Translations under genes and position numbers: made by a program | Assembly: GCF_000939975.1 (NCBI RefSeq) | Contig: NZ_LK391969.1 | Span: 1,681,953-1,745,952, forward strand | Direction: 5' to 3' | DNA from: Pseudomonas saudimassiliensis | Lineage (GTDB): Bacteria > Pseudomonadota > Gammaproteobacteria > Pseudomonadales > Pseudomonadaceae | Length of the DNA: 64,000 nt | The notes under the pieces: model-generated | Seen by the model: the letters and a program-made list of their open reading frames with translations, nothing else | The model's database searches: none | What the model was told of the DNA's origin: nothing | Shown here: positions 1 to 64,000 of the stretch, piece by piece | Numbering within the stretch: position 1 is the first letter of the stretch | Layout: each line of letters starts with the position of its first letter

Positions 1-372
1 CATATAAACCGGGTTGCGCAGGCGCCCTGCACGCAATACCAGGCGGTCGGTTGCCTGGTAGGAGAGATAGAACCACTCCAGATTCACGTCCCAGCTATCA
101 TGCTGCGCCTTGGCTATGACTTGCGCTGTCAGGGTGAGGTCGTCGGTCACGCCATAGCGCAACTGGCCACCCAGCTTGGAGAGCTCGTCGAAGCGCCACG
201 AATCCGTGGTCTGTCCATTGATACCGTAACTGCGCCCGTCGTGCTCGCCGCCTAAATAGGTCATGCCAAGGGTACCGAAGCCATTCAGGCGATAATCGCC
301 CTGCTCGAGGGCGAACGCGGGCGCAGCGGCGAGGCATGCCACTGCCAAGCCGAGAAGTCGTGGTGCAAACAT
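1..372 (-). CDS. outer-membrane porin, N-terminal part (cut by window edge)
   Basis: The reverse strand opens at an ATG at 370-372 and stays open to the window edge, giving 124 residues. Residues 1-21 form a signal peptide (charged start, LLGLAVACLAAAPAFA core, likely cleavage before LEQG). The mature part alternates hydrophobic and polar residues with many aromatic girdle positions (YRLNGFGTLGMTYLGG, LEWFYLSY, LVLRAGRLRNP), typical of the first strands of a Pseudomonas trimeric porin. It would be an outer-membrane channel. Substrate and full length cannot be judged because the C-terminus lies outside the window. Called by hand translation. Confidence 0.7.
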   Translation of the reverse strand, partial: MFAPRLLGLAVACLAAAPAFALEQGDYRLNGFGTLGMTYLGGEHDGRSYGINGQTTDSWRFDELSKLGGQLRYGVTDDLTLTAQVIAKAQHDSWDVNLEWFYLSYQATDRLVLRAGRLRNPVYM

Positions 373-394
373 TGAGTAGTGCTCCTGATAAAGA

Positions 395-2017
395 TTAAAT
401 GCGGAACTGGGCAGTGGCTGCGCGCAAGTGATCATGGGTACTGACCAGTTGTTCGCCGAGGCGCGCGGTAGCCTCTGCTCCGTTGGCGGTTGCTTGGGCG
501 TCCTGCTGCAACACTTGGGTTTCTTGTTGGATGGAGTTCGACAGACCGATCTGCTCCTGGGTATGGCGGGCGATACCGGCGTTGAACTCGTTAATGCGGT
601 TGACGGCGCTGGTGATGGCTTCCAGCAGTTGGGTCGCTTCGATGGAGCGATCAATGCTCTGCCGGGATTTTTCCCCGTTGGCGGTCATGATAGAAAGTAC
701 GGCGTTCGCGCTGTTCTGCAGGCGCTGGATGATGTGCTGGATCTCCGCGGTCGAACTGGCGGTTTTCTGCGCCAGGTTGCGCACTTCATCGGCAACCACG
801 GCGAATCCCCGCCCTTGTTCGCCCGCCCGGGCCGCTTCGATGGCCGCGTTGAGCGCCAGCAGGTTGGTCTGATCGGCGATGCTGCGAATCACCGTGAGCA
901 CCGAGCCAACTTCCTGGGTTTCCTCTTCCAGCTGGGCCATCGACCGCACCGCATCCATGACGCTACTGCCCAGGTCGGCAATGCTGTCGGACAGGCTGTC
1001 GATATGTACCCGTGCGGTACTGGCCTGCTGCGTCGCCGCCTGGGCTTCATCAGAGGCCTGGCGTGAACGCTGTGCCACGTCCTGAATGCGATCCGTCATG
1101 GTCAGGATATCGCGGCTGATCGAATCCGTATGGCGCTGCTGGGAACGGGCATTTTCCTCTGCGCTCTGTGTCACGCGGTACAACTCTTTCGATACCTCGC
1201 CAAGGGGGCTCGCAGCGTGGACCGTCTGGCCGATGGTGCCCTGGAGTTTGCCCAGAAAAGCGTTGAACAATTTGATCATGGTGCCGATTTCATCGGACGA
1301 CTCCCCGGTCACCCGCTTGGTCAGGTCACCATCGCCGCTGGCAATCGACTCCAGGGAGCGGATAACACCGCGCACGTTCTGCATGATGCTGCGAGTGACC
1401 ACCAGCGCGCCGGTACCGGTTACCAGCAGCAGTATCACGCACAACAGGATACCCAGGCGGGTGGTGTCGGCGTTGGTTTCGCGGGCGGTGACCAAGGTCT
1501 GTTTGAAATCGCCGTAGGCGTTCTGCCGGAACTGGCTTGCCAACTGCTGCGCCTGCGCTAGATCCGCTGCCATGCGCTCGAGGCTGGGGCGCAGCTCATC
1601 AAAGGAAACCTCCCCGGTAATCATCGAGCGAGAGGCAGACAGGGCGTTAACACCGTAGCGGGAAATTGCACCGCGCCAGGCGCGCAGCTCCTGCAGGCGC
1701 TGGGCCTCCTCACTGAGCAGCTGTTCAGCGCTCTGCAGATCAGCCTCAACACCTGCCAATACCTCGGACGCCTCGTCCAGCATGTCTGCTTCACCAGCGG
1801 TGACGGCGTTGTTGAGCAGACCGGGCAGTCGTGAAAACTGGAAGATGGCGGCGTCGGCCTTTTCCAGCGTGGGATAGTGCTGGTCTTCCAGCGCCAGCAG
1901 GCGCGCGTCCGTCGCGGCCAGCTGCAACGAGGTGTAAGACACGTATAACACCAGACCCAACAATGCGAGCGCAGGGGCGAGGGCCAACTTATATCCGAGC
2001 GAGAAATTCTTGAGCAT
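395..2017 (-). CDS. methyl-accepting chemotaxis protein
   Basis: An inner-membrane chemoreceptor of about 540 residues. A first membrane helix (about residues 8-30, [18 protein letters not shown]) is followed by a predominantly helical periplasmic sensor of roughly 150 residues, a second helix ([20 protein letters not shown]), a HAMP linker ([22 protein letters not shown]) and the cytoplasmic signalling coiled coil. The conserved hairpin tip is intact ([21 protein letters not shown] and [12 protein letters not shown]), so it should couple to CheA/CheW. The C-terminus has no CheR-tethering pentapeptide. I chose the ATG at 2017 over the in-frame GTG at 2029 because GGAG lies seven bases before it. 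The ligand cannot be inferred. No che genes are nearby, so it is an orphan receptor. Confidence 0.93.
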
Positions 2018-2267
2018 GACGGGCTCCACAAACAGGACGCGGATACTAACAGCAAGCAGGAAGATGGCGATATGCCATTGGTCAGTGGCATTGGTGCGTC
2101 AATCCCCGAGCAGCAGCAATTCGAAGCCTCTATCGACCCAGGGGAGATTTACTTGAGGAGGAAATGGCGCAGATATTTCAGGGCAAAGGCTCTATCGCGG
2201 GGGAGGCAGGGCGTTGTACCAATCGGAAGCCAGGCAGGGCGGGGGTTGCACGGATCAAGAGCATGAC

Positions 2268-2295
2268 CGGATCGTCGCAGGGGTGCGACGATCCG
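2268..2295 (-). terminator. perfect hairpin after rph
   Basis: A 12-bp perfect inverted repeat with a four-base GGGG loop sits 14 bases beyond the rph stop codon on the rph strand. There is no clear T-run after it, so it may act as a 3'-end stabiliser or a weak terminator rather than a classical intrinsic terminator. Confidence 0.5.
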
Positions 2296-2309
2296 ACGCG
2301 CCCAGAGAG

Positions 2310-3029
2310 TTACTCGGCCAGCGCGGCCAGCTGCGCCGCAAACAAGTCGTTGATGCCCTTGGTAGCCAGCTCCAGCATCGCATTGAGCTCCTGGGGCGTG
2401 AAGGGCGCTGCTTCGGCCGTGCCCTGCACCTCGATGAAACCGCCCTTGTCGGTCATGACCACGTTCAGGTCGGTATCGGCGGCGGAGTCTTCCGGGTAAT
2501 CCAGGTCCAGCACCGGCACGCCCTGGTAGATGCCTACCGACACGGCGGCGATCATCTGCACCGAGGGAACGCGCTTGATGGCGCCACGCTGTTTCATCGC
2601 CCGCAGGGCATCGACCAGCGCCACGCAGGCCCCGGTGATGGAGGCGGTGCGGGTGCCACCATCGGCCTGGATCACGTCGCAATCGACGTAGATGGTGTTC
2701 TCGCCCAGGGTTTTCATGTCCACTGCCGCACGCAGAGAACGCCCGATCAAGCGCTGGATCTCCAGGGTACGGCCGCCCTGCTTGCCCTTGCTGGCTTCGC
2801 GCTGCATACGCTCGCCGGTGGCCCGGGGTAGCATGCCGTACTCGGCGGTGATCCAGCCCTGGCCGGTACCGCGCAGGAAGCGCGGCACGCCGCCTTCCAC
2901 GCTGGCGGTGCAGATCACCTTGGTGTCACCGAACTCGACCAGCACCGAGCCCTCGGCATGCTTGGTGTAGTGGCGGGTCAGGGTTACCTGACGCATCTGG
3001 TCTGCCGCGCGGCCGCTGGGTCGTATCAT
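2310..3029 (-). CDS. rph: ribonuclease PH
   Basis: A phosphorolytic 3'-5' exoribonuclease that trims tRNA 3' ends and helps degrade structured RNA. The 239-residue length is that of the full Pseudomonas enzyme. The family core is present: MRPSGR-like start ([12 protein letters not shown]), [13 protein letters not shown], the [13 protein letters not shown] segment, [17 protein letters not shown] with the phosphate-site arginines, and [19 protein letters not shown] with the catalytic aspartates. It is divergent from yicC, an arrangement usual in pseudomonads, with a 140-base shared promoter region. Unlike rph of E. coli K-12, the frame is intact to the C-terminus. Confidence 0.97.
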
Positions 3030-3169
3030 CTGTTCATTCCTTACTGCGTATGTGAGCGGCGATTATACGGAGCCTGCCCGGGGGCACAACAGCGGCCTGT
3101 ACCCCGCAGCCGACTGGCGGAGTACAATGCCCGCCGCCGATCGATAAATAGACAGACTGGAGTGGACCC

Positions 3170-4036
3170 ATGGTATTCAGCATGACGGCCTTTGCCCGTA
3201 GCGAACTCAGCACCGATCAGGGCAACCTGGCGTGGGAACTGCGTTCGGTCAATCATCGCTACCTGGAAGCCACCCTGCGCCTGCCCGAGGCCTTTCGCGA
3301 TCTGGAAGGCCCGCTGCGCGAGCGTCTGCGCAAGCATATCGCCCGCGGCAAGGTGGAGTGCACCCTGCGTTTCAACCCGGTGGCCGATGCCCGCCCGGAC
3401 CTGACTCTGAATCAGCCGCTGCTCGACCAGTTGATCGACGCCGCCGGGCGAATCAGCACCCAGCTGGACAATCCTGCCCCGATCAACCCCCTGGAGCTAC
3501 TGGCCTGGCCGGGTGTGCTCGGTGGTGAAGGCCGGGAGCAGGTGGATTTGAAAGCGCAGGCCGACCAGTTGTTCGACCAGGCCCTGGAAGAACTGAAGCA
3601 GCACCGCGCCCGCGAAGGCGCGGAACTGCGCGAGCTGATCGAGAGCCGCCTGGACAGCATGGCCGAACGGGTCACCACCTTGCGCGAGATGATGCCGACC
3701 TTGCTCGCCGCCCACCGGCAGAAACTCATCGACCGCTTCAACGAAGCCCGGCTCGAACTGGACGGCACCCGTATCGAGCAGGAACTGGTGATCCTGGCGC
3801 AGAAGATCGACGTTGCCGAAGAACTCGACCGCATCGACACCCATATCCAGGAAACCCACCACGTACTCGACAGCAAAACCGCCATCGGCCGCCGCCTGGA
3901 CTTCCTCATGCAGGAATTCAACCGCGAAGCCAACACCCTGGGCTCCAAGGCCATCGATGCCCGCAGTACCCAGGCCGCGGTAGACCTGAAGGTGTATATC
4001 GAGCAGATGCGCGAGCAGGTGCAGAATATCGAGTGA
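3170..4036 (+). CDS. yicC: YicC-family endoribonuclease
   Basis: A 288-residue protein with the YicC N-terminal domain (MVFSMTAFARSE, WELRSVNHRYLEATLRLPE) and the C-terminal DUF1732 signature (IGRRLDFLMQEFNREANTLG, KVYIEQMREQVQNIE). Family members are reported as endoribonucleases acting on small RNAs and RNA ends. The start ATG at 3170 has GGAG upstream and begins with the conserved MTAFAR region. It lies head-to-head with rph, so the two RNA-turnover genes probably share a control region. Confidence 0.94.
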   Translation: MVFSMTAFARSELSTDQGNLAWELRSVNHRYLEATLRLPEAFRDLEGPLRERLRKHIARGKVECTLRFNPVADARPDLTLNQPLLDQLIDAAGRISTQLDNPAPINPLELLAWPGVLGGEGREQVDLKAQADQLFDQALEELKQHRAREGAELRELIESRLDSMAERVTTLREMMPTLLAAHRQKLIDRFNEARLELDGTRIEQELVILAQKIDVAEELDRIDTHIQETHHVLDSKTAIGRRLDFLMQEFNREANTLGSKAIDARSTQAAVDLKVYIEQMREQVQNIE

Positions 4037-4051
4037 CGCCGCCGGCTCGCC

Positions 4052-4396
4052 TCAGGAAGAACTCACCATCTGCAACCCCACCACCGACAACACCAGGCTG
4101 GTGAGAAAGAACAGCCGCCAGAAGGTCACTGGCTCGTCGAACAGCATGATGCCCGCAACCACTGTGCCGAAGGCGCCGATGGCGCCCCACACCGCATAGG
4201 CCGTGCCCACCGGGATGGCGCGTTCACCGCCCATGGCCTTGAACAGCAGGAACATGCTGATCGCCACGCAGATTGCAAAGGTGCCCAGCCACAACGCCAG
4301 GGACTTGCCGCTGGCCTGCTGGGCCTTGCCGAGACTGATGGCGAAGCCGGTTTCAAACAGCCCGCCGATGATCAGCATGATCCAGTTGATGCTCAT
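4052..4396 (-). CDS. sugE: small multidrug resistance (SugE/Gdx-like) transporter
   Basis: A 114-residue, four-helix inner-membrane protein of the SMR family. It has the conserved membrane glutamate early in helix 1 (residue 15, GGLFETGFAISL), a GTAYAVWGAIGAFGTVVAG helix 3 and a C-terminal helix ending SVVGLQMVSSS. The sequence fits the SugE/Gdx guanidinium exporter branch better than EmrE, but that subdivision is inferred. I start at 4396 because AGGGGA lies just upstream and the protein then begins directly with helix 1. It is convergent with yicC, 15 bases apart. I saw no guanidine riboswitch upstream. Confidence 0.85.
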   Translation of the reverse strand: MSINWIMLIIGGLFETGFAISLGKAQQASGKSLALWLGTFAICVAISMFLLFKAMGGERAIPVGTAYAVWGAIGAFGTVVAGIMLFDEPVTFWRLFFLTSLVLSVVGLQMVSSS

Positions 4397-4508
4397 GTGT
4401 TTCCCCTGCGCGGATAAAAAGTCAGTCCCGCAAACTACCCCAAAGCGGGAGAATTGGAAACCGAGGGGGCCCGGGCCCGCGCTGACGGGCGCCGTGACGG
4501 CTGCTACT

Positions 4509-5816
4509 ATGTGGGTTCTTTCATTCCGCATTGAAGATCTTGCCTTGGCCCCCTCTGCTTCCCGTTTGAACGTCTACCGTCAGCCGGGCTTCATGCCCTT
4601 TGTCATCGCCCGCCTGCTGGCGGTCTTTGCCATGCAGATCCAGGCCATCGTGGTGGCCTGGCAGATCTACGAGATTACTGGCGACCCCTTATCCTTGGCC
4701 TGGGTCGGCCTGGCCCAGTTCCTGCCCATGCTGTTCCTGCTGATGCCCGCCGGCGATCTGATCGATAGGTACAGCCGCAAGCTGATCCTGGGGCTGTCCT
4801 GGGTCGGTGCCGCCTGCTGCAGCGCCATCCTGTTATGGCTGACCTTCAGCGGCGAGCATGACCCCGCCTGGTTCTACGGCGCGCTGGTGCTCTATGGCTG
4901 CTCCCGGGCCTTTATCGGGCCGGCGCTGCAGAGCCTGTTGCCGCAGATCGTGCCCCGGGACCAGTTGGCTCAGGCGATCGCCGCCAACAGCACCATCATG
5001 CGTACCGCCACCATTATGGGTCCGGTGCTGGGCGGCGTGCTCTATGCCATTGGCGGCGGCGAGCTGACCTATGCGGTTTGCCTGGTGTGCTTTGGCGGCG
5101 GGCTGTTGCTGCTGATGCGGGTGCCCGTGCTCTACGCCGAGGCCATGCAGGTTACCGAAAGCTCGGGCTGGAAGCGTTTTACCGCCGGGCTGCATTTCAT
5201 CCGCACGCGGCCGATCATCCTCGGCACCATTTCCCTGGACCTGTTTGCCGTGCTGCTCGGCGGCGTGGTCGCGCTGCTGCCGATCTACGCCAGCGACGTG
5301 CTGCAGGTGGGCCCCGAGGGCCTGGGCATACTGCGCAGCGCCATGGCGGTGGGGGAAATCTGCGTCGGCCTGTACCTGAGTACGCGGCCGTTCAATAGCA
5401 ATGTCGGGCGCACCATGTTCATTGCCGTGGCGATCTTCGGTGTGGCCAACCTGGTGTTTGCGCTATCGACCCTGTTTTGGCTGTCTTTTGCCGCGCTGTT
5501 CATCGCCGGCGCCGCCGACATGGTCAGCGTGTACATCCGCTCGGCGCTGATCCAGTTCTCCACCCCGGACGCCATGCGCGGCCGGGTGAATGCGGTCAAC
5601 ATGCTATTCATCAGTTCGTCGAACGAGCTGGGCAACTTCCGCGGCGGTGTGAGCGCCGCCTGGTTCGGGGCGGTGCCAGCGGCGCTGATCGGCGCCTTGT
5701 CCACCCTGGCGGTGGTCGGTGGCTGGGCGGCGGCGTTCCGTACTCTGCGCCAGGTCGACCGCTTCGAGGATGCCTCGCCAGAGCAGCAGACCGGGGCGTC
5801 CCCCGCCCGCGGATGA
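4509..5816 (+). CDS. MFS transporter (EntS/MFS_3-like)
   Basis: A 435-residue major-facilitator permease with about 12 membrane helices. It shows the cytoplasmic loop motif after helix 2 (PAGDLIDRYSRKLILG, a variant of GxxxDRxGR), a loop ending in PQIVPRDQLAQAIAANST, and AMRGRVNAVNMLFIS in the C-terminal half, all typical of the EntS-like MFS_3 group that exports siderophores or other small molecules. The reading frame is open further upstream (to 4203), but that part is antisense to sugE, so I start at the ATG at 4509. A TTG at 4545 is also possible. The start is therefore uncertain and the substrate unknown. Confidence 0.85.
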   Translation: MWVLSFRIEDLALAPSASRLNVYRQPGFMPFVIARLLAVFAMQIQAIVVAWQIYEITGDPLSLAWVGLAQFLPMLFLLMPAGDLIDRYSRKLILGLSWVGAACCSAILLWLTFSGEHDPAWFYGALVLYGCSRAFIGPALQSLLPQIVPRDQLAQAIAANSTIMRTATIMGPVLGGVLYAIGGGELTYAVCLVCFGGGLLLLMRVPVLYAEAMQVTESSGWKRFTAGLHFIRTRPIILGTISLDLFAVLLGGVVALLPIYASDVLQVGPEGLGILRSAMAVGEICVGLYLSTRPFNSNVGRTMFIAVAIFGVANLVFALSTLFWLSFAALFIAGAADMVSVYIRSALIQFSTPDAMRGRVNAVNMLFISSSNELGNFRGGVSAAWFGAVPAALIGALSTLAVVGGWAAAFRTLRQVDRFEDASPEQQTGASPARG

Positions 5817-6533
<717 letters not shown>

Positions 6534-6615
6534 CGGGTAAACCGGTAAACTGCTCGGTCCTGCGTTATTATCAAGCGCTTCCCGATTTTTCTTATCCTGC
6601 CGTTCGGAGTACACC

Positions 6616-6873
6616 ATGGCCCGCGTCACTGTTGAAGACTGCCTGGAAAATGTAGACAACCGCTTTGAGCTGGTCATGCTGGCCACCAAGCGTTCGCGTC
6701 AGATTGCTACCGGTGGCAAGGAACCCAAGGTGGCATGGGAAAACGACAAGCCGACCGTGGTCGCTCTGCGCGAAATCGCCGAAGGCCTGATCACCGACGA
6801 GATCATGGCCGAAGAAGCCCTGCGCGAACAGCAGGAACCGCTGTACTCGCTGGAAACCGAACTGCCGGAGTAA
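6616..6873 (+). CDS. rpoZ: RNA polymerase omega subunit
   Basis: An 85-residue omega subunit, which binds beta-prime, helps RNA polymerase assembly and forms part of one ppGpp binding site. The diagnostic N-terminus [20 protein letters not shown] and the [12 protein letters not shown] segment are present, as is the acidic C-terminal tail. CGGAG lies seven bases before the ATG. It is 82 bases after gmk and 63 before spoT, all on one strand, so co-transcription is likely. Confidence 0.97.
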
Positions 6874-6936
6874 GCGGTTGCGATGGCCGTGCGACCTCGT
6901 TCAGACTGCCCTGACAGCAGGGTGCAGGAGAGTTGC

Positions 6937-9087
6937 ATGTCCGGTATAGAACTATTTGCCGATCGGCTGGATGACTATCTCGAACCCGAGCAGGTCAATC
7001 TGGTGCGTCGCGCCTACTTCTACGCCGAGCAGGCCCATGACGGCCAGACTCGGCGTAGCGGTGAACCCTACGTTACCCATCCGCTGGCGGTAGCCAACAT
7101 CCTCGCCGACATGCACATGGACCATCAGAGCCTGATGGCCGCCATGCTGCATGACGTGATCGAGGATACCGGCATCCCCAAGGAAGCCCTGGTCACCCAG
7201 TTCGGCGACACCGTGGCGGATCTGGTCGACGGGGTCAGCAAGCTGACCCAGATGACCTTCGAGACCAAGGCTGAGGCCCAGGCCGAAAACTTCCAGAAGA
7301 TGGCCCTGGCCATGGCCCGGGACATCCGGGTGATTTTGGTCAAGCTGGCCGACCGCCTGCACAACATGCGCACCCTCGGCGCGCTCAATCCCGAGAAACG
7401 CCGGCGTATCGCCCGCGAGACCCTGGAAATCTACGCCCCCATCGCCAATCGTCTGGGCATGCACAGCCTGAGTACCGAGTTCGAGGACCTGGGCTTCAGC
7501 GCCATGTACCCGATGCGCTCGCGGATGATTGCCCAGGCGGTGCGGGATGCCCGGGGCAACCGCAAGGAACTGCTGACGCGGATCCTCGAGTCGCTGGAAG
7601 CCTGCCTGGAACGGGAAGGCTTGCAGGGCAAGGTGCTGGGGCGCGAGAAGCACCTGTACGGCATCTACCAGAAGATGCGCGAGAAGCGCAGGGCGTTCAA
7701 CGAGATCATGGACGTCTACGCCTTCCGCATCATCGTCGACAAGCCCGATACCTGCTATCGCGTGCTGGGCGCCGTGCACAGTCTCTACAAGCCCTTCCCC
7801 GGCCGCTTCAAGGATTACATCGCCATCCCCAAGGCCAACGGCTACCAGTCCCTGCACACCACGCTGTTCGGTATGCACGGGGTGCCGATCGAGATCCAGA
7901 TCCGCACCGAGGAGATGGAAGAGCTGGCCAACAACGGGATTGCCGCGCACTGGGTCTACAAGTCCAAGGATGAGGTGATCAACGGCAATCACGCCCGCAC
8001 CCGGCAGTGGCTCAAGGGCGTGCTGGAGCTGCAGCAACGGGCCGGCAACTCTCTGGAGTTCATTGAGAACGTCAAGATTGACCTGTTCCCCGACGAGGTC
8101 TACATCTTCACGCCGAAGGGCCGCATCATGGAGCTGCCCAAGGGGTCGACGCCGGTGGATTTCGCCTATGCGGTACATACCGATGTGGGCAACAGCTGTA
8201 TCGCCTGCCGGATCAACCGCCGCCTGGCGCCGCTGTCCGAACCACTGGAAAGCGGCCAGACCGTAGAAATTATCACTGCCCCCGGGGCGCGCCCGAATCC
8301 CGCGTGGCTGAATTTCGTCATCACCGGCAAGGCGCGCAGCAACATCCGCCACCTGCTCAAGCATCAGCGGCATTCGGAATCCATCGCCCTGGGCGAACGG
8401 CTGCTGGACAAGGTGCTGGCGAGCTTCGACACCAGCCTCGACCAGATCCCCGAGCGCCAGCTGCAACGGGTGCTGGCGGACTGTCGCATGGAGTCCCTGG
8501 AAGACCTGCTGGCCGATATCGGCCTGGGCAACCGCATGGCCTATGTCACTGCCCGCCGGCTACTGGCCAGCGATGCCCCGGCTGAAGCCGAGGCCGAGGC
8601 GGCCAAGCACGATGCGGTGGTGCAGCAACCGAGCATCGAGGAAATGCCCCTGGCCATCCGCGGCACCGAAGGCTTGGTGGTCAGCTTCGCCCGCTGCTGC
8701 AACCCCATCCCGGGCGACCCCATTGTCGGTTTCATCACCACCGGCAAGGGCATGGTCATCCACCAGGAAAACTGCAAGAACCTGGCGGAGCACCGCGGTA
8801 ACAATGAAAAGATCCTGCAACTGACCTGGGACAAGAACGTCAGTGGCGAATTCACCGTGGAGCTGCGCGTGGAGCTGGAACACCAACGGGGCATCATCGC
8901 CCAGCTGGCCACCAGCATCACCGTCGCCGACGCCAGCATCGACAAGATCAGCGTCGACGAGCGCGACGGCCGCGTCAGCGTGGTGCAACTGGTGCTGCGT
9001 GTGCGCGGCCGCCTGCACCTGTCCCAATTGATCAAACGGATCCGCGTGCTGCAAGGCGTCATGCGAATCACTCGACTGAAGAACTGA
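6937..9087 (+). CDS. spoT: bifunctional (p)ppGpp synthetase/hydrolase SpoT
   Basis: Synthesises and degrades the alarmone (p)ppGpp. It is 716 residues long. The HD hydrolase domain is intact ([16 protein letters not shown] with H72 and D73, the same numbers as in E. coli SpoT). The synthetase domain carries [20 protein letters not shown], the RxKD type found in bifunctional enzymes and SpoT. A TGS domain ([21 protein letters not shown]), a helical/zinc-finger-like segment with [11 protein letters not shown], and a C-terminal ACT domain follow. The start at 6937 has an AGGAG site. The upstream in-frame extension to 6883 lacks conservation and was dropped. Confidence 0.97.
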
Positions 9088-9106
9088 ACATCCAATGGAG
9101 ACATTC

Positions 9107-9487
9107 ATGAACAAGCAAGTCATTACCAGCGAGCACGCGCCCGCGGCGATCGGCCCTTACTCCCAGGCCATCAAGGTCGGCAACACCGTGTACCTGTCGG
9201 GCCAGATCCCGCTGGACCCCAAGACCATGGAAGTGGTTGAAGGCTTCGAAGCCCAGGTCTGCCGCGTGTTCGACAACCTGGCGCTGGTAGCCGAAGCGGC
9301 TGGCGGCAAGCTGCAGGACATCGTCAAGCTGAACATCTACCTGACCGACCTGAACAACTTCGCCACCGTCAACGAGATCATGGGCCGTTACTTCGAACAG
9401 CCCTACCCGGCCCGCGCCGCCATCGGCATCGCCTCGCTGCCCAAGGGCGTGCCGGTCGAAATGGACGGGATTCTGGTCGTAGGCTAA
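9107..9487 (+). CDS. ridA: RidA enamine/imine deaminase
   Basis: A 126-residue RidA/YjgF/UK114 protein that hydrolyses reactive 2-aminoacrylate and other enamines formed by PLP enzymes. The family signatures are complete: [23 protein letters not shown] near the start and [20 protein letters not shown], which holds the active-site arginine, near the end. I start at 9107, which has TGGAG upstream, rather than the ATG at 9095 that overlaps this ribosome site. It follows spoT by 19 bases, so it is probably the last gene of the gmk-rpoZ-spoT transcript. Confidence 0.96.
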
Positions 9488-9518
9488 AGCCTACTAGCTG
9501 CCAGCTTGCCGCTGAAGG

Positions 9519-10358
9519 CTACTTGAGCATGCTCGAGTAGCCTTCCCGATAACTCGGATACTGCGGTTCCCACCCCATCTCCCGCGCCAGTTCATTGCTG
9601 CAGCGCTTGCTGCCCACCCGATTGGCGGTTGGTCCTTCTGCCAGCAAGGTCACTCCCAACTGCTCTGCCAACCACTGCGCCACGTCATGCAGCGGTGCCG
9701 GCTCGTCATCCACGCCCAGATAGCAGGGCGCCAGCCATTCCTCCTGATCCGCAGCCAGTAACAGGCATTCCAGCAGCGCAGCGGCATCATCACGATGGAT
9801 GCGGTTGGTGTATTGCACCGGCGTTTCCGGGACATACAGGCCGTTGCGCACCTGCTCGATAAGGCGGTTGCGACCCGGCCCGTAGATGCCGCCCAGCCGC
9901 ACCACGGAGGCTGGTACGCCGCTGCGCAGCGCCACGTCTTCGGCCTGGATCAACAGCGGAGCGGTGGCTGATTGCGCCAACGCGGGACTGTTTTCCGTAA
10001 CCCATTCCCCTTCGCTCTGGGCATAGACGGCGGTGCTCGATACCTGCAGCAGCTGGCGCAGCTTGTGCCGGCTATCCTTCAGCCAACCGAGCACATGCTG
10101 CAGGCCGTCGACATACAGCCGCTGGTACAGCTCCGGGTCCCGGCGCCCGGCGGCCGGGCAATACACCAGATAATCGACCTTGTCCGGCCAGGCGGCCGGC
10201 TTCTCCGGCTGGGTCAGGTCCGCGGCGATCCGGCCGATGCCATCGGGCAAGGCGCTGGGGTCACGGCGCAGGCCACTGACCTGCCAACCCCGGGCGAGCA
10301 GCCGCTCGGCCAGTGCTGTTCCCACATCGCCGCAGCCGGCAATAACTACATGTTTCAT
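9519..10358 (-). CDS. NAD(P)-binding epimerase/reductase of the YeeZ type
   Basis: A 279-residue Rossmann-fold protein of the extended SDR (NAD-dependent epimerase) class. The dinucleotide site is MKHVVIAGCGDVGTALAERLL, a GxGxxG variant. STAVYAQSEGEWVTENSP corresponds to the catalytic serine region, but the usual YxxxK motif is not obvious, as in YeeZ-like atypical members. VVRLGGIYGPGRN is the conserved substrate-side segment. The reaction is unknown. It is divergent from oxyR with only 66 bases between start codons, so the two genes share a regulatory region. Confidence 0.8.
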   Translation of the reverse strand: MKHVVIAGCGDVGTALAERLLARGWQVSGLRRDPSALPDGIGRIAADLTQPEKPAAWPDKVDYLVYCPAAGRRDPELYQRLYVDGLQHVLGWLKDSRHKLRQLLQVSSTAVYAQSEGEWVTENSPALAQSATAPLLIQAEDVALRSGVPASVVRLGGIYGPGRNRLIEQVRNGLYVPETPVQYTNRIHRDDAAALLECLLLAADQEEWLAPCYLGVDDEPAPLHDVAQWLAEQLGVTLLAEGPTANRVGSKRCSNELAREMGWEPQYPSYREGYSSMLK

Positions 10359-10392
10359 GCTGATTGTTTTCCTCTATCGACCAACCCGCTAT

Positions 10393-10414
10393 GCTTGCAG
10401 AAATTTCTGCGAGC
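10393..10414. promoter_or_regulatory. near-perfect palindrome in the oxyR leader
   Basis: A 14-base perfect palindrome (GCAGAAATTTCTGC, 10397-10410) extends to a 22-base palindrome with one mismatched pair, ending 10 bases before the oxyR ATG. LysR-family regulators often autorepress through such sites, and as RNA it would fold into a hairpin beside the start codon. It does not match the ATAG-N7-CTAT OxyR site well, so its role is open. Confidence 0.4.
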
Positions 10415-10424
10415 AGTATACGCC

Positions 10425-11354
10425 ATGACCCTGACCGAACTCCGTTACATCGTTACTCTGGCCCAGGAACAGCACTTCGGCCACGCCGCCGAGCGCTGCC
10501 ACGTTTCCCAGCCGACCCTGAGTGTCGGCGTGAAGAAACTCGAGGAAGAGCTGGGCATCATGCTCTTCGAGCGCACCAAGAGCGCCGTGCGCGTCACCCC
10601 TGTGGGCGAGAAGATCGTTGCCCAGGCCCAGCGCGTGCTGGAAGAGGCCATGACCATCCGCGAACTGGCCAGCGCCGGCAAGAACCAGCTGTCCGCCCCG
10701 CTCAAGGTCGGCGCCATCTATACCATCGGGCCCTACCTGTTCCCGCACCTGATTCCCCAGCTGCACCGGGTCGCCCCGGAGATGCCGCTGTACATCGAGG
10801 AAAACTACACCCACGTCCTGCGCGACAAGCTGCGCACCGGCGAGCTGGATGCCATCATCATCGCGCTGCCCTTCAACGAGCCGGATATCCTGACCAAGCC
10901 GCTGTATGACGAGCCCTTCAGCCTGTTGATTCCGGCGGACCACCCCTGGGCCAAGCGCGACCATGTCACCCTCGATGACCTGGACGACGACCGCCTGTTG
11001 CTGCTGGGCGAAGGCCACTGCTTCCGCGAGCAGGTCTTGGAAGCCTGCCCGACCACCCGGCGCACCGACGAGCAGAACAAGCACACCACCATCGAGTCCA
11101 GCTCCCTGGAGACCATCAGGCACATGGTCGCCTCCGGCATGGGCATGACGGTGCTGCCGATCTCGGCGGCGGACGACCGCTATTACAGCTCCGATCTGCT
11201 GCTGACCAAGCCGTTCAAGTCGCCCGTGCCCTTCCGCACCGTGGCCATTGCCTGGCGCGCCAGCTTCCCACGGCCGCGGGCCGTGGAGATTCTCAGCGAT
11301 TCGATTCGCCTGTGCTCGATCGGCGCACCCGCCGACAAGCCGAAGAAGGCCTGA
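10425..11354 (+). CDS. oxyR: hydrogen-peroxide sensor and regulator OxyR
   Basis: A LysR-family transcription factor of 309 residues that activates catalase and peroxiredoxin genes when oxidised. The N-terminal winged helix-turn-helix (FGHAAERCHVSQPTLSVGVKKLEEELG) is followed by the sensor domain with GHCFREQVLEAC. Counting from the ATG, the two redox cysteines fall at C199 and C208, the same positions as in E. coli OxyR, so peroxide sensing by disulfide formation should be intact. The frame is open upstream to 9972, but that region is antisense to the neighbouring reductase and was excluded. recG follows after six bases, as in P. aeruginosa. Confidence 0.97.
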   Translation: MTLTELRYIVTLAQEQHFGHAAERCHVSQPTLSVGVKKLEEELGIMLFERTKSAVRVTPVGEKIVAQAQRVLEEAMTIRELASAGKNQLSAPLKVGAIYTIGPYLFPHLIPQLHRVAPEMPLYIEENYTHVLRDKLRTGELDAIIIALPFNEPDILTKPLYDEPFSLLIPADHPWAKRDHVTLDDLDDDRLLLLGEGHCFREQVLEACPTTRRTDEQNKHTTIESSSLETIRHMVASGMGMTVLPISAADDRYYSSDLLLTKPFKSPVPFRTVAIAWRASFPRPRAVEILSDSIRLCSIGAPADKPKKA

Positions 11355-11360
11355 CGCCCC

Positions 11361-13445
11361 ATGACCCGGCCGCTGGAACGCACGCCGCTGACGGTATTCA
11401 AGGGTATCGGCCCCGCCGTGGCGGAGAAGCTCTGCCGCCTCGGCCTGACCAGCGTGCAGGATGTGCTCTTCCACCTGCCGCTGCGTTACCAGGACCGCAC
11501 CCGGGTCACACCGATCGGCGCCCTGCGGCCCGGCATGGATGCGGTCATCGAGGGCGTGATCGCCGGTGCGGACGTGGTCATGGGCCGGCGCCGCAGCCTG
11601 CTGTGCCGCCTGCAGGACGGCAGCGGCACCCTGAGCCTGCGCTTCTACTACTTCAATGCGGCGTTGAAGACCAACCTGCAGCGAGGCAGTCGCTGGCGCT
11701 GCTATGGCGAAGTCCGACCCGGCGCCTCCGGGCTGGAAATCTACCATCCGGAAATGCAGAAGCTCGACAGCCTCCAGGCCATGCCGGTGGCCACCACCCT
11801 GACGCCCATCTATCCAGCGACCGAGGGCCTGTCCCAGCAGCGCCTGCGCAGCCTCACCGACGCCGCCCTCGCCTGGCTGGACCAGGGTAACAGCCTGCCG
11901 GACCTGCTGGCCCCGGAGCTGACCGAGCAGTACCAATTGCCGCCCCTGCGCGAAGCCATCCGCACCCTGCATCGGCCGCCACCGGATGTCGACCTGCAGG
12001 CCCTGGAAGACGGCCGGCACTGGGCGCAGCATCGGCTGGCCTTCGAAGAGCTGCTGGCCCACCAACTGACCATGCTCAAGCTGCGCGCCGAGGCCCGCTC
12101 CCAGCGCGCCCCGGTCATGCAGGCTGGCGGTGAGCTGGCGCATGCCTATGTCGAGCAGCTGGGCTTTCCGCTGACCGGGGCCCAGGCCCGGGTCGCAGCA
12201 GAAATCCGCACCGACCTGCAGCAACCCCGGCCCATGCTGCGGTTGGTGCAGGGCGATGTGGGTGCTGGCAAGACGGTGGTGGCCGCCCTCGCCGCCCTGC
12301 ACGCCCTGGAAGCCGGCTGGCAGGTGGCGCTGATGGCCCCGACGGAAATCCTGGCTGAGCAGCATTTCGTCAACTTCCAGCGCTGGTTCGCGCCGCTGGG
12401 CATCTCGGTGGCTTGGATGGCCGGCAAGCTCAAGGGCAAGGCGCGGACCAACCAGTTGCAGATGATCGCCACCGGCGAGGCGGCCATGGTGGTGGGCACC
12501 CACGCGCTGTTCCAGGCCGAGGTGCAGTTCCATAACCTGGGACTGGCGATCATCGATGAACAGCACCGCTTCGGCGTGCAGCAGCGCCTGGCGCTACGGG
12601 ACAAGGGCGCCGCCGGACGCTTCTCGCCCCACCAGTTGATCATGACCGCCACGCCGATCCCGCGCACCCTGGCGATGAGTGCCTATGCCGACCTCGACAC
12701 CTCGATTCTGGACGAGCTGCCGCCGGGCCGCACGCCCATCAATACCGTGCTGGTATCCGACAGCCGCCGCGACGAGGTGGTTGAACGGGTGCGCGCCGGC
12801 TGCGCCGAGGGCCGCCAGGCCTACTGGGTCTGCACCCTGATCGAGGAGTCGGAGCAACTCCAGGCCCAGGCCGCCGAGGTCACCTGGCAGACACTGTGCG
12901 AGCAGTTGCCGGGGCTGTCCATCGGGCTGATCCACGGCCGCATGAAAGCCACCGAGAAAGCCGAAATCATGCAGGCCTTCAAGGCTGGCGACCTGCATTT
13001 GCTGGTTGCCACCACCGTAATCGAGGTAGGCGTGGACGTGCCCAATGCCAGTCTGATGATCATCGAGAACCCCGAGCGTCTCGGCCTGGCGCAGTTGCAC
13101 CAGCTGCGCGGGCGGGTCGGCCGCGGCAGTACCGCCAGCCATTGCGTGCTGCTGTATCACGCACCGCTCTCGGCCCTCGGCCGCGAGCGCATGAGCATCA
13201 TGCGCGAGAGCTCCGACGGTTTCGTCATCGCCGAGAAGGACCTCGAATTGCGCGGCCCGGGTGAGGTATTGGGCACCCGCCAGACCGGGCTGGTGCAGTT
13301 CCGGGTCGCGGACCTGGTGCGCGACGCCGATCTGTTACCCCAGGTTCAGGAGGCCGCTGCGGCCTTTGCCCGGCAGCACCCCGACCGGGTCGAGCAGCTC
13401 ATTGACCGCTGGCTGGCCGAAGCGCAGCAGTTCGCCCAGGTATGA
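11361..13445 (+). CDS. recG: ATP-dependent DNA helicase RecG
   Basis: A 694-residue helicase that remodels stalled replication forks and Holliday junctions. The N-terminal wedge/OB domain (TVFKGIGPAVAEKLCRLG, LHLPLRYQDRT-like) precedes the helicase core with Walker A GDVGAGKTVVA, the DEQH box (IIDEQHRFGVQQR), TATPIPRTLAM, and the C-terminal motifs ATTVIEVGVDVPNA and QLRGRVGRG. Length and motifs are complete. It is separated from oxyR by six bases and is probably in the same operon. Confidence 0.97.
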   Translation: MTRPLERTPLTVFKGIGPAVAEKLCRLGLTSVQDVLFHLPLRYQDRTRVTPIGALRPGMDAVIEGVIAGADVVMGRRRSLLCRLQDGSGTLSLRFYYFNAALKTNLQRGSRWRCYGEVRPGASGLEIYHPEMQKLDSLQAMPVATTLTPIYPATEGLSQQRLRSLTDAALAWLDQGNSLPDLLAPELTEQYQLPPLREAIRTLHRPPPDVDLQALEDGRHWAQHRLAFEELLAHQLTMLKLRAEARSQRAPVMQAGGELAHAYVEQLGFPLTGAQARVAAEIRTDLQQPRPMLRLVQGDVGAGKTVVAALAALHALEAGWQVALMAPTEILAEQHFVNFQRWFAPLGISVAWMAGKLKGKARTNQLQMIATGEAAMVVGTHALFQAEVQFHNLGLAIIDEQHRFGVQQRLALRDKGAAGRFSPHQLIMTATPIPRTLAMSAYADLDTSILDELPPGRTPINTVLVSDSRRDEVVERVRAGCAEGRQAYWVCTLIEESEQLQAQAAEVTWQTLCEQLPGLSIGLIHGRMKATEKAEIMQAFKAGDLHLLVATTVIEVGVDVPNASLMIIENPERLGLAQLHQLRGRVGRGSTASHCVLLYHAPLSALGRERMSIMRESSDGFVIAEKDLELRGPGEVLGTRQTGLVQFRVADLVRDADLLPQVQEAAAAFARQHPDRVEQLIDRWLAEAQQFAQV

Positions 13446-13547
13446 TGTGGCGAGCATTGGCTGCGTCTCGGCTTGCGATGCACGGCTAACAGCCCCTAAG
13501 ATCATGCACGACCTACCCATTCGCCTGCCCAGACAAGGAACGCCCTG

Positions 13548-14957
13548 ATGACCGACCACGCGGCATTGCCCCCCGCCGGCGCAAGCCTGCCGACGCCGTT
13601 GGAGAAGCAGCTGCAGGATCTGCAGATCGCCCAGCACCTGCGCCCAGGCGCCGCCGGTCCGCTCGCCCAGCAGATCCAGGTCTGCCTGCTCGCCGATGCC
13701 GCAGGGACGCTGCTGGTGCTGTTCCCCGCTGACCATCTGCTGGACCTGCGACGCCTGGAGCGGGAAACCGGCCGCGCCCTGGAACCGGTGCGTGACCGGC
13801 AGCTGCAGGCGATCTTGCAGCCTTATCAAGCGACCCAGCTGCCGGGCCTACCCGCCCTGGTGGAAGCGCCCTGCCTGATTGACCGCCAATTGCTGAGCCA
13901 TGACCGGCTCTGGCTGCCCAGCGGTGCGGCGGGCCAGTGGCTGGAACTTGATCAGCTCACCTTCAACCGGCGGATGACCGGGGCCACCGACGCCGACTTT
14001 GCCGTGCCCCTGCACAGCATTGCCTGCAGCGCAGAGGGCGCCGAACAGGACCGGCAGGACATCAGCCTGGCGGTGCAGAACTTCACTGCCCTGCGCATGC
14101 GCCAACGGCTGGAGGAGACCATCGAGATTCCACCGCTGCCCAATACCGCGCAGCAGATCATGAAATTGCGGGTCAACCCCGATGTCACGGTCGAGCAGCT
14201 CACCGACGTGGTGGAGACCGACCCAAGCCTGGCGGCCCAGGTAGTCAGCTGGGCGTCCTCGTCGTTCTACGCCGCCCCCGGCAGGATCCGCTCGGTGGAG
14301 GATGCCATCACCCGGGTCCTGGGCTTCGATCTGGTCATCAACTTGGCCGTGGGGCTATCTCTGGGCAAGACCTTCAGCCTGCCGAAGGATGCCCCCGAGC
14401 GCAGCACGCCCTACTGGGAGCAGGCGATCTATACCGCCGCGGTGATCGAGGGCCTGGCCAAGGCCATACCCCGCCACCAGCGCCCGGAACTGGGCCTGAA
14501 CTACCTGGCCGGGCTGCTGCACAACTTCGGCTACCTGGTGCTGGCCTACATCTTCCCGCCCTACTTCAAGCTGATCTGCCGCCACCTGGATGCCAACCCC
14601 CATGTGCCGGCGTACCTGGTGGACCAGTATCTGCTGGGGGTGCACCGCAACCAGATCGGCAGCTGGCTGATGCGCTACTGGGACATGCCGGCGGAAATTT
14701 CCTGCGCCCTGCGTCACCAGCACGATCCGGACTACCGGGGCGAGCATCATGTGTACGCCAACCTGGTCTATCTCAGCCTGGCGCTGCTGCGGGAACGGGA
14801 ACTGGGTAGCGGGCCGCCCATGGCGATACCGGAGGAATTGCTGGAACGTCTGGGATTGAACCGGGAAGCGGCGGAAGCCGCAGTGGACAAGGTGTTGAAC
14901 GCGCGCGATGCGCTACGCACGCTGGTGAACGAATACCAGCTGGGCTGGGACCGCTGA
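13548..14957 (+). CDS. YbaK-like/HDOD two-domain signalling protein
   Basis: A 469-residue cytoplasmic protein. Residues about 15-150 resemble the YbaK/aminoacyl-tRNA deacylase fold (LLVLFPADHLLDLRRLERETGR, LPGLPALVEAPCLIDRQLL). Residues about 190-400 are an HDOD domain (IPPLPNTAQQIMKLRVNPDVTV, ETDPSLAAQVVSWASSSFY, LGFDLVINLAVGL, LLHNFGYLVLAYIFPPYF). HDOD proteins commonly act in signalling without HD phosphohydrolase activity. From memory the same gene follows recG in P. aeruginosa (PA5346). Its partner and role are not known to me. Confidence 0.85.
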   Translation: MTDHAALPPAGASLPTPLEKQLQDLQIAQHLRPGAAGPLAQQIQVCLLADAAGTLLVLFPADHLLDLRRLERETGRALEPVRDRQLQAILQPYQATQLPGLPALVEAPCLIDRQLLSHDRLWLPSGAAGQWLELDQLTFNRRMTGATDADFAVPLHSIACSAEGAEQDRQDISLAVQNFTALRMRQRLEETIEIPPLPNTAQQIMKLRVNPDVTVEQLTDVVETDPSLAAQVVSWASSSFYAAPGRIRSVEDAITRVLGFDLVINLAVGLSLGKTFSLPKDAPERSTPYWEQAIYTAAVIEGLAKAIPRHQRPELGLNYLAGLLHNFGYLVLAYIFPPYFKLICRHLDANPHVPAYLVDQYLLGVHRNQIGSWLMRYWDMPAEISCALRHQHDPDYRGEHHVYANLVYLSLALLRERELGSGPPMAIPEELLERLGLNREAAEAAVDKVLNARDALRTLVNEYQLGWDR

Positions 14958-14958
14958 G

Positions 14959-14993
14959 CAAGCGGCCGGGGAGCTGAGCCGCTCCCCGGCTTG
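14959..14993. terminator. bidirectional hairpin between HDOD gene and HU gene
   Basis: A strong GC-rich stem (arms CAAGC-GGCCGGGGAGC and GCTCCCCGGCTTG with one bulge) occupies nearly the whole gap between two convergent genes. T-runs are short, but the placement fits a shared terminator. Confidence 0.6.
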
Positions 14994-14998
14994 TCCGT

Positions 14999-15271
14999 TC
15001 AGTTGACGGAGTCTTTCAGCCCTTTGCCGGGTTTGAAGGAGACGGTATTGCTGGCCTTGATCTGTACCGGTTCACCGGTTTGCGGGTTCTTGCCGGTCCG
15101 GGCACCACGGTGCCGCTGCAGGAAGGTCCCAAACCCGACGAGGGTAACCGTATCCTTGCGGCTCAGGGCCTGGGTAATTTCATCGAGAATCGCGTTGAGC
15201 GCACGGTTTGCCTGGTCCTTGCTCAGGTCAGCCTTTTCGGCAATAGCCGCTGCGAGTTCCGGTTTACGCAT
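14999..15271 (-). CDS. HU-family DNA-binding protein
   Basis: A 90-residue histone-like protein that bends and compacts DNA. The sequence has the helical N-terminus (MRKPELAAAIAEKADLSKDQANRALNAIL) and the beta-arm segment (GFGTFLQRHRGARTGKNPQTGE) with the conserved proline-containing tip. I use the ATG at 15271, which has GAGG upstream, rather than the ATG four codons earlier. From position it is the equivalent of P. aeruginosa PA5348, a third HU distinct from HupA and HupB, hence no firm symbol. Confidence 0.93.
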   Translation of the reverse strand: MRKPELAAAIAEKADLSKDQANRALNAILDEITQALSRKDTVTLVGFGTFLQRHRGARTGKNPQTGEPVQIKASNTVSFKPGKGLKDSVN

Positions 15272-15474
15272 ATGAAGCCTCACTATGTGTTGTTTTTGTT
15301 TTTCACTGCCTGCTGCAGCGAGCTCCGCGACGGCCCCGCCGATCCTGGCCCAAGGCTGTCAAAGCCTGCCCAGCATGGCACGACTCCAGCGTCGTTGCCA
15401 AGCCTAAACCGGGCGGACAGCCGGTGTTATCGCTGATTTCCGGTAAAAAGGCAAAACTGCCTCACCCCGCCCGT

Positions 15475-15642
15475 TCAGCCGATGGCAATCATTTCGAAGT
15501 CTTCCTTGCCAACACCGCAGTCCGGGCATTGCCAGTCCGCCGGCACGTCTTCCCAACGGGTACCCGGGGCGATGCCGTCGTCGGGCCAACCTTCCGCTTC
15601 GTCATAGATAAATCCACAAACGATGCATTGCCATTTTTTCAT
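15475..15642 (-). CDS. rubredoxin
   Basis: A 55-residue iron protein found by hand translation of the reverse strand. Two CxxC pairs bind one iron: C6/C9 (WQCIVCGF) and C39/C42 (WQCPDCGV), with the usual [15 protein letters not shown] loop between. Rubredoxins carry electrons to alkane hydroxylases or to oxygen/peroxide-detoxifying enzymes. Pseudomonads usually have two rubredoxins and a reductase here, but only one rubredoxin and no reductase are in this window, so it must work with a reductase coded elsewhere. Confidence 0.95.
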
Positions 15643-15798
15643 CGACGCTTCCTGAATGCTGTAGCCAAGGGAATGGAGGGTTGTCGAGCCTACCGCAAAG
15701 CCCGCACCCGGCCAACCGCTGCGCCCCGGAGGGGGTAAAAGGCCGGCCAGTCATGCTACCCTCTGCACTTCAAGACATTCAGCAGCGATAGAAGATCC

Positions 15799-16320
15799 GT
15801 GAGCATTCCCCAGTGGTACCCCGTATTGGCCCACCCCGAGATACGTGAGGGCGTCCTGTGCGACTGGCTCGGCGACACCGGTTCGCTGACCCGCCGCCTG
15901 ATGGCCGCCGGCAATGATGATTTCCAGGTAGAGGTGCTCAACGAAGCCCATCAGCCGGCTCGCGCCGATGAGGCCGCCGCCCTGGGTCTGGCCGCCGGCC
16001 AGCCGGTCTGGGTACGTGAAGTCCTGCTGCATACGGCCGGTGCGCCACGGGTGTTTGCCCGTACCGTTGCGGACCTTGCGGCCTTCAATGCCGCCGGGGT
16101 CCATCTGGAAAACCTCGGCAGCCGCAGTCTCGGCGACCTGCTATTCAACGACCCGCGGATCCGCCGCGAGCCGATCGAGATCAGCCGCTATCCGGCCCAC
16201 TGGCTACCGGCGGGTCGCCAGCACGATGGATGCTGGGCGCGGCGCTCGCTGTTCGCCAGCGACCAGCTGCAATTGCTGGTGTGCGAAGTCTTTCTCCCCG
16301 GCTGGCCCCCCGCCGCCTGA
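15799..16320 (+). CDS. ubiC: chorismate--pyruvate lyase
   Basis: Cytosolic enzyme releasing pyruvate from chorismate to make 4-hydroxybenzoate, the first committed step of ubiquinone biosynthesis. The 173-residue protein shows LCDWLGDTGSLTRRLMA near the N-terminus, PVWVREVLLHT and SLGDLLFNDPRIRREPIEISRY in the C-terminal half, typical of UbiC. The start is a GTG at 15799 with a modest GAAG site, and no ATG gives a better N-terminus. It precedes ubiA by 24 bases and is surely co-expressed with it. Confidence 0.94.
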   Translation: MSIPQWYPVLAHPEIREGVLCDWLGDTGSLTRRLMAAGNDDFQVEVLNEAHQPARADEAAALGLAAGQPVWVREVLLHTAGAPRVFARTVADLAAFNAAGVHLENLGSRSLGDLLFNDPRIRREPIEISRYPAHWLPAGRQHDGCWARRSLFASDQLQLLVCEVFLPGWPPAA

Positions 16321-16344
16321 ACCCACCATCCTTCGGAGATCATT

Positions 16345-17235
16345 GTGTCCGGCCTGCTGATCAAACCCCTGTCGCGCCTCCACCCCCGCGCCATCGACTT
16401 CATCCAGCTGATGCGCCTGGATCGCCCTATCGGCATCTATCTGCTGTTGTGGCCGACCCTGTGTGCGCTGTGGCTGGCCGCGGGTGGTTTTCCGGATCCG
16501 GTATTGCTGGCGGTGTTCGTGGCCGGCGTGGCGCTGATGCGGTCCGCCGGCTGCGCCATCAACGACTTTGCCGATCGCAAGGTGGATGGGCATGTCAGCC
16601 GCACGCGCAATCGTCCCCTGGCCACGGGCAAGGTCACCGCCCGGGAGACCCTGGTGGTGTTCGCCATCCTGGTGGCGCTCAGTGCCTCGCTGCTGCTGTT
16701 CACCAATCTGCTGACCTTCAAGCTGTCGCTGCTGGCCCTGGCCCTGGCGACCATCTACCCCTTCTGCAAGCGCTTCACCTTCTATCCCCAGGTGGTGCTG
16801 GGCGCCGCCTACTCGATGGCCATCCCCATGGCCTTCGCCGCACAGACCGGCGAGCTGCCGGCGGCCTTGTGGCTGCTGTATATCGCCAACCTGCTGTGGA
16901 CGGTGGCCTACGATACGGAATACGCCATGTGCGATCGACCGGATGACCTGGTCATCGGCGTCAAATCCACCGCCATCCTGTTCGGCGAGTCCGACAAGCT
17001 GATCATCGCCCTCCTGCAGGGGCTGGTGCTGGTCTGCCTGCTACTGGTCGGCGGCCGTTTCGATCTGGGGCTCTGGTATCACCTGGGGTTGCTGGCCATG
17101 TTGCTGAGCTTCGGCTGGCAACACTGGCTGATCCGCGACCGGGAGCCCCAGGCGTGCCTGGCAGCGTTTCTGTCCAATCACTGGAGCGGGATGCTGGTGT
17201 TCATCGGCCTGGTACTGGACTACCGTTTCGGCTAA
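16345..17235 (+). CDS. ubiA: 4-hydroxybenzoate polyprenyltransferase
   Basis: A 296-residue integral membrane prenyltransferase joining the polyprenyl tail to 4-hydroxybenzoate in the inner membrane. Both aspartate-rich magnesium-binding motifs are visible: [20 protein letters not shown] and [20 protein letters not shown]. About eight to nine hydrophobic helices surround them. The GTG start at 16345 has CGGAG upstream. It takes the product of ubiC directly upstream. Confidence 0.96.
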
Positions 17236-17243
17236 CCGGGGCA

Positions 17244-17277
17244 CCGTCATACAACTGCAATAATATTGTTATCTAAT
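17244..17277 (+). promoter_or_regulatory. Pho box and -10 element of phoB
   Basis: Two seven-base repeats, CCGTCAT (17244-17250) and CTGCAAT (17255-17261), spaced by four bases, match the PhoB site CTGTCAT at six and five positions. A TCTAAT -10 element (17272-17277) lies exactly 10 bases after the box, the spacing of PhoB-activated promoters in which the box replaces the -35. This implies that phoBR is autoactivated under phosphate starvation. Confidence 0.75.
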
Positions 17278-17313
17278 CGACGTATGTCAGACACTGCAAC
17301 TGGACGGAGCACC

Positions 17314-18003
17314 ATGGCAGACAAGACCATACTGATCGTAGACGACGAAGCCCCCATTCGGGAAATGATTGCCGTTGCGCTGGAGATGGCCGGATATCGC
17401 TGCCTTGAAGCTGAAAACACCCAGCAGGCCCATGCCGCCATCATTGATGCCAAACCGGACCTGATCCTGCTGGACTGGATGTTGCCGGGCACCACCGGCA
17501 TCGAGCTGGCTCGCCGCCTCAAGCGCGACGAGCTGACGGTCGACATCCCGATCATCATGCTCACTGCCAAGGGCGAGGAAGACAACAAGATCCAGGGGCT
17601 GGAGGTCGGTGCGGACGATTACATCACCAAGCCGTTCTCCCCCCGCGAACTGGTGGCCCGCCTCAAGGCCGTGCTGCGCCGCGCCGGGCCGGTGGATGAG
17701 GAAGCGCCCATTGAGGTCGATGGCCTGCACCTGGACCCGATCAGCCACCGCGTTACCATCGATGGCACACCCGCGGAGATCGGCCCGACCGAATACCGGC
17801 TGCTGCAGTTCTTCATGACCCACCAGGAGCGCGCCTATACCCGTGGCCAGTTGCTGGATCAGGTTTGGGGCGGCAATGTATATGTCGAAGAGCGCACCGT
17901 GGACGTGCATATCCGCCGCCTGCGCAAGGCGCTGGGATCGACCTATGAGGGCCTGGTGCAGACCGTGCGCGGCACCGGCTATCGTTTCTCCACCAAGGGC
18001 TGA
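17314..18003 (+). CDS. phoB: phosphate regulon response regulator PhoB
   Basis: A 229-residue OmpR-type regulator that binds Pho boxes and activates phosphate-scavenging genes. The receiver domain has the acidic pair DDE (residues 10-12), phosphoacceptor D54 ([10 protein letters not shown]), T-A-K ([10 protein letters not shown]) and KPF. The C-terminal winged helix includes [22 protein letters not shown] and [13 protein letters not shown] use the ATG at 17314 (GGAG upstream), which gives the exact E. coli length and D54 numbering. It is 46 bases upstream of phoR. Confidence 0.98.
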
Positions 18004-18049
18004 GGCCAGCAACGCGGCGGCGTCGCCAACTGATCCAGGATAAACGCGG

Positions 18050-19342
18050 GTGGAAACAAACTGGTTCCGAGCAATAACCGGCAGGCTGTTCTGGCTGCTG
18101 CTGGCGTGTCTGCTGGTGGGTTGGGCGCTGGGCGAGCCCGCCTGGGCGCTGGTCCTGGGGTTGGCCGGCTATCTCGGCTGGATGCTGCGCCAGCTGCAGC
18201 GCTTCCAGCATTGGCTGCAGACCCGTCCCAGCGATCCGCCCCCCGAGACCGCCGGCATGTGGGGCGAGATCTTCGATGGCATCTACCGTATGCAGCGGCG
18301 CGACAAGCGCCTGCGCGCCCGCATGCAGGGTGTTATCGAACGCATCCAGGCCTCCACCGCGGCCCTCAGCGACGGTGTGGTGATGATCGACAAGGACGGC
18401 CATCTGGAGTGGTGGAACCACGCTGCGGAAAGCCTGCTCGGCCTGCGCGCCCCCGATGACAGCGGTCAACACGTGCACAACCTGCTGCGTGACCCGCGCT
18501 TTGTCGACTATTTTGACAGCGGCCGCTACGGCGACCCCCTGGATATCCCTTCCCCGCTGAACATCAGCACCTGGCTGCAATACAACATCACCCGCTACGG
18601 CAACGGCGAACGCCTGCTGCTGGTTCGCGACGTCACCCGGCTGCATAACCTGGAACAGATGCGCAAGGACTTCGTCGCCAATGTCTCCCACGAGCTGCGC
18701 ACGCCGCTCACCGTGGTGGTTGGCTACCTGGAAACCATGATCGACAGCGAGGAGGTGATCGAACCTCGCTGGCGGCGCCCGCTCCACCAGATGCAGCAGC
18801 AGGCCCGGCGCATGCAGAGCCTGCTCAACGACCTGTTGATGCTGTCACGCCTGGAAACCTCCGAGGCCCGGGGCGAAGAAAAGCCGGTGGACATCGCCCT
18901 GATGTTGCCCGGCATTCGGCAGGACGCCCTCGCCTTCTCCGGCGAGCGCCAGCACAGCATCAGTATTGATTGCGCCACCCAGGCACGGATCCGCGGGCTG
19001 GAGAGCGAGCTGCGCAGCGCGGTTTCCAACCTGGTGTTCAATGCGGTGAAATACACCCAGGACGGGGGCGAAATCCGGATCAGCTGGACCCAGGATGACC
19101 GCGGCGCCCGGTTGAGCGTGACGGACAACGGCCCGGGTATCGCCCCCGAGCACCTGCATCGACTGACCGAACGCTTCTACCGCGTCGACTCCAGCCGCAA
19201 CAGCACCACCGGAGGCACCGGTCTGGGCTTGGCCATCGTCAAGCATGTACTGATGCGCCACAAGGGCGAGCTACAGATCACCAGCACCCTTGGCGCGGGC
19301 AGCACCTTCACCTGCGTGTTTCCGGCCGAACGGCTTATCTGA
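18050..19342 (+). CDS. phoR: phosphate regulon sensor kinase PhoR
   Basis: A 430-residue membrane histidine kinase. Two hydrophobic helices at residues about 12-45 anchor it with almost no periplasmic loop, as in E. coli PhoR, which senses phosphate through the Pst transporter and PhoU rather than a ligand domain. A PAS-like domain (about 100-200, ALSDGVVMIDKDGHLEWWNHAAESLLG) precedes the H box NVSHELRTPL with H214, then N (NLVFNAVKY), G1 (DNGPGIAPEH) and G2 (GTGLGLAIVKH) boxes. The start is a GTG at 18050 with CAGGA upstream. It partners PhoB. Confidence 0.97.
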   Translation: METNWFRAITGRLFWLLLACLLVGWALGEPAWALVLGLAGYLGWMLRQLQRFQHWLQTRPSDPPPETAGMWGEIFDGIYRMQRRDKRLRARMQGVIERIQASTAALSDGVVMIDKDGHLEWWNHAAESLLGLRAPDDSGQHVHNLLRDPRFVDYFDSGRYGDPLDIPSPLNISTWLQYNITRYGNGERLLLVRDVTRLHNLEQMRKDFVANVSHELRTPLTVVVGYLETMIDSEEVIEPRWRRPLHQMQQQARRMQSLLNDLLMLSRLETSEARGEEKPVDIALMLPGIRQDALAFSGERQHSISIDCATQARIRGLESELRSAVSNLVFNAVKYTQDGGEIRISWTQDDRGARLSVTDNGPGIAPEHLHRLTERFYRVDSSRNSTTGGTGLGLAIVKHVLMRHKGELQITSTLGAGSTFTCVFPAERLI

Positions 19343-19357
19343 CGGCAGGCCAAGGGG

Positions 19358-20191
19358 TCAGTGGCTGCCCTCAGCGATGAGCAGCGACAGCCATTCCAGC
19401 TTGGCCGGGTCCTGATCGACAAACTTCAGGGTCACCAGCACCCATTCGCAATCCGGCCGGTCCTCCAGCGCCGTCAGGGTATGCAGATAGCCGTTGATCC
19501 GAGCCACATTCGGATCCCCTGCCTGCTCCAGATCCAGCACCGCGCTGGCGAACACCCCGGGCAACTGCTCACTGCGCCGCACCACCAGCCGGGCATCGCG
19601 CAGGCTCAGGCTGCGGATAACGCAGGGTAACTGCTGCCCCGCTACCCGCAGCTGGGCCCGCGCTGACCGTGGCGCCACACCGGCGGATGTCGGGGCGGGG
19701 GGCTCGGCCTGGGGCGCAGCCGCCGGGCGTGCACCCAGCAGATTGGCCACGCTGTCCTGGGCATGGCCGCCACTGGGGGCGGCTGCCCGGGCCCGCAGCT
19801 GCTGCAGCTTGCCCGACCGCTGCAAGGCCTTGCGTACCTTGGAGGTCAATTGCTCGTTACTGAAGGGTTTGCCGACATAATCGCTGACCCCGGCCTGGAT
19901 CGCCTCTACCACATTGTCCCGATCGCCCCGGCTGGTCACCATGATGAAAGGCGTCTTTTCCTGGCCGGGCTGGGCACGGAACCACTGCAGCAGTTCAAGT
20001 CCGCTGAGTTCAGGCATTTCCCAGTCGCACAGAATCAGATCGAAGGAGGTCCTGGCCAGCAATTGCCGCGCCTTGTTGCCGTTCACCGCCTCTTCAATCT
20101 GCAATCCGGGAAAGTGAGTGCGCAGGGCTTTCTTGATCAGGTCACGGATGAAGGGGGCATCATCGACGACCAGGACGGATACGCTCGCCAT
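19358..20191 (-). CDS. response regulator with REC and PilZ-like domains
   Basis: A 277-residue protein. Residues 1-122 form a receiver domain (VLVVDDAPFIRDL, D56 in LILCDWEMPELSG, MVTSRGDRDN, GKPFSNEQL). A flexible proline/alanine-rich linker (about 140-175) leads to a C-terminal domain with RAQLRVAGQQLPCVIRSLSLRDARLVV, suggestive of a PilZ or PilZ-like fold that could bind c-di-GMP, though the RxxxR and D/NxSxxG motifs are not clear. It is convergent with phoR. In P. aeruginosa a regulator at this place (PA5364) is followed directly by phoU. Here the next 17.5 kb are accessory genes. Confidence 0.85.
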   Translation of the reverse strand: MASVSVLVVDDAPFIRDLIKKALRTHFPGLQIEEAVNGNKARQLLARTSFDLILCDWEMPELSGLELLQWFRAQPGQEKTPFIMVTSRGDRDNVVEAIQAGVSDYVGKPFSNEQLTSKVRKALQRSGKLQQLRARAAAPSGGHAQDSVANLLGARPAAAPQAEPPAPTSAGVAPRSARAQLRVAGQQLPCVIRSLSLRDARLVVRRSEQLPGVFASAVLDLEQAGDPNVARINGYLHTLTALEDRPDCEWVLVTLKFVDQDPAKLEWLSLLIAEGSH

Positions 20192-20284
20192 GGAGGATTC
20201 TCTCTGTCGGTAACCCGCACAGCTTACCCTAGAGTACTGGCAAATACCCAGCACGGGGCCAGGCGGTCAGTGCGTATATGAGGA

Positions 20285-20324
20285 AGGAAAGAGCTGGCGC
20301 TGGGTCGCTCGACCCAACGCCAGC
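20285..20324 (-). terminator. terminator of the iron alcohol dehydrogenase gene
   Basis: On the reverse strand, GCTGGCG-T-TGGGTCG / CGACCCA-G-CGCCAGC forms a 15-bp stem with one mismatch and a two-base loop, followed by TCTTTCC. It sits 14 bases beyond the stop codon. Confidence 0.75.
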
Positions 20325-20337
20325 GGTCACTGCCGGC

Positions 20338-21495
20338 TCAGAGCGTGCCAGTCAGCGCGTTGAGGAACAGCTGCTGGTATTCAGCGGCGGTCAGCTGGCG
20401 CGCATTGGTGCGCGCAGTGACATCCTTGATGGACATCTCGCCGATCAGTTCGGCCTTGGAATCGTCGATGCCGATCTCGGCCAGGGTATGGGGAATCTCC
20501 AACTCGGCGCGCAGCGCCAGTACCCAGTCCAGCATGCCGTTGAAATCGCCATGCGGCAGGCCCAGGTAGCGGGCCGCACGGGCCATCTCCGGCTCGATGA
20601 CCGACTGGTTGGCGCGCATGACATAGGGCATGACGATGGCATTGAGCAACCCGTGGTGCGAGTCGTAGAGTGCGCCAATGCTGTGGGATACCGCGTGGAT
20701 AGCGCCCAGACCGCGCTGGAACGCCGTGGCGCCCATGCTCGAGGCCACCAGCATTTGCAGGCGGGCATCCACATCAGCACCGTTGCGCACGGCCCGCGGC
20801 AGGTATTCCTTCACCAACCGCATGCCTTCCAGGGCGATGCCCTCGGCCATCGGATGGAAGGTCGGTGCCAGGAAGGCTTCCAGGTTGTGCGCCAGGGCGT
20901 CCATCCCGGTGGCCGCAGTCAGCTTCGGCGGCAGGCCCAGGGTCAGCTCGGGGTCCAGGATCACGATCGCCGGGGTCATCTGCGGATGGAAGATGATGCG
21001 CTTGGTGTGGTTTTCCTCATCGGTGATCACCGAGGCGTTACCCACTTCGGAGCCGGTGCCCGCGGTGGTGGGCACTGCTACTACCGGCAGCATCAGGCTG
21101 GCGTCGACGTTGGCCGGGTTGCGCGCTTCCCAGAGCGAGCAGCTCTGGCGGCCCGCCAATGCCACCGCCTTGGCCGCGTCGATGGCCGAACCACCGCCGA
21201 AGGCGATGACGCCGTCATGATTGCCGGCCCGCAGCGCAGCAATGCCATCGTTGACGTTGGTGCCGGTGGGGTTGCCCTTGATGGCGCTGAACACACCCAC
21301 TTCCAGGCCGGCCTCACGGCAGATCTGCAGTGCCTTTTCCACAATCGGCAGGGCCGCCAGGCCCGGGTCGGTAATCAGCAACGGTGCCTTCATACCCAAC
21401 TGCCCGCAGCTCTTGGCCAATTCACGGATGCGGCCGGCGCCGACACGGACCTGGGTGGGATAGCTCCAGTTGTTGCTGTAGGACGTGATTTCCAT
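20338..21495 (-). CDS. iron-containing alcohol dehydrogenase
   Basis: A 385-residue group III, NAD(P)-dependent dehydrogenase. It shows the nucleotide segment FGGGSAIDAAKAVAL, PTTAGTGSEVGNASVI, the metal-ligand region GMDALAHNLEAFLAP, and GLGAIHAVSHSIGALYDSHHGLLNAIVMP with the metal-binding histidines. Family members oxidise or reduce short alcohols, diols or hydroxyacids, and the substrate here is unknown. It is transcribed away from a cytochrome c gene, from which it is separated by 250 bases. It carries its own terminator, so it is probably monocistronic. Confidence 0.92.
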   Translation of the reverse strand: MEITSYSNNWSYPTQVRVGAGRIRELAKSCGQLGMKAPLLITDPGLAALPIVEKALQICREAGLEVGVFSAIKGNPTGTNVNDGIAALRAGNHDGVIAFGGGSAIDAAKAVALAGRQSCSLWEARNPANVDASLMLPVVAVPTTAGTGSEVGNASVITDEENHTKRIIFHPQMTPAIVILDPELTLGLPPKLTAATGMDALAHNLEAFLAPTFHPMAEGIALEGMRLVKEYLPRAVRNGADVDARLQMLVASSMGATAFQRGLGAIHAVSHSIGALYDSHHGLLNAIVMPYVMRANQSVIEPEMARAARYLGLPHGDFNGMLDWVLALRAELEIPHTLAEIGIDDSKAELIGEMSIKDVTARTNARQLTAAEYQQLFLNALTGTL

Positions 21496-21745
21496 TTACT
21501 CTCCTGAGGTGTCAGATTGAAGAAGCGACCGCCCGTCCAATCGAGGCGAATAGATCGTCTGGATACAGATCTGATTTATGTACCGCAAAATACCCAAACA
21601 CAGGCTCCGCGTCCAACCAAATCAGAGCTGCGGCATTATGTCTACTTGAAATAACCCGATCCGTGGGCCATTTTAGATACATACCTGCCGCAGACACTGA
21701 GCGCACAAGCAGGAGCTGCATCCATATTAGCCTTGAGGATATTCC

Positions 21746-22054
21746 ATGAAATTTTATCTGTTGCCCTTGGTAGCCGCAGCCGCCCTGACAGCTGCCCATT
21801 CAGCATCCGCCGCCGAAGATCTGTTCCAGAGCAAGGTATGCGTGGCCTGCCACACCGTTGATACCAAGCTGGTTGGCCCGGCCATGAAGGAAGTCGCCGC
21901 CAAGTACGCCGATCAGGCTGATGGCAAGGAACACATCATGGCCAGCATCCAGAATGGCTCCAGTGGCGTTTGGGGTCCGATCCCCATGCCGCCGAACCAG
22001 GTCACCGAAGAAGAAGCCGGCAAGCTGGCTGACTGGATCCTGTCGCTGAAATAA
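21746..22054 (+). CDS. periplasmic class I cytochrome c (c551-like)
   Basis: A 102-residue precursor. A signal peptide ([22 protein letters not shown], cut before AED) precedes an 80-residue monoheme domain with CVACH for covalent heme and histidine ligation, and [21 protein letters not shown], which supplies the axial methionine and C-terminal helix. Cytochrome c551-type proteins shuttle electrons from the bc1 complex to oxidases or denitrification enzymes. GAGG lies upstream of the start and a terminator follows, indicating a single-gene transcript. Confidence 0.93.
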
Positions 22055-22078
22055 GCGCAGTCCGCAGCAAGTACCGAG

Positions 22079-22113
22079 AAGGGGCTGAGTCTGATGACTC
22101 GGCCCTTTTTGTT
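22079..22113 (+). terminator. terminator of the cytochrome c gene
   Basis: AAGGGGCTGAGTC / GACTCGGCCCTTTTT stem-loop with a TGAT loop and a T-run, 24 bases after the stop codon: a textbook intrinsic terminator. Confidence 0.9.
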
Positions 22114-22261
22114 TGCGTCGCGGTTGCTGCGCCTTCCCCTGCTCTGCCGCCTGATCGCAGCTGTTTCGAATATGTCATGACCCGATGATTTTTTGGAAAC
22201 CCTCCCCTTGTCGACATTGGATAGGATCAACTCACGATCATCAGACAAGTGGTAGATACCC

Positions 22262-23416
22262 ATGGATTTCAATTTCACAGAAGAACAAAAAGCCTTTGCC
22301 GAGTCCGTACGCCGTTTCGCGCAGCGTGAATTGGCCGATGGCGCCCTGGAACGTGCCCATGCCAGCGATTACCCCTGGGATATAGCCGCCAAGCTGGCCC
22401 ATCAGGGTCTGCTGGGTATCACCCTGAAGGAAGAAGACGGCGGTATCGGGGGCACCCTGATGGACGCGGTTATCGCCATCCAGGAACTGGCCCTGGTCTG
22501 CCCGAAGAGCGCCGACGTGGTCCAGGCCGGCAACTTCGGCGCCATCCGGACCTTCGCCGAATATGCATCCCCCGAGCTGAAAGAGCGCTTCCTGCCTGAT
22601 CTGATTGCCGGCAAGAGCCTGCTGGCGCTGGGCATGAGCGAGCCGGGTGCCGGGTCTGCGGTGACCGAGCTCAAGACCTCCGCCGTCGAGGATGGCGATG
22701 AGTTCATCATCAATGGCTCCAAGGTATTCTCCACCCACAGCCCCCACGCCAATACCTTCCTGATCTATGTCCGCTTCGGACCGGGCCTGAACGGCATCGG
22801 CTCGGTTATCGTTGAGCGCGGCACGCCGGGCTTCGAGGTCGGCCAGCCCTCACCCTTCATGAGTGGCGAAGAATGGTGCCAGCTGTATTTCACCGATTGC
22901 CGCATTCCCAAGGCTAACGTCCTGCTCGGGCCCGGCGGCTTCAAGAAGCAGATTTCCGGTTTCAACGTCGAGCGTATTGGCAACTCCTCCCGCGCGCTGG
23001 CCCTGGGTCGTCATGCCTTCAACGTCGCCCGCGAACATTGCCTGACCCGTGAACAGTTCGGCCGTCCGCTGTGCGAGTTCCAGGGTCTGCAGTGGAAGTT
23101 CGCTGAAATGGCCGTCAAACTCGAATCCGCCCAACTGCTGCTGTACCGCGCCGCGGTCAATGCCGATGGCGGCCTGCCGTCCGCGTACGAGACCAGTGTG
23201 GCCAAGATGGCATGTAACCTGGCCGGCTGGGAGGTGTCCAACGAAGCGCTGCAGGTCATGGGCGGCTACGGCTACTCCTCCGAGGCGCTGGTGGAATACT
23301 GCGTCAAACGTACCCGCGGCTGGATGATTGCCGGTGGTTCCATCGAGATCCTGAAAAACCGTATCGCCGAAGATGTGTTTGGCCGCCGGTTCGATCAGCG
23401 TCCGCCCAAAGCCTGA
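22262..23416 (+). CDS. acyl-CoA dehydrogenase
   Basis: A 384-residue FAD flavoenzyme of the acyl-CoA dehydrogenase family that introduces an alpha-beta double bond into a CoA thioester. The N-terminal helical domain (MDFNFTEEQKAFAESVRRFA), the beta-domain FAD segment (ALGMSEPGAGSAVTELKTSA, INGSKVFSTHS) and the C-terminal helical domain (RAREHCLTREQFGRPL-like, QVMGGYGYSSEALVEYCVKRTRG) are complete. First of three tightly spaced genes (14 bases to the next), it would start a beta-oxidation-like sequence. Chain length or branching preference cannot be read. Confidence 0.93.
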   Translation: MDFNFTEEQKAFAESVRRFAQRELADGALERAHASDYPWDIAAKLAHQGLLGITLKEEDGGIGGTLMDAVIAIQELALVCPKSADVVQAGNFGAIRTFAEYASPELKERFLPDLIAGKSLLALGMSEPGAGSAVTELKTSAVEDGDEFIINGSKVFSTHSPHANTFLIYVRFGPGLNGIGSVIVERGTPGFEVGQPSPFMSGEEWCQLYFTDCRIPKANVLLGPGGFKKQISGFNVERIGNSSRALALGRHAFNVAREHCLTREQFGRPLCEFQGLQWKFAEMAVKLESAQLLLYRAAVNADGGLPSAYETSVAKMACNLAGWEVSNEALQVMGGYGYSSEALVEYCVKRTRGWMIAGGSIEILKNRIAEDVFGRRFDQRPPKA

Positions 23417-23430
23417 GCGGGAGTTTCACG

Positions 23431-25518
23431 ATGAATGACATGATCGACGCCGCCATTGCCAACGCCCTGCTCAAGCCCCGGTCCATCGCCCTCGTCGGAA
23501 TCTCCGATGATGCCGCCAAGACCAACGGCCGGCCGCTGCGCTTTTTGCGCGCGGCGGGCTACCAGGGCACCATCTACAACGTCAACCCGACCCGCACCGA
23601 GGTGCAGGGCGAGCCGGCCTACCCGTCGTTGTCGGCCTTGCCGGAGGTGCCTGAGCATGCCTTCATCCTGACCAACTCGCAGTTGGCGATCGAGGCCGTG
23701 CAAGAGTGCGGCCGGCTGGGTATCCGCGTGGCCACCATCCTCGCCGGCGGCTTCTCGGAGTCCGGTCCCGAAGGGGCGGCCCGGGAGCAGCAGCTGCGGG
23801 ATATCGCCAAGCGCACCGGCGTACGCATACTCGGTCCGTCGAGCCTCGGTGTGGTCAACCTGCGGGAAAAACTGGTGCTCACCGCCAACGCCGCCTTTGC
23901 CGAGCCTGAGCTGCCGGTCGGCGGCATCTTCTGCGCGTCGCACAGCGGCAGCATGCTCGGCGCCCTGACCTCCCGCGGGCGTGCCAAAGGTGTGGGCTTC
24001 TCGGGGCTGATTTCGGTGGGCAGTGAAACCGACCTGTGCATCGGCGAGATCTGCGAAAGCACCCTGGACGACCCGAATATCACCGGCTACATGCTGTTTC
24101 TCGAATCCCTGAGCCACGCCGATGCCCTGCGCCGATTCGCCATTGGCGCCGCGCAGCGCGGCAAGCCGGTGGTGGCCTACAAGCTGGGCCGCTCGGAGGC
24201 TGCTGCCGAACTGGCGGTATCGCATACCGGCGCGCTCGCTGGCGAAGATGCGGTCGCCGAAACCTTCTTCCGCGATTGCGGCATCGCCCGGGTGGAAACC
24301 CTGGAAGGCTTCCTTGAGGCTTTGCCGCTGCTGGGCCGGCTGCCGGTCAGCAAGCTCAATACCACAGGTCGTACGCCCACCGTGGGCGTGGTGACCACCA
24401 CCGGTGGTGGCGCGGCCATGGCTGTAGACCAGTTGGGTATCCGCGGCGTTGCCGTGGTGCCGCCAAGTGCCGAGACCCTGGCGCGGATGGCCGAGCGGGG
24501 CATTAACGTGAACCCGGGTGGCATTGTCGATCTGACCCTGGCCGGTACCCGCTACGATGTAATGAAGGCCGCGCTGGAAGTCATGCTGACCGCACCGGAA
24601 TTCGACCTCGTGGTGGCGACCGTCGGCTCCTCGGCGCGCTACAATCCTGACCTGGCGGTCAAGCCGGTCATCGACTCGGCCACCTTCAGCGAGACCCCGC
24701 TGGCCTGTTTTGTGGTCCCTGAGGCGCCCCAGGCGCTGAGCCTGCTCAACGAGGCTGGCGTACCGAGCTTCCGCACTCCGGAAGCCTGCGGCGATGTCAT
24801 TGCGGCGGCCTTCGCCCGGCGTGCGCCGGGTGAGCAGGTGCAGGTCACCGCGCCCACCCAGGGTGAGCGCATGCTCAACGAGGCCGATGCCTACGCCATG
24901 ATCACCCCGCTGGGCGTGCCCCATGCGGCGTACAAGGTGCTCAACGTCAACGAGCCGGTACCCGAGTTGGGTTTCGACTACCCGGTGGTGGTCAAGGTGC
25001 TGCATGACGAAATTGCCCACAAGACCGATGTCGGCGGTGTGATCCTGCCGGTGCGTGACGCCGCGGAACTGGCCGAGGCCATGGGCCGCATCGTTGACAA
25101 CGTCGGCCAGCACCTGCCCCAGCTGACCGTTGAGCGGGTGCTGGTGCAGGCCATGGGAAAAGGGCTGGGCGAAGTACTGGTGGGCTTCCGCCGCGACAAC
25201 GATGTCGGCCCGCTGATCATGCTGGCGGCCGGCGGTATCCTCACCGAGATCTACCGTGACCGGGCAATGCGGTTGGCCCCGGTCAGCGTGGAGACCGCCC
25301 GCGAGATGGTCAGCGAGGTCAAGGCGCTGCAGGCGCTTGCCGGTTACCGCGGCCGCGCCGAGGGGGATCTGGAAGCCATCGCGCAGGCGGTCAGTAACTT
25401 CTCCCGTCTGGCATTGCAAGAGGATTGCCTGGTGCTCGAGGCAGAAATGAACCCGCTGCTGGTGAAGGCCAAGGGCGAAGGGGTAGTCGCCGTCGACGCC
25501 CTGGTCCGCATCGCCTGA
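23431..25518 (+). CDS. acyl-CoA ligase, ADP-forming (acetate--CoA ligase family)
   Basis: A 695-residue fusion of the alpha and beta modules of ADP-forming acyl-CoA synthetases. Residues about 10-130 are a CoA-binding Rossmann domain (SIALVGISDDAAKTNGRPLRF). About 150-300 form the succinyl-CoA ligase-like domain (GPSSLGVVNLRE, FCASHSGSML), with the phosphohistidine motif AVSHTGALAGEDAV. About 470-690 are an ATP-grasp domain (FDYPVVVKVLHDEIAHKTDVGGV). It would activate an organic acid to its CoA thioester for the flanking dehydrogenase and hydratase genes. Nine bases separate it from the next gene. Confidence 0.92.
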   Translation: MNDMIDAAIANALLKPRSIALVGISDDAAKTNGRPLRFLRAAGYQGTIYNVNPTRTEVQGEPAYPSLSALPEVPEHAFILTNSQLAIEAVQECGRLGIRVATILAGGFSESGPEGAAREQQLRDIAKRTGVRILGPSSLGVVNLREKLVLTANAAFAEPELPVGGIFCASHSGSMLGALTSRGRAKGVGFSGLISVGSETDLCIGEICESTLDDPNITGYMLFLESLSHADALRRFAIGAAQRGKPVVAYKLGRSEAAAELAVSHTGALAGEDAVAETFFRDCGIARVETLEGFLEALPLLGRLPVSKLNTTGRTPTVGVVTTTGGGAAMAVDQLGIRGVAVVPPSAETLARMAERGINVNPGGIVDLTLAGTRYDVMKAALEVMLTAPEFDLVVATVGSSARYNPDLAVKPVIDSATFSETPLACFVVPEAPQALSLLNEAGVPSFRTPEACGDVIAAAFARRAPGEQVQVTAPTQGERMLNEADAYAMITPLGVPHAAYKVLNVNEPVPELGFDYPVVVKVLHDEIAHKTDVGGVILPVRDAAELAEAMGRIVDNVGQHLPQLTVERVLVQAMGKGLGEVLVGFRRDNDVGPLIMLAAGGILTEIYRDRAMRLAPVSVETAREMVSEVKALQALAGYRGRAEGDLEAIAQAVSNFSRLALQEDCLVLEAEMNPLLVKAKGEGVVAVDALVRIA

Positions 25519-25527
25519 GGAACGCCC

Positions 25528-27600
25528 ATGAACCCGAGCACAAGAATCGAGCGGGACGGTGATGTAGCGCTGATCTACATCAACAACCCGCCGGTCAACG
25601 CCGGCTCCCTGGCGGTACGCCAGGGCCTGCTGGCGGCGATCAACGAGGTGGCGGGCGATCCAACGCTGATCGGCGCAGTGCTGATCGGCGATGGGCGCAT
25701 GTTCATTGCCGGCTCCGATCTCAATGAATTCGGCAAACCGCTGGAAGACCCTCAGCTGCCGGTGGTGATCGAGGCCATCGAACAGTGCCCGAAGCCCATC
25801 ATCGCGGCGCTGCATGGCGCTGCGCTGGGCGGCGGCTTCGAGCTAGCGCTGGGGTGCGACGCCCGTATCGCGGTGGAGAAAACCGTGGTCGGGCTGCCGG
25901 AGGTTACCCTCGGCATGATTCCGGGCGCCGGCGGCACCCAGCGCCTGCCCCGGCTGACCGGGATTCCCAAGGCCATTCAACTGATCTGCTCCGGCGCCCG
26001 CATCAAGGCACCGGAAGCACTGGATCTTGGGATCATCGACGCGGTGGTGGACAGCGATCTGCGCGGCACCGCCGTGGCCTTCGTTCGGCATATGAATGGC
26101 AAGCGCCGACTGCGTGACCTGGCTCTCCCGCCCGTCGAGCAGAGCTGCATCGACACGGCCAGCGCCCACGCCCTGCGCCTGGGCCGTAATCGACCCCAGG
26201 TACGGGCCGCCATCGAGGCGGTATTGATGGCGACCAGCCTGCCCATCGACCAGGCATTGGCAGCCGAACGGCAGACTTTCCAGGCGCTGCGCCTGGCGCC
26301 TGAAGCCTTTGCTCTGCGTCATCTGTTCTTTGCCGAGCGCGACTCGGCGCGGCTGCCGGAAGTCAGTACCGCGGCAGCGCAAACCATCTCCACCGTGGCC
26401 GTGATCGGCGCCGGCACCATGGGCAGCGGTATCGCCCTGGCCGCCCTGCAAGCCGGCCTGGACGTGGTCCTGCTGGAGCAGTCGGAGCAGGCTCTGGAAG
26501 CAGGTGTACAGCGCATCAGGGACTTCTATACGCAGCGCGTGGGCAAGGGCCGTATGGGCCAGAGCCGGGCGGACAGCGAACTGGCGCGGCTGACTGCGAC
26601 CACCGACTGGACCCTGATCGGCAAGGCCGGGTTGGTGATCGAGGCCGTCTTCGAGGACCTCAAGGTCAAGCAGGAGTTGCTGCGGCGCGTCGAGCCGCTG
26701 CTGGCCGAGCACGTACTGTTTGCCAGCAACACCTCCTATCTCGACCTCGATGCTATCGCCGAAGTCGCTCGCCGGCCGCAGAACGTGCTGGGACTGCATT
26801 TTTTCAGCCCGGCCAATGCCATGCGGCTGGTAGAAGTGGTACGGGGCATGTATACCGCCCCGGAAACCATCGCCAGTGGCTTTGCTTTCGCACGGCGCCT
26901 GGGCAAGCTGCCGGTCCTGGCCAATAACGCCTTCGGCTTTATCGGTAACCGCATCTACGCGGCCTATCGCCAACAGTGCGAGTACATGTTGGAAGAAGGC
27001 GCGCTGCCGGCGCAGATCGATGCAGCCCTGGAAGGCTTTGGCTTTGCGATGGGCCCCTTTGCCGTGGCGGACATGTCGGGCCTGGATATTGCGCTGCGTA
27101 TGCGCCAGGCGCGGGCCGACAGTCGCGATCCCCGGGCGCGCTATGTGGCGATCCCGGATCAGCTGTGCGCCCTGCAGCGCCTGGGGCGCAAGACCGGCGC
27201 GGGTTACTACCGCTACGACGAGCAGCTGCGACGGCACGAGGACCCAGCGGTTACCGCGCTGATCGAGCAGGCATCGCGGGACAAGGGTATCGAGCGCCAG
27301 CCGTTCACGGACCAGGCCATCGTTGATCGGGTCCTGCTGAGCATGGTCAACGAAGCCGCCCTGCTGCTGGCCGAAGGGGTAACCACCCGGGTCGGCGATG
27401 TGGATCTGGTGATGGTCAATGGCTTCGGCTTTCCGAAGTGGCAAGGCGGCCCGGCGTTCTGGGCGGCACAGCAGGATCTAGCGGAGCTGCGGCAACGCCA
27501 GGAAGCGCTGGCCAAGGTGACGGGGCCCGGATTCGTCAAGGGCGACCTGGCGCTGTTCCATCACCTGCATAACCGGCCGGTGACAGCGGCAACCGCCTGA
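25528..27600 (+). CDS. enoyl-CoA hydratase/3-hydroxyacyl-CoA dehydrogenase fusion
   Basis: A 690-residue bifunctional enzyme. The N-terminal crotonase domain (about 1-190) has the oxyanion segment ALHGAALGGGFELALGCDAR and the catalytic glutamate in LPEVTLGMIPGAGGTQRLPR. The second half starts with the NAD site VAVIGAGTMGSGIALAALQAG (from about residue 290) and contains LGLHFFSPANAMRLVEVV, with the catalytic histidine, and NAFGFIGNRI. Order and size are those of FadJ or peroxisomal multifunctional enzyme. It hydrates and oxidises the product of the acyl-CoA dehydrogenase. No thiolase is present in the cluster. Confidence 0.94.
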   Translation: MNPSTRIERDGDVALIYINNPPVNAGSLAVRQGLLAAINEVAGDPTLIGAVLIGDGRMFIAGSDLNEFGKPLEDPQLPVVIEAIEQCPKPIIAALHGAALGGGFELALGCDARIAVEKTVVGLPEVTLGMIPGAGGTQRLPRLTGIPKAIQLICSGARIKAPEALDLGIIDAVVDSDLRGTAVAFVRHMNGKRRLRDLALPPVEQSCIDTASAHALRLGRNRPQVRAAIEAVLMATSLPIDQALAAERQTFQALRLAPEAFALRHLFFAERDSARLPEVSTAAAQTISTVAVIGAGTMGSGIALAALQAGLDVVLLEQSEQALEAGVQRIRDFYTQRVGKGRMGQSRADSELARLTATTDWTLIGKAGLVIEAVFEDLKVKQELLRRVEPLLAEHVLFASNTSYLDLDAIAEVARRPQNVLGLHFFSPANAMRLVEVVRGMYTAPETIASGFAFARRLGKLPVLANNAFGFIGNRIYAAYRQQCEYMLEEGALPAQIDAALEGFGFAMGPFAVADMSGLDIALRMRQARADSRDPRARYVAIPDQLCALQRLGRKTGAGYYRYDEQLRRHEDPAVTALIEQASRDKGIERQPFTDQAIVDRVLLSMVNEAALLLAEGVTTRVGDVDLVMVNGFGFPKWQGGPAFWAAQQDLAELRQRQEALAKVTGPGFVKGDLALFHHLHNRPVTAATA

Positions 27601-27615
27601 TTCCAGTAGCGGTAA

Positions 27616-27646
27616 AACAACGCCCCGGCAGTGCCGGGGCGTTTTC
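27616..27646. terminator. bidirectional terminator between convergent genes
   Basis: A CGCCCCGGCA/TGCCGGGGCG stem flanked by A-rich sequence on the left and TTTTCTTAT on the right. It can terminate both the beta-oxidation operon and the opposing MmgE/PrpD gene. Confidence 0.9.
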
Positions 27647-29011
27647 TTATCGGCCCAGCGCGGGCAGGTTCAGCTCGGTCAGGGTCGGTAGCTCGTCCAG
27701 CTGCCAGATCTGCTGGCGCAGGCGCTCCATGGCCTGGTTGCCGATGACCGGGGTAACCAGTTCGGCGAACTTGTCATCCAGCTCCTGGTCGCTCAAGGGC
27801 GCCGCCGGGTCGCCCTTGCGGTGCGGCGAAAAGTGCTCCAGCGTTCGACCATCGCGCAGGATGATACGCACCCGCGCCGCCCGCGCTTGGGGAAACTGGG
27901 CCGTCAGTTCCGCGTCCGCGGTCAACACCACCCGCTGCATCAGCACCCGACTGGCCTGCTCGGTCAGCCGCTCGGGCGTAAACGCCTGCAAGCGCACCGA
28001 GCCGTAGCGCAACGCCTGCACCAGCACATAGGGCATGCTGAACTTGGCCTGGTAGGCCGATACCGGCTCGTAGCTGCCGGTGACATCCAGTGCCACCCGA
28101 TAGGTATCCACCTCAATGCGCTCGACCTGCTCCAGCTCGGCGGCCGACAGCTGCTGGCGCAGCGTCTGCACCGCATCGATGGCGGCAAAGGTATGGCCGC
28201 AGCAGCAATGGGACTTCTGCGTGATGCGGGTGATGTTGTAGACCTCCCCCAGACCCGCCGTTACCTTGTGCCACTGCGGATCGACACTCATGGCCGCACC
28301 GAAGCCCACCTCCCCCTCCAGCATATCCAGCGCGCCAGTAATGCCGGCTGCTGCTGCGCGGGCGGCAGCCACTCCAGCGGACGCCGCATGGCCACCGTGC
28401 AGTGCCTTGGTCATGGAGTCGGATCGAAACGCCTGCTGCAGGCCCGAAGCGAAGGAGCCTGCGGTAGCCAGGGCATGGGCCATGACCTGACGGTCGCCCG
28501 GCGCCAGCAGATAGGCCGCTGCGGCAGCACTGGCAAAGCAGCCGATGGTGCCGGTGGTATGGAAGAAGCGGTAATGGGAAGGCTGCACCGCCGCGCCGAT
28601 ACGCGTGGATATCTCGTAGCCCAGCACCACGGCCTTCAACAGTTGCTCGCCACTGGCGCCGATGTGTTCGCCAATCGCCAGTGCGCCAGCGATGGTCGGC
28701 ACGCCCGGGTGGTACACCGCATCGATGAAGATATCGTCAAATTCCACCGCATGGGACGAGGTGCCGTTGATCCAGGCGGCCGTCCCCGGCAGGTAGCTGC
28801 CGGCGTAGCCGGGCGTGGAGCTGCGGCCGCTGCCGATCTCATCGGCGTGGGCCTGGGCCAGGCGCTGGGCAACCGGCTCAAGCGTGCCTGGGTACAGGGA
28901 AGCGAACCAGTCCAGCACCGCGCGCTTGGCATGGTGACGCACCGTATCACTGAGGGGTCGGCCAGCCTCGCTGAGGCTGTAGTCGGCGAGTTGCTCTATC
29001 AAAGTTGCCAT
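27647..29011 (-). CDS. MmgE/PrpD family protein
   Basis: A 454-residue member of the 2-methylcitrate dehydratase fold. Conserved segments include YPGTLEPVAQRLAQA near the N-terminus, GTSSHAVEFDDIFIDAVYHPGVPTIAGALA, VLGYEISTRIGAAV, LHGGHAASAGVAAARAAAAG, and KSHCCCGHTFAAIDAV. The family includes methylcitrate dehydratase, cis-aconitate decarboxylase and iminodisuccinate epimerase, so substrates are usually small di- or tricarboxylates. The ATG region continues a run of minus-strand genes (TAXI binding protein, permease, LysR, this gene), suggesting that its substrate enters through the TRAP system. Confidence 0.85.
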   Translation of the reverse strand: MATLIEQLADYSLSEAGRPLSDTVRHHAKRAVLDWFASLYPGTLEPVAQRLAQAHADEIGSGRSSTPGYAGSYLPGTAAWINGTSSHAVEFDDIFIDAVYHPGVPTIAGALAIGEHIGASGEQLLKAVVLGYEISTRIGAAVQPSHYRFFHTTGTIGCFASAAAAAYLLAPGDRQVMAHALATAGSFASGLQQAFRSDSMTKALHGGHAASAGVAAARAAAAGITGALDMLEGEVGFGAAMSVDPQWHKVTAGLGEVYNITRITQKSHCCCGHTFAAIDAVQTLRQQLSAAELEQVERIEVDTYRVALDVTGSYEPVSAYQAKFSMPYVLVQALRYGSVRLQAFTPERLTEQASRVLMQRVVLTADAELTAQFPQARAARVRIILRDGRTLEHFSPHRKGDPAAPLSDQELDDKFAELVTPVIGNQAMERLRQQIWQLDELPTLTELNLPALGR

Positions 29012-29069
29012 GGGTTTCCTGTCAGCTAACGAGCCCCGTGGGGCCGGAAACCTGACCGCGACCCGGATG

Positions 29070-29951
29070 CTAGCCGATCTGCTCGACCAGCCATTGCCGG
29101 AACAGCGTCAACTTGCTCTCCCGTGGCGAGTCGGGCTGCGTCACCAGATAATATCCAAGGTCACGGGTCAGGGTATGTTCACAAAAGTACACCAGCGTAC
29201 CGGCGCGCAGCTCCTGCTCCACCATGCGCGTCTGCGCCATGGCGATGCCCAGGCCATCCTGCGCGGCCTGGTAGGCCAGCAGCGAGCTGGGCAGCATGAA
29301 GGGATCCTCCTCGATGCTGTATTCCAGCCCGGCGGATGCCATCCATTCGGGCCAGTCCTGCTTGCGGTAATACGAATGGATCAGTCGATGCTTGAGCACG
29401 TCTTCGGGCTTGCGCCCGGTGGGCATGCCGGCGATCAGCTTGGGTTTGCACACCGGCCGCATCTCGTCACTGAACAGGAACTGACTGTCCAACCCTTCCC
29501 ACTCGCCGCGGCCCAGCTGGATGGAGGCGTCAACCTTCTCCGCGCCGAAATCCACTGGGGCAACCGCCGTGGTGATGCGGATCCGCAGGTCGGGGTGCGC
29601 CTTCTGCATTTTCGGCAAGCGGTGCATTAGCCAACGGGCAGCGAAGGTCGAGTACACCCGGATGCGCAGCGGTTCATCATCCACTTGGGCGGTAAGCCCG
29701 CGGGTGGCAATGACGATGCGTTCAAACGCCGGGCGGATGCCGTCGAAATACTGTTGCCCCACCTCGGTCAGCCGAATGCCCGCCCGATCCCGGTGAAAGA
29801 ACTGCACCTCCAGATAGGTCTCCAGCAGGCTGATCTGGCGGCTGACCGCCGACTGGCTGACATGCAGCTCCTCGGCGGCCTTGGAAAAGCTTTTCAGCCG
29901 GGCTACCGATTCAAAAACGCGCAAGGCGTTGAGGGGAGGAATGTCACGCAT
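29070..29951 (-). CDS. LysR-family regulator (GcvA-like)
   Basis: A 293-residue transcription factor with an N-terminal helix-turn-helix (VARLKSFSKAAEELHVSQSAVSRQISLLETYLE) and a C-terminal effector domain of the GcvA type (PLRIRVYSTFAARWLMHRLPKM, DASIQLGRGEWEG). The opening MRDIPPLNALRVFESVARL is characteristic of that subgroup. It lies between the TRAP permease and the MmgE/PrpD gene on the same strand and is the best candidate for controlling this catabolic block. Its inducer is probably the transported acid or a CoA derivative. Confidence 0.88.
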   Translation of the reverse strand: MRDIPPLNALRVFESVARLKSFSKAAEELHVSQSAVSRQISLLETYLEVQFFHRDRAGIRLTEVGQQYFDGIRPAFERIVIATRGLTAQVDDEPLRIRVYSTFAARWLMHRLPKMQKAHPDLRIRITTAVAPVDFGAEKVDASIQLGRGEWEGLDSQFLFSDEMRPVCKPKLIAGMPTGRKPEDVLKHRLIHSYYRKQDWPEWMASAGLEYSIEEDPFMLPSSLLAYQAAQDGLGIAMAQTRMVEQELRAGTLVYFCEHTLTRDLGYYLVTQPDSPRESKLTLFRQWLVEQIG

Positions 29952-30073
29952 GTTGATCGGCCTTTTACGTTATCGAAGGCATCAGGGTACTACTGTCAGC
30001 GCGCACTGGCATGTCTGTGGCCCGGCAGACGCAGGAAAGGCGACCCAGGGGCCGCCCTCCCCTCCATCCCGGG

Positions 30074-31951
30074 TCAGGAATAGACCACGGGGGCATTGCG
30101 CTTTTTCAGCCAGTTGGTACTGGTGGCCGCGAAGGCCAGCAGGACCACCAGGGCAATGGCATGGGCCCAGAGCACCGGCGTCAGGCAACAGATCGCCGCC
30201 ACTGCCAACACCAGACGCCAGGCCACATTCACATGCCGCTGATACCAGCCGACCAGGGCAATGGACATCATCCACACCGCGGCCAGCCCGAGCGCACAGG
30301 TCAGCACGATCTCATACCACGCACCCATGCCCAACAACGCATGGTTGTAGACGATCATGAACGGCAGGATGAATCCCGTGAGGCTGATGCGGAAGGATTC
30401 CAGCCCCGCCTTGAACGGATCGCAGCCGGCAATCCCTGCGGTGGTGTAGGCCGCCAGGGCCACCGGTGGGGTAATCGGCGCATAACAGCAGTACATGAAG
30501 ACGAAGAAGTGCGCGACGATGACCGGAACCCCCATCTGCACCAGGAACGGCGCCGCGGTGACCGCCATCACGATATAGGCGGCAGTTGGCGGCAGGCCCA
30601 TGCCCAGCACGATGGAAATCACCATGGCGAACAGCAGGGCGATAGCCAGGTATCCCTGGGACGCGCTCATCAGGATGTCCGACAGTTTCAGGCCCAGGCC
30701 AGTCATGCCCAGCGTACCGATGATGATGCCCGCAGTGGCACAGGCAACCGACACCACCAAGACCTTGCGCGGCGTTTCCACCAGCGCCTCGAACAGGTTC
30801 TTCATCGGCACCCTGAGACCCGGCCGGAAGATGTTGTAGAGGATGGTGGTGACCAGGATGATCATGGTCGAAAACAGGGCCGCGCGCAGCGGTGACACGC
30901 GCAGCACCGCCAGCGAGAACACCAGAACCCCCAGGGGAATCAGCAGTCGCAGGCTCTTGAGAATGGCATCACGCTTGCCGGGAATCTCATCGGCCGGCAG
31001 CGCCTTGAGGTCATCCTTGCGCGCCTCGTTGCCGACCACGAACATCAAGGCGGTATAGAACAGCAGCGCCGGGATGATCGCATGCAGAATGATTTCGCTG
31101 TAGGGCACACCGGTCATGTCCGCCATGACAAAGGCGCCGGCGCCCATCACCGGCGGCATCAGCGAGGCGCCGGAAGCACCCACTGCCTCGATGGCCGCCG
31201 CGGTCTTGGCCTTGTAGCCAACGCGTTTCATCAACGGAATGGTGAAGGCACCAGTGGTGGCCGCATCGGATACCGGGCTGCCGGAAACCATGCCCACAGT
31301 AGCAGTGGAAATGATGCCGACCTTGGCCGGGCCGCCCTGGTATTTGCCGGCAAAGGCATTGGCCAGGTTGATGAAAATGCCGCCCACGCCGCTCTTCTCC
31401 ATGAAGGAGCCGAACAGAATAAACAGGAATACATAGGTTGCAGCTACACCCAGCGGCACACCGTAGATGCCCTCGGTGGAGAAGAACATTTGGGTGACGA
31501 TGCGCTCCAGGTCACGTCCGGAGTGGCCGAAGGGCTCCGGCAGATACTGGCCAAAGTAGCTGTACAGCAGCGAGATGGCCGCCAGCAGCGTCATTACCCA
31601 GCCGACGGTACGCCGCGTGGCTTCCAGCAACACCACGATGGTGACGCTGCCGATGACCAGGTCGGTCAGGGTGGGATCACCGATCCGGTAGATCAGGTCA
31701 TCGAAGGACATATACAGGTAGAAACCGCTGGAGACGGCCGCCAGGATCAGCGGAATATCGATCAGCAGGCTTCGATTAGAATCCTTGATGGCGGGAAAGA
31801 ACAGGAACACCAGCGACAGTACAAATGACAGGTGGATACTGCGTTGCAGCAAAGCCGTCATCAGACCGTTGGTGGCGGTAAAGACCTGGAATCCGGTAAA
31901 CAACAGGGAGATGGCGATAATCGCCAAGCCCAGGGTTTTTCTTGTAGTCAT
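30074..31951 (-). CDS. TRAP transporter fused permease (DctQM-like, TAXI type)
   Basis: A 625-residue inner-membrane protein combining the small DctQ-like and large DctM-like subunits. The N-terminal helices (TLGLAIIAISLLFTGFQVF, LSFVLSLVFLFFPAI) precede the DctM core with GMGLPPTAAYIVMAVTAAPFL, GMVSGSPVSDAATTGAFTIPLMKR and FVFMYCCYAPITPPVALAAY. Fused permeases of this kind pair with TAXI binding proteins, and one is encoded just upstream (72 bases). Uptake is driven by an ion gradient. The start at 31951 has AGAGGA six bases upstream, so I dropped five extra upstream codons. Confidence 0.92.
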   Translation of the reverse strand: MTTRKTLGLAIIAISLLFTGFQVFTATNGLMTALLQRSIHLSFVLSLVFLFFPAIKDSNRSLLIDIPLILAAVSSGFYLYMSFDDLIYRIGDPTLTDLVIGSVTIVVLLEATRRTVGWVMTLLAAISLLYSYFGQYLPEPFGHSGRDLERIVTQMFFSTEGIYGVPLGVAATYVFLFILFGSFMEKSGVGGIFINLANAFAGKYQGGPAKVGIISTATVGMVSGSPVSDAATTGAFTIPLMKRVGYKAKTAAAIEAVGASGASLMPPVMGAGAFVMADMTGVPYSEIILHAIIPALLFYTALMFVVGNEARKDDLKALPADEIPGKRDAILKSLRLLIPLGVLVFSLAVLRVSPLRAALFSTMIILVTTILYNIFRPGLRVPMKNLFEALVETPRKVLVVSVACATAGIIIGTLGMTGLGLKLSDILMSASQGYLAIALLFAMVISIVLGMGLPPTAAYIVMAVTAAPFLVQMGVPVIVAHFFVFMYCCYAPITPPVALAAYTTAGIAGCDPFKAGLESFRISLTGFILPFMIVYNHALLGMGAWYEIVLTCALGLAAVWMMSIALVGWYQRHVNVAWRLVLAVAAICCLTPVLWAHAIALVVLLAFAATSTNWLKKRNAPVVYS

Positions 31952-32023
31952 TGGGTTTCCTCTCACCGCATCAGGCAGCGGCTGCCTGGAGTTGGAAACA
32001 GGAGGGCCGAGCCCTCCCGAAAA

Positions 32024-32995
32024 TCAGTTCAACAGACCTACTTCGCGGTAGTAGCGCTCGGCACCGGGATGCAGTGGCACGAAGGTGTCAGCGGCTTGTT
32101 CCAGAGTGGTCTGCTTGTAGGCGTGGTTGATGTTTTCCAGCTCTTCCTTGTGTTCGAACACCGCCTTGACGATCTGGTAAGCCGCTTCCTCGGACAGCTT
32201 TTCACCGGCCACCACCAGGGTTTGCACCGATACGGTCTGGATTTCCTCGGTCACACCCTTGTAGGTGTCGGCCGGGATAACCGTCTTGTTCAGGAACGGA
32301 TATTCCTTCTGGATGCTTTTGATCTGGTCATCCGACAGCGGGATCAGCTTGATCGGGTTGGTCATCGCCAGGCTCATGACCGCCGGCGCGGGGTAGTTCA
32401 CCCCAAGAAACACCGCCTCCGCCGTTCCGTCCTGCAGCGCCTCGACGCCTTCGGTGAAGCTGAGGAATTCCGGACGGAAGTCGCGGTAGGTAATCCCCAG
32501 GGCCTCGAGCATCATGCGGGTCTTGACCTCGGTACCGGAGCCGGGCGCGCCGACCACTACCCGCTCGCCGCGGATATCCTCGATGTCATCCACATCGTTG
32601 TTCGCCAGGGTAACGATATGGTGCGGCTGCTGGTACATGTTGAACAGCCCGAACATCTCTACCTTCTTGCCGCGGAAGTGCTTGGAGTTCTTGTAATCGA
32701 TATAGGCTTCATGCACCACGTCTGCCGATACCGTGGCCAGATCCGCTTGTCCTTTGCCCAGCATCTTAATGTTTTCCACGGTGCCGCCGGTCGATTCGGC
32801 GACCATGGAAATGCCCGGCACATACTTGCTCACCACGTTGGCCAGTGCGCCGCCGTAGGCGTAGAACACCCCGGTGGTGCCCGCGGTCGCCACTGACAGC
32901 TGCGATTGCTGCGCCTGGGCAGAGGTGGCACCGGCCAGGATCAGGGCAGACGACATTGCGGCAAACGCCAGCGCTCTACATTTTCTGATAGTCAT
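32024..32995 (-). CDS. TAXI-family TRAP transporter substrate-binding protein
   Basis: A 323-residue periplasmic protein. The signal peptide (about residues 1-28, ALAFAAMSSALILAGATSAQAQ) is followed by LSVATAGTTGVFYAYGGALANVVSKY, the typical TAXI opening, then AESTGGTVENIKMLGKGQADLATVSADV and VVVGAPGSGTEVKTRMMLEALG. It captures the ligand for the fused permease downstream. TAXI proteins are known for glutamate or other carboxylates, but the ligand here is unknown. I use the ATG at 32995 with GGAG about ten bases upstream. Confidence 0.92.
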   Translation of the reverse strand: MTIRKCRALAFAAMSSALILAGATSAQAQQSQLSVATAGTTGVFYAYGGALANVVSKYVPGISMVAESTGGTVENIKMLGKGQADLATVSADVVHEAYIDYKNSKHFRGKKVEMFGLFNMYQQPHHIVTLANNDVDDIEDIRGERVVVGAPGSGTEVKTRMMLEALGITYRDFRPEFLSFTEGVEALQDGTAEAVFLGVNYPAPAVMSLAMTNPIKLIPLSDDQIKSIQKEYPFLNKTVIPADTYKGVTEEIQTVSVQTLVVAGEKLSEEAAYQIVKAVFEHKEELENINHAYKQTTLEQAADTFVPLHPGAERYYREVGLLN

Positions 32996-33289
32996 TTTTT
33001 GCGACTCCAATTTTCTTATTTGTGGGCGGCGTGGCCTGGAGCTGCTGTGTCATCACAGCCCAGTGGGTGACGCGCCTTTTTCCAATCTGTCGCAGCAAGG
33101 CGGCGGAATTGGAGTTGACCCAATCATATCCAAACGCCTATCCGGTGGTTTTACCAAAAATCATAGCGGGATGAGTTATGTGCAAACTCGCTGCGGGCGC
33201 ATGTCAGTAGAGTGCAAAGCCATGCGGTGAGCCGCTGGGCGACTGCACCGTAGACAAGCCAACGTCTAATAATAAAGGTGGATATCTTG
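32996..33289. other. gap between TAXI binding protein and OprD porin genes
   Basis: A 294-base divergent control region containing the leaders of the two uptake genes. Beyond the two ribosome sites I see no strong -35/-10 pair, palindrome or small gene. Confidence 0.4.
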
Positions 33290-34543
33290 ATGCATCGTAC
33301 GTCGATTTCTGTGGTGCCAACCGCCCTGGCCATCGCCTTCGCCAGTTGGTCCCCCCTCGCTAGCGCCGCGTTTGTCGAAGACAGCAAGGCCAGCCTCGAA
33401 CTACGCAATATCTATTTCAATCGGGATTTCCGCGACGGTACCGGCCAGTCCAAACGTGAGGAATGGGCCCAGGGGTTCCTGTTGAAACTGCAGTCGGGCT
33501 ATACCGAGGGCACCGTCGGCTTCGGCGTTGATGCCCTGGGCATGCTGGGCGTCAAACTTGACTCCAGCCCGGACCGCGCCGGCACCGGCCTGCTGCCGGT
33601 GCACGATGATGGTCGCGCCGCCGATGAGTTCGCCAGCCTGGGCTTGACCGGCAAGGTGCGGATGTCCCAGACCGAGCTCACGGTCGGCACCCACATGCCG
33701 GTATTACCGGTACTCAAGCCCAACAACGGGCGGATCATACCCCAGACATTTGATGGGGTCATGCTGACCTCCCGCGATCTTGGCAGCCTGGCCATCACCG
33801 CGGGCCAGTTGAAGGAAGTGCGCCAGCGCAATTCCTCCGACCGCGACACCCTGATGCTGAACAACAAGAACCGCCGCTTCACCGCCGGCGCCGAAGCGGA
33901 CTACTTCAACCTGATCGGCGTGGAAGCCCCGGCCGGTGAGCGCGTAAAGCTGAGTTATTTCGGCGCCGAACTGGATAACATCTACCGCCAGCACTTCTTC
34001 GGGATGGCCTACTCCCAGCCGCTGGGTGATGGCGTTTTCCAGGCGGATGTACGCCTGTCGCTGAGCGATGACTATGGCCGCAAGGCCGGCGGCGAAGTGG
34101 ATAACCGCGCCTTCAACGGCATGCTGTCCTACGGGCAGGCCGGCCACAAGTTCGGCCTGGGCTGGCAGGACATGGGCGGTGATACCGGTTTTGCCTATGT
34201 CGAGGGTACCGACCCGTTCCTGGTCAACTTTTCCCAGATCAATGACTTCGCCAACCCAGACGAGCGCTCCTACCAGGCCCGCTATGACTACGACTTTGCC
34301 CATGCGGGCGTGCCCGGACTGAGCTTCATGACCCGCTACATCCGGGGCTCGGATGCGACCGTGATCGGCTCCAGCGAAACCGGCAAGGAATGGGAGCGCG
34401 ATTCGGAAGTGCGTTACGTATTCCAGACCGGCCTGCTGAAGAACCTGTCGCTGCGCTGGCGCAACGCATCCTACCGCTCCGACTTTGCCCGGGGTGCGGA
34501 TGAGAACCGCCTGATCGTCGGGTACACTTTCGCGCTGCGTTAA
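33290..34543 (+). CDS. OprD-family outer-membrane porin
   Basis: A 417-residue outer-membrane channel of the OprD family. A signal peptide (RTSISVVPTALAIAFASWSPLASA, cleavage before AFVEDSK) leads into the conserved opening SKASLELRNIYFNRDFRDG, followed by WAQGFLLKLQSGYTEGTVGFGVDALGMLGVKLDSS. The C-terminal strand ends with an aromatic/aliphatic pattern (NRLIVGYTFALR). OprD porins admit amino acids and small carboxylates. It is divergent from the TAXI binding protein, which suggests a joint uptake route for one substrate. The ATG at 33290 is preferred to the GTG at 33278 because AAGGTGG lies before it. Confidence 0.93.
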   Translation: MHRTSISVVPTALAIAFASWSPLASAAFVEDSKASLELRNIYFNRDFRDGTGQSKREEWAQGFLLKLQSGYTEGTVGFGVDALGMLGVKLDSSPDRAGTGLLPVHDDGRAADEFASLGLTGKVRMSQTELTVGTHMPVLPVLKPNNGRIIPQTFDGVMLTSRDLGSLAITAGQLKEVRQRNSSDRDTLMLNNKNRRFTAGAEADYFNLIGVEAPAGERVKLSYFGAELDNIYRQHFFGMAYSQPLGDGVFQADVRLSLSDDYGRKAGGEVDNRAFNGMLSYGQAGHKFGLGWQDMGGDTGFAYVEGTDPFLVNFSQINDFANPDERSYQARYDYDFAHAGVPGLSFMTRYIRGSDATVIGSSETGKEWERDSEVRYVFQTGLLKNLSLRWRNASYRSDFARGADENRLIVGYTFALR

Positions 34544-34567
34544 CCTGAAACCCGCTGGAATACCGCC

Positions 34568-35644
34568 ATGCCTACGTCAACCGCCCCTGGTCTGAGCCGC
34601 CTGCCGCACTGGCTGCAATGGTGTGTGCTAGCTGCGGCTGGCGGGGTCGCGGGGTACCTGCTGCACTACCTCAAGGTGCCCGCCGGGCTATTTCTCGGGC
34701 CGATGATGGTTGCCGTGGCCATGGGCATCGCCGGCAGCAGCATCCGGGTGCCGCGGCTGGCCTTTCGCTCCGGCCAGGGCGTGGTCATGCTGATGGTGGC
34801 CAAGTCGGTAACCCTCGGCGTGTTGCTGGCGCTGAGTCGGGACTGGCACCTGATGCTGGTGGTGACGGCCCTGACGCTCATCCTGAGCGCGGCGGTGGGG
34901 CTGGGTATGGTTCGGTTCGGCGGTATCCCGGCGACCACGGCGGCGTGGGGTACTGCGCCCGGCGCGGCCTCGGCGATGATCGCCATGGCCGAGGAATCCG
35001 GCGCCGATTACCGCGCCGTGGCCTGCATGCAGTACATCCGGGTGGTGTGCGTAGTCATGGCTGGCGCCTGGATCAGCCACCTGATTGTGGCCCCCGAGGC
35101 CATGCATGAAATCAGCGCTGATAGTGACAACGGCTTCAGTCTGGTCAATCTTGCCCTGACCCTGGCGGTTGCGTTTGTAGGTGCCCTGAGCGCCAACTTC
35201 CTGCCCGCTGGCGCCCTGCTGACCCCAATTATCATCGGCAGCGCCCTGAACCTGCTGGGCTGGCTGGACATCACCCTGACCAGCAGCATCCTGGCCCTGG
35301 CCTATGGCGCCATCGGCAGTTATATCGGCCTGCGCTTCGATCGGGAAACGGTGCTGCAGGTAGTCCGGCTGATACCCACCATCATCACTGCCAACCTGTT
35401 CCTCATCCTCTTGTGCGCCGCCCTGGCCTGGCCCTTGAGCTGGCTGTTCGCCAAGGATTTCCTGTCCGTGTTTCTCGCCACCAGTCCCGGTGGACTCGAC
35501 GCCATGGCGATCATCGCGGTGGAAACCGGCTCCGATGCCAGCTTCGTGGTCGCCCTGCAGACTTTGCGGCTGATCGGCGTGGTGCTGACCGGAAAACTCT
35601 GCGCCCACGGCCTGATCCTGTTGTCACGCCGCCTTCGGACCTGA
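34568..35644 (+). CDS. AbrB-family integral membrane protein
   Basis: A 358-residue protein with about ten hydrophobic helices in two homologous halves, typical of the AbrB/ammonia-monooxygenase-like duplicated family (LKVPAGLFLGPMMVAVAMG; ANFLPAGALLTPIIIGSALNLLG; ATSPGGLDAMAIIAVE in the second half and APGAASAMIAMAEESGADY in the first). Despite the name it is not a monooxygenase, and members are often beside transport genes for organic acids. It follows the porin by 24 bases, so it is probably co-transcribed. Function unknown. Confidence 0.8.
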   Translation: MPTSTAPGLSRLPHWLQWCVLAAAGGVAGYLLHYLKVPAGLFLGPMMVAVAMGIAGSSIRVPRLAFRSGQGVVMLMVAKSVTLGVLLALSRDWHLMLVVTALTLILSAAVGLGMVRFGGIPATTAAWGTAPGAASAMIAMAEESGADYRAVACMQYIRVVCVVMAGAWISHLIVAPEAMHEISADSDNGFSLVNLALTLAVAFVGALSANFLPAGALLTPIIIGSALNLLGWLDITLTSSILALAYGAIGSYIGLRFDRETVLQVVRLIPTIITANLFLILLCAALAWPLSWLFAKDFLSVFLATSPGGLDAMAIIAVETGSDASFVVALQTLRLIGVVLTGKLCAHGLILLSRRLRT

Positions 35645-35656
35645 GCCGCAGCTGTC

Positions 35657-36091
35657 TCAGTCGTCTGTCTGATCTCCAGTCCGTGGCAGGATATAGTCAT
35701 CCTGCTGGCGCACCAGTTCATCCACACCCACTGAGTTATACAGCGCAAGACACCCGGCAAAGGCATTCGCCCCGCCCCGCTTCATCTGCGCCGGCTCGTC
35801 GGCCATGGCTTCGCGAAAGTAGCTTTCCACCGCTGCGTAAGGGTCGTGCAGGGTCTCAAGGGTATCTTCGTCCTGCTGAATCCGATGCTGGCCCCGCCCC
35901 ATGAAATGATATGCGCCGACCGCCTTTGCCACATCATCCGTGAGCGCGCCCGGTTGCGGATAGGCGTCCAGCAGACACCGGGACAACCCGTAGTTCTTCA
36001 AAGATTGGCGGGCCGCTAGCGTCGCCTCGGATGGAGTGGCCCAGACGGGGGTGCCTATAACCAATGCCAGAAAAAACAGGAGCGGTTTCAT
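35657..36091 (-). CDS. tai4: type VI amidase immunity protein (Tai4 family)
   Basis: A 144-residue protein with a signal peptide (MKPLLFFLALVIGTPVWA, cleavage before TPSEA), fitting a periplasmic protector against a peptidoglycan amidase. The mature helical domain (YGLSRCLLDAYPQPGALTDDVAKAVGAYHFMGRG, FAGCLALYNSVGVDELV) with paired cysteines resembles Tai4 proteins. Its ATG overlaps the stop of the upstream Tae4 gene (ATGA), so the two are translationally coupled. I reject an in-frame TTG at 36103. It is convergent with the AbrB-family gene. Confidence 0.82.
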   Translation of the reverse strand: MKPLLFFLALVIGTPVWATPSEATLAARQSLKNYGLSRCLLDAYPQPGALTDDVAKAVGAYHFMGRGQHRIQQDEDTLETLHDPYAAVESYFREAMADEPAQMKRGGANAFAGCLALYNSVGVDELVRQQDDYILPRTGDQTDD

Positions 36092-36654
36092 TTGAGTTCC
36101 CAATACAGGATGCGGATAAGCGATACCCGGCTGTTATAACTATGGCTGTTCGGGTTTTGATAGTCCGTGCCATCAGCGGTGCGCGTACCATCCCAGAGGG
36201 TGACATGGCCTGTGGCATCATTCCAGCCCGACACCTCCATCACGATAAGCCCCCTCAGTCCCGCCAGTTGCCCCGCTTGGGCGGGCTGCAGCACCTTATC
36301 TGCGTTGCCCCAGTTATGCTTGACGAAGTGGATGATGCCATCGACCCGCATGATGTAGGGCTGACCATCAGCGCCACCAACCCGGTAGATCGATGTAGCG
36401 GGAATGATGGTGCCTCGCGGGATTACGTAGCCACCATTGTTGAAGGCCCGGCTCATACGCAGCGCGCAGGCGTTGGTGTAAGCCTCTGGGTTAGCCCGGC
36501 GATGCTCGGCCACATCCCCTCCCACCAGCTCGTATACATCCGGAGCGGCCATGGCTCCCACTTCGGCATAGGCCTCCCACAACGACTGGAAGCCGGGGCG
36601 CTTGATTTCCATGCGGGCCGAGGCTCCCCCGGCGGTGGCGACGAGACTGGTCAC
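36088..36654 (-). CDS. tae4: type VI secretion amidase effector (Tae4 family)
   Basis: A 188-residue NlpC/P60-like peptidoglycan amidase injected into rival cells. The catalytic triad can be placed: C63 in NACALRMSRAFN, H150 in GHVTLWDG, and D161, eleven residues after the histidine, as in characterised Tae4 enzymes (known cleavage: D-Glu-mDAP bond). It has no signal peptide, as expected for a T6SS substrate. The start is a GTG at 36654 with AGGGAG seven bases upstream, overlapping the PAAR stop codon by one base. The 13-residue N-terminal extension before MEIKRPGFQSL is low in complexity. Confidence 0.9.
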   Translation of the reverse strand: MTSLVATAGGASARMEIKRPGFQSLWEAYAEVGAMAAPDVYELVGGDVAEHRRANPEAYTNACALRMSRAFNNGGYVIPRGTIIPATSIYRVGGADGQPYIMRVDGIIHFVKHNWGNADKVLQPAQAGQLAGLRGLIVMEVSGWNDATGHVTLWDGTRTADGTDYQNPNSHSYNSRVSLIRILYWELK

Positions 36655-37232
36655 TAGAGTACTCCCTGCAGTTCCAGATGCTGATTCTTCAGAACCTCCG
36701 GTATAAATACCGTACCGTCACTCTGTACGGTGCCGGTCACGACTTTGTCGAGCGGCCCTTCCAGCTGTATTTCCACCGTCTCACCGGGCTTGTAACCTGA
36801 GGTTTCGGCGTGCAGATTGAGATCAACATAGAAACGTGAAGTATCGGATACCGGTGTCTGACTCTCACTGTAGGACCAGTAGATGCGATCGACGGATTTG
36901 TTTACTACGGTGTTGCCAACGATGAAGGCACCGGCGGTAGCTACGCCACCGCCCAGACTACCAATATGCACAGTACCGTCCGCCAGCAACGTATTCGAAC
37001 CCGCCGGGCAGCCGCAGGCAACGTAGTCACCGGCGCGCGCTGCCGGGCCCGCTGGCAGCACTACGGTTCTGGTGCCGACCGCCACAATGGGACCGATGCC
37101 TTTCTTACATTTGGGACAAGTCGCCTGATGTCCGACCGAGCTGGCCACCAGGCCATCGAACAGAATGCCGGGATTGCCTTCGATCACCGTGCCGCCGGTA
37201 GAGGTCTTGGAGCCTACGCCTATCTTGATCAT
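36654..37232 (-). CDS. PAAR-domain spike-tip protein with C-terminal extension
   Basis: A 192-residue protein. Residues 1-92 are a PAAR domain (MIKIGVGSKTSTGGTVIEGN, DGLVASSVGHQATCPKCKKG, GDYVACGCPAGSNTLLADG) with the cysteines and histidine that bind zinc at the spike tip. Residues about 93-192 form an extension (YVDLNLHAETSGYKPGETVEIQLEG) that looks like an Ig-like or beta-sandwich domain and may carry the effector. It starts the PAAR-Tae4-Tai4 operon, so it likely loads the amidase onto VgrG. No vgrG, tssBC or other T6SS structural gene is in the window. Start 37232 has AGGGA upstream. Confidence 0.88.
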   Translation of the reverse strand: MIKIGVGSKTSTGGTVIEGNPGILFDGLVASSVGHQATCPKCKKGIGPIVAVGTRTVVLPAGPAARAGDYVACGCPAGSNTLLADGTVHIGSLGGGVATAGAFIVGNTVVNKSVDRIYWSYSESQTPVSDTSRFYVDLNLHAETSGYKPGETVEIQLEGPLDKVVTGTVQSDGTVFIPEVLKNQHLELQGVL

Positions 37233-37427
37233 CGCCGTCCCTGTTTTCCTGATGAGCCCTATGGATTGAGGCAGCGATGATCCTAGCGAAGCATCGAGGC
37301 AGGTCAAGGTGCTTGCTGTCTGGATGAGAGGTGCATCACAGCACCGGCACATCAGTCATTACCCAAGGCCGCTGACACTCGATATGCTGGGTGCGATTCT
37401 TGCCATGACATGCTGCAGAGGTGCGCA

Positions 37428-37730
37428 ATGAACCCCATTTCCTACTGCCTGGCCGGTACCACGCTATTGATGCTCGCTGCGGGAGCGCAGGCAGCGACGA
37501 TGCGGTGCGACAATGGCCTGATTTCCACAGGCGACACCATTTTGATTGTCACGGAGAAATGCGGTGAGCCGGCGTCCCGCCAGGTGAATCATCCTGATGT
37601 GGATGCGGCCGGCCAGATCGTGCCGGGCGCGGCCACGGTTGAGCACTGGTTATACGGCCCAACCCGTGGCATGTCCTACCATCTGCGCTTTATCGATGGA
37701 CGACTGGTGCAGATTCGCAGTCAGCGGTAA
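37428..37730 (+). CDS. DUF2845 periplasmic protein
   Basis: A 100-residue precursor with a signal peptide (SYCLAGTTLLMLAAGAQA) and a small domain with MRCDNGLISTGDTILIVTEKCGEPAS and WLYGPTRGMSYHLRFIDGRLVQIRSQR, the pattern of DUF2845. Two cysteines could form a disulfide. Function unknown. GAGG lies upstream of the ATG at 37428. It is convergent with phoU and separated from it by 11 bases. Confidence 0.82.
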   Translation: MNPISYCLAGTTLLMLAAGAQAATMRCDNGLISTGDTILIVTEKCGEPASRQVNHPDVDAAGQIVPGAATVEHWLYGPTRGMSYHLRFIDGRLVQIRSQR

Positions 37731-37741
37731 CACTGCCGGGA

Positions 37742-38491
37742 TTACTCCTCGGCAGCGTTATCCTGGGGGGCGTTGCCCTCCACCTGTTCGGCCATCCGCT
37801 TGAGGCCGATATGCCGCACGTTGGTGCCCTCGACCATGTGGATCACGTGTTCGCCGACGTTGCGGGCGTGGTCGCCGACCCGTTCCAGCGAGCGCAGTAC
37901 CCAGAGTATGTTGAGTACCCGGCTGATGGAGCGTGGATCTTCCATCATGTAGGTGACCATTTCGCGCATGGCGGTCTTGTATTCCCGATCGACCACCTTG
38001 TCCTCCCGCGCCACTTCCAGCGCCTGCTGGCTGTCGTAACGGGCGAAGGAATCCAGCGATTGCTGGACCATCTTGTGCACGTGGTAGCCGATATGTCGGC
38101 ATTCCACGTAGCCACGGGGGGCCTGGCCTTCCTCGATCAATTGCAGCGCGCGGCGGGCAATCTTTGAGGCTTCGTCGCCGATGCGCTCCAGATCGACGAT
38201 GATCTTGCTGATGTTCACCACCAGGCGCAGGTCGCTGGCCGCCGGCTGGCGCCGGGCGAGGATACGCATGCACTCCTCGTCGATCTGGCGCTCCATCTCG
38301 TTGGTTACCCGGTCGTTCTCGCGCACCTGCTCGGCGAGCTTGCCATCGGCTTCGATCAGGGCGGTGACCGCATCGTAGACCTGCTTCTCCACCAGCCCGC
38401 CCATTTCCAGCAGGCGTGTGCGCAGCGACTCCAGCTCTTCGTTGAACTGTTGGGAAATATGCTGGGTAAAGCTCTCGATCTCTTTATTCAT
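37742..38491 (-). CDS. phoU: phosphate signalling protein PhoU
   Basis: A 249-residue cytoplasmic protein of two three-helix bundles, each with the metal-binding E/DxxxD pattern (IVDLERIGDEASKIARRAL and LRSLERVGDHARNVGEHVI). PhoU links the Pst transporter to PhoR, keeping the kinase inactive when phosphate is plentiful. The ATG at 38491 has GGGGAGAG upstream. It is the last gene of pstSCAB-phoU, 23 bases after pstB. Confidence 0.97.
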   Translation of the reverse strand: MNKEIESFTQHISQQFNEELESLRTRLLEMGGLVEKQVYDAVTALIEADGKLAEQVRENDRVTNEMERQIDEECMRILARRQPAASDLRLVVNISKIIVDLERIGDEASKIARRALQLIEEGQAPRGYVECRHIGYHVHKMVQQSLDSFARYDSQQALEVAREDKVVDREYKTAMREMVTYMMEDPRSISRVLNILWVLRSLERVGDHARNVGEHVIHMVEGTNVRHIGLKRMAEQVEGNAPQDNAAEE

Positions 38492-38514
38492 GGCGACTCT
38501 CCCCAATGCCCTGC

Positions 38515-39348
38515 TTAGCCGTAGCGGCCGGTAATGTAGTCTTCGGTCTGTTTCTTCGTCGGGTTGGTGAACAGGGTGTTGGTATCACCGTATTCCACCA
38601 GCTCGCCCATGTACATAAACGCCGTGTAATCGGAGACCCGCGCGGCCTGTTGCATGTTGTGGGTAACAATGACAATGGTGAATTTCTTTTTCAGCTCGTT
38701 GATCAGCTCTTCGATCTTCAGCGTCGAGATCGGGTCCAGCGCCGAGGCCGGTTCGTCCAGCAGCAATACTTCCGGCTCCACGGCAATGGTCCGGGCGATC
38801 ACTAGGCGCTGCTGCTGACCGCCGGACAGGCCCAGGGCCGATTCATGCAGGCGGTCCTTGACCTCGTCCCACAGCGCCGCGCCCTTGAGCGCCCACTCGA
38901 CCACTTCATCCAGGGTACGCTTGCTGTTGACGCCCTGGATACGCAGGCCGTAAGCCACGTTTTCGTAGATCGACTTGGGGAAGGGGTTGGGCTTCTGGAA
39001 CACCATGCCGACCCGGCGGCGCAGGTTGGACACATTCACGCCCTTGGCGTAGATGTCCTTGCCATCCAGCAAGATCTGGCCATCGACCCGGCAACCATCG
39101 ACCAGGTCGTTCATCCGGTTGAAGCAGCGCAGCAGGGTCGACTTGCCGCAACCGGAAGGGCCGATGAAGGCCGTGACCCGGTTGCGCGGGATCTGGATGT
39201 TGACATCAAACAGTGCCTGCTTGCTGCCGTAGAACAGGCTCAGGCCGGGCACATCGAGGGCGACGGTTTCCTGATCCATGCTCAGCGCCTGGTGCGAGCG
39301 CCCCAGGGCGCTCATATCCATTGCATGGGTTTTGCTGCTATTGGACAT
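38515..39348 (-). CDS. pstB: phosphate ABC transporter ATPase PstB
   Basis: A 277-residue ATPase powering high-affinity phosphate import. Walker A is GPSGCGKST, the ABC signature LSGGQQQRL, Walker [14 protein letters not shown] and the switch histidine VTHNM. The N-terminal 28 residues before [13 protein letters not shown] are extra relative to E. coli but usual in pseudomonads. It couples to PstA and PstC. Confidence 0.98.
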
Positions 39349-39381
39349 AATTCGGTATCCGCGTCGTATAGAGTGAGATGA

Positions 39382-41052
39382 TCAGTTTTCCAGCGCCTTG
39401 TACTTTTCCCGGAGGTGGTTGCGGATCGCCACGGCCGAGAAGTTCAGCAATGCGATCACCGCGACCAGCAACAGTGCCGTGGCGTAGACCAGCGGCCGTG
39501 CGGCCTCGACGTTGGGGCTCTGGAAGCCGACGTCGAAAATATGGAAGCCCAGGTGCATGAACTTCTGGTCCAGGTGCAGGTAAGGATAGTTGCCATTGAC
39601 CGCCAGCGATGGCGCCAGCTTGACCACCCCTACCAGCATCAGCGGCGCCACTTCACCGGCGGCCCGGGCTACCGCCAGGATCAGACCGGTCATCATCGCC
39701 GGGCTGGACATGGGCAGGATGATTTTCCACAGCGTCTCCGACTTCGTCGCACCCAACGCCAGGGAGCCTTCGCGCAGGGAGCGGGGAATCCGCGTCAGAC
39801 CTTCCTCGGTGGACACGATCACCACCGGCACGGTGAGCAGCGCCAGGGTCAGCGACGCCCACAGCATGCCGCCGGTACCGAAGGTCGGAGTCGGCAACGC
39901 CTCGGGGAAGAACAGCGAGTCGATGCTGCCGCCGAGGAAGTAGATGAAGAAGCCCAGACCGAATACCCCGTAAACGATCGAGGGTACCCCGGCCAGGTTG
40001 TTCACCGCGATGCGAATGATGCGGGTGACCAGGCCCTGCTTGGCGTATTCACGCAGATAGACCGCCGCCAGCACGCCGAAGGGCGTGACCACCACCGACA
40101 TGATCAACACCATCAGCACGGTACCGAAGATGGCCGGGAACACGCCGCCCTCGGTGTTGGCCTCACGGGGCTCGTCACTGACGAACTCCCACAGCTTGGC
40201 GAAGTAATGGCCAGTCTTGTCCAGGGTGGACATGGCGTTGGGCTGGATGACCCGCACGACCTTGCTGAGGTTGATTTCCTTCTCGCGGCCGTCGGGCACC
40301 CGCATGGTCAGGCTGTCGCGACTGAACTCTTGATACAGCGCCGTGAGGTTACCCTCCAGCGCGGCATATTCGTTGTTCAGCGCGGTGCGCTCGGCGTCCA
40401 GTTCGGCCTGCCGCTCGGGGGTCAGTTCGTTGTTCAGTTCATAGCCGCGCTCGCGCAGACGCACCCGCTCCAGGCCCGCGTTGATGCGGCCGATATCGGA
40501 CTTTTCCAGCTGCTGGATGTCATCGTAGATGGCCAGAGCGCGATCCACCGCCTGCTCCAGCGCCGGCCAGGCGTCGGCGCCGGTGGCGATGACCTCGCCG
40601 TTCTGCCGCACATCATTCAGGTAGCCATAGAAGTTGCCCCACTCGCGCCGCTCGATGACGACGACCTCTTCCGGCGTGCGGATGTCTTCCATCCAGTCAC
40701 CGACTACCCAGCGAAAGTCCGCGCCGTACAGGTCGCGGTTACCGACCTTGATCAGCTGGCGCTCCATGAAGCCATCGCTCTCCGGGTCCACCGGCATGCC
40801 GGCACTGGCCAGCCGGGCCGCGGACACCTCTTCGCGGGTGTTGACCTCGCCGAGGATAACCAGGGCCTCCTGCCCCGGCATGCGGTATTGGGCCTCGATC
40901 ACGTCCGCCGGCCAGAAGTGGCTCAGCCCGCGTACGGCGATCAGGATCAGCAACCCCAGGGTCATGACCACGGCAATGGCAACCGCGCCGGCGTTCATCC
41001 AGATCCACGGGCTACCGCTTTTGCACCAGGCTTTGAAAGTATCTTGTTTCAC
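39382..41052 (-). CDS. pstA: phosphate ABC transporter permease PstA (long form)
   Basis: A 556-residue membrane protein, nearly twice the E. coli length. An N-terminal helix (IWMNAGAVAIAVVMTLGLLILIAV) is followed by about 230 mostly polar residues with coiled-coil character (EQAVDRALAIYDDIQQLEK, AELDAERTALNNEYAALEGN), probably periplasmic. The standard permease domain is at the C-terminus (GIAVYLREYAK-like, NNLAGVPSIVYGVFGLGFF, TEEGLTRIPRSLREGSLALGATKSETL as the coupling loop). The long form is known in Pseudomonas. The role of the added domain is unclear. Confidence 0.95.
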   Translation of the reverse strand: MKQDTFKAWCKSGSPWIWMNAGAVAIAVVMTLGLLILIAVRGLSHFWPADVIEAQYRMPGQEALVILGEVNTREEVSAARLASAGMPVDPESDGFMERQLIKVGNRDLYGADFRWVVGDWMEDIRTPEEVVVIERREWGNFYGYLNDVRQNGEVIATGADAWPALEQAVDRALAIYDDIQQLEKSDIGRINAGLERVRLRERGYELNNELTPERQAELDAERTALNNEYAALEGNLTALYQEFSRDSLTMRVPDGREKEINLSKVVRVIQPNAMSTLDKTGHYFAKLWEFVSDEPREANTEGGVFPAIFGTVLMVLIMSVVVTPFGVLAAVYLREYAKQGLVTRIIRIAVNNLAGVPSIVYGVFGLGFFIYFLGGSIDSLFFPEALPTPTFGTGGMLWASLTLALLTVPVVIVSTEEGLTRIPRSLREGSLALGATKSETLWKIILPMSSPAMMTGLILAVARAAGEVAPLMLVGVVKLAPSLAVNGNYPYLHLDQKFMHLGFHIFDVGFQSPNVEAARPLVYATALLLVAVIALLNFSAVAIRNHLREKYKALEN

Positions 41053-41079
41053 AATGTCGATTCCTGTTGTCCGTGGGCC

Positions 41080-43356
41080 TTAGAGCGACGCATATTTCTT
41101 GCGCAGGCGCTGACGGATCAGTTCGGCCAGGGTGTTCATCACGAAGGTGAAGCTCAGCAGTACCAGCGCCGCCAGGAACAGCACGCGATAGTGGGTGCTG
41201 CCCACCTCGGACTCGGGCATTTCCACGGCGATGTTGGCTGACAGCGTGCGCATGCCTTCGAAGATGTTCATATCCATGATCGCGGTGTTGCCGGTGGCCA
41301 TCAGCACGATCATGGTCTCGCCAACGGCGCGGCCCATGCCGATCATCACCGCCGAGAAGATCCCCGGGCTGGCAGTCAGGATGACCACCCGGCTCATGGT
41401 CTGCCAAGGCGTGGCGCCCAGCGCCAGCGAGCCCTGGGTCAGGTGCCGCGGCACGCTGAAGACCGCATCCTCGGCAATCGAGTAGATGGTCGGGATCACC
41501 GCAAAGCCCATCGCCAAGCCCACTACCAGGGCGTTGCGCTGGTCGAAGTCGATGCCCAGGTCATGGGTCAGGTACATGCGCATGTCACCGCCGAAGAACC
41601 AGGCTTCCAGGTAGATGCTCATCTCGAAGCTGAACCAGCCGATGAGCAGCAGCACGGGCACCAGCAGCAGCGCTTCCCAGCCGTCGGGCACCATGAAGCG
41701 CACCTTCTCCGGCATCTTGCTCCAGGCAAAGGCGAAGCCCAGGAAGGCGATCGGCGTCAGGATCAGCAGGCTGACCACGCCCGGCAGGTTGGTCTCCAGC
41801 AACGGCGCCAGCCACAGCCCGGCGAGAAAGCCCAGGATCACCGTCGGCAGGGCCTCCATCAGCTCGATGATCGGCTTGACCTTGCGGCGCATGGCCGGGG
41901 CCATGAAGTAGGCGGTGTAGACCGCCGCGGCAATCGCCAGCGGGGTCGCCAGGATCATCGCGTAGAAGGCGGCTTTGAGCGTGCCGAAGGTCAAGGGCGC
42001 GAGGCTCAGCTTGGGCTCGAACTCACTGCTGCCGGAGCTGGATTGCCAGACGTAATCGGGTTCGGGATAACTCTCGTACCAGACCTTGCCCCACAGCGCC
42101 GACCAGGAAATCTCCGGGTGCGGGTTGTCCACATCCCAGACGCTGATCTGGCCATCGGCGTGCTCCACCAGCAGATCCGCGGCGCGCGGCCCGATGCCGT
42201 AGGCGGCCACCGGCTGCTCGTCCACCGGATGGACCATCAGGTTCTGGTGGGCGGTGGTGTTGTAGAAGCCCAACTGGCCGGTCTCGTCCGCCGCCAGGAA
42301 TACCTTGCGGCGCTCCTCGCCCTGGATATGGGTGATAGCGTTGCCGCGCTGCTCATCAAAGGTCCGCACCTGGGTCAGCTTGGCGGTGCCTTCACCGCGC
42401 ACCATGAACCACTGGGCCAGGTTGCCCTGATTGTCACCAATCAACAGCGAGATGCCACCGAGCAACAGGTTGGCGGAGGTGACCTTGCGATCGGCACCTT
42501 CGACCACCGGATAACGCGCCAGCAGGCTGGCGTCCTGGCGCAGCGCGTAGACGTTGACGTACTGGTCGCCATTGAACACATACATCCACTGCAGCAGCGG
42601 ATCGACCAGCACCTTCTGGATATCGCCACTCACCGGCGCAATCGGGATCTGCCGCTGCTCGACAGTCACCTCACCGGTCATCAGGTTCTCGCGGGTGCTG
42701 ACGCGGGTATAGACCAGCTCACGGTCGATACTGCCGACCAGCACCATGTTGTCGCCACTGAGGCGCATGGTCACGCTGTCCAGCGCCCGGCCCTGCTCGT
42801 CCAGGGTCAGCGGCTCGCTGCCATAGGGGAACACCAGCGAGGGCGTGATCAGCCGACGGTCGTCGGGGTAGGAGACGCGATAATCATGCCGGCCAATGAT
42901 GACCTGGCCGTTGCTCAGGCCCGCCACAAACTGCCGGGAGGTGGGGCTTTCCACATTGAAACTGGTGATCTGCACACCGGCCGGGATCGGCAACTGCTGC
43001 TCGCTGATCAGCGAACCATCGGCGGTATGGAAGAAGGCCAACTGGCCGCTATCGGCCAGACGCACGCCCACTTCGGCCTGCTCCTCCATGGCCAGCAACA
43101 GCGGCGCGCCGCTCTCCTGCGCCCACGCCGGCTGGTACCGCGCGCGCTCTTCCAGGCTGGCCCCGCTGAACAGCGGCAGCACCTCGGACAGCAGGTAGAG
43201 GAAGATCAGCAAGATGGCAGCAATCACGCCCAGGCCACCGACCGCCACGTACCAGCGGGTGAAGTGATCCTTGAAGTGACGAACCTTGCGGTGGCGTTGC
43301 ATCGCCTTGGTATCGTAGTCGACGCGGGTATCTTGGGGTGATGGTTGCATGTTCAT
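41080..43356 (-). CDS. pstC: phosphate ABC transporter permease PstC (long form)
   Basis: A 758-residue permease, more than twice the E. coli length. After the first helix (GGLGVIAAILLIFLYLLSEVLPLF) comes about 400 residues of predominantly beta sequence with repeated ADTGQLGFYNTT / HADGQISVWDVDNP-like units, suggestive of a periplasmic beta-propeller. The C-terminal membrane domain contains IELMEALPTVILGFLAGLW and the coupling loop FSVPRHLTQGSLALGATPWQTM. It pairs with PstA and PstB, 27 bases upstream of pstA on the transcript. Confidence 0.95.
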   Translation of the reverse strand: MNMQPSPQDTRVDYDTKAMQRHRKVRHFKDHFTRWYVAVGGLGVIAAILLIFLYLLSEVLPLFSGASLEERARYQPAWAQESGAPLLLAMEEQAEVGVRLADSGQLAFFHTADGSLISEQQLPIPAGVQITSFNVESPTSRQFVAGLSNGQVIIGRHDYRVSYPDDRRLITPSLVFPYGSEPLTLDEQGRALDSVTMRLSGDNMVLVGSIDRELVYTRVSTRENLMTGEVTVEQRQIPIAPVSGDIQKVLVDPLLQWMYVFNGDQYVNVYALRQDASLLARYPVVEGADRKVTSANLLLGGISLLIGDNQGNLAQWFMVRGEGTAKLTQVRTFDEQRGNAITHIQGEERRKVFLAADETGQLGFYNTTAHQNLMVHPVDEQPVAAYGIGPRAADLLVEHADGQISVWDVDNPHPEISWSALWGKVWYESYPEPDYVWQSSSGSSEFEPKLSLAPLTFGTLKAAFYAMILATPLAIAAAVYTAYFMAPAMRRKVKPIIELMEALPTVILGFLAGLWLAPLLETNLPGVVSLLILTPIAFLGFAFAWSKMPEKVRFMVPDGWEALLLVPVLLLIGWFSFEMSIYLEAWFFGGDMRMYLTHDLGIDFDQRNALVVGLAMGFAVIPTIYSIAEDAVFSVPRHLTQGSLALGATPWQTMSRVVILTASPGIFSAVMIGMGRAVGETMIVLMATGNTAIMDMNIFEGMRTLSANIAVEMPESEVGSTHYRVLFLAALVLLSFTFVMNTLAELIRQRLRKKYASL

Positions 43357-43406
43357 GGCGCCACCCTACAGGGCATATATGACAGAATAATTACAGCGAG
43401 AAGGCG

Positions 43407-43437
43407 AAAAAGGGCTGTGCGCGTGGCACAACCCTTT
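43407..43437 (-). terminator. intercistronic terminator between pstS and pstC
   Basis: On the reverse strand, AAAGGGTTGTGC / GCACAGCCCTTTTT forms a stem with a CACGC loop and ends in a T-run, about 35 bases after the pstS stop. Partial termination here would give much more PstS than transporter, as is common for binding-protein genes. Confidence 0.85.
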
Positions 43438-43470
43438 CCCTTGGGCATCCTGCCCTCAGCGATCCATCGC

Positions 43471-44442
43471 TTACATGCCCAGCTCTTCGTAGACCTTGTC
43501 TACAACACGCTTGGGCATCGGCACGTAGCCGTCCTTGAAGACTACTTCCTGGCCTTCCTTCGACAGCATCAGCTTGACGAATTCACGCTCCAGGGGAGCC
43601 AGTTCCTTGTTCGGCGCCTTGTTCACATACACGTAGAGGAAACGCGCCAGCGGGTACTCGCCGGACACTGCGTTCTCGGGAGTGGCATCGATATACTCGG
43701 AGCCTTCCTCGGCGGCCAGCGGCACGGTGCGCACACTGGAAGTACGATAGCCGATACCGGAGTAGCCGATGGCGTTCAGCGACTGGCTGATGGACTGCAC
43801 CACAGAAGCGGAACCGGGCTGCTCGTTCACGCCGCTCTTGAAGTCACCCTTGCACAGGGCCTGCTCCTTGAAGTAACCGTAGGTGCCGGATACCGAGTTG
43901 CGACCGTACAGCTGGATGTCGCGGTTTTCCCACTGGCCATCCAGGCCAGCCTGGCCCCAGGTGGTGATATCGCTGTCATGACCGCACAGGCGAGTAGAGG
44001 AGAACACGGCGTCCAGCTGGGCCATGGTCAGACCCTTGATGGGGTTGTCCTTGTGCGCGAATACCGCCAGGGCGTCGATGGCGACCGGGATCTCGACCGG
44101 CTTGTAGCCATACTTCTCCTCGAACGCCTGCAGCTCGCTGTCCTTCATCTTGCGGCTCATCGGCGCCAGGCTGGAGGTTCCTTCGGTCAGGGCGGGCGGC
44201 GCAGTGGAAGAACCGGCGGCCTGGATCTGCACGTTGACGTTCGGATAGTGGCGTTTGAACTCTTCGGCCCACAGGGTCATCATGTTGGCCAGCGAGTCGG
44301 AACCGACACTGGACAGGTTGCCGGACACGCCACCGACGCGCTCGTAGGCTTTCAGGTCTGCATCAACGTTGGCAAAGCTGGTGCCTGCGGCCATCCCGGC
44401 GGCGGCAACAGCGATAGCGGCGCACAGTCGCTTCATTTTCAT
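43471..44442 (-). CDS. pstS: phosphate-binding periplasmic protein PstS
   Basis: A 323-residue precursor with a signal peptide ([24 protein letters not shown]). The mature protein has [52 protein letters not shown] and [17 protein letters not shown], typical of the long Pseudomonas PstS/DING-related group. It captures phosphate for PstCAB. The ATG at 44442 has AGGAG upstream, and the frame is open further upstream without coding character. It leads the operon from a Pho-box promoter. Confidence 0.96.
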
Positions 44443-44774
44443 GTCTTTCTCCTGGTGAGGTAGTGTTTGCAACACGCGACTCAGTATCGGGAGCCGATGT
44501 GACAACTCTATGCCCGGATTATGACAATTGGATGAAAAAGCGCTGGCACAGTGCCGGCCGCCCTGGTTACCCGTCGCCCCTGCCCCCATATCACCGCCCC
44601 GGACCGCTTTTCAGCCGCCCCGCCATTGAGCGCCCCCGCGCAATCCCTTAAGATACGCGGCTTGGGATTGTCAACAATCATCATCGTCGTTTATCCAGGG
44701 GGTTAATCCCGGATGCAGCGAACTGCATCTTTTCGTGGCCCCTGCCAAACAACAACTACAACATCGAGTAGTCC
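44443..44774. other. 332-base gap: pstS promoter and structured thioesterase leader
   Basis: The left half holds the pstS leader with its Pho box (44499-44527). The right half, on the plus strand, holds a GATTGT-CA-ACAATC hairpin, a GGG-GTTAA-TCCC mini-hairpin, and GATGCAG-CGAA-CTGCATC followed by TTTT (44712-44733), upstream of the thioesterase gene. No coding sequence was recognised. Confidence 0.6.
44483..44527 (-). promoter_or_regulatory. three-repeat Pho box and -10 of pstS
   Basis: Reading the reverse strand, TTGTCAT, CGGGCAT and TTGTCAC repeat every 11 bases with four-base spacers (44527 down to 44499). GATACT (44488-44483) lies exactly 10 bases beyond the last repeat, the expected distance to the -10 element. 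This predicts strong PhoB activation of pstSCAB-phoU. Confidence 0.85.
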
Positions 44775-45167
44775 ATGCAAGACCTAGATCAAGACCCGGT
44801 GCCAAGGGGGGAATTGGCACTCAAAATCACCGCATTGCCCCGCGACTGCAACAGCTTCGGCGACATCTACGGCGGCTGGCTGGTTGGCCAGATGGATATG
44901 GCCGGCACCAGCACGGCCTCACGCATCGCCCGCGGCCGGGTCGCTACCGTGGCCATTGATCGCATGGGTTTCATGGTGCCGGTACCGGTGGGGGCGCAAC
45001 TGGCCTTTCACTGCCAGGTGGAAGACATCGGCCGCAGCTCGATTACCGTGCTGGTAGAAGTGTGGAGTGACGATCACACCCACGAGGAAAGCCGCAAGGT
45101 GACCGAAGCGACCTTCGTCTTCGTGGCGATCGACGATCGCGGTCGGACCCGGGTTATTCCGTCCTGA
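44775..45167 (+). CDS. acyl-CoA thioesterase (YciA-like hot-dog protein)
   Basis: A 130-residue single hot-dog domain thioesterase. DCNSFGDIYGGWLVGQMDMAG is the YciA-type active-site segment, and VATVAIDRMGFMVPVPVGAQLAFHCQVEDIG follows. Such enzymes hydrolyse short to long acyl-CoA thioesters in the cytosol, often as hexamers. There is little Shine-Dalgarno signal before the ATG. It may be the first gene after a structured leader. Confidence 0.9.
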   Translation: MQDLDQDPVPRGELALKITALPRDCNSFGDIYGGWLVGQMDMAGTSTASRIARGRVATVAIDRMGFMVPVPVGAQLAFHCQVEDIGRSSITVLVEVWSDDHTHEESRKVTEATFVFVAIDDRGRTRVIPS

Positions 45168-45168
45168 G

Positions 45169-45207
45169 CCGCAGGAGCTGACGCACGGGGTGCGGCAGCT
45201 CCTGGCT
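45169..45207. terminator. hairpin between convergent genes
   Basis: AGGAGCTG-A-CGCA / TGCG-G-CAGCTCCT forms a long stem with a CGGGG-type loop in the gap between the thioesterase and hot-dog genes. There is no T-run, so termination is inferred from position. Confidence 0.5.
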
Positions 45208-45215
45208 TGCGCTTA

Positions 45216-46127
45216 TCAGTCCTTCGGGTAATCCGCGTAGGAGTGCTTGAGCGTGGCATGGTTGAGCAGCATCTCCGCCTTCAGCTGAGTGCCATCGGCA
45301 GAATAGATGCGCGACCGCACCCAGTACGACTCGGTGCGTTTGCTCTCCGACAGCGCCACCACTTCCCGGCGAATCAGATACTCCTCCCCAACGAACAGCG
45401 GCCCGTCGACCATGCGGATTTCCTGGTCGGCGAACAGGCCGATCACCGGCTGTTTCACCGGAAAGGCCGCCTGCTTGCTGCTGTATTCCGCCAGCACGCT
45501 GACCATCTCCAAAGGGATGATCGGCCGCCCCCAGGGTGAGGCTTCCGCCTGCGAATACCAGGGCGAGTTTTCGGTAATGCCCGCCAGCTTCTGGCTCAGC
45601 GAGAACGGATACAGGTCGCCCATGTGCTGGTCGGCATCCATGCGCACCGGCTCGTCTTCTGCCCCGGTCATGCCCACGTGCAGATCCGCCAGGATTACCA
45701 GCCGCTCCGGCGGACGCAATTTGGCCATGCGCTCATCCAGCAGCGTCGGACCATCGCCCGGCCCCAGGCTGGCGCTAGCTTCCAGCACCGGTGTGCCATC
45801 GGCCTTCTCGGCCCAGCAGCGTACGCGGGTGGCCCCCGGCGCCGGTCGCTCGACAAAGGCGCGCACCTGCTCACCTTCCACCACCATGTTCTGGAAGTGC
45901 GCCGAGAAGCAGCCGCGCTCGAACCAATCCTGGCCCCAGATTTCCGCCAGCAGCGGCACGAACTGGCTGAAGTGCGTCGGCCCTTCAATGGGGCCGGCGC
46001 GGAAGCCCAGCTTTTCCGCCATGTCGTCATCATGGATGGAGGTATGGCCGCTGTATTGCTGGTCGGCCAACATCTGCTTCGGCTCGCGCAGCGGGCCGCA
46101 CAGGTAAAGAGGCGTATCAAAAGTCAT
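45216..46127 (-). CDS. hot-dog fold (MaoC/thioesterase-like) protein
   Basis: A 303-residue protein with two hot-dog-like halves. The first contains YSGHTSIHDDDMAEKLGFRAGPIEGPTHFSQF, resembling the MaoC hydratase pattern, and the second FADQEIRMVDGPLFVGEEYLIRREVVAL. Catalytic residues of a true MaoC hydratase cannot be assigned with confidence. It starts 11 bases after the nitronate monooxygenase-like gene on the same strand, so both probably act on one CoA-linked or nitro/enoyl substrate. The reaction is unknown. Confidence 0.65.
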   Translation of the reverse strand: MTFDTPLYLCGPLREPKQMLADQQYSGHTSIHDDDMAEKLGFRAGPIEGPTHFSQFVPLLAEIWGQDWFERGCFSAHFQNMVVEGEQVRAFVERPAPGATRVRCWAEKADGTPVLEASASLGPGDGPTLLDERMAKLRPPERLVILADLHVGMTGAEDEPVRMDADQHMGDLYPFSLSQKLAGITENSPWYSQAEASPWGRPIIPLEMVSVLAEYSSKQAAFPVKQPVIGLFADQEIRMVDGPLFVGEEYLIRREVVALSESKRTESYWVRSRIYSADGTQLKAEMLLNHATLKHSYADYPKD

Positions 46128-46138
46128 GTGTCGTCTCC

Positions 46139-47116
46139 TCAACCGTTGAGCATGGCGCTGAGGCGCTCACGAATAATGCCTTCGGCCTCGGCCATGATGC
46201 GGTCGATCAGTTGCTGCACCGTCGGCACGTCGTGAATCAGCCCCGCTACCATGCCGCAGGACCAGGCGCCGGCGTCCATCTCACCTGTCTTCATGATACG
46301 CGGGTAGACGCCGGCCACTTCGTCGACAATATCCTCGAACTTGAGCGCGGCGCCCAGGCGCTGCTCCTTCTCCAGCAGGCGCTCCACCGCCGCGTTGTTC
46401 ATTACCCGTTCGGTATTGCGCAGCGGGCGCATCACCAGCCGGGTATCCAGCTCGCTGGCCGCCACAATCGCCTGCTTCACATTCTCGTGCACCGGCGCTT
46501 CCTGGGTGGCGATAAACCGCGTGCCCATGTTCATGCCCTCGGCGCCCAATGCCAGCGCAGCGGCCAGCGAACGACCATCGGCCATGCCACCGGAGGCGAC
46601 AAAGGGAATCTTCAGCTCTTCCGCCGCGCGCGGCAGCAGGATGAAGTTGGGCACATCGTCCTCACCGGGGTGACCGCCACACTCGAAGCCATCCACGCTC
46701 ACCGCGTCGCAACCAATGGCCTCGGCCTTGAGCGCATGGCGCACCGCCGTGCACTTGTGGATCACCTTGATGCCGTTTTCCTTGAGGATCGGCAGCCACT
46801 TCTGCGGGTTGTTGCCGGCCGTTTCCACCACCTTCACACCGCCTTCGATAATGGCCTTGATGTAACCGGGATAGTCCGGCTGCTTAACCGACGGCAGGAA
46901 GGTCAGGTTCACGCCAAACTGCTTGTCGGTCATCTCGCGGCAGCGGCGAATCTCGTTGGCCAATGCCTCAGGGGACGGCTGCGTCAGCGCCGTGATCATG
47001 CCCAATCCACCAGCATTGGCCACCGCCGCTGCCAGCTCCGCGTAGCCAACGTGGTGCATGCCGCCCTGGATGATGGGATGCTCGATACCGAAGAGTTCTG
47101 TGATTCTGGTTTTCAT
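46139..47116 (-). CDS. nitronate monooxygenase family flavoprotein
   Basis: A 325-residue TIM-barrel FMN enzyme of the nitronate monooxygenase/2-nitropropane dioxygenase family. Typical segments are GIEHPIIQGGMHHVGYAELAAAVANAG, KVIHKCTAVRHALKAEAIGCDAV, GFECGGHPGEDDV and VASGGMADGRSLAAALALGAEGMNMGTRFIAT. The family also contains enoyl-ACP reductase (FabK)-like enzymes and oxidases of alkyl nitronates, so the substrate is open. It heads a two-gene operon with the hot-dog protein. Confidence 0.88.
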   Translation of the reverse strand: MKTRITELFGIEHPIIQGGMHHVGYAELAAAVANAGGLGMITALTQPSPEALANEIRRCREMTDKQFGVNLTFLPSVKQPDYPGYIKAIIEGGVKVVETAGNNPQKWLPILKENGIKVIHKCTAVRHALKAEAIGCDAVSVDGFECGGHPGEDDVPNFILLPRAAEELKIPFVASGGMADGRSLAAALALGAEGMNMGTRFIATQEAPVHENVKQAIVAASELDTRLVMRPLRNTERVMNNAAVERLLEKEQRLGAALKFEDIVDEVAGVYPRIMKTGEMDAGAWSCGMVAGLIHDVPTVQQLIDRIMAEAEGIIRERLSAMLNG

Positions 47117-47280
47117 GCGTACCTACCGAGTCGAGTTGCAGCACGCCGCGCGTGCCGGTGGCAAATGTCGACTGAGTGTAGGCGGCCCGTGCGGGCAAAC
47201 ACCAGATTGGTTGGGTATTCAGGAGGTTTATGGGTGGGGCAGTACCGGGCACCCAAGGGGTGGCCCGGCTTGGTCCGGCA

Positions 47281-47415
47281 TTATCTATCCGAAGCCGAGT
47301 CTTCCAGGGCTTCGCCGCCTCTCTGGATATCTCTACCGGCGCCTTCCATGGTGTTACAACCGGCCATAAACAGAACCATCATTCCGAGCAATACTGATTT
47401 CAGTGTCAGACTCAT
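47281..47415 (-). CDS. entericidin-type small lipoprotein
   Basis: A 44-residue lipoprotein found by hand translation. The signal peptide MSLTLKSVLLGMMVLFMAGC ends in a lipobox with cysteine 20, followed by the short tail NTMEGAGRDIQRGGEALEDS, the EcnA/EcnB pattern. Entericidins are small membrane lipoproteins linked to stress-induced lysis or envelope effects. TGGAG lies upstream of the ATG. It stands alone, without a clear paired antidote gene. Confidence 0.88.
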   Translation of the reverse strand: MSLTLKSVLLGMMVLFMAGCNTMEGAGRDIQRGGEALEDSASDR

Positions 47416-47690
47416 AATTGACTCCAGCATTCTTATTGAGCACCAATCACGCGCCACGGGCAGCGTGGGTCAGGCTGAATGGAGCGCAGCCACAACTATG
47501 ACAGCGAAGGGGCTGGGCTGGTTCATATGAGGTGCGCTAGGTTATGCCCAATGCTGCTTCTACCGCAGCCACCATTTGAGGTAGTATCCCAAGTGTTCCT
47601 GTGTGATTAGAACCATGGCTTGCGCTGATTATTCGCGCTGGGGCGGGATTGAGCTGCTGGATCATATAAATACACAACAGGCGATCGTAG

Positions 47691-49388
47691 ATGGACCTAC
47701 ACCGGCACCTATCGCTGTTCCTGCTACTCCAGTTGGCGGCTGTGCTGGCATGGGCGGAGCCTCGGATTTCAATTGACCAGCCGCAGATCAGCCTCACCGA
47801 TTTCAGAATGGGCTACCACGTCGACCCTTCTCAGGAATTGACCTTTGAAGAAGTCAGGACGCTGCCATTCGCCGAAATTCGCAACAAGGTCAGCCTGGGT
47901 ACCGATGCGCGGGTCACCTGGTTCAAGCTGATTCTGGACAATACCTCAGATAGCGACCAACGGCTTTTTGTCCACCTGCCGTATGCCTATCACCTGAAGT
48001 CGGTTGCCATATATCAGGAACTCAACGGCGAGCTGGCGCACAGCGACGTGCTTGATATGGACCGGATCGCCGACACCAACATGATGTTTCGCGGCACTGC
48101 GGTCTACCCGCTTACCCTGCCGGCAGGCCAATCCACCACCCTTTACCTGCGCAGCGCTTCCTATTCACACCAATGGCTGGCCATCGAGGTGCTGGATGCG
48201 TACGCCTCACGCCACACCCTGGTAGGCATCAATACCGACATAGCACTGATGGTCGGTATGCTGTTGGCACTGGTGTTATATAACGGCCTGTTGTACTTCG
48301 CTACCAGTAGAAAGGAGAACATTTTCTACTCGCTGTATCTGGTCTCGGGCCTGGTATGGATCGCCCTTTCATATGGACTGATCGCGAGTGTATTCGATAT
48401 ATATGGCGCCGCCATCTTCAAGCTGAACCTGTCGCTGTTCACCATGCCGATATTCCTGCTGCTGTTCATGATGGCTATCTTTGAAACCAAACTGTCCTAT
48501 CCCACCGAGCACCGTTTTCTGCAAGGACTCATCGCGCTCCTGGGCGGTACGCTGATCTGGGGCGTTTTTGATATTTCTGCTGCGTTGAAACCCGCCAGCA
48601 GCCTGGCGGCATTGATGATGGTAGTGACATTAACAGTCGGTATATCGCTTTACCGCAAAGGCCACCCGCTGGCGAAATACTTCCTGCTCGGCCACAGCGC
48701 ATTTGTGGTTTTCAACGGTATCGCCGTGCTCGCCTACAAAGGCCTGATCCCGCTCAGCTATGTGAGCGGTCATGGAGTGGGCATTGGCATTATGCTCGAG
48801 GCGCTGACGCTGGCATTCGTCATTTCTCATCGCATCAAATTGCTGGAGGATATTCGCGCCTCTCAGGAAGAACTGAAAAGACAGGCTTCCACAGACCCGT
48901 TGACCAGACTCTACAACCGTCGATTCTTCTTTCCGGAAGCCAACTACCTGTTGGAACAAGCGAAGGCGGCGGATATCCCGCTGTCGATCCTGATATTGGA
49001 TATAGATCATTTCAAGCGCGTAAACGATCTTCACGGCCATGCCTGCGGTGACCAGGTCCTCGTCAAGCTGGCAGACATATTGAAAGAACAGAGCCGCGGG
49101 TCAGATCTCATTGCCCGGCTCGGGGGCGAAGAGTTTGTGATTCTACTGCCAGACACCAATCTGCTGGAGGCCAGCCAGTATGCGGAGCGCATACGCGGTG
49201 CAGCGCGGGCGCTGGACATAACCGGCAGCCTAAACAAGGTACAGGTTGCCATCAGTGTCGGTGTCGCCGAACTCGACACTGAACAGGAGAGCATCGAGTC
49301 TGCTCTCGCCCGCGCTGACAAGGCCCTGTACCAAGCCAAGAACAACGGACGCAATCAGGTTTACCGTGCGGATGCCGCCGTACGGTAA
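47691..49388 (+). CDS. 7TM-DISM diguanylate cyclase
   Basis: A 565-residue c-di-GMP synthase. A signal peptide (residues 1-22) precedes a periplasmic DISMED2 sensor (about 25-170, FRMGYHVDPSQELTFEEV, ARVTWFKLILDNTSDSDQRLFVHLPY), seven membrane helices (about 180-375), a short coiled coil and a GGDEF domain (about 400-560). The active site is GGEEF (about 478-482). An RGSD inhibitory I-site lies five residues before it, so activity and product inhibition should both be present. The sensor fold suggests control by a carbohydrate-like or periplasmic ligand. The stop codon lies inside a terminator stem. Confidence 0.93.
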   Translation: MDLHRHLSLFLLLQLAAVLAWAEPRISIDQPQISLTDFRMGYHVDPSQELTFEEVRTLPFAEIRNKVSLGTDARVTWFKLILDNTSDSDQRLFVHLPYAYHLKSVAIYQELNGELAHSDVLDMDRIADTNMMFRGTAVYPLTLPAGQSTTLYLRSASYSHQWLAIEVLDAYASRHTLVGINTDIALMVGMLLALVLYNGLLYFATSRKENIFYSLYLVSGLVWIALSYGLIASVFDIYGAAIFKLNLSLFTMPIFLLLFMMAIFETKLSYPTEHRFLQGLIALLGGTLIWGVFDISAALKPASSLAALMMVVTLTVGISLYRKGHPLAKYFLLGHSAFVVFNGIAVLAYKGLIPLSYVSGHGVGIGIMLEALTLAFVISHRIKLLEDIRASQEELKRQASTDPLTRLYNRRFFFPEANYLLEQAKAADIPLSILILDIDHFKRVNDLHGHACGDQVLVKLADILKEQSRGSDLIARLGGEEFVILLPDTNLLEASQYAERIRGAARALDITGSLNKVQVAISVGVAELDTEQESIESALARADKALYQAKNNGRNQVYRADAAVR

Positions 49389-49400
49389 ACCTGATTTTCC
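49353..49400 (+). terminator. terminator overlapping the cyclase stop codon
   Basis: A 14-bp perfect inverted repeat (49353-49366 with 49383-49396), with a smaller GCGG/CCGC stem in its loop, ends in ATTTTCC. The TAA stop (49386-49388) is inside the right arm, so the hairpin includes the last codons. Confidence 0.8.
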
Positions 49401-49554
49401 GGCTTTCGTCTTTTCCTGCCATCCGCCCCATTTCTCACCGTGTTAGCCATCCCATCACCTGGTTTATGGTTGCGGAGCTCCGCGCCCCAATCGGCCACCA
49501 TAGTGGAAAGCTGCTACCCTGAGCCGCTGCGAAGTGCCAGACAAAGAGAGACCG

Positions 49555-50784
49555 ATGTCCCAGAATACCCAGCGCCCCAACATGGCCATCACCGTGCTGT
49601 GCGGCACCCTCACCTCCCTGGTCGTGATCGGCTTCGCCCGGCTGGCCTACGGCATCATCCTCCCCGCCATGCGCGCCGACCTCGGCCTGACCTACCAGCA
49701 AGCCGGGATTCTCAGCACCGTGACCGCCCTGTGCTACGTCTGCTTCGTCCTTGCCGGTGGCCTGGCGGCAGCACGCTGGGGCGCGAAAGCCTCTGTCATG
49801 TTCGGCATGCTTACCGTGGCCGCCGGGTTTACCGGCCTGACTATCGCCTCTCACTACTGGCTGGTGCTGGGCCTGATGGGCCTGCTGGGCTTCGGTACCG
49901 CCTTTGCGTTTGCGCCGATGGTCTCGCTGCTGGCGACCTGGTTTCCGGAACAGCGCGGGCTGGTCATCGGTTACATGACCAGCGGCGTCGGTGTCGGCAT
50001 CCTTACCACCGGCATACTGGTGCCCTACCTGTTCGATGTGTTTGGCGACCAGGGTTGGCGGGTCAGCTGGGGCGTATTCGCCGGCGCCGCCCTGAGCGTC
50101 GCGCTCATGATCGGGCTATTCGTACGTAATCCACCCAAATCCCTGACCAGCACCGCCGCCGACATGTCGCCGGGTGAAAAATGGCGCATCTACCGCAACC
50201 CGCGCGTGCTGATTGTTGCCACCACCTACGGCATCATCGGCCTGGGCTACATTGTCCAGACCGTATTCATGGTCAGCTTCATGGTCGAAAGCGGCCACAA
50301 CGAAGCCATGGCCGGCCGCTTCATGGCCATGATGGGCCTGTTGTCCATTGCCGGCGGCCCGCTATGGGGCTGGCTGTCCGACCACTGGGGCCGCGGCAAC
50401 GCCCTGGCCGCATGCATCTTCCTGGTTCTGGTAGCCGTAGCCCTGCCGATCAGCGGCCAGACCCTGCCCCACTTCTTCTTCCATTTCCTGATCATGGGCG
50501 CCTCGGTCAACGGCCTGTTCGCCCTCATCCAGACCAGCGCAACGGACCAGGTAGCACCCCGCTACATCCCCATCGCCTTCAGCTTCGCAACATTGTTCTT
50601 TGCGGTGGGGCAGTTTATGGGCCCGGCTGTCGCCGGCTGGCTGATCGAGACGACGGGTGGGTTTCGGGCGGCGTTCAGCTTTACCTTTGCGGTGCTGTCG
50701 GTAGGGTTTGGGCTGACGTTGTTGATTCGGCGGTTTCCCGGGGAATGGGCCGTGGGGGAGCCGAACATGGAGGCAAAGCAGTAG
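49555..50784 (+). CDS. MFS transporter
   Basis: A 409-residue major-facilitator permease with about 12 helices. It starts near TVLCGTLTSLVVIGFARLAYGIILPAMRADLGLTY, has a loop LAAARWGAKASVMFG and a C-terminal half with GPLWGWLSDHWGRGNALAA, a GxxSDRxGR-like motif. The family pattern (YbfB-like/uncharacterised MFS) does not fix a substrate. I prefer the ATG at 49555, although the GTG at 49534 is also possible and neither has a strong ribosome site. It is convergent with the AraC gene. Confidence 0.88.
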   Translation: MSQNTQRPNMAITVLCGTLTSLVVIGFARLAYGIILPAMRADLGLTYQQAGILSTVTALCYVCFVLAGGLAAARWGAKASVMFGMLTVAAGFTGLTIASHYWLVLGLMGLLGFGTAFAFAPMVSLLATWFPEQRGLVIGYMTSGVGVGILTTGILVPYLFDVFGDQGWRVSWGVFAGAALSVALMIGLFVRNPPKSLTSTAADMSPGEKWRIYRNPRVLIVATTYGIIGLGYIVQTVFMVSFMVESGHNEAMAGRFMAMMGLLSIAGGPLWGWLSDHWGRGNALAACIFLVLVAVALPISGQTLPHFFFHFLIMGASVNGLFALIQTSATDQVAPRYIPIAFSFATLFFAVGQFMGPAVAGWLIETTGGFRAAFSFTFAVLSVGFGLTLLIRRFPGEWAVGEPNMEAKQ

Positions 50785-50844
50785 GCTGAATCCAGTGCCT
50801 CACATGCGCACGGGAGCCCTGATTGACGGTTTCGCTGCGGCTAT

Positions 50845-51912
50845 CTACGCCGTTTCCTGCCCATGGTCGATGGCCCCGCGATGGCGCTCGCGCCAGTGTC
50901 TCGGTGATTCGCCGAACCAGCGATTGAATGCGTGAGTGAAGCTTGATACCTCGGTATACCGCAGCAGTTCGGACAGCCTGGAAATGGTCATTCTGGACTC
51001 TGCCAGGTAATAGCACGCCAGCTCTCGCCTGACCGATTCGAAAAGCGTAGTGAATGTGTAGCCTTCGTCCTTGAGCTGGCGCGTCAATGTCCATACGGGT
51101 AAGCCGAGGCGGTCGGCGATATGATCAATACGCGGCGTCTCGGTATGGATGGTGTCGATGATTTCCGACCGGGCACGCTCGGCGACGGTCAAGCGTACTG
51201 AGCTGGATAGTTTCAGCACGCTGAAGCTTTGCTTGGCGATCAGCAGCAGTTGTGGATCGGCCCCAGGCATGGCGCGCGACAGATCCGCAGCGTTGAAGAT
51301 GAGAGCATTGGTCTCCTGCTCAAAGCGTATGTCCGCATGAAAGGCCTTCTGATGATCCTGCCAGCAATCCGGGCGGCTGTGATTGAAGTGGACCTCCAGC
51401 GGTGACCACCGATCTCCCAGCGCACGCCACATAACGTTGAGAATGTTCCCCATAGTCAGTTCGGCATCATGCCGACGACTGGCAATGCTGCCGTCGAGTA
51501 GCCCATATTCCAGTCGGACCTTTCCCTGAGCGTGGCTCAGCTTGAGCATGCTGCGACTCTGGAAATCGGGAAAGTATCGGCTCATGTTCACCAACGCTTC
51601 GCCAAGCGTGGCGGACGAGAGACCGACATAGCCCCACAGCCCCAGGAATTCGGGGCGATACTGATTCCCCAGCCACAATCCAAAGTTGTCGTTCCCCGTA
51701 AGCTGCGCCGCCGTGTCGATGGCCTTGAGAAACGCACGCAGGGATATTGGCTGATGGGGCTCATTCAGAACATCTGGATTGATCGCTGAGCGCTCGAAAA
51801 TATCTTCCGCCTCTGAACCCTGCTCGCGCACATAGGCCGCAAACCCGGAAATAACGGCTCCCATCACGGTTGTGGGTTGGGACGTATCCCCCACGACGCT
51901 GTACTGGTGCAC
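50845..51912 (-). CDS. AraC-family regulator with arabinose-binding-like N-domain
   Basis: A 355-residue regulator of the OruR/ArgR-like group. The N-terminal half (GAVISGFAAYVREQGSEAEDIF, NFGLWLGNQYRPEFLGLWGYVGLSSATLGEAL) is the effector domain, and the C-terminal ~100 residues hold two helix-turn-helix motifs (IDHIADRLGLPVWTLTRQLKDEGYTF and ISRLSELLRYTEVSSFTHAFNRWFGESPRHWRE). I chose the GTG at 51912 because AGGGAGAGG lies just before it. A TTG at 51954 lacks such a site. It is divergent from the permease-dioxygenase operon and likely controls it. Confidence 0.9.
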   Translation of the reverse strand: MHQYSVVGDTSQPTTVMGAVISGFAAYVREQGSEAEDIFERSAINPDVLNEPHQPISLRAFLKAIDTAAQLTGNDNFGLWLGNQYRPEFLGLWGYVGLSSATLGEALVNMSRYFPDFQSRSMLKLSHAQGKVRLEYGLLDGSIASRRHDAELTMGNILNVMWRALGDRWSPLEVHFNHSRPDCWQDHQKAFHADIRFEQETNALIFNAADLSRAMPGADPQLLLIAKQSFSVLKLSSSVRLTVAERARSEIIDTIHTETPRIDHIADRLGLPVWTLTRQLKDEGYTFTTLFESVRRELACYYLAESRMTISRLSELLRYTEVSSFTHAFNRWFGESPRHWRERHRGAIDHGQETA

Positions 51913-52048
51913 TTGACCTCTCCCTGCAATGACCTGTCTGAACTGTTCCTGCAAATCCTGTACCGAAATCTTTGGCAGAAATTAGGCGTGCCCAGCCCGG
52001 TAATCGCGGCGGTGCGCACCAGATACGTGCTCCGCGCGCCATTTTGGT

Positions 52049-52067
52049 TCAGCCAGGTGCTGGCTGA
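52049..52067. promoter_or_regulatory. palindrome in the AraC/permease control region
   Basis: TCAGCCAG-GTG-CTGGCTGA is a perfect 8-bp inverted repeat in the 287-base gap between the AraC gene and the divergent operon. Further CTGGC half-sites occur at 52121 and 52135. It is a candidate operator; no protein is assigned from sequence alone. Confidence 0.4.
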
Positions 52068-52199
52068 TAACAAAGAGTAGTCATCCCGAAACAAGTTTTA
52101 ACCCTTTGCATTTTTCAATACTGGCTCCCACGTCCTGGCAGAACCACCGTCTGTCCGTGAACGCAAAAATCAGATAGCCAACGATTGAAGGAGGCCTCC

Positions 52200-53624
52200 A
52201 TGGAGGATGGGAAGAAAAAACTGAAGGGGTCACTCGGTGTGGCTCCGATTGTGATGATGGTGGTCGCCACAGCCGCGCCACTCACCGTCATGGTCGCCAA
52301 TACGCCCCTGATGGTCAGTATGGGCAACGGCATTTCCGCGCCGGTTAATGCGCTCATCGCTACCGTGATCATGCTGCTCTTCACCGTGGGTTTTGTGGCG
52401 ATGTCCAAATACATCACTAATGCCGGTGCGTTTTACGCCTTTATTCAGAAAGGCCTGGGGCGCTCCATCGGGCTTGGGTCGGCAACGCTGGCGGTCGTGT
52501 CGTACTCGATGATTCTGGTGGCCCTGCATGCCTTTATCGGTTACGCCACTGCGGATGCGCTGAACGGGCTACTCAGTATCAACGTGCCATGGTGGATATA
52601 TTCCTTTGGTGCGGTGGCGCTGATCGCCTTTCTCGGGTACCGCGATATCGAGCTGAGCTCCAAGTTCCTGGGGATAGCCCTGATACTTGAGATCGCGGTG
52701 GTGATCCTCGTTGATATCGCCATTTTGTGGGACAAAGGTCCGACTGGCCTGGAGATGGCGTCCTTCGAAATGGCCAACATCATCTCGGGCTCACCTGGGC
52801 TCGGCATTTTGTTTGCGATCTTCAGCTTTATCGGCTTTGAATCCACGGTTATCTACCGCGAAGAAGCACGCGACCCCGATCGCACCATCCCCAAGGCCAC
52901 CTATACCGCGGTACTGTCGGTCGGTGCGTTTTATGTGATCTCCATGTGGTGTGCCGTGAGCGCCATCGGCCATGACAACATTGCCGCTTTTGCTGAGGCA
53001 CACGGTGCGGACCTGTATCTGGCTGTCACTGAAAGCTACTTCGGCGTGATCTTCATGGATGTGATGCATGTCCTCTTGATCACCAGTCTGTTTGCCTGCG
53101 CCCTATCGCTGCACAACATCGTGGTGCGCTACAAATACACCCTGGGCCGCTACGGTGTATTGCCCGAGCGCTTTGCCGACGTTCACGATGAGTACGGCTC
53201 ACCGCACGTCTCCTCTGCCATCCTGTCCGCATTCTGCGTAGCGGCCTTCACCGTGCTGATCGCCACCGGTGCTGATCCAGCCACCGAAATCTACGCCTGG
53301 GGCGCCATGGCGGGAACCTTGGGTTACATGGTCATCCTGTCCCTCACCTGCGCTGCAGTAGTGGTGTTCTTCCGCCGCGAGAAAACCCCGGGCCAACTGT
53401 GGACCACGGTCATTGCACCGACTGGCGGCTTGATCGGCATCCTGGGTTGCTTGTGGGTAGCGGTGTCGAACCTGCCTGATCTGATCGGCGGCGACCACGC
53501 CAAGACCGTTTCCATCCTGGTGCTGCTGTTTCTCCTTGCGACCTTCGCTTTCGGGTTCTGCGTTGCTGAGCGCTTCCGTGCGCATCAACCGGTTCGCTTC
53601 GAAGCCCTGCGTCAATTGGCCTGA
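52200..53624 (+). CDS. APC-family amino acid/amine permease
   Basis: A 474-residue permease with about 12 helices. The first helix (GVAPIVMMVVATAAPLTVMVANTPLMVSMGNG) and GAFYAFIQKGLGRSIGLGSATLA match the amino acid-polyamine-organocation superfamily, as does FIGFESTVIYREEARDPDRTIPKATYTAV. Amino acids or amines are the likely substrates. An ideal AAGGAGG site lies just before the ATG at 52200. It heads an operon with a PhyH dioxygenase and a SnoaL-like protein, so the imported compound may be the dioxygenase substrate or its precursor. Confidence 0.92.
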   Translation: MEDGKKKLKGSLGVAPIVMMVVATAAPLTVMVANTPLMVSMGNGISAPVNALIATVIMLLFTVGFVAMSKYITNAGAFYAFIQKGLGRSIGLGSATLAVVSYSMILVALHAFIGYATADALNGLLSINVPWWIYSFGAVALIAFLGYRDIELSSKFLGIALILEIAVVILVDIAILWDKGPTGLEMASFEMANIISGSPGLGILFAIFSFIGFESTVIYREEARDPDRTIPKATYTAVLSVGAFYVISMWCAVSAIGHDNIAAFAEAHGADLYLAVTESYFGVIFMDVMHVLLITSLFACALSLHNIVVRYKYTLGRYGVLPERFADVHDEYGSPHVSSAILSAFCVAAFTVLIATGADPATEIYAWGAMAGTLGYMVILSLTCAAVVVFFRREKTPGQLWTTVIAPTGGLIGILGCLWVAVSNLPDLIGGDHAKTVSILVLLFLLATFAFGFCVAERFRAHQPVRFEALRQLA

Positions 53625-53668
53625 GCCTGGAAAACCTATCTGTTACACGTAATAGAGGAAGTCAGAAC

Positions 53669-54547
53669 ATGTTAAATCGCCTACCGAACACCGCGACCAT
53701 CGATGAAGTCAGCGCCTCTCTCAAAGAGCATGGTTACGTGATTATCGACGAGCTGGTAAGTGCAGACGTGATGGATGAAGTGGCCGCACAGATGGCTCCG
53801 CACATTGAAAGCACCCCCTTCGGTGAAGATAAGTTCATCGGTTTCAAAACCCAACGCACCGGCTCCATGATCCTGCGTTCGGAAAGATCCCGCGACCTGA
53901 TCATGCACCCCTTGATTACCGGGGTTGCCGGCAAGCACCTGAGTCAGGCATCCACCTTTCAGCTGCATCTGACCCAGGTGATCACGGTTCACCCCGGCTC
54001 CCCCGCCCAAGTGTTACACCAGGATCAGCTGGCATGGGACTTTTTCGACTTCCCGGATAGCTACGAAGTGCAGTGCAACACCCTGTGGGCGATGACCGAT
54101 TACACCGCCGAAAACGGCGCAACGCGCATCGTGCCTGATAGCCAATATGCAGGCCGCGGCCAGAAGTTTCCGCCGGAGGCCGGCGTTGCTGCCGAGATGA
54201 AAAAAGGGTCCGTGCTGCTCTACACCGGCAAGATCTATCACGGCGCAGGTGAGAACAAGACAGACCAGGTCAGGCAGGCGATTAACATTACCTACGCCGT
54301 GGGCTGGGTGCGCCAGGAAGAGAATCAGTATCTGTCGACACCCCCGGAGGTGGCCCGCACGTTACCCGATGATCTGCTCAAACTCATGGGCTACCAGTGT
54401 GGCTGCTTTGCCATGGGTTACGTCCGGGACTTTGAAGACCCCCTGGCCTATCTCAAGGGTACAACTGAGCGGCGCTCTGCCGGGTTCAATGCCTTGAGCA
54501 GCACCGCCAATCAAACGTCGGCCGAATACGCTACCGCTTTTGTCTGA
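53669..54547 (+). CDS. phytanoyl-CoA dioxygenase (PhyH) family enzyme
   Basis: A 292-residue Fe(II)/2-oxoglutarate-dependent oxygenase. The iron-binding facial triad is visible: H117 and D119 in VLHQDQLAWDFF and H191 in IYHGAG, with R202 as the likely 2-oxoglutarate ligand. QRTGSMILRSE and LWAMTDYTAENGATRIVPDS are typical PhyH segments. Such enzymes hydroxylate diverse small molecules, including ectoine and halogenated or N-methylated compounds. It follows the permease by 44 bases and precedes the SnoaL-like gene by 25. Confidence 0.9.
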   Translation: MLNRLPNTATIDEVSASLKEHGYVIIDELVSADVMDEVAAQMAPHIESTPFGEDKFIGFKTQRTGSMILRSERSRDLIMHPLITGVAGKHLSQASTFQLHLTQVITVHPGSPAQVLHQDQLAWDFFDFPDSYEVQCNTLWAMTDYTAENGATRIVPDSQYAGRGQKFPPEAGVAAEMKKGSVLLYTGKIYHGAGENKTDQVRQAINITYAVGWVRQEENQYLSTPPEVARTLPDDLLKLMGYQCGCFAMGYVRDFEDPLAYLKGTTERRSAGFNALSSTANQTSAEYATAFV

Positions 54548-54572
54548 ATCAACCGAATCCAGAGGCAACACC

Positions 54573-54989
54573 ATGAGTACTCTCGTTAACACTGCAATGG
54601 CCTTTTTTGAAACCTGCGAGTCGGGTAAAGGCTGGGAGCAATGCCAGCAGTATTGTCATGACGACGCGATATTCAATGTGCACGCAACATCTCTCGAGCA
54701 TTACAAGACCGTTGCAGAGTACAGCGAATCACTACCCCACCTGATGAAGATTCTGCCTGATGCGCATTACAAGCTGATCAATGTTGCTGTGGATGAGGAG
54801 CGTGAAACGGTCATCGTTTTTGCTCGGTTCTACGGCACCCACACCGGGATGGATGAGCCGGTACCGGCGACGGGCAAAAGTTTGGCCACCAACTATGGGT
54901 TCGTGATGCGCCTGCAGGACGGCAAGGTGGCCGAGGTGACCAAAGTCTGGAACGACGGACACGCCCACGTGCAGTTGGGCTGGGTATAA
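54573..54989 (+). CDS. SnoaL-like (NTF2-fold) protein
   Basis: A 138-residue cone-shaped alpha+beta barrel of the SnoaL/NTF2 class: FFETCESGKGWEQCQQYCHDDAIFNVHA near the N-terminus, and VIVFARFYGTHTGMDEPVPATGKSLATNYGFVMRLQDGKVAEVTKVWND, the usual polyketide-cyclase-like pattern. These small domains act as cyclases, hydrolases or isomerases and a reaction cannot be assigned. It is the third gene of the AraC-linked operon and has AGAGG before the ATG at 54573. Confidence 0.8.
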   Translation: MSTLVNTAMAFFETCESGKGWEQCQQYCHDDAIFNVHATSLEHYKTVAEYSESLPHLMKILPDAHYKLINVAVDEERETVIVFARFYGTHTGMDEPVPATGKSLATNYGFVMRLQDGKVAEVTKVWNDGHAHVQLGWV

Positions 54990-54999
54990 CGGCACTGCT

Positions 55000-55031
55000 A
55001 AGCGGGGCGGCCGCAAGGCTGCCCCGCTCTC
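55000..55031. terminator. hairpin between SnoaL-like gene and lipase
   Basis: AGCGGGGC-G-GC / GC-T-GCCCCGCT stem with a CGCAAG loop, then TCTCCCTTGT. It lies in the gap between convergent genes and is probably a bidirectional terminator. Confidence 0.65.
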
Positions 55032-55039
55032 CCTTGTCC

Positions 55040-56470
55040 TCAGTCCTGCACAAAATCATTGAAGGTCAATGAAATGCGATGCTCCGACGAGGCCCAGTTG
55101 GGTACGTTGAGCTGCTGTTTGCGCTCAGTATCACCGCGCGGGCTGCTGACGATGCTGATGTAACCATCGGGGTCGGTATTGGCGGGCATGAACACATCCG
55201 CACCAGTCTGGAAGATCTGCGCATGGAAATACTCCAGCAGCTCACCGGTAGTCTCCCGCGGCGTCGCCTCGTCGTCGTGCACATGGATACCGATGTTGCC
55301 GTTACCCATCTCCGAAGTAATCAGATCAAAGGGCGGTTCGTCGCCTTGCAGCGGACTGACGGTGGAGATCTCCAGAATGTCGGTCTGCTCGCCGTTGTCC
55401 ACATACCATTCCAGGTCACGCGAGATGACCAGCGCCGCGTGATCGGGACCTGAATTGGTGTTGGTCTCGATGTCCGAACCGGCTGCAGAGGTATTGAAGC
55501 GCACCAGATCGGACGCGCGCAGGAACGGCTGACGATAGAAGTGATGCGTGGCGCGACCTGGCCGCTGCAGTTCGAACTCGTAATGCGCGCCAGTCTCCAG
55601 ATCAACCGGCCCCCATTCCCCGCTGGCATCGATAGCGAAGCTCTCCAACGGCTCGCCGGCCAGCCTCTCGCCAGTATCGGAATCGATTTCCCAGATCCGC
55701 AGGGTGCTGCCATCTGCCCCCTCGTTTGCCGGGAAGTACACCGCTCGGCCCGAGATCGCCACCTCGCCTTCCTCCACAACGATATCAGTCGTGGCCGGCT
55801 CTTGCCCGGTGAAGAACTCGAACTGCGCGGCAAAGGAAGCGGCGGAGGTTGCCGCCTGAACGTGCGTCTCCTCGGTTAGGTAGACATTATTGGAGCCGAT
55901 GGTGCGTTCCGGGTTAACAAAGATACCCAGGCAGGGCGCACGCCAGCCTTCCTCGCCCGGGCAGGTGGTATCCGGCCCCGTGCCGCCACCGCCATCCAGG
56001 GCCACATAGGCGTTCACCTTGGCTGCCCGCTGCTGATCGCTGAGATACTGGGCACAGACGGAAGCACCGAGGGAATGGCAGGCGATATTGACCGTATCAG
56101 CATTATGCTCGGCCAGCACCCGGTCGATGTGCGCATCAAGCACGTCGTTCAACGCACCATCGCGCGCAGCCAGGATGGCTGGCAACCCGTTGGTGCTGTA
56201 CTCGAACGCCGACACGTAATCTGCAGAATAACCATTGCTGTCAAAGCGCATGGCCTGGGAATAGTACTGAGACGCCGATCCTGCGGTACCGTGCACAAAC
56301 ACGATCGGGCGCAACACCTCGGCGGGCAGTTCAGGGACCGTCGGCCTGAGGTCCGTCCGGCTTGAGCCGCCAGAGCCATTGAAACAACCGGAAAGCCCAA
56401 CCGCACTCACAAGACAAAGGGGGATGGCCAGCTGTCGCAGCGACAGCCTCGTAGTGAAGGATAGATTCAT
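55040..56470 (-). CDS. lipase-like alpha/beta-hydrolase lipoprotein
   Basis: A 476-residue secreted lipoprotein. The lipobox LSGC places the lipidated cysteine at 29. The hydrolase domain has FVHGTAGSASQYYSQ (oxyanion region) and the nucleophile elbow ACHSLGA with serine 133, a CHSLG variant of the usual GxSxG. From about residue 235 a C-terminal beta domain (VYFPANEGADGSTLRIWEIDSDTGERL, PVDLETGAHYEFELQRPG) resembles the AF1763-type lipase C-domain, ending with a second beta domain. Substrates are likely acyl esters or polyesters, by family inference. Confidence 0.82.
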   Translation of the reverse strand: MNLSFTTRLSLRQLAIPLCLVSAVGLSGCFNGSGGSSRTDLRPTVPELPAEVLRPIVFVHGTAGSASQYYSQAMRFDSNGYSADYVSAFEYSTNGLPAILAARDGALNDVLDAHIDRVLAEHNADTVNIACHSLGASVCAQYLSDQQRAAKVNAYVALDGGGGTGPDTTCPGEEGWRAPCLGIFVNPERTIGSNNVYLTEETHVQAATSAASFAAQFEFFTGQEPATTDIVVEEGEVAISGRAVYFPANEGADGSTLRIWEIDSDTGERLAGEPLESFAIDASGEWGPVDLETGAHYEFELQRPGRATHHFYRQPFLRASDLVRFNTSAAGSDIETNTNSGPDHAALVISRDLEWYVDNGEQTDILEISTVSPLQGDEPPFDLITSEMGNGNIGIHVHDDEATPRETTGELLEYFHAQIFQTGADVFMPANTDPDGYISIVSSPRGDTERKQQLNVPNWASSEHRISLTFNDFVQD

Positions 56471-56725
56471 GACAATAGTCTCGTTTTATTATTATTGATC
56501 GGGTGTGCCATTGTGGCGCACTTCAAAACTATACCAATAAAAGCACTGAAGGGAGCCATAACCAATATGTGGCTTATGGGGCACGATAAGTGCCACCGCA
56601 GATCCCTGTGCGCACACCAGCCCTGCCGCCCTCGCTGCCAGTCTGGACCGTGGGGCATTGCGCTTTTCACTGTCGGCGAAACAGGTACACTGCCGCGCGA
56701 TATTCCAGACAACAGCGGCAGACAA

Positions 56726-57406
56726 ATGACCAGAACACGCCCACCGGCCCCTGCGACCGATCCCACCAGCGAACCAGCGCTGACCACCCTGGGTGGACGC
56801 AATATTCTTTTCGTGATGGCCGACCTGGCCGAGTACGGACCGCATCTTCAGCAACGCTTCACTCCGCTCATAACCGGCATTGGCCCGGTCGAGGCGGCGG
56901 TGCAGCTTACAGCTGCCCTGGCTGGCCTGGCCCAACGCAAAAGCCTGCCCGATCTGGTGGTGTCGCTAGGCTCGGCCGGCAGCCGAGTGCTCGAGCAAAC
57001 CGAGATCTACCAGGCAGCCTCCGTCGCCTACCGCGACATGGACGCCTCGGCCCTCGGCTTCGAAAAAGGCATCACCCCCTTCCTCGACCTGCCCGCAACC
57101 CTACCCCTGCCACTGCGCATCCCCGGCATCGCAGAAGCAACACTCTCCACCGGTGCGAACATCGTCTCAGGCGCCGCCTACGACAACATCGCAGCCGAGA
57201 TGGTCGACATGGAGACCTACGCCTGCCTGCGCACCTGCATGCATTTTGACGTCCCGCTGGTTGCATTGCGCGGCATTTCCGATGGCAAGGCGGAGCTGCA
57301 GCATGTGGGGGATTGGATGGAGTATTTGCATGTGATTGATGAGAAGCTGGCGGCGGCTGTGGATTTGATGGGGGTGGCGCTGGTGAGTGAGTTGTTTGAG
57401 TTTTGA
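56726..57406 (+). CDS. 5'-methylthioadenosine/S-adenosylhomocysteine nucleosidase-like protein
   Basis: A 226-residue nucleoside phosphorylase-fold protein. ITGIGPVEAAVQLTAAL, LVVSLGSAGS and IAAEMVDMETYACLRTC with VPLVALRGISDGKAEL match MTA/SAH nucleosidases, including the ribose-contacting M-E pair and the catalytic aspartate in ISD. The enzyme would cleave methylthioadenosine or S-adenosylhomocysteine to adenine and a thioribose. The start is uncertain: there is no strong ribosome site at 56726, and in-frame ATGs exist further up (56567, 56576). It is divergent from the lipase gene. Confidence 0.8.
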   Translation: MTRTRPPAPATDPTSEPALTTLGGRNILFVMADLAEYGPHLQQRFTPLITGIGPVEAAVQLTAALAGLAQRKSLPDLVVSLGSAGSRVLEQTEIYQAASVAYRDMDASALGFEKGITPFLDLPATLPLPLRIPGIAEATLSTGANIVSGAAYDNIAAEMVDMETYACLRTCMHFDVPLVALRGISDGKAELQHVGDWMEYLHVIDEKLAAAVDLMGVALVSELFEF

Positions 57407-57554
57407 TGAATGCTTCTGGTCAGCAGACATCCCTGGACAGTGCTTAGTCCTTGACTCCATGTATTTGGAAAGCCCCACTCTGGGGCATAAACCCGTGAGC
57501 CGAGTTGATTATATGCGGGCACTTTTGCAATGCCCATATATTTACCGCCCAGCG

Positions 57555-59105
57555 TTACTCGCGCAGGAAAATCTCAATGCTGCCCTGCTTGCGAGGCTCA
57601 AAGACGCACCTAGCCATGTATCCGATCTCTGTACCAAAAACGTTCTTGGCATCGAAGTTCAAGAGCACCTCGACGTTACCGGTGGTCACGGCGGTCGATG
57701 CACTGGTACCTGTAAAGCTGTGGAAGTTAACCGAACTCGGGATGGTCGCACTCTGTTTCGTCATAGTCCGACACGCAACGACGGCCTTGCCTTCGTCCCA
57801 AGCGTTTTCTGCCTGCGTGCGCACCTCCGCGCCGCTCTTAAGTTCAGCTTCGGTGAGGTAGATTCGGCTCTCGTTGGCGCAGTCAATGAAGAACTTGAGC
57901 GATTGCAGCGAGCTTTCATCGCTGAGCTGGACATTTTCGACGTAATCGCACTTGCCGCTGTCGATTGCGCGCTCAGCCGCTGTACGGCGGAAGTTCTCGA
58001 TCTCCGCTAGTCGACTGCGATATTTGATTGTAAGTGTCGGATATTGCGCCGGTGTGTACTCGTCGATTGCGTAATCCCGGATGCGAGTGTTGTAGTTTTC
58101 CTGACGATCCCGCTCGGCCTTAACTGCGGCTTCCCTGGCTTCGAAAGCTTCTTTCTTCAGTATGTATTCAGTCTTGAGCCCGACCAGAGCAGAATCAGAG
58201 ACCGTGCTGTACTCGTCCATAATCGCTTTTGCGTCGGTGAATCGCTCTTCCTGGATGGCCCGATTCAGGCTATCGAGGACTTCTAGGCGCTTCGTCGCGA
58301 ACAAATTGGCGGCTTGAGCCTCCGACGCCAGCCGTTCCCGTTCATCATCAACGCGACGCTGCTCGGCAGTTCTCTGCCGCTCAATTGCTCGTTGCTTTTG
58401 CAGTTCGGCAAGGCGGGCTTGGCGCTCGTCTGAGATAGCCTGGGTATGCTGGTAATACGAGATGTTGGCCAGTAACACAACAACCAGAGCCGCCCAAAGT
58501 CCGAGGTTGTACCGGTTATACCACGGAGCTTTCTGCACCACCTTCTGGTGTGTCAGCGGGTTAATCACCGAACCTGCAATCAGCATCAGCAAGGCCGCGA
58601 GCCAGCCTTGGTGAATTGCGCTGAAGATCGCGACGGCGATAAATACCATCGAAAAAAACCAACGGGCCGGAACCAACAACTTTTTAGCCTCACCGGCCGA
58701 CTGCATCGCGCCGGCGGCGTACTTCTCGACAGGGAACTGACGGGGGAATATATCGTCCTCTATCAACTGGAGAAGCATGGTTGTCGCGAACCGGTGGAAA
58801 ACGGCCTCATCGGTCGGAGTCTTTATGAGGTCCTCGACCTTCGGGCGTACGATCATATAAAGGAACTTGTCGATTTCTGCTTTCCACTTTGAGTCGTCGA
58901 CAACTTGATATCCCTTGTCCTCAACTAGAAAAACAGACTTGTCTTTAAGTTCAACGAAATGCGTTTCAACGGCATCCATCACCGCCTTGCCGTAGGCGAC
59001 CCCCTTTTTCGTGATTTGCATCGCAGCCAACTGTTCACGGGTTAGCCAGAAAAGGTAAGCACCCAGCATCAACAACACCAGAGCGAGGTAGAGCTTGGGA
59101 CTCAT
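57555..59105 (-). CDS. uncharacterised coiled-coil membrane protein
   Basis: A 516-residue protein I do not recognise. Residues about 5-22 form one hydrophobic helix, and about 155-205 and 215-240 form two to three more (WFFSMVFIAVAIFSAI, LAALLMLIAGSVINPL, GLWAALVVVLLANISYY). A long charged coiled coil follows (about 245-360; DERQARLAELQKQRAIERQR), then a globular C-terminal domain with five cysteines (CDYVENVQL, FIDCANES, VVACRTMTK, ARCVFEP). AAGGAG precedes the ATG at 59105. It is divergent from another uncharacterised membrane protein. The islet looks more AT-rich than the flanks, which suggests acquisition. Confidence 0.75.
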   Translation of the reverse strand: MSPKLYLALVLLMLGAYLFWLTREQLAAMQITKKGVAYGKAVMDAVETHFVELKDKSVFLVEDKGYQVVDDSKWKAEIDKFLYMIVRPKVEDLIKTPTDEAVFHRFATTMLLQLIEDDIFPRQFPVEKYAAGAMQSAGEAKKLLVPARWFFSMVFIAVAIFSAIHQGWLAALLMLIAGSVINPLTHQKVVQKAPWYNRYNLGLWAALVVVLLANISYYQHTQAISDERQARLAELQKQRAIERQRTAEQRRVDDERERLASEAQAANLFATKRLEVLDSLNRAIQEERFTDAKAIMDEYSTVSDSALVGLKTEYILKKEAFEAREAAVKAERDRQENYNTRIRDYAIDEYTPAQYPTLTIKYRSRLAEIENFRRTAAERAIDSGKCDYVENVQLSDESSLQSLKFFIDCANESRIYLTEAELKSGAEVRTQAENAWDEGKAVVACRTMTKQSATIPSSVNFHSFTGTSASTAVTTGNVEVLLNFDAKNVFGTEIGYMARCVFEPRKQGSIEIFLRE

Positions 59106-59401
59106 GAAGAACTCCTTTTCAGAAAGATCCGTTAGGATTTTTGCATTCACATCACAGTATTCTGCCGGCATCGGAGGTTTGCCTGCAGGATTAGCTGCCG
59201 CTCTATATCGCGGAAGCGAGGGACCAAGGGCGACAGGAAACACCTTTATTCTTCCTAACCTAGGCGTCTGCCAATTGGCCGATAGCGCCTATCATCTCGG
59301 CGGTCCAGCGCACACTGGACAAGCAGACTCCTGTCGTCAGGATAGCCCAAGCAGAGTGGTTGAAGATATGCTCTGCAAACGCCAATCAGCAAGGAAGCCG
59401 T
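59106..59401. other. gap between divergent uncharacterised membrane-protein genes
   Basis: A 296-base divergent control region, visibly more AT-rich than the housekeeping part. No reading frame with coding character and no clear operator was found. Confidence 0.4.
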
Positions 59402-60460
59402 ATGCAACAGAAATGGACGGATCGCCCGCCGAGCGGGGACGGTATTGAAGTCGTGCTGGAAGCCTGGCCAGCTTTTCTCCGTGCCCATGGCTCGCTGCTT
59501 GCGAAAGCGTTGCCGCCGCTGGTTGGGTTCGGCATCTTTGTTATGTATTTCTACCGCAATCATTTCTACCCGAGCTTTGATCTCTTCCAGTTCTCGTCGC
59601 TATTGTTGGCGGCTGCGTGTATTGGATTTGCCATTGTGGGTGCGGTAATTGTTATGACAGTGCTTCCCGGCGCCGCGCTTTATCATTGGTTTCTCAATAC
59701 CAAGAAAATCAAGGACGAGCTTGTATATGCGATGCCGTACTCAGAAAATGCCCTCTCGAAAGCTGTATGGCAGTTGGTATTGCTGGTCTATTTTGCGCCG
59801 TTTACGCTGGTCGGCCTCGGCTTGGTAACGTCACTGGTCCTGGCGCCTGGGTTATATGTCCATACCGGTCTGCTATGGCCTGGTTTAATCGGTCTCGCTT
59901 TTGGCATTGCCCTGCAGATACGCTTTGATCTGCCCCGTTGGAGCTTTCTGAGTTACATCTGGACTGCGTATATTCCATTTCTTATTCTGTTTGTCCTTCT
60001 TTCCACCGTTCTACAAAGCAGCCTGCCCATTATCGAAAAGCTGGATGATGTCTGGCATTACCCCATTCTCTGGGCCATTCCGCTCGTTATCGCGGCTATG
60101 GTGACCGTTTGCGCAATGGGCCATTTTGCGGGTTGGAATGCCGCCCTGCTCTTCGGCCTCTTCTTTGGTCTTGTGGTAGCGGGCTATAGCGGTGTGCTTA
60201 CCACCGTGCCCGAGAGGGCGATCAAGGGGCTGGGTCTCGGAGCCTACGAAGCGGAAATGATTGTTCTCGACCCGGACTTTTGTAACCGCGAACTCAGTGA
60301 GCTGGGCATTGCCGAAGATTGCACGCTGCGTAATGTCCACGTGGTCTGGTCATTTGGCGATGCGATTGTGCTACGCCCTGCCCTTGATCAACCCCTGCAG
60401 GTTCAAATTCCCGCCATGTTTATTCGCTCGTTGGCACGAAAGGCTGAGGGAGATCGCTAG
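59402..60460 (+). CDS. uncharacterised multi-span membrane protein
   Basis: A 352-residue inner-membrane protein with about eight hydrophobic helices (LVGFGIFVMYFYRNHF; SLLLAAACIGFAIVGAVIVM; LVLLVYFAPFTLVGLGLVTS; LIGLAFGIALQIRF; AYIPFLILFVLLSTVL; LWAIPLVIAAMVTVCAM; LLFGLFFGLVVAGYSGVLT) and a C-terminal cytoplasmic or periplasmic tail of about 85 residues (EMIVLDPDFCNRELSELGIAEDCTL). I do not recognise the family. AAGGAAG lies before the ATG at 59402. It is head-to-head with the coiled-coil protein across 296 bases, so the pair may act together. Confidence 0.72.
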   Translation: MQQKWTDRPPSGDGIEVVLEAWPAFLRAHGSLLAKALPPLVGFGIFVMYFYRNHFYPSFDLFQFSSLLLAAACIGFAIVGAVIVMTVLPGAALYHWFLNTKKIKDELVYAMPYSENALSKAVWQLVLLVYFAPFTLVGLGLVTSLVLAPGLYVHTGLLWPGLIGLAFGIALQIRFDLPRWSFLSYIWTAYIPFLILFVLLSTVLQSSLPIIEKLDDVWHYPILWAIPLVIAAMVTVCAMGHFAGWNAALLFGLFFGLVVAGYSGVLTTVPERAIKGLGLGAYEAEMIVLDPDFCNRELSELGIAEDCTLRNVHVVWSFGDAIVLRPALDQPLQVQIPAMFIRSLARKAEGDR

Positions 60461-60493
60461 CGTACGGGCTGGCCCTTTTTGGTACGTCTTACA

Positions 60494-60853
60494 CTATTTT
60501 TCATATCCGTGGCCGAGCTCCGCTTCCAATCGTCTCCACTCCTCAGAAAAAGCCAGGCGTAGGTAGCTGCTTAGAATCTTATCCTTGATCGCGGCGCAGG
60601 CGCTTCTGCGTCGGCGGGCAAGTCTGTTTGCTATTTCAGCCTGCAACCACTGAGCATCGAATATGGTCCAGACCGGCGGCACCGGTGCGCGGAGGTTCGG
60701 GTAACACACCGGGGCTACTTCTTCGAAAAAGATTTCTTTGAGCAGTCGGCAATCAGCCGTACCAAGTTGCGCAGCTATGGATCGATAGTCGATCTCGGTA
60801 TCCACAAACACTCGTGACAGGACTAACCGAATCTTGGCGTGGTCTTGGTCCAC
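60494..60853 (-). CDS. DUF7079-like hypothetical protein
   Basis: A 119-residue protein with LVLSRVFVDTEIDYRSIAAQLG, IFFEEVAPVCYPNLRAPVPPVWTIFDAQWLQAEIANRL and a basic stretch RLARRRRSACAAIKDKIL, matching my recollection of DUF7079. It probably adopts a small helical fold; its function is unknown. The start is a GTG at 60853 with AGGGA upstream. It lies 43 bases after the antitoxin gene on the same strand. Confidence 0.65.
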   Translation of the reverse strand: MDQDHAKIRLVLSRVFVDTEIDYRSIAAQLGTADCRLLKEIFFEEVAPVCYPNLRAPVPPVWTIFDAQWLQAEIANRLARRRRSACAAIKDKILSSYLRLAFSEEWRRLEAELGHGYEK

Positions 60854-60896
60854 TAGAGCATCCCTAGCTATTTCTCAGGGCGAATGGAGTGATCGC

Positions 60897-61211
60897 CTAC
60901 ACACTAGCCAGCCGATCAAACATATCAGGGTACTGCTCGACCAGCTTTATCAGCAGCGCCGCCTGGGCGTTCGGCTTGGCTTTGTCCTGTTCCCAGTTAC
61001 GCAGAGTTTCAGCACTGGTTCGTATACGCATGGCGAAGACCTTTTGTGACATCTTCATTTTCTTTCTCAACGCGACGATTTCATCAGCCGTCACCTCGGG
61101 CGCGGGTCGATTCTCGACCGTAACTTGGCGCAAGGTGATCTTACCCTCCCGCTGCGCCGCCATTTCATCGATGCCCTGCATCATCTCGTCGAACAGATTG
61201 CGCTTGCTCAT
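60897..61211 (-). CDS. HigA/NadS-type antitoxin regulator
   Basis: A 104-residue helix-turn-helix protein of the HigA/NadS antitoxin group. The N-terminal 45 residues (SKRNLFDEMMQGIDEMAAQREGK, ITLRQVTVENRPAPEVTADEI) are the toxin-facing part, and VALRKKMKMSQKVFAMRIRTSAETLRNWEQDKAKPNAQA is the DNA-binding domain. Its ATG overlaps the stop of the upstream toxin remnant (ATGA), the usual toxin-first arrangement. With the toxin damaged, it may persist as an orphan antitoxin or a plain repressor. Confidence 0.88.
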   Translation of the reverse strand: MSKRNLFDEMMQGIDEMAAQREGKITLRQVTVENRPAPEVTADEIVALRKKMKMSQKVFAMRIRTSAETLRNWEQDKAKPNAQAALLIKLVEQYPDMFDRLASV

Positions 61212-61327
61212 TTGGCACCTCGCTTCTTCAGCTCGTTAGTAATCGCCTGTTTGAGCTGCTTTTCCTCGTCAGCGGAGTCGCCCACCCTTGCAGTGAACGC
61301 TGTGGTCTCAATAAAGATTCCTTTCAT
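61208..61327 (-). pseudogene. HigB/RelE-type toxin with internal deletion
   Basis: A 39-residue open frame. Residues 1-17 (MKGIFIETTAFTARVGD) match the start of HigB/RelE-family toxins and the end (DEEKQLKQAITNELKKRGAK) matches their C-terminus. A working toxin is about 110 residues, so the ~70-residue ribonuclease core is gone, in frame. No ribosome site is obvious. Upstream in-frame codons to 61399 add nothing toxin-like. The loss leaves the antitoxin intact, probably as a disarmed system. Confidence 0.7.
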
Positions 61328-61521
61328 GAAGCGAAGTGTAGGCAGATTGCCTATGGTTTTCAAGTGTGGCTTGAGCTCGCACCTCAGGATGATCTGCACC
61401 AGTATTTGGTCAGCCGGTTCGCTCCCAGCAGGCGGCCCATCTTGGTATAGGCACTAACCTCGTTTATCGTGTCGAACTAGTAAGCCGTTTAGCATTTCCG
61501 TCCGATTCGAAGGAGACAGGC

Positions 61522-62352
61522 ATGACCAACGCATCAGATCGCGCCGCTGAAATCCGCAGCGCGCTGCAGGTAAACCCCAACCTCACGGGCGCCGCTGAGC
61601 TCCAGCAGGAGATCGCCCGGCGTGTCGAGTTCATTAAGGACACCGTGCGCCGCTCCGGGACGCGGGCGCTGGTGTTGGGCATCAGTGGCGGGGTGGATTC
61701 CACCACGGCCGGCAGGCTGTGTCAGTTGGCGGTGGAGTCGCTGCGTAAGGAGGGTTACGAGGCGACCTTCTACGCCATGCGCCTGCCCTATGGGGTGCAA
61801 TTTGATGAACATGACGCCCAGGCGGCGCTGGATTTTATCCAGCCCGACCAGGTTCGTACCGTGGATATCAAGGGGTCGGTGGATGCGCTGGTTGGGTATT
61901 TCGCCGACGAGCCGGCTGAGGCGGCCAAGCGCGATTTTGCCAAGGGCAACGTCAAGGCGCGGACCCGCATGGTGGCGCAATACACGCTGGCCAACTTTGT
62001 TAACGGGCTGGTGGTTGGTACCGACCATGCGGCGGAAGCGGTCATGGGCTTTTTTACCAAGTTCGGTGACGGTGCCTGTGACCTGGCCCCGCTGACCGGG
62101 CTGGTCAAGGGGCAGATCCGCCGTATCGCCGCGGAACTGGGTGCGCCAGCGGGGTTGGTGGGCAAGATTCCCACCGCGGATCTGGAAGAGCTGGAGCCGG
62201 GCCGGCCGGATGAAGACGCGTACGGGCTGAGCTATGAGCAGATCGATGCCTTCCTGCTGGGCCATCCGGCGGTTGATGAGGTGACCGCGAACAAGATCAT
62301 CGAGCGCTACGATATGACCGAGCACAAGCGGCAGTTGCCACTGGCGCCTTGA
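61522..62352 (+). CDS. nadE: ammonia-dependent NAD+ synthetase
   Basis: A 276-residue enzyme amidating nicotinic acid adenine dinucleotide to NAD+ with ammonia and ATP, the last step of NAD synthesis. The PP-loop LGISGGVDSTTAGRL, the NAD/ATP segments KGNVKARTRMVAQYTLAN and GTDHAAEAVMGFFTKFGDGACD, and KIPTADLEELEPGRPDE are all present. It lacks a glutaminase domain, so free ammonia is the nitrogen donor. GAAGGAGA precedes the ATG. It is convergent with the ribbon-helix-helix gene. Confidence 0.97.
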   Translation: MTNASDRAAEIRSALQVNPNLTGAAELQQEIARRVEFIKDTVRRSGTRALVLGISGGVDSTTAGRLCQLAVESLRKEGYEATFYAMRLPYGVQFDEHDAQAALDFIQPDQVRTVDIKGSVDALVGYFADEPAEAAKRDFAKGNVKARTRMVAQYTLANFVNGLVVGTDHAAEAVMGFFTKFGDGACDLAPLTGLVKGQIRRIAAELGAPAGLVGKIPTADLEELEPGRPDEDAYGLSYEQIDAFLLGHPAVDEVTANKIIERYDMTEHKRQLPLAP

Positions 62353-62371
62353 TTACCTCGGCCGGTACCGA

Positions 62372-62677
62372 TCACCCGTGCAAGGCCTGCACCACTGGTG
62401 CGGGCGCCTGCCGCGTTTCGCGCTGCGCCAAGTAGCGCGTGCAGCTGACCCGCAGAAACGAGGCAAAGTTTACGACTTCGCCGCGCAGGTCCATGATTTC
62501 TTCATACAGCTTGGTGATCAGCTGGTTGGTCGTCATGCCATCAACTTCGGCGATCTCCTGCAGAATTTGCCAGAACTGATTCTCCAGCCGCAACGTGGTC
62601 ACCACGCCGCGTATGCGCAGTGACCGCGATCTCGACTCATACAGAATCGGATCAGCTTTGACGTAGAGTTCACACAT
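62372..62677 (-). CDS. ribbon-helix-helix domain protein
   Basis: A 101-residue protein of the RHH_4 type (SRSLRIRGVVTTLRLENQFWQILQEIAEVDGMTTNQLITKLYEEI), a DNA-binding fold in which the ribbon VTTLRL inserts into the major groove. A C-terminal segment (ASFLRVSCTRYLAQRE) follows. Family members are often small regulators with unknown targets. It is transcribed in the same direction as the DJ-1-like gene, 15 bases after it. Confidence 0.85.
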   Translation of the reverse strand: MCELYVKADPILYESRSRSLRIRGVVTTLRLENQFWQILQEIAEVDGMTTNQLITKLYEEIMDLRGEVVNFASFLRVSCTRYLAQRETRQAPAPVVQALHG

Positions 62678-62692
62678 GCGGCCACCACTTGG

Positions 62693-63274
62693 TTAAAGGG
62701 TAATCCGGGCACCCAGCAATTTGATGAAGGCGGCCAGCCACGCGGGATGCGCTGGCCAGGCAGGCGCAGTCACCAGGTTGCCCTGGACGTGTGCCTGGTC
62801 CACCGGAATGTCCATATAGGTGCCACCGGCCATTTTGACATCGGGGCCACAGGCCGGGTAAGCACTGCATTCGCGGCCTTGCAGCACGCCTGCGGCGGCA
62901 AGAATCTGCGCGCCATGGCAGACCGCGGCAATGGGTTTGCGGGCCTGATCGAACTGTCGCACGATCTCGATTACCCGCTCGTTCAGCCGCAGATACTCCG
63001 GTGCCCGGCCGCCGGGGATGACCAGGCCGACATAATCCTCGACGTTCACCTGATCGAAGTCATAGGTCAACGCGAAGTTATGCCCGGGCTTCTCACTGTA
63101 GGTCTGATCGCCTTCGAAGTCGTGAATGGCCGTACGGACGGTGTCTCCCGCCCGCTTATCGGGGCAGACAGCATCCACCTGGTAACCCAGCATGGTCAGC
63201 GCCTGAAAAGGCACCATGGTTTCATAGTCTTCGGTGAAGTCACCGGCCAACAGTAGCAGTTTCCTGGTGTTCAT
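62693..63274 (-). CDS. DJ-1/PfpI family protein
   Basis: A 193-residue glutamine amidotransferase-like domain. [17 protein letters not shown] holds the nucleophile-elbow cysteine, and [26 protein letters not shown] and [24 protein letters not shown] are typical. Family members act as protein or nucleotide deglycases, proteases or stress chaperones, and the activity is debated. It precedes the ribbon-helix-helix gene on the same strand and could share its transcript. Confidence 0.9.
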
Positions 63275-63350
63275 CTTGTCGCCCTCCGGATAGTGATAAG
63301 ACCAGCATGCACTCGAATACCGGCTTACGGGTAACAGGGGGCTACTACAG

Positions 63351-64000
63351 TTAACGCCCCTTCAGTGAGCCCAGCAGACCGCGCATGATCTGCCGGCCCA
63401 GTTGCGTGCCAAACGCACGCATAGCACTGCGTCCGGCCTGCCTGACCATATCTGCCACCACCGACCTCTCGGCGGCGGGCCGACGCCGTTCCCTGGCTTC
63501 GGATTGCCGGCGGGTGACGACGGTCTCGTCGGACAGTGCCCGTTCGGCCTGCGCCTGCAGTACTTCGTACGCCGACTCACGGTCCAGCGCCTGGTCAAAC
63601 ACCCCTGACAGCACTGAGCGCTGCACCAGTGTACTGCGCTCCTGGTCAGTGATGGGTCCCATCTGGCTCGCCGGTGGGCGGATCAGGACGCGCTGGACCG
63701 GGGTGGGCACCCCCTTGCTGTCGAGCACGGATACCAACGCTTCACCCACCCCCAGTTCGGTAATGGCCGCCTCGGTGTCCAGCACGGGATTGCTACGGAA
63801 GGTCTGGGCGGCGGTGCGCACCGCCTGTTGATCTTTCGGGGTAAAGGCGCGCAGGGCGTGCTGCACACGGTTACCCAATTGGCCCAGAATGGCTTCCGGC
63901 ACATCTAACGGGCTCTGGGTAATGAAGTACACGCCGACGCCCTTGGAACGAATCAGCCGCACTACCTGCTCAATGCGATCCACCAGCGTTTTGGGTGTGT
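63351..64000 (-). CDS. HerA-like ATPase (YjgR/DUF853), C-terminal part
   Basis: The frame runs into the window edge, leaving about 215 residues of the C-terminus. [67 protein letters not shown] is the conserved motor-domain end of the HerA/YjgR family, followed by a variable linker and [22 protein letters not shown]. YjgR-type proteins are predicted hexameric ATPases of uncertain role. The Walker motifs lie outside the window. Confidence 0.9.

Follow-up and report, generated by a model that had tools for sequence, protein, structure and literature searches.

Organization of the locus

We analysed a stretch of 64,000 nucleotides of Pseudomonas saudimassiliensis contig NZ_LK391969.1 (hereafter, the window) and focused on two divergent genes, A and B. 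The features of the locus are as follows.

57555..59105, minus strand: gene A, 516 residues, predicted inner-membrane protein with a coiled-coil arm and a four-cysteine head
57558..58085, minus strand: A residues 341–516, the head, two subdomains (homology to tape-measure-linked phage genes; AlphaFold)
58086..58454, minus strand: A residues 218–340, coiled-coil arm, predicted periplasmic (AlphaFold model, charge)
58455..58670, minus strand: A residues 146–217, predicted TM2–TM4 (hydropathy, charge)
58671..59105, minus strand: A residues 1–145, TM1 and a domain predicted to be cytoplasmic (charge count, relatives)
59296..59322, minus strand: HNH relic, a TTG start and first nine codons (LSSVRWTAE), by comparison with the HNH gene facing B in relatives
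59402..60460, plus strand: gene B, 352 residues, polytopic membrane protein
60494..60853, minus strand: DUF7079 gene (Pfam E 9.6e-28)
60897..61211, minus strand: intact antitoxin-type HTH gene (profile search)
61208..61399, minus strand: 63-codon ORF, a toxin-gene remnant as judged by eye (no Pfam match)

The ORFs of A and B are both confirmed as real: A has 516-residue orthologues with a dN/dS of 0.17–0.18, and B has orthologues in other genomes of its family. Gene A starts with an ATG at 59105, preceded by AAAAGGAGTTCTTC, and stops at 57555. As the initial annotation proposed, the two genes lie in an AT-richer islet, with GC contents of 0.539 (A) and 0.534 (B) as compared to 0.635 for nadE and 0.617 for the window. 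The neighbouring DUF7079 gene was recovered as well. The toxin–antitoxin pair, described as broken, appears to be so on the toxin side only, where the short ORF lies; the antitoxin-type gene is intact, and an 89% identical copy occurs in genome G007, where B and type I restriction genes share its stretch.

The architecture originally assigned to A, that is, membrane helices, a long coiled coil and a cysteine-containing C-terminal domain within 516 residues, agreed with hydropathy, the structural model and the cysteine positions. Residues 1–23 and 142–185 exceeded the hydropathy threshold of 1.6 over 19 residues, the second segment being long enough for two helices. Residues 201–219 scored just below it (1.57 over 19 residues; 2.04 over 17). 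According to a charge count, a positively charged loop separates the predicted TM3 and TM4. In the AlphaFold model, the coiled coil of ∼120 residues (∼218–340) is a long helix, and the head, which carries Cys 386, 409, 445 and 500, has a pLDDT of ∼97. Since the model has low confidence across the membrane segments and TM4 is borderline by hydropathy, we based the topology on charge and the cysteine-rich head: the head is predicted to be periplasmic and domain 1 cytoplasmic.

In the product of gene B, hydrophobic segments merge into five stretches that are 19, 39, 53, 33 and 53 residues long, for which the earlier estimate of about eight helices is fair. Neither A nor B matched a family in Pfam, NCBIfam or PADLOC at the cut-off or with a convincing E-value. 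The C-terminus of A, however, matched phrog_29597 (E 2e-21).

Gene B and its neighbours

B was found near full length in 18 of 144 relatives, and its orthologues were seen only in this bacterial family. Searches of phages, plasmids, viral contigs and the PDB yielded no match to B, and the single match among 274 genomes of the class was B itself. Short partial matches in G089 and G133 (E 1e-4) were rejected. The usual divergent neighbour of B is an HNH nuclease gene, found at 6 of 9 same-genus loci. The first nine codons of this gene survive at 59322–59296, and this relic shows that A took the place of the HNH gene facing B.

We considered whether A and B constitute one two-component membrane system. 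The genes are divergent, lie ∼300 bp apart, encode membrane proteins and are both AT-richer than the window, all of which would fit such a system. However, each occurs without the other, HNH is the usual neighbour of B, and the HNH relic lies between the two genes. The pairing put forward in the initial annotation did not withstand comparison: among the 144 relatives, A and B co-occur only here, and B was found in none of six genomes that carry A, its two-gene form or the head, using a query that did match in other genomes. A joint system is therefore very improbable. B is a separate gene of the hotspot that merely happens to lie beside A and does not form a pair with it.

Relatives of B adjoin HNH nucleases, type I restriction genes, an AIPR gene, a STAND ATPase gene and a RelA/SpoT gene, but also housekeeping genes, in a survey that covered the B loci themselves. 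The suggested defence or conflict setting is partly supported; the head of A, for its part, is shared with tape-measure-linked phage genes.

Orthologues and mobility of A

Full-length orthologues of A, 81–82% identical and also of 516 residues, occur in four other genomes (G841, G867, G889 and G866), and a fifth, G792, has a two-gene version. In G792 and in plasmids of the P. syringae group, the counterpart of residues 1–145 is encoded by a gene of its own. Comparison of these sequences shows that either A is a fusion of a two-gene operon or the operon is a split version of A. Genes for DUF927 proteins, integrases or resolvases lie near most of the orthologues and the two-gene form. Among the 144 relatives, no genome other than its own had A, although G005 has a gene for the head alone. 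A housekeeping role for A was rejected in view of its rare, patchy distribution. The dN/dS ratio of A is 0.17–0.18; it is lowest in the head (0.09–0.10) and highest in the coiled-coil arm (0.32–0.36), the fastest-evolving part.

Three further matches to A were rejected: that in G136 was spurious, partial and limited to the TM/coil region of a protein that is GGDEF-type by eye, and those in G427 and G410 were partial and covered the TM/coil region only. Separately, a Neisseria gonorrhoeae record matched A with 25% identity over 31% of its length.

Two-gene relatives of A are also found on five Pseudomonas plasmids classed as conjugative and, in the two plasmid stretches examined, adjoin a recombinase gene and a ParA/MipZ-type gene. 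These findings would suit an entry-exclusion protein of conjugative elements. We nevertheless consider this role for A quite unlikely: none of the genes in the two annotated stretches is named as a transfer gene, the plasmid version matches the second subdomain only weakly (hhalign E 0.0029, probability 11%), and the four-cysteine head occurs in phage and IMG/VR contigs, where it usually adjoins tail genes. Matches at L170–L172 were to the C-terminal half of plasmid protein P0009 only, not to A, and were set aside. A plasmid DNA search had no useful outcome.

The head family and its linkage to tape-measure genes

Homologues of the head were identified at 52 IMG/VR loci and in four INPHARED phages; a viral-contig scan using whole A was uninformative. 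The domain was seen in contigs or genomes from, among others, Pseudomonas, Acinetobacter, Pasteurella, Psychrobacter and Brucella. A head profile matched 20 of 390 genomes of the order, including that of A, mostly as short, weak matches (E 1e-4 to 1e-7) on which no conclusion was based.

At 31 of the 52 viral loci, the head gene directly adjoins a tape-measure gene, and the two genes occur in four orientations relative to each other. This count includes L068, in which a small predicted ORF lies in the 77-base gap (30/52 without it), and scores L030, truncated by the contig end, as a miss. When loci were clustered at 80% identity, 18 of 32 viral clusters showed the adjacency (P 9e-16 under an assumed chance of 0.05, that is, 2 in 40 genes). 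PHROG identified the neighbours as tape-measure proteins in 18 of 20 cases in one set and 6 of 12 in another; the six were taken to be the opposite-strand neighbours, in agreement with the per-locus neighbour table. The head gene is divergent from the tape-measure gene at eight viral loci and convergent at one. No adjacent tape-measure gene was found at 21 of the 52 viral loci, including each of the five that have the second subdomain alone, or at 9 of 12 genome loci, eight of which had none in the stretch examined. The locus of A is likewise without one: in the window, A adjoins ORFs other than tail genes, and it is carried by the host or a mobile element.

An export or anchor mark, scored by simple rules as a lipobox, an N-terminal signal or anchor, or an internal TM segment, was present in 38 of 41 clusters. 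The scan covered 67 proteins and left out L030 and L116; by the same rules, the tape-measure-linked L078 and L080 had no export signal. An intrinsic terminator follows 18 of 22 co-oriented head genes, as compared to 30 of 210 background gene pairs (p 1e-10), the background being drawn from 14 of the 22 loci and gaps of <40 bases being scored as lacking a terminator. By cluster, the count was 13 of 17 (p 1e-7). No terminator was found at seven opposite-strand head-gene loci, and simple promoter scans of two phage loci gave no more candidates than shuffled sequences. Overall, the comparison shows that the head of A is homologous, as judged by sequence, to exported lipoproteins and anchored proteins that, in many siphophages, are encoded directly next to the tape-measure gene, often with a terminator of their own.

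The position beside the tape-measure gene could also indicate a tail structural or assembly gene, in which case A would be a decoy that disturbs tail assembly in a Tab/Tai-like manner; defences that interfere with assembly have been published (PMC10884400, PMC11364771). The export or membrane signals, the genes' own terminators, the opposite-strand copies and the bacterial-chromosome copies with no tape-measure gene in the stretch examined all argue against a decoy, which we consider unlikely.

Fold of the head

PDB sequence searches returned no convincing match. Among solved structures, the best Foldseek match was YpmB, from an entry that also contains the cell-wall protein MreC (E 0.0076); a YpmB–MreC model matched with E 0.019. 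Via its second subdomain, the head may resemble cystatin scaffolds (Z 7–8); the fold-search matches mainly cover this subdomain, and in one search the sole listed match spanning the first had an rmsd of 9.6, so that a lack of matches there carries no weight.

The YpmB matches raise the possibility that the head serves in lysogenic conversion or envelope homeostasis, with a cell-wall or stress function, and that A is a mobile envelope fitness gene. The members of the family that lie away from tape-measure genes, and the varied extra N-terminal parts that members bear, are consistent with such a module. By contrast, linkage to tape-measure genes in over half of the viral clusters, and in several orientations, would be unexpected of a general envelope gene. 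We regard this explanation as somewhat unlikely.

Comparison with known exclusion systems

Known superinfection-exclusion morons have the marks seen in much of the head family: export, adjacency to the tape-measure gene and a terminator after the gene, which may make it a transcription unit of its own. With respect to the first mark, A has hydrophobic segments, one of them borderline, and the corresponding charge pattern. HK97 gp15, the gene for which is located among tail genes, is an exclusion protein that is predicted to reside in the inner membrane and blocks DNA injection, as proposed here for A. Compared by description only, gp15 differs from A in that the four-cysteine head and long coiled-coil arm are absent from its descriptions. 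A weak match of A to phrog_4980, annotated ‘superinfection exclusion’, involved only the TM/coil region (E 0.022).

Ltp of phage TP-J34 and its relatives is an exclusion lipoprotein for which moron status has been argued and which targets the tape-measure protein (PMC3952083, PMC10883804). It differs from A, again by description only, in its Gram-positive hosts and two repeat regions. SNIPE, a defence protein with an inner-membrane anchor, encounters the tape-measure protein in the course of injection (PMC13190303). By contrast with the predicted periplasmic head of A, SNIPE has a cytoplasmic DUF4041 and GIY-YIG nuclease; Pfam and PADLOC scans of A to a maximum E of 10 revealed no DUF4041, GIY-YIG or other nuclease family. 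Finally, two prophages of A. baumannii 17978 carry ‘putative lipoprotein’ genes, A1S_3759 and A1S_3701, before their tape-measure genes, listed as phage hypothetical proteins in Table 4 of PMC3978071; these are likened to the head genes by position alone.

Proposed function of A

From the tape-measure linkage of the head's relatives, and from the parallels with HK97 gp15 and Ltp, we infer that A is an envelope phage-exclusion protein borne by mobile elements and acting in the periplasm at genome injection, a reading to which we assign a probability of about one half. Four helices would anchor A in the inner membrane, domain 1 would face the cytoplasm, and TM4 is predicted to continue into the coiled coil of ∼120 residues, bearing a disulfide-stapled head into the periplasm. 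There, the head would most likely engage an incoming phage's tape-measure protein, or a host factor used by that protein, as it crosses the periplasm, and this engagement would block genome injection.

More tentatively, A may be a portable host-side sensor-blocker of injection, in which a conserved stapled head, common to A and the tape-measure-linked phage morons, is displayed on an inner-membrane arm that spans the periplasm, and the cytoplasmic domain may signal contact inward. Mobile elements would then trade A as defence cargo, and phages would use the bare head against rivals with similar tape-measure proteins.

If the exclusion reading is correct, a widespread, unannotated domain would serve as an exclusion head with a link to the tape-measure protein, and many hypothetical genes beside tape-measure genes would gain a role. 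It would also offer a direct route to testing how siphophages cross the periplasm, with escape mutants expected in the neighbouring gene. Exclusion heads would then be common to phages and the mobile elements of their hosts, carried in A on a long-armed anchor that is apparently new.

A and B are divergent genes in an AT-richer islet

The islet contains two genes encoding membrane proteins.

57555-59105, minus strand: gene A, 516 codons
59402-60460, plus strand: gene B, 352 codons

As the initial annotation proposed, A and B are genuine divergent genes of unrecognised families: neither protein matched Pfam or NCBIfam at cut-off, and PADLOC listed no entry for either. The AT-richer character of the islet was also borne out, with GC contents of 0.539 for A and 0.534 for B versus 0.635 for nadE and 0.617 for the window. 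Past B lie a DUF7079 gene, adjoining B as described, an antitoxin-type HTH gene, a 63-codon toxin-gene remnant (by eye) and nadE. The toxin-antitoxin pair beside B does look broken: at 60897-61399, the antitoxin-type gene is intact and the 63-codon ORF resembles, by eye, both ends of a RelE/HigB-type toxin. The antitoxin gene of the related genome G007 is 89% identical to that of the window, and by eye its upstream side likewise has no complete toxin gene.

The claim that A and B form a pair was not supported: among 144 relatives, A occurred only in its own genome and B, near full length, in 18 including its own (39-76% identity; the G042 copy is interrupted by an internal stop). B was found in one of 274 class genomes, its own, and had no match in phage, plasmid or viral-contig collections. 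For A, a match in G136 was rejected as spurious. A gene in G005 encodes the head only, 51% identical and preceded by an N-terminal signal; its islet (L135:6164-11309) also encodes unknown proteins, one of 560 aa and several small ones.

B occupies a variable hotspot where A replaced an HNH gene

The divergent neighbour of B is an HNH nuclease gene (HNH_2) in 6 of the 9 other same-genus genomes with B. The defence setting proposed initially was supported in part: the 95 neighbour proteins at 16 B loci included type I restriction, AIPR, STAND ATPase, RelA/SpoT and HD proteins and a weak CHAT match, but housekeeping genes such as ribonucleotide reductase also occur in this tally, which covers B loci alone. 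The position next to B is taken by nadE in G021 and G024 and by a type I restriction gene in G016. Across several genera (L118-L133), B often has variable genes of defence type next to it (HNH, type I restriction, AIPR, STAND, RelA/SpoT). At the g5 loci L130-L132, a single gene separates B from ribonucleotide reductase genes; it is a RelA/SpoT gene at one locus, an AIPR gene at another and, at the third, a gene that is GIY-YIG-like by eye (Pfam: weak sigma-70 region 4 only). In the nadE hotspot of G024, a 1696-aa protein with an nSTAND1 match (L121:3127-8217) adjoins the HNH gene that faces B.

DNA similarity between the window and G007 spans B and its upstream region and extends as far as 59297, a point that in G007 falls within the HNH gene. 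From 59322, the minus strand of the window reads TTG, then SSVRWTAE codons, before diverging; HNH genes of relatives start LSNVRWTAD and LSQVRWTAE. This relic and the similarity to G007 indicate that A took the place of the body of an HNH gene. The start of A lies 190 bp beyond the relic, and A may use the HNH gene's promoter.

The head of A is homologous to phage genes linked to the tape-measure gene

Residues 337-514 of A, corresponding to its C-terminal head, matched phrog_29597 (E = 2e-21). Relatives of the head occurred in four phage records, directly before the tape-measure gene in three (Pseudomonas phage VW-6S and Pasteurella phages Pm86 and Pmp12) and not so placed in the fourth, a Helicobacter prophage. 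Scanning IMG/VR with an alignment of the head yielded 52 loci. ORFs called around each were compared by phmmer with 26 reference proteins, 24 of which PHROG backed as tape-measure proteins (18/20 and 6/12 in two comparisons). The tape-measure gene was the immediate neighbour at 31 of the 52 loci, lay 1-3 kb off at L031, L038 and L062, and was weakly called at L040 and L042; none was seen within the stretch examined at the other 16. Counted per 80%-identity cluster, adjacency held for 18 of 32 viral clusters. Most adjacent head genes were upstream on the same strand; the head gene was downstream on the same strand at L081, divergent at L045, L046, L047, L049, L050, L051, L053 and L055, and convergent at L060. 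At 12 bacterial-genome loci, the head gene was adjacent to a tape-measure gene in L108, L109 and L114 and near one in L113, with none within the stretch examined at the remaining eight.

Head genes are often separately terminated, as morons are. An intrinsic terminator was found ≤130 bases past the head gene at 18 of 22 co-oriented loci, compared with 30 of 210 background gene pairs, likewise co-oriented and drawn from 14 of these loci (Fisher p = 1e-10; 13/17 with one locus per cluster, p = 1e-7). At L032, terminators flank the head gene on either side. None was seen after the head gene at seven opposite-strand loci, where separation from a co-oriented neighbour requires none. Promoter-like sites at L032 and L051 were no commoner than in shuffles.

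The head proteins are mostly exported. By simple rules, the 41 clusters divide into 13 with a lipobox, 19 whose N-terminus carries a signal or anchor, 6 in which the TM is internal and 3 with no such feature; one of these three, L108, gains a signal-like stretch when translation is taken to start at a GTG further upstream. Some Pseudomonas and Vibrio members (L024, L043, L044, L107) carry an extra N-terminal stretch, SH3b-like by eye; the VW-6S protein had no Pfam match.

Predicted structure and topology of A

AlphaFold2 predicted the head with a pLDDT of ~97 within full-length A and 95.5 alone. The modelled arm comprises helices 199-285 and 305-341, with TM4 forming its start; the membrane part is of low confidence. 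TM4 is marginally below the hydropathy threshold over 19 residues, and the TM3-TM4 loop has three K/R and no acid. Charge favours a predicted topology in which domain 1 (residues 1-145) and this loop lie inside, with both arm and head on the outer side.

The head consists of two alpha/beta subdomains, also found singly (first: L078, L080, L085; second: L072-L074, L076, L077). Four cysteines show little or no variation among two-subdomain heads, which fits a putative disulfide-stapled periplasmic head. Foldseek found no solved structure matching the head at E <1e-3 (best, YpmB, 0.0076). Cystatin scaffolds resemble the second subdomain with Z of 7-8, scores that a common arrangement is enough to explain. 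Matches at <1e-3 in BFVD were to four proteins of phages or viruses; three are uncharacterised, and the fourth bears the name zinc-ribbon protein.

A is a maintained, probably mobile protein

Searching 298 family genomes with a plasmid relative of domain 1 gave nine matches, own genome included; three were rejected as unrelated partial hits. Full-length 516-aa orthologues occur in G841, G867, G889 and G866 (81-82% identity over 516 residues). In G792, two genes (138 and 402 aa) jointly cover all of A; A is therefore either the product of joining two operon genes or the protein from which this operon arose by splitting. Plasmids of the P. syringae group have the identical gene order with another C-terminus.

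Relatives of A lie near recombination-type genes: the G792 stretch contains integrase and resolvase genes. A adjoins a DUF927 gene and a small HTH gene in G841, G867 and G889 (Pfam run on G841 only), loci that look like copies of one insertion. In G866, A is solitary, flanked on one side by an HrpA-like helicase gene and on the other by a gene for a small enzyme (by eye). One IMG/VR contig (L030/L168) ends with the last 69 residues, identical to those of the G841 protein, adjoining a DUF927 gene; farther along is a phage-integrase-like gene (Phage_int_M, E = 2.7e-5, under the Pfam cut-off). In L178:6914-11416 and L030/L168, A, the DUF927 gene and the small HTH gene form one compact block. The block could be a phage satellite, or a mini-integrative element, that carries A as its cargo.

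Against two orthologues, A as a whole has a dN/dS of 0.17-0.18; the head alone gives 0.09-0.10 and the arm 0.32-0.36. These values indicate a maintained protein with the head under strongest constraint.

A model for A

Published accounts of superinfection-exclusion proteins HK97 gp15 and Ltp (PMC10883804 and PMC3952083) and of the membrane-bound defence nuclease SNIPE (PMC13190303) provide precedents for a model in which A blocks phage injection. The arm and head would reside in the periplasm, where A might bind either the tape-measure protein or that protein's partner in the host and so prevent injection. For two prophages of A. baumannii, PMC3978071 lists a 'putative lipoprotein' directly before the tape-measure gene, a position like that of many head genes. 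Our literature search, with subscription journals mostly outside its reach, found no description of the head family or of A. We infer that A belongs with known exclusion proteins acting at injection, the new part being its long-armed, mobile, two-gene or fused build. B may itself be of interest as a candidate defence gene.
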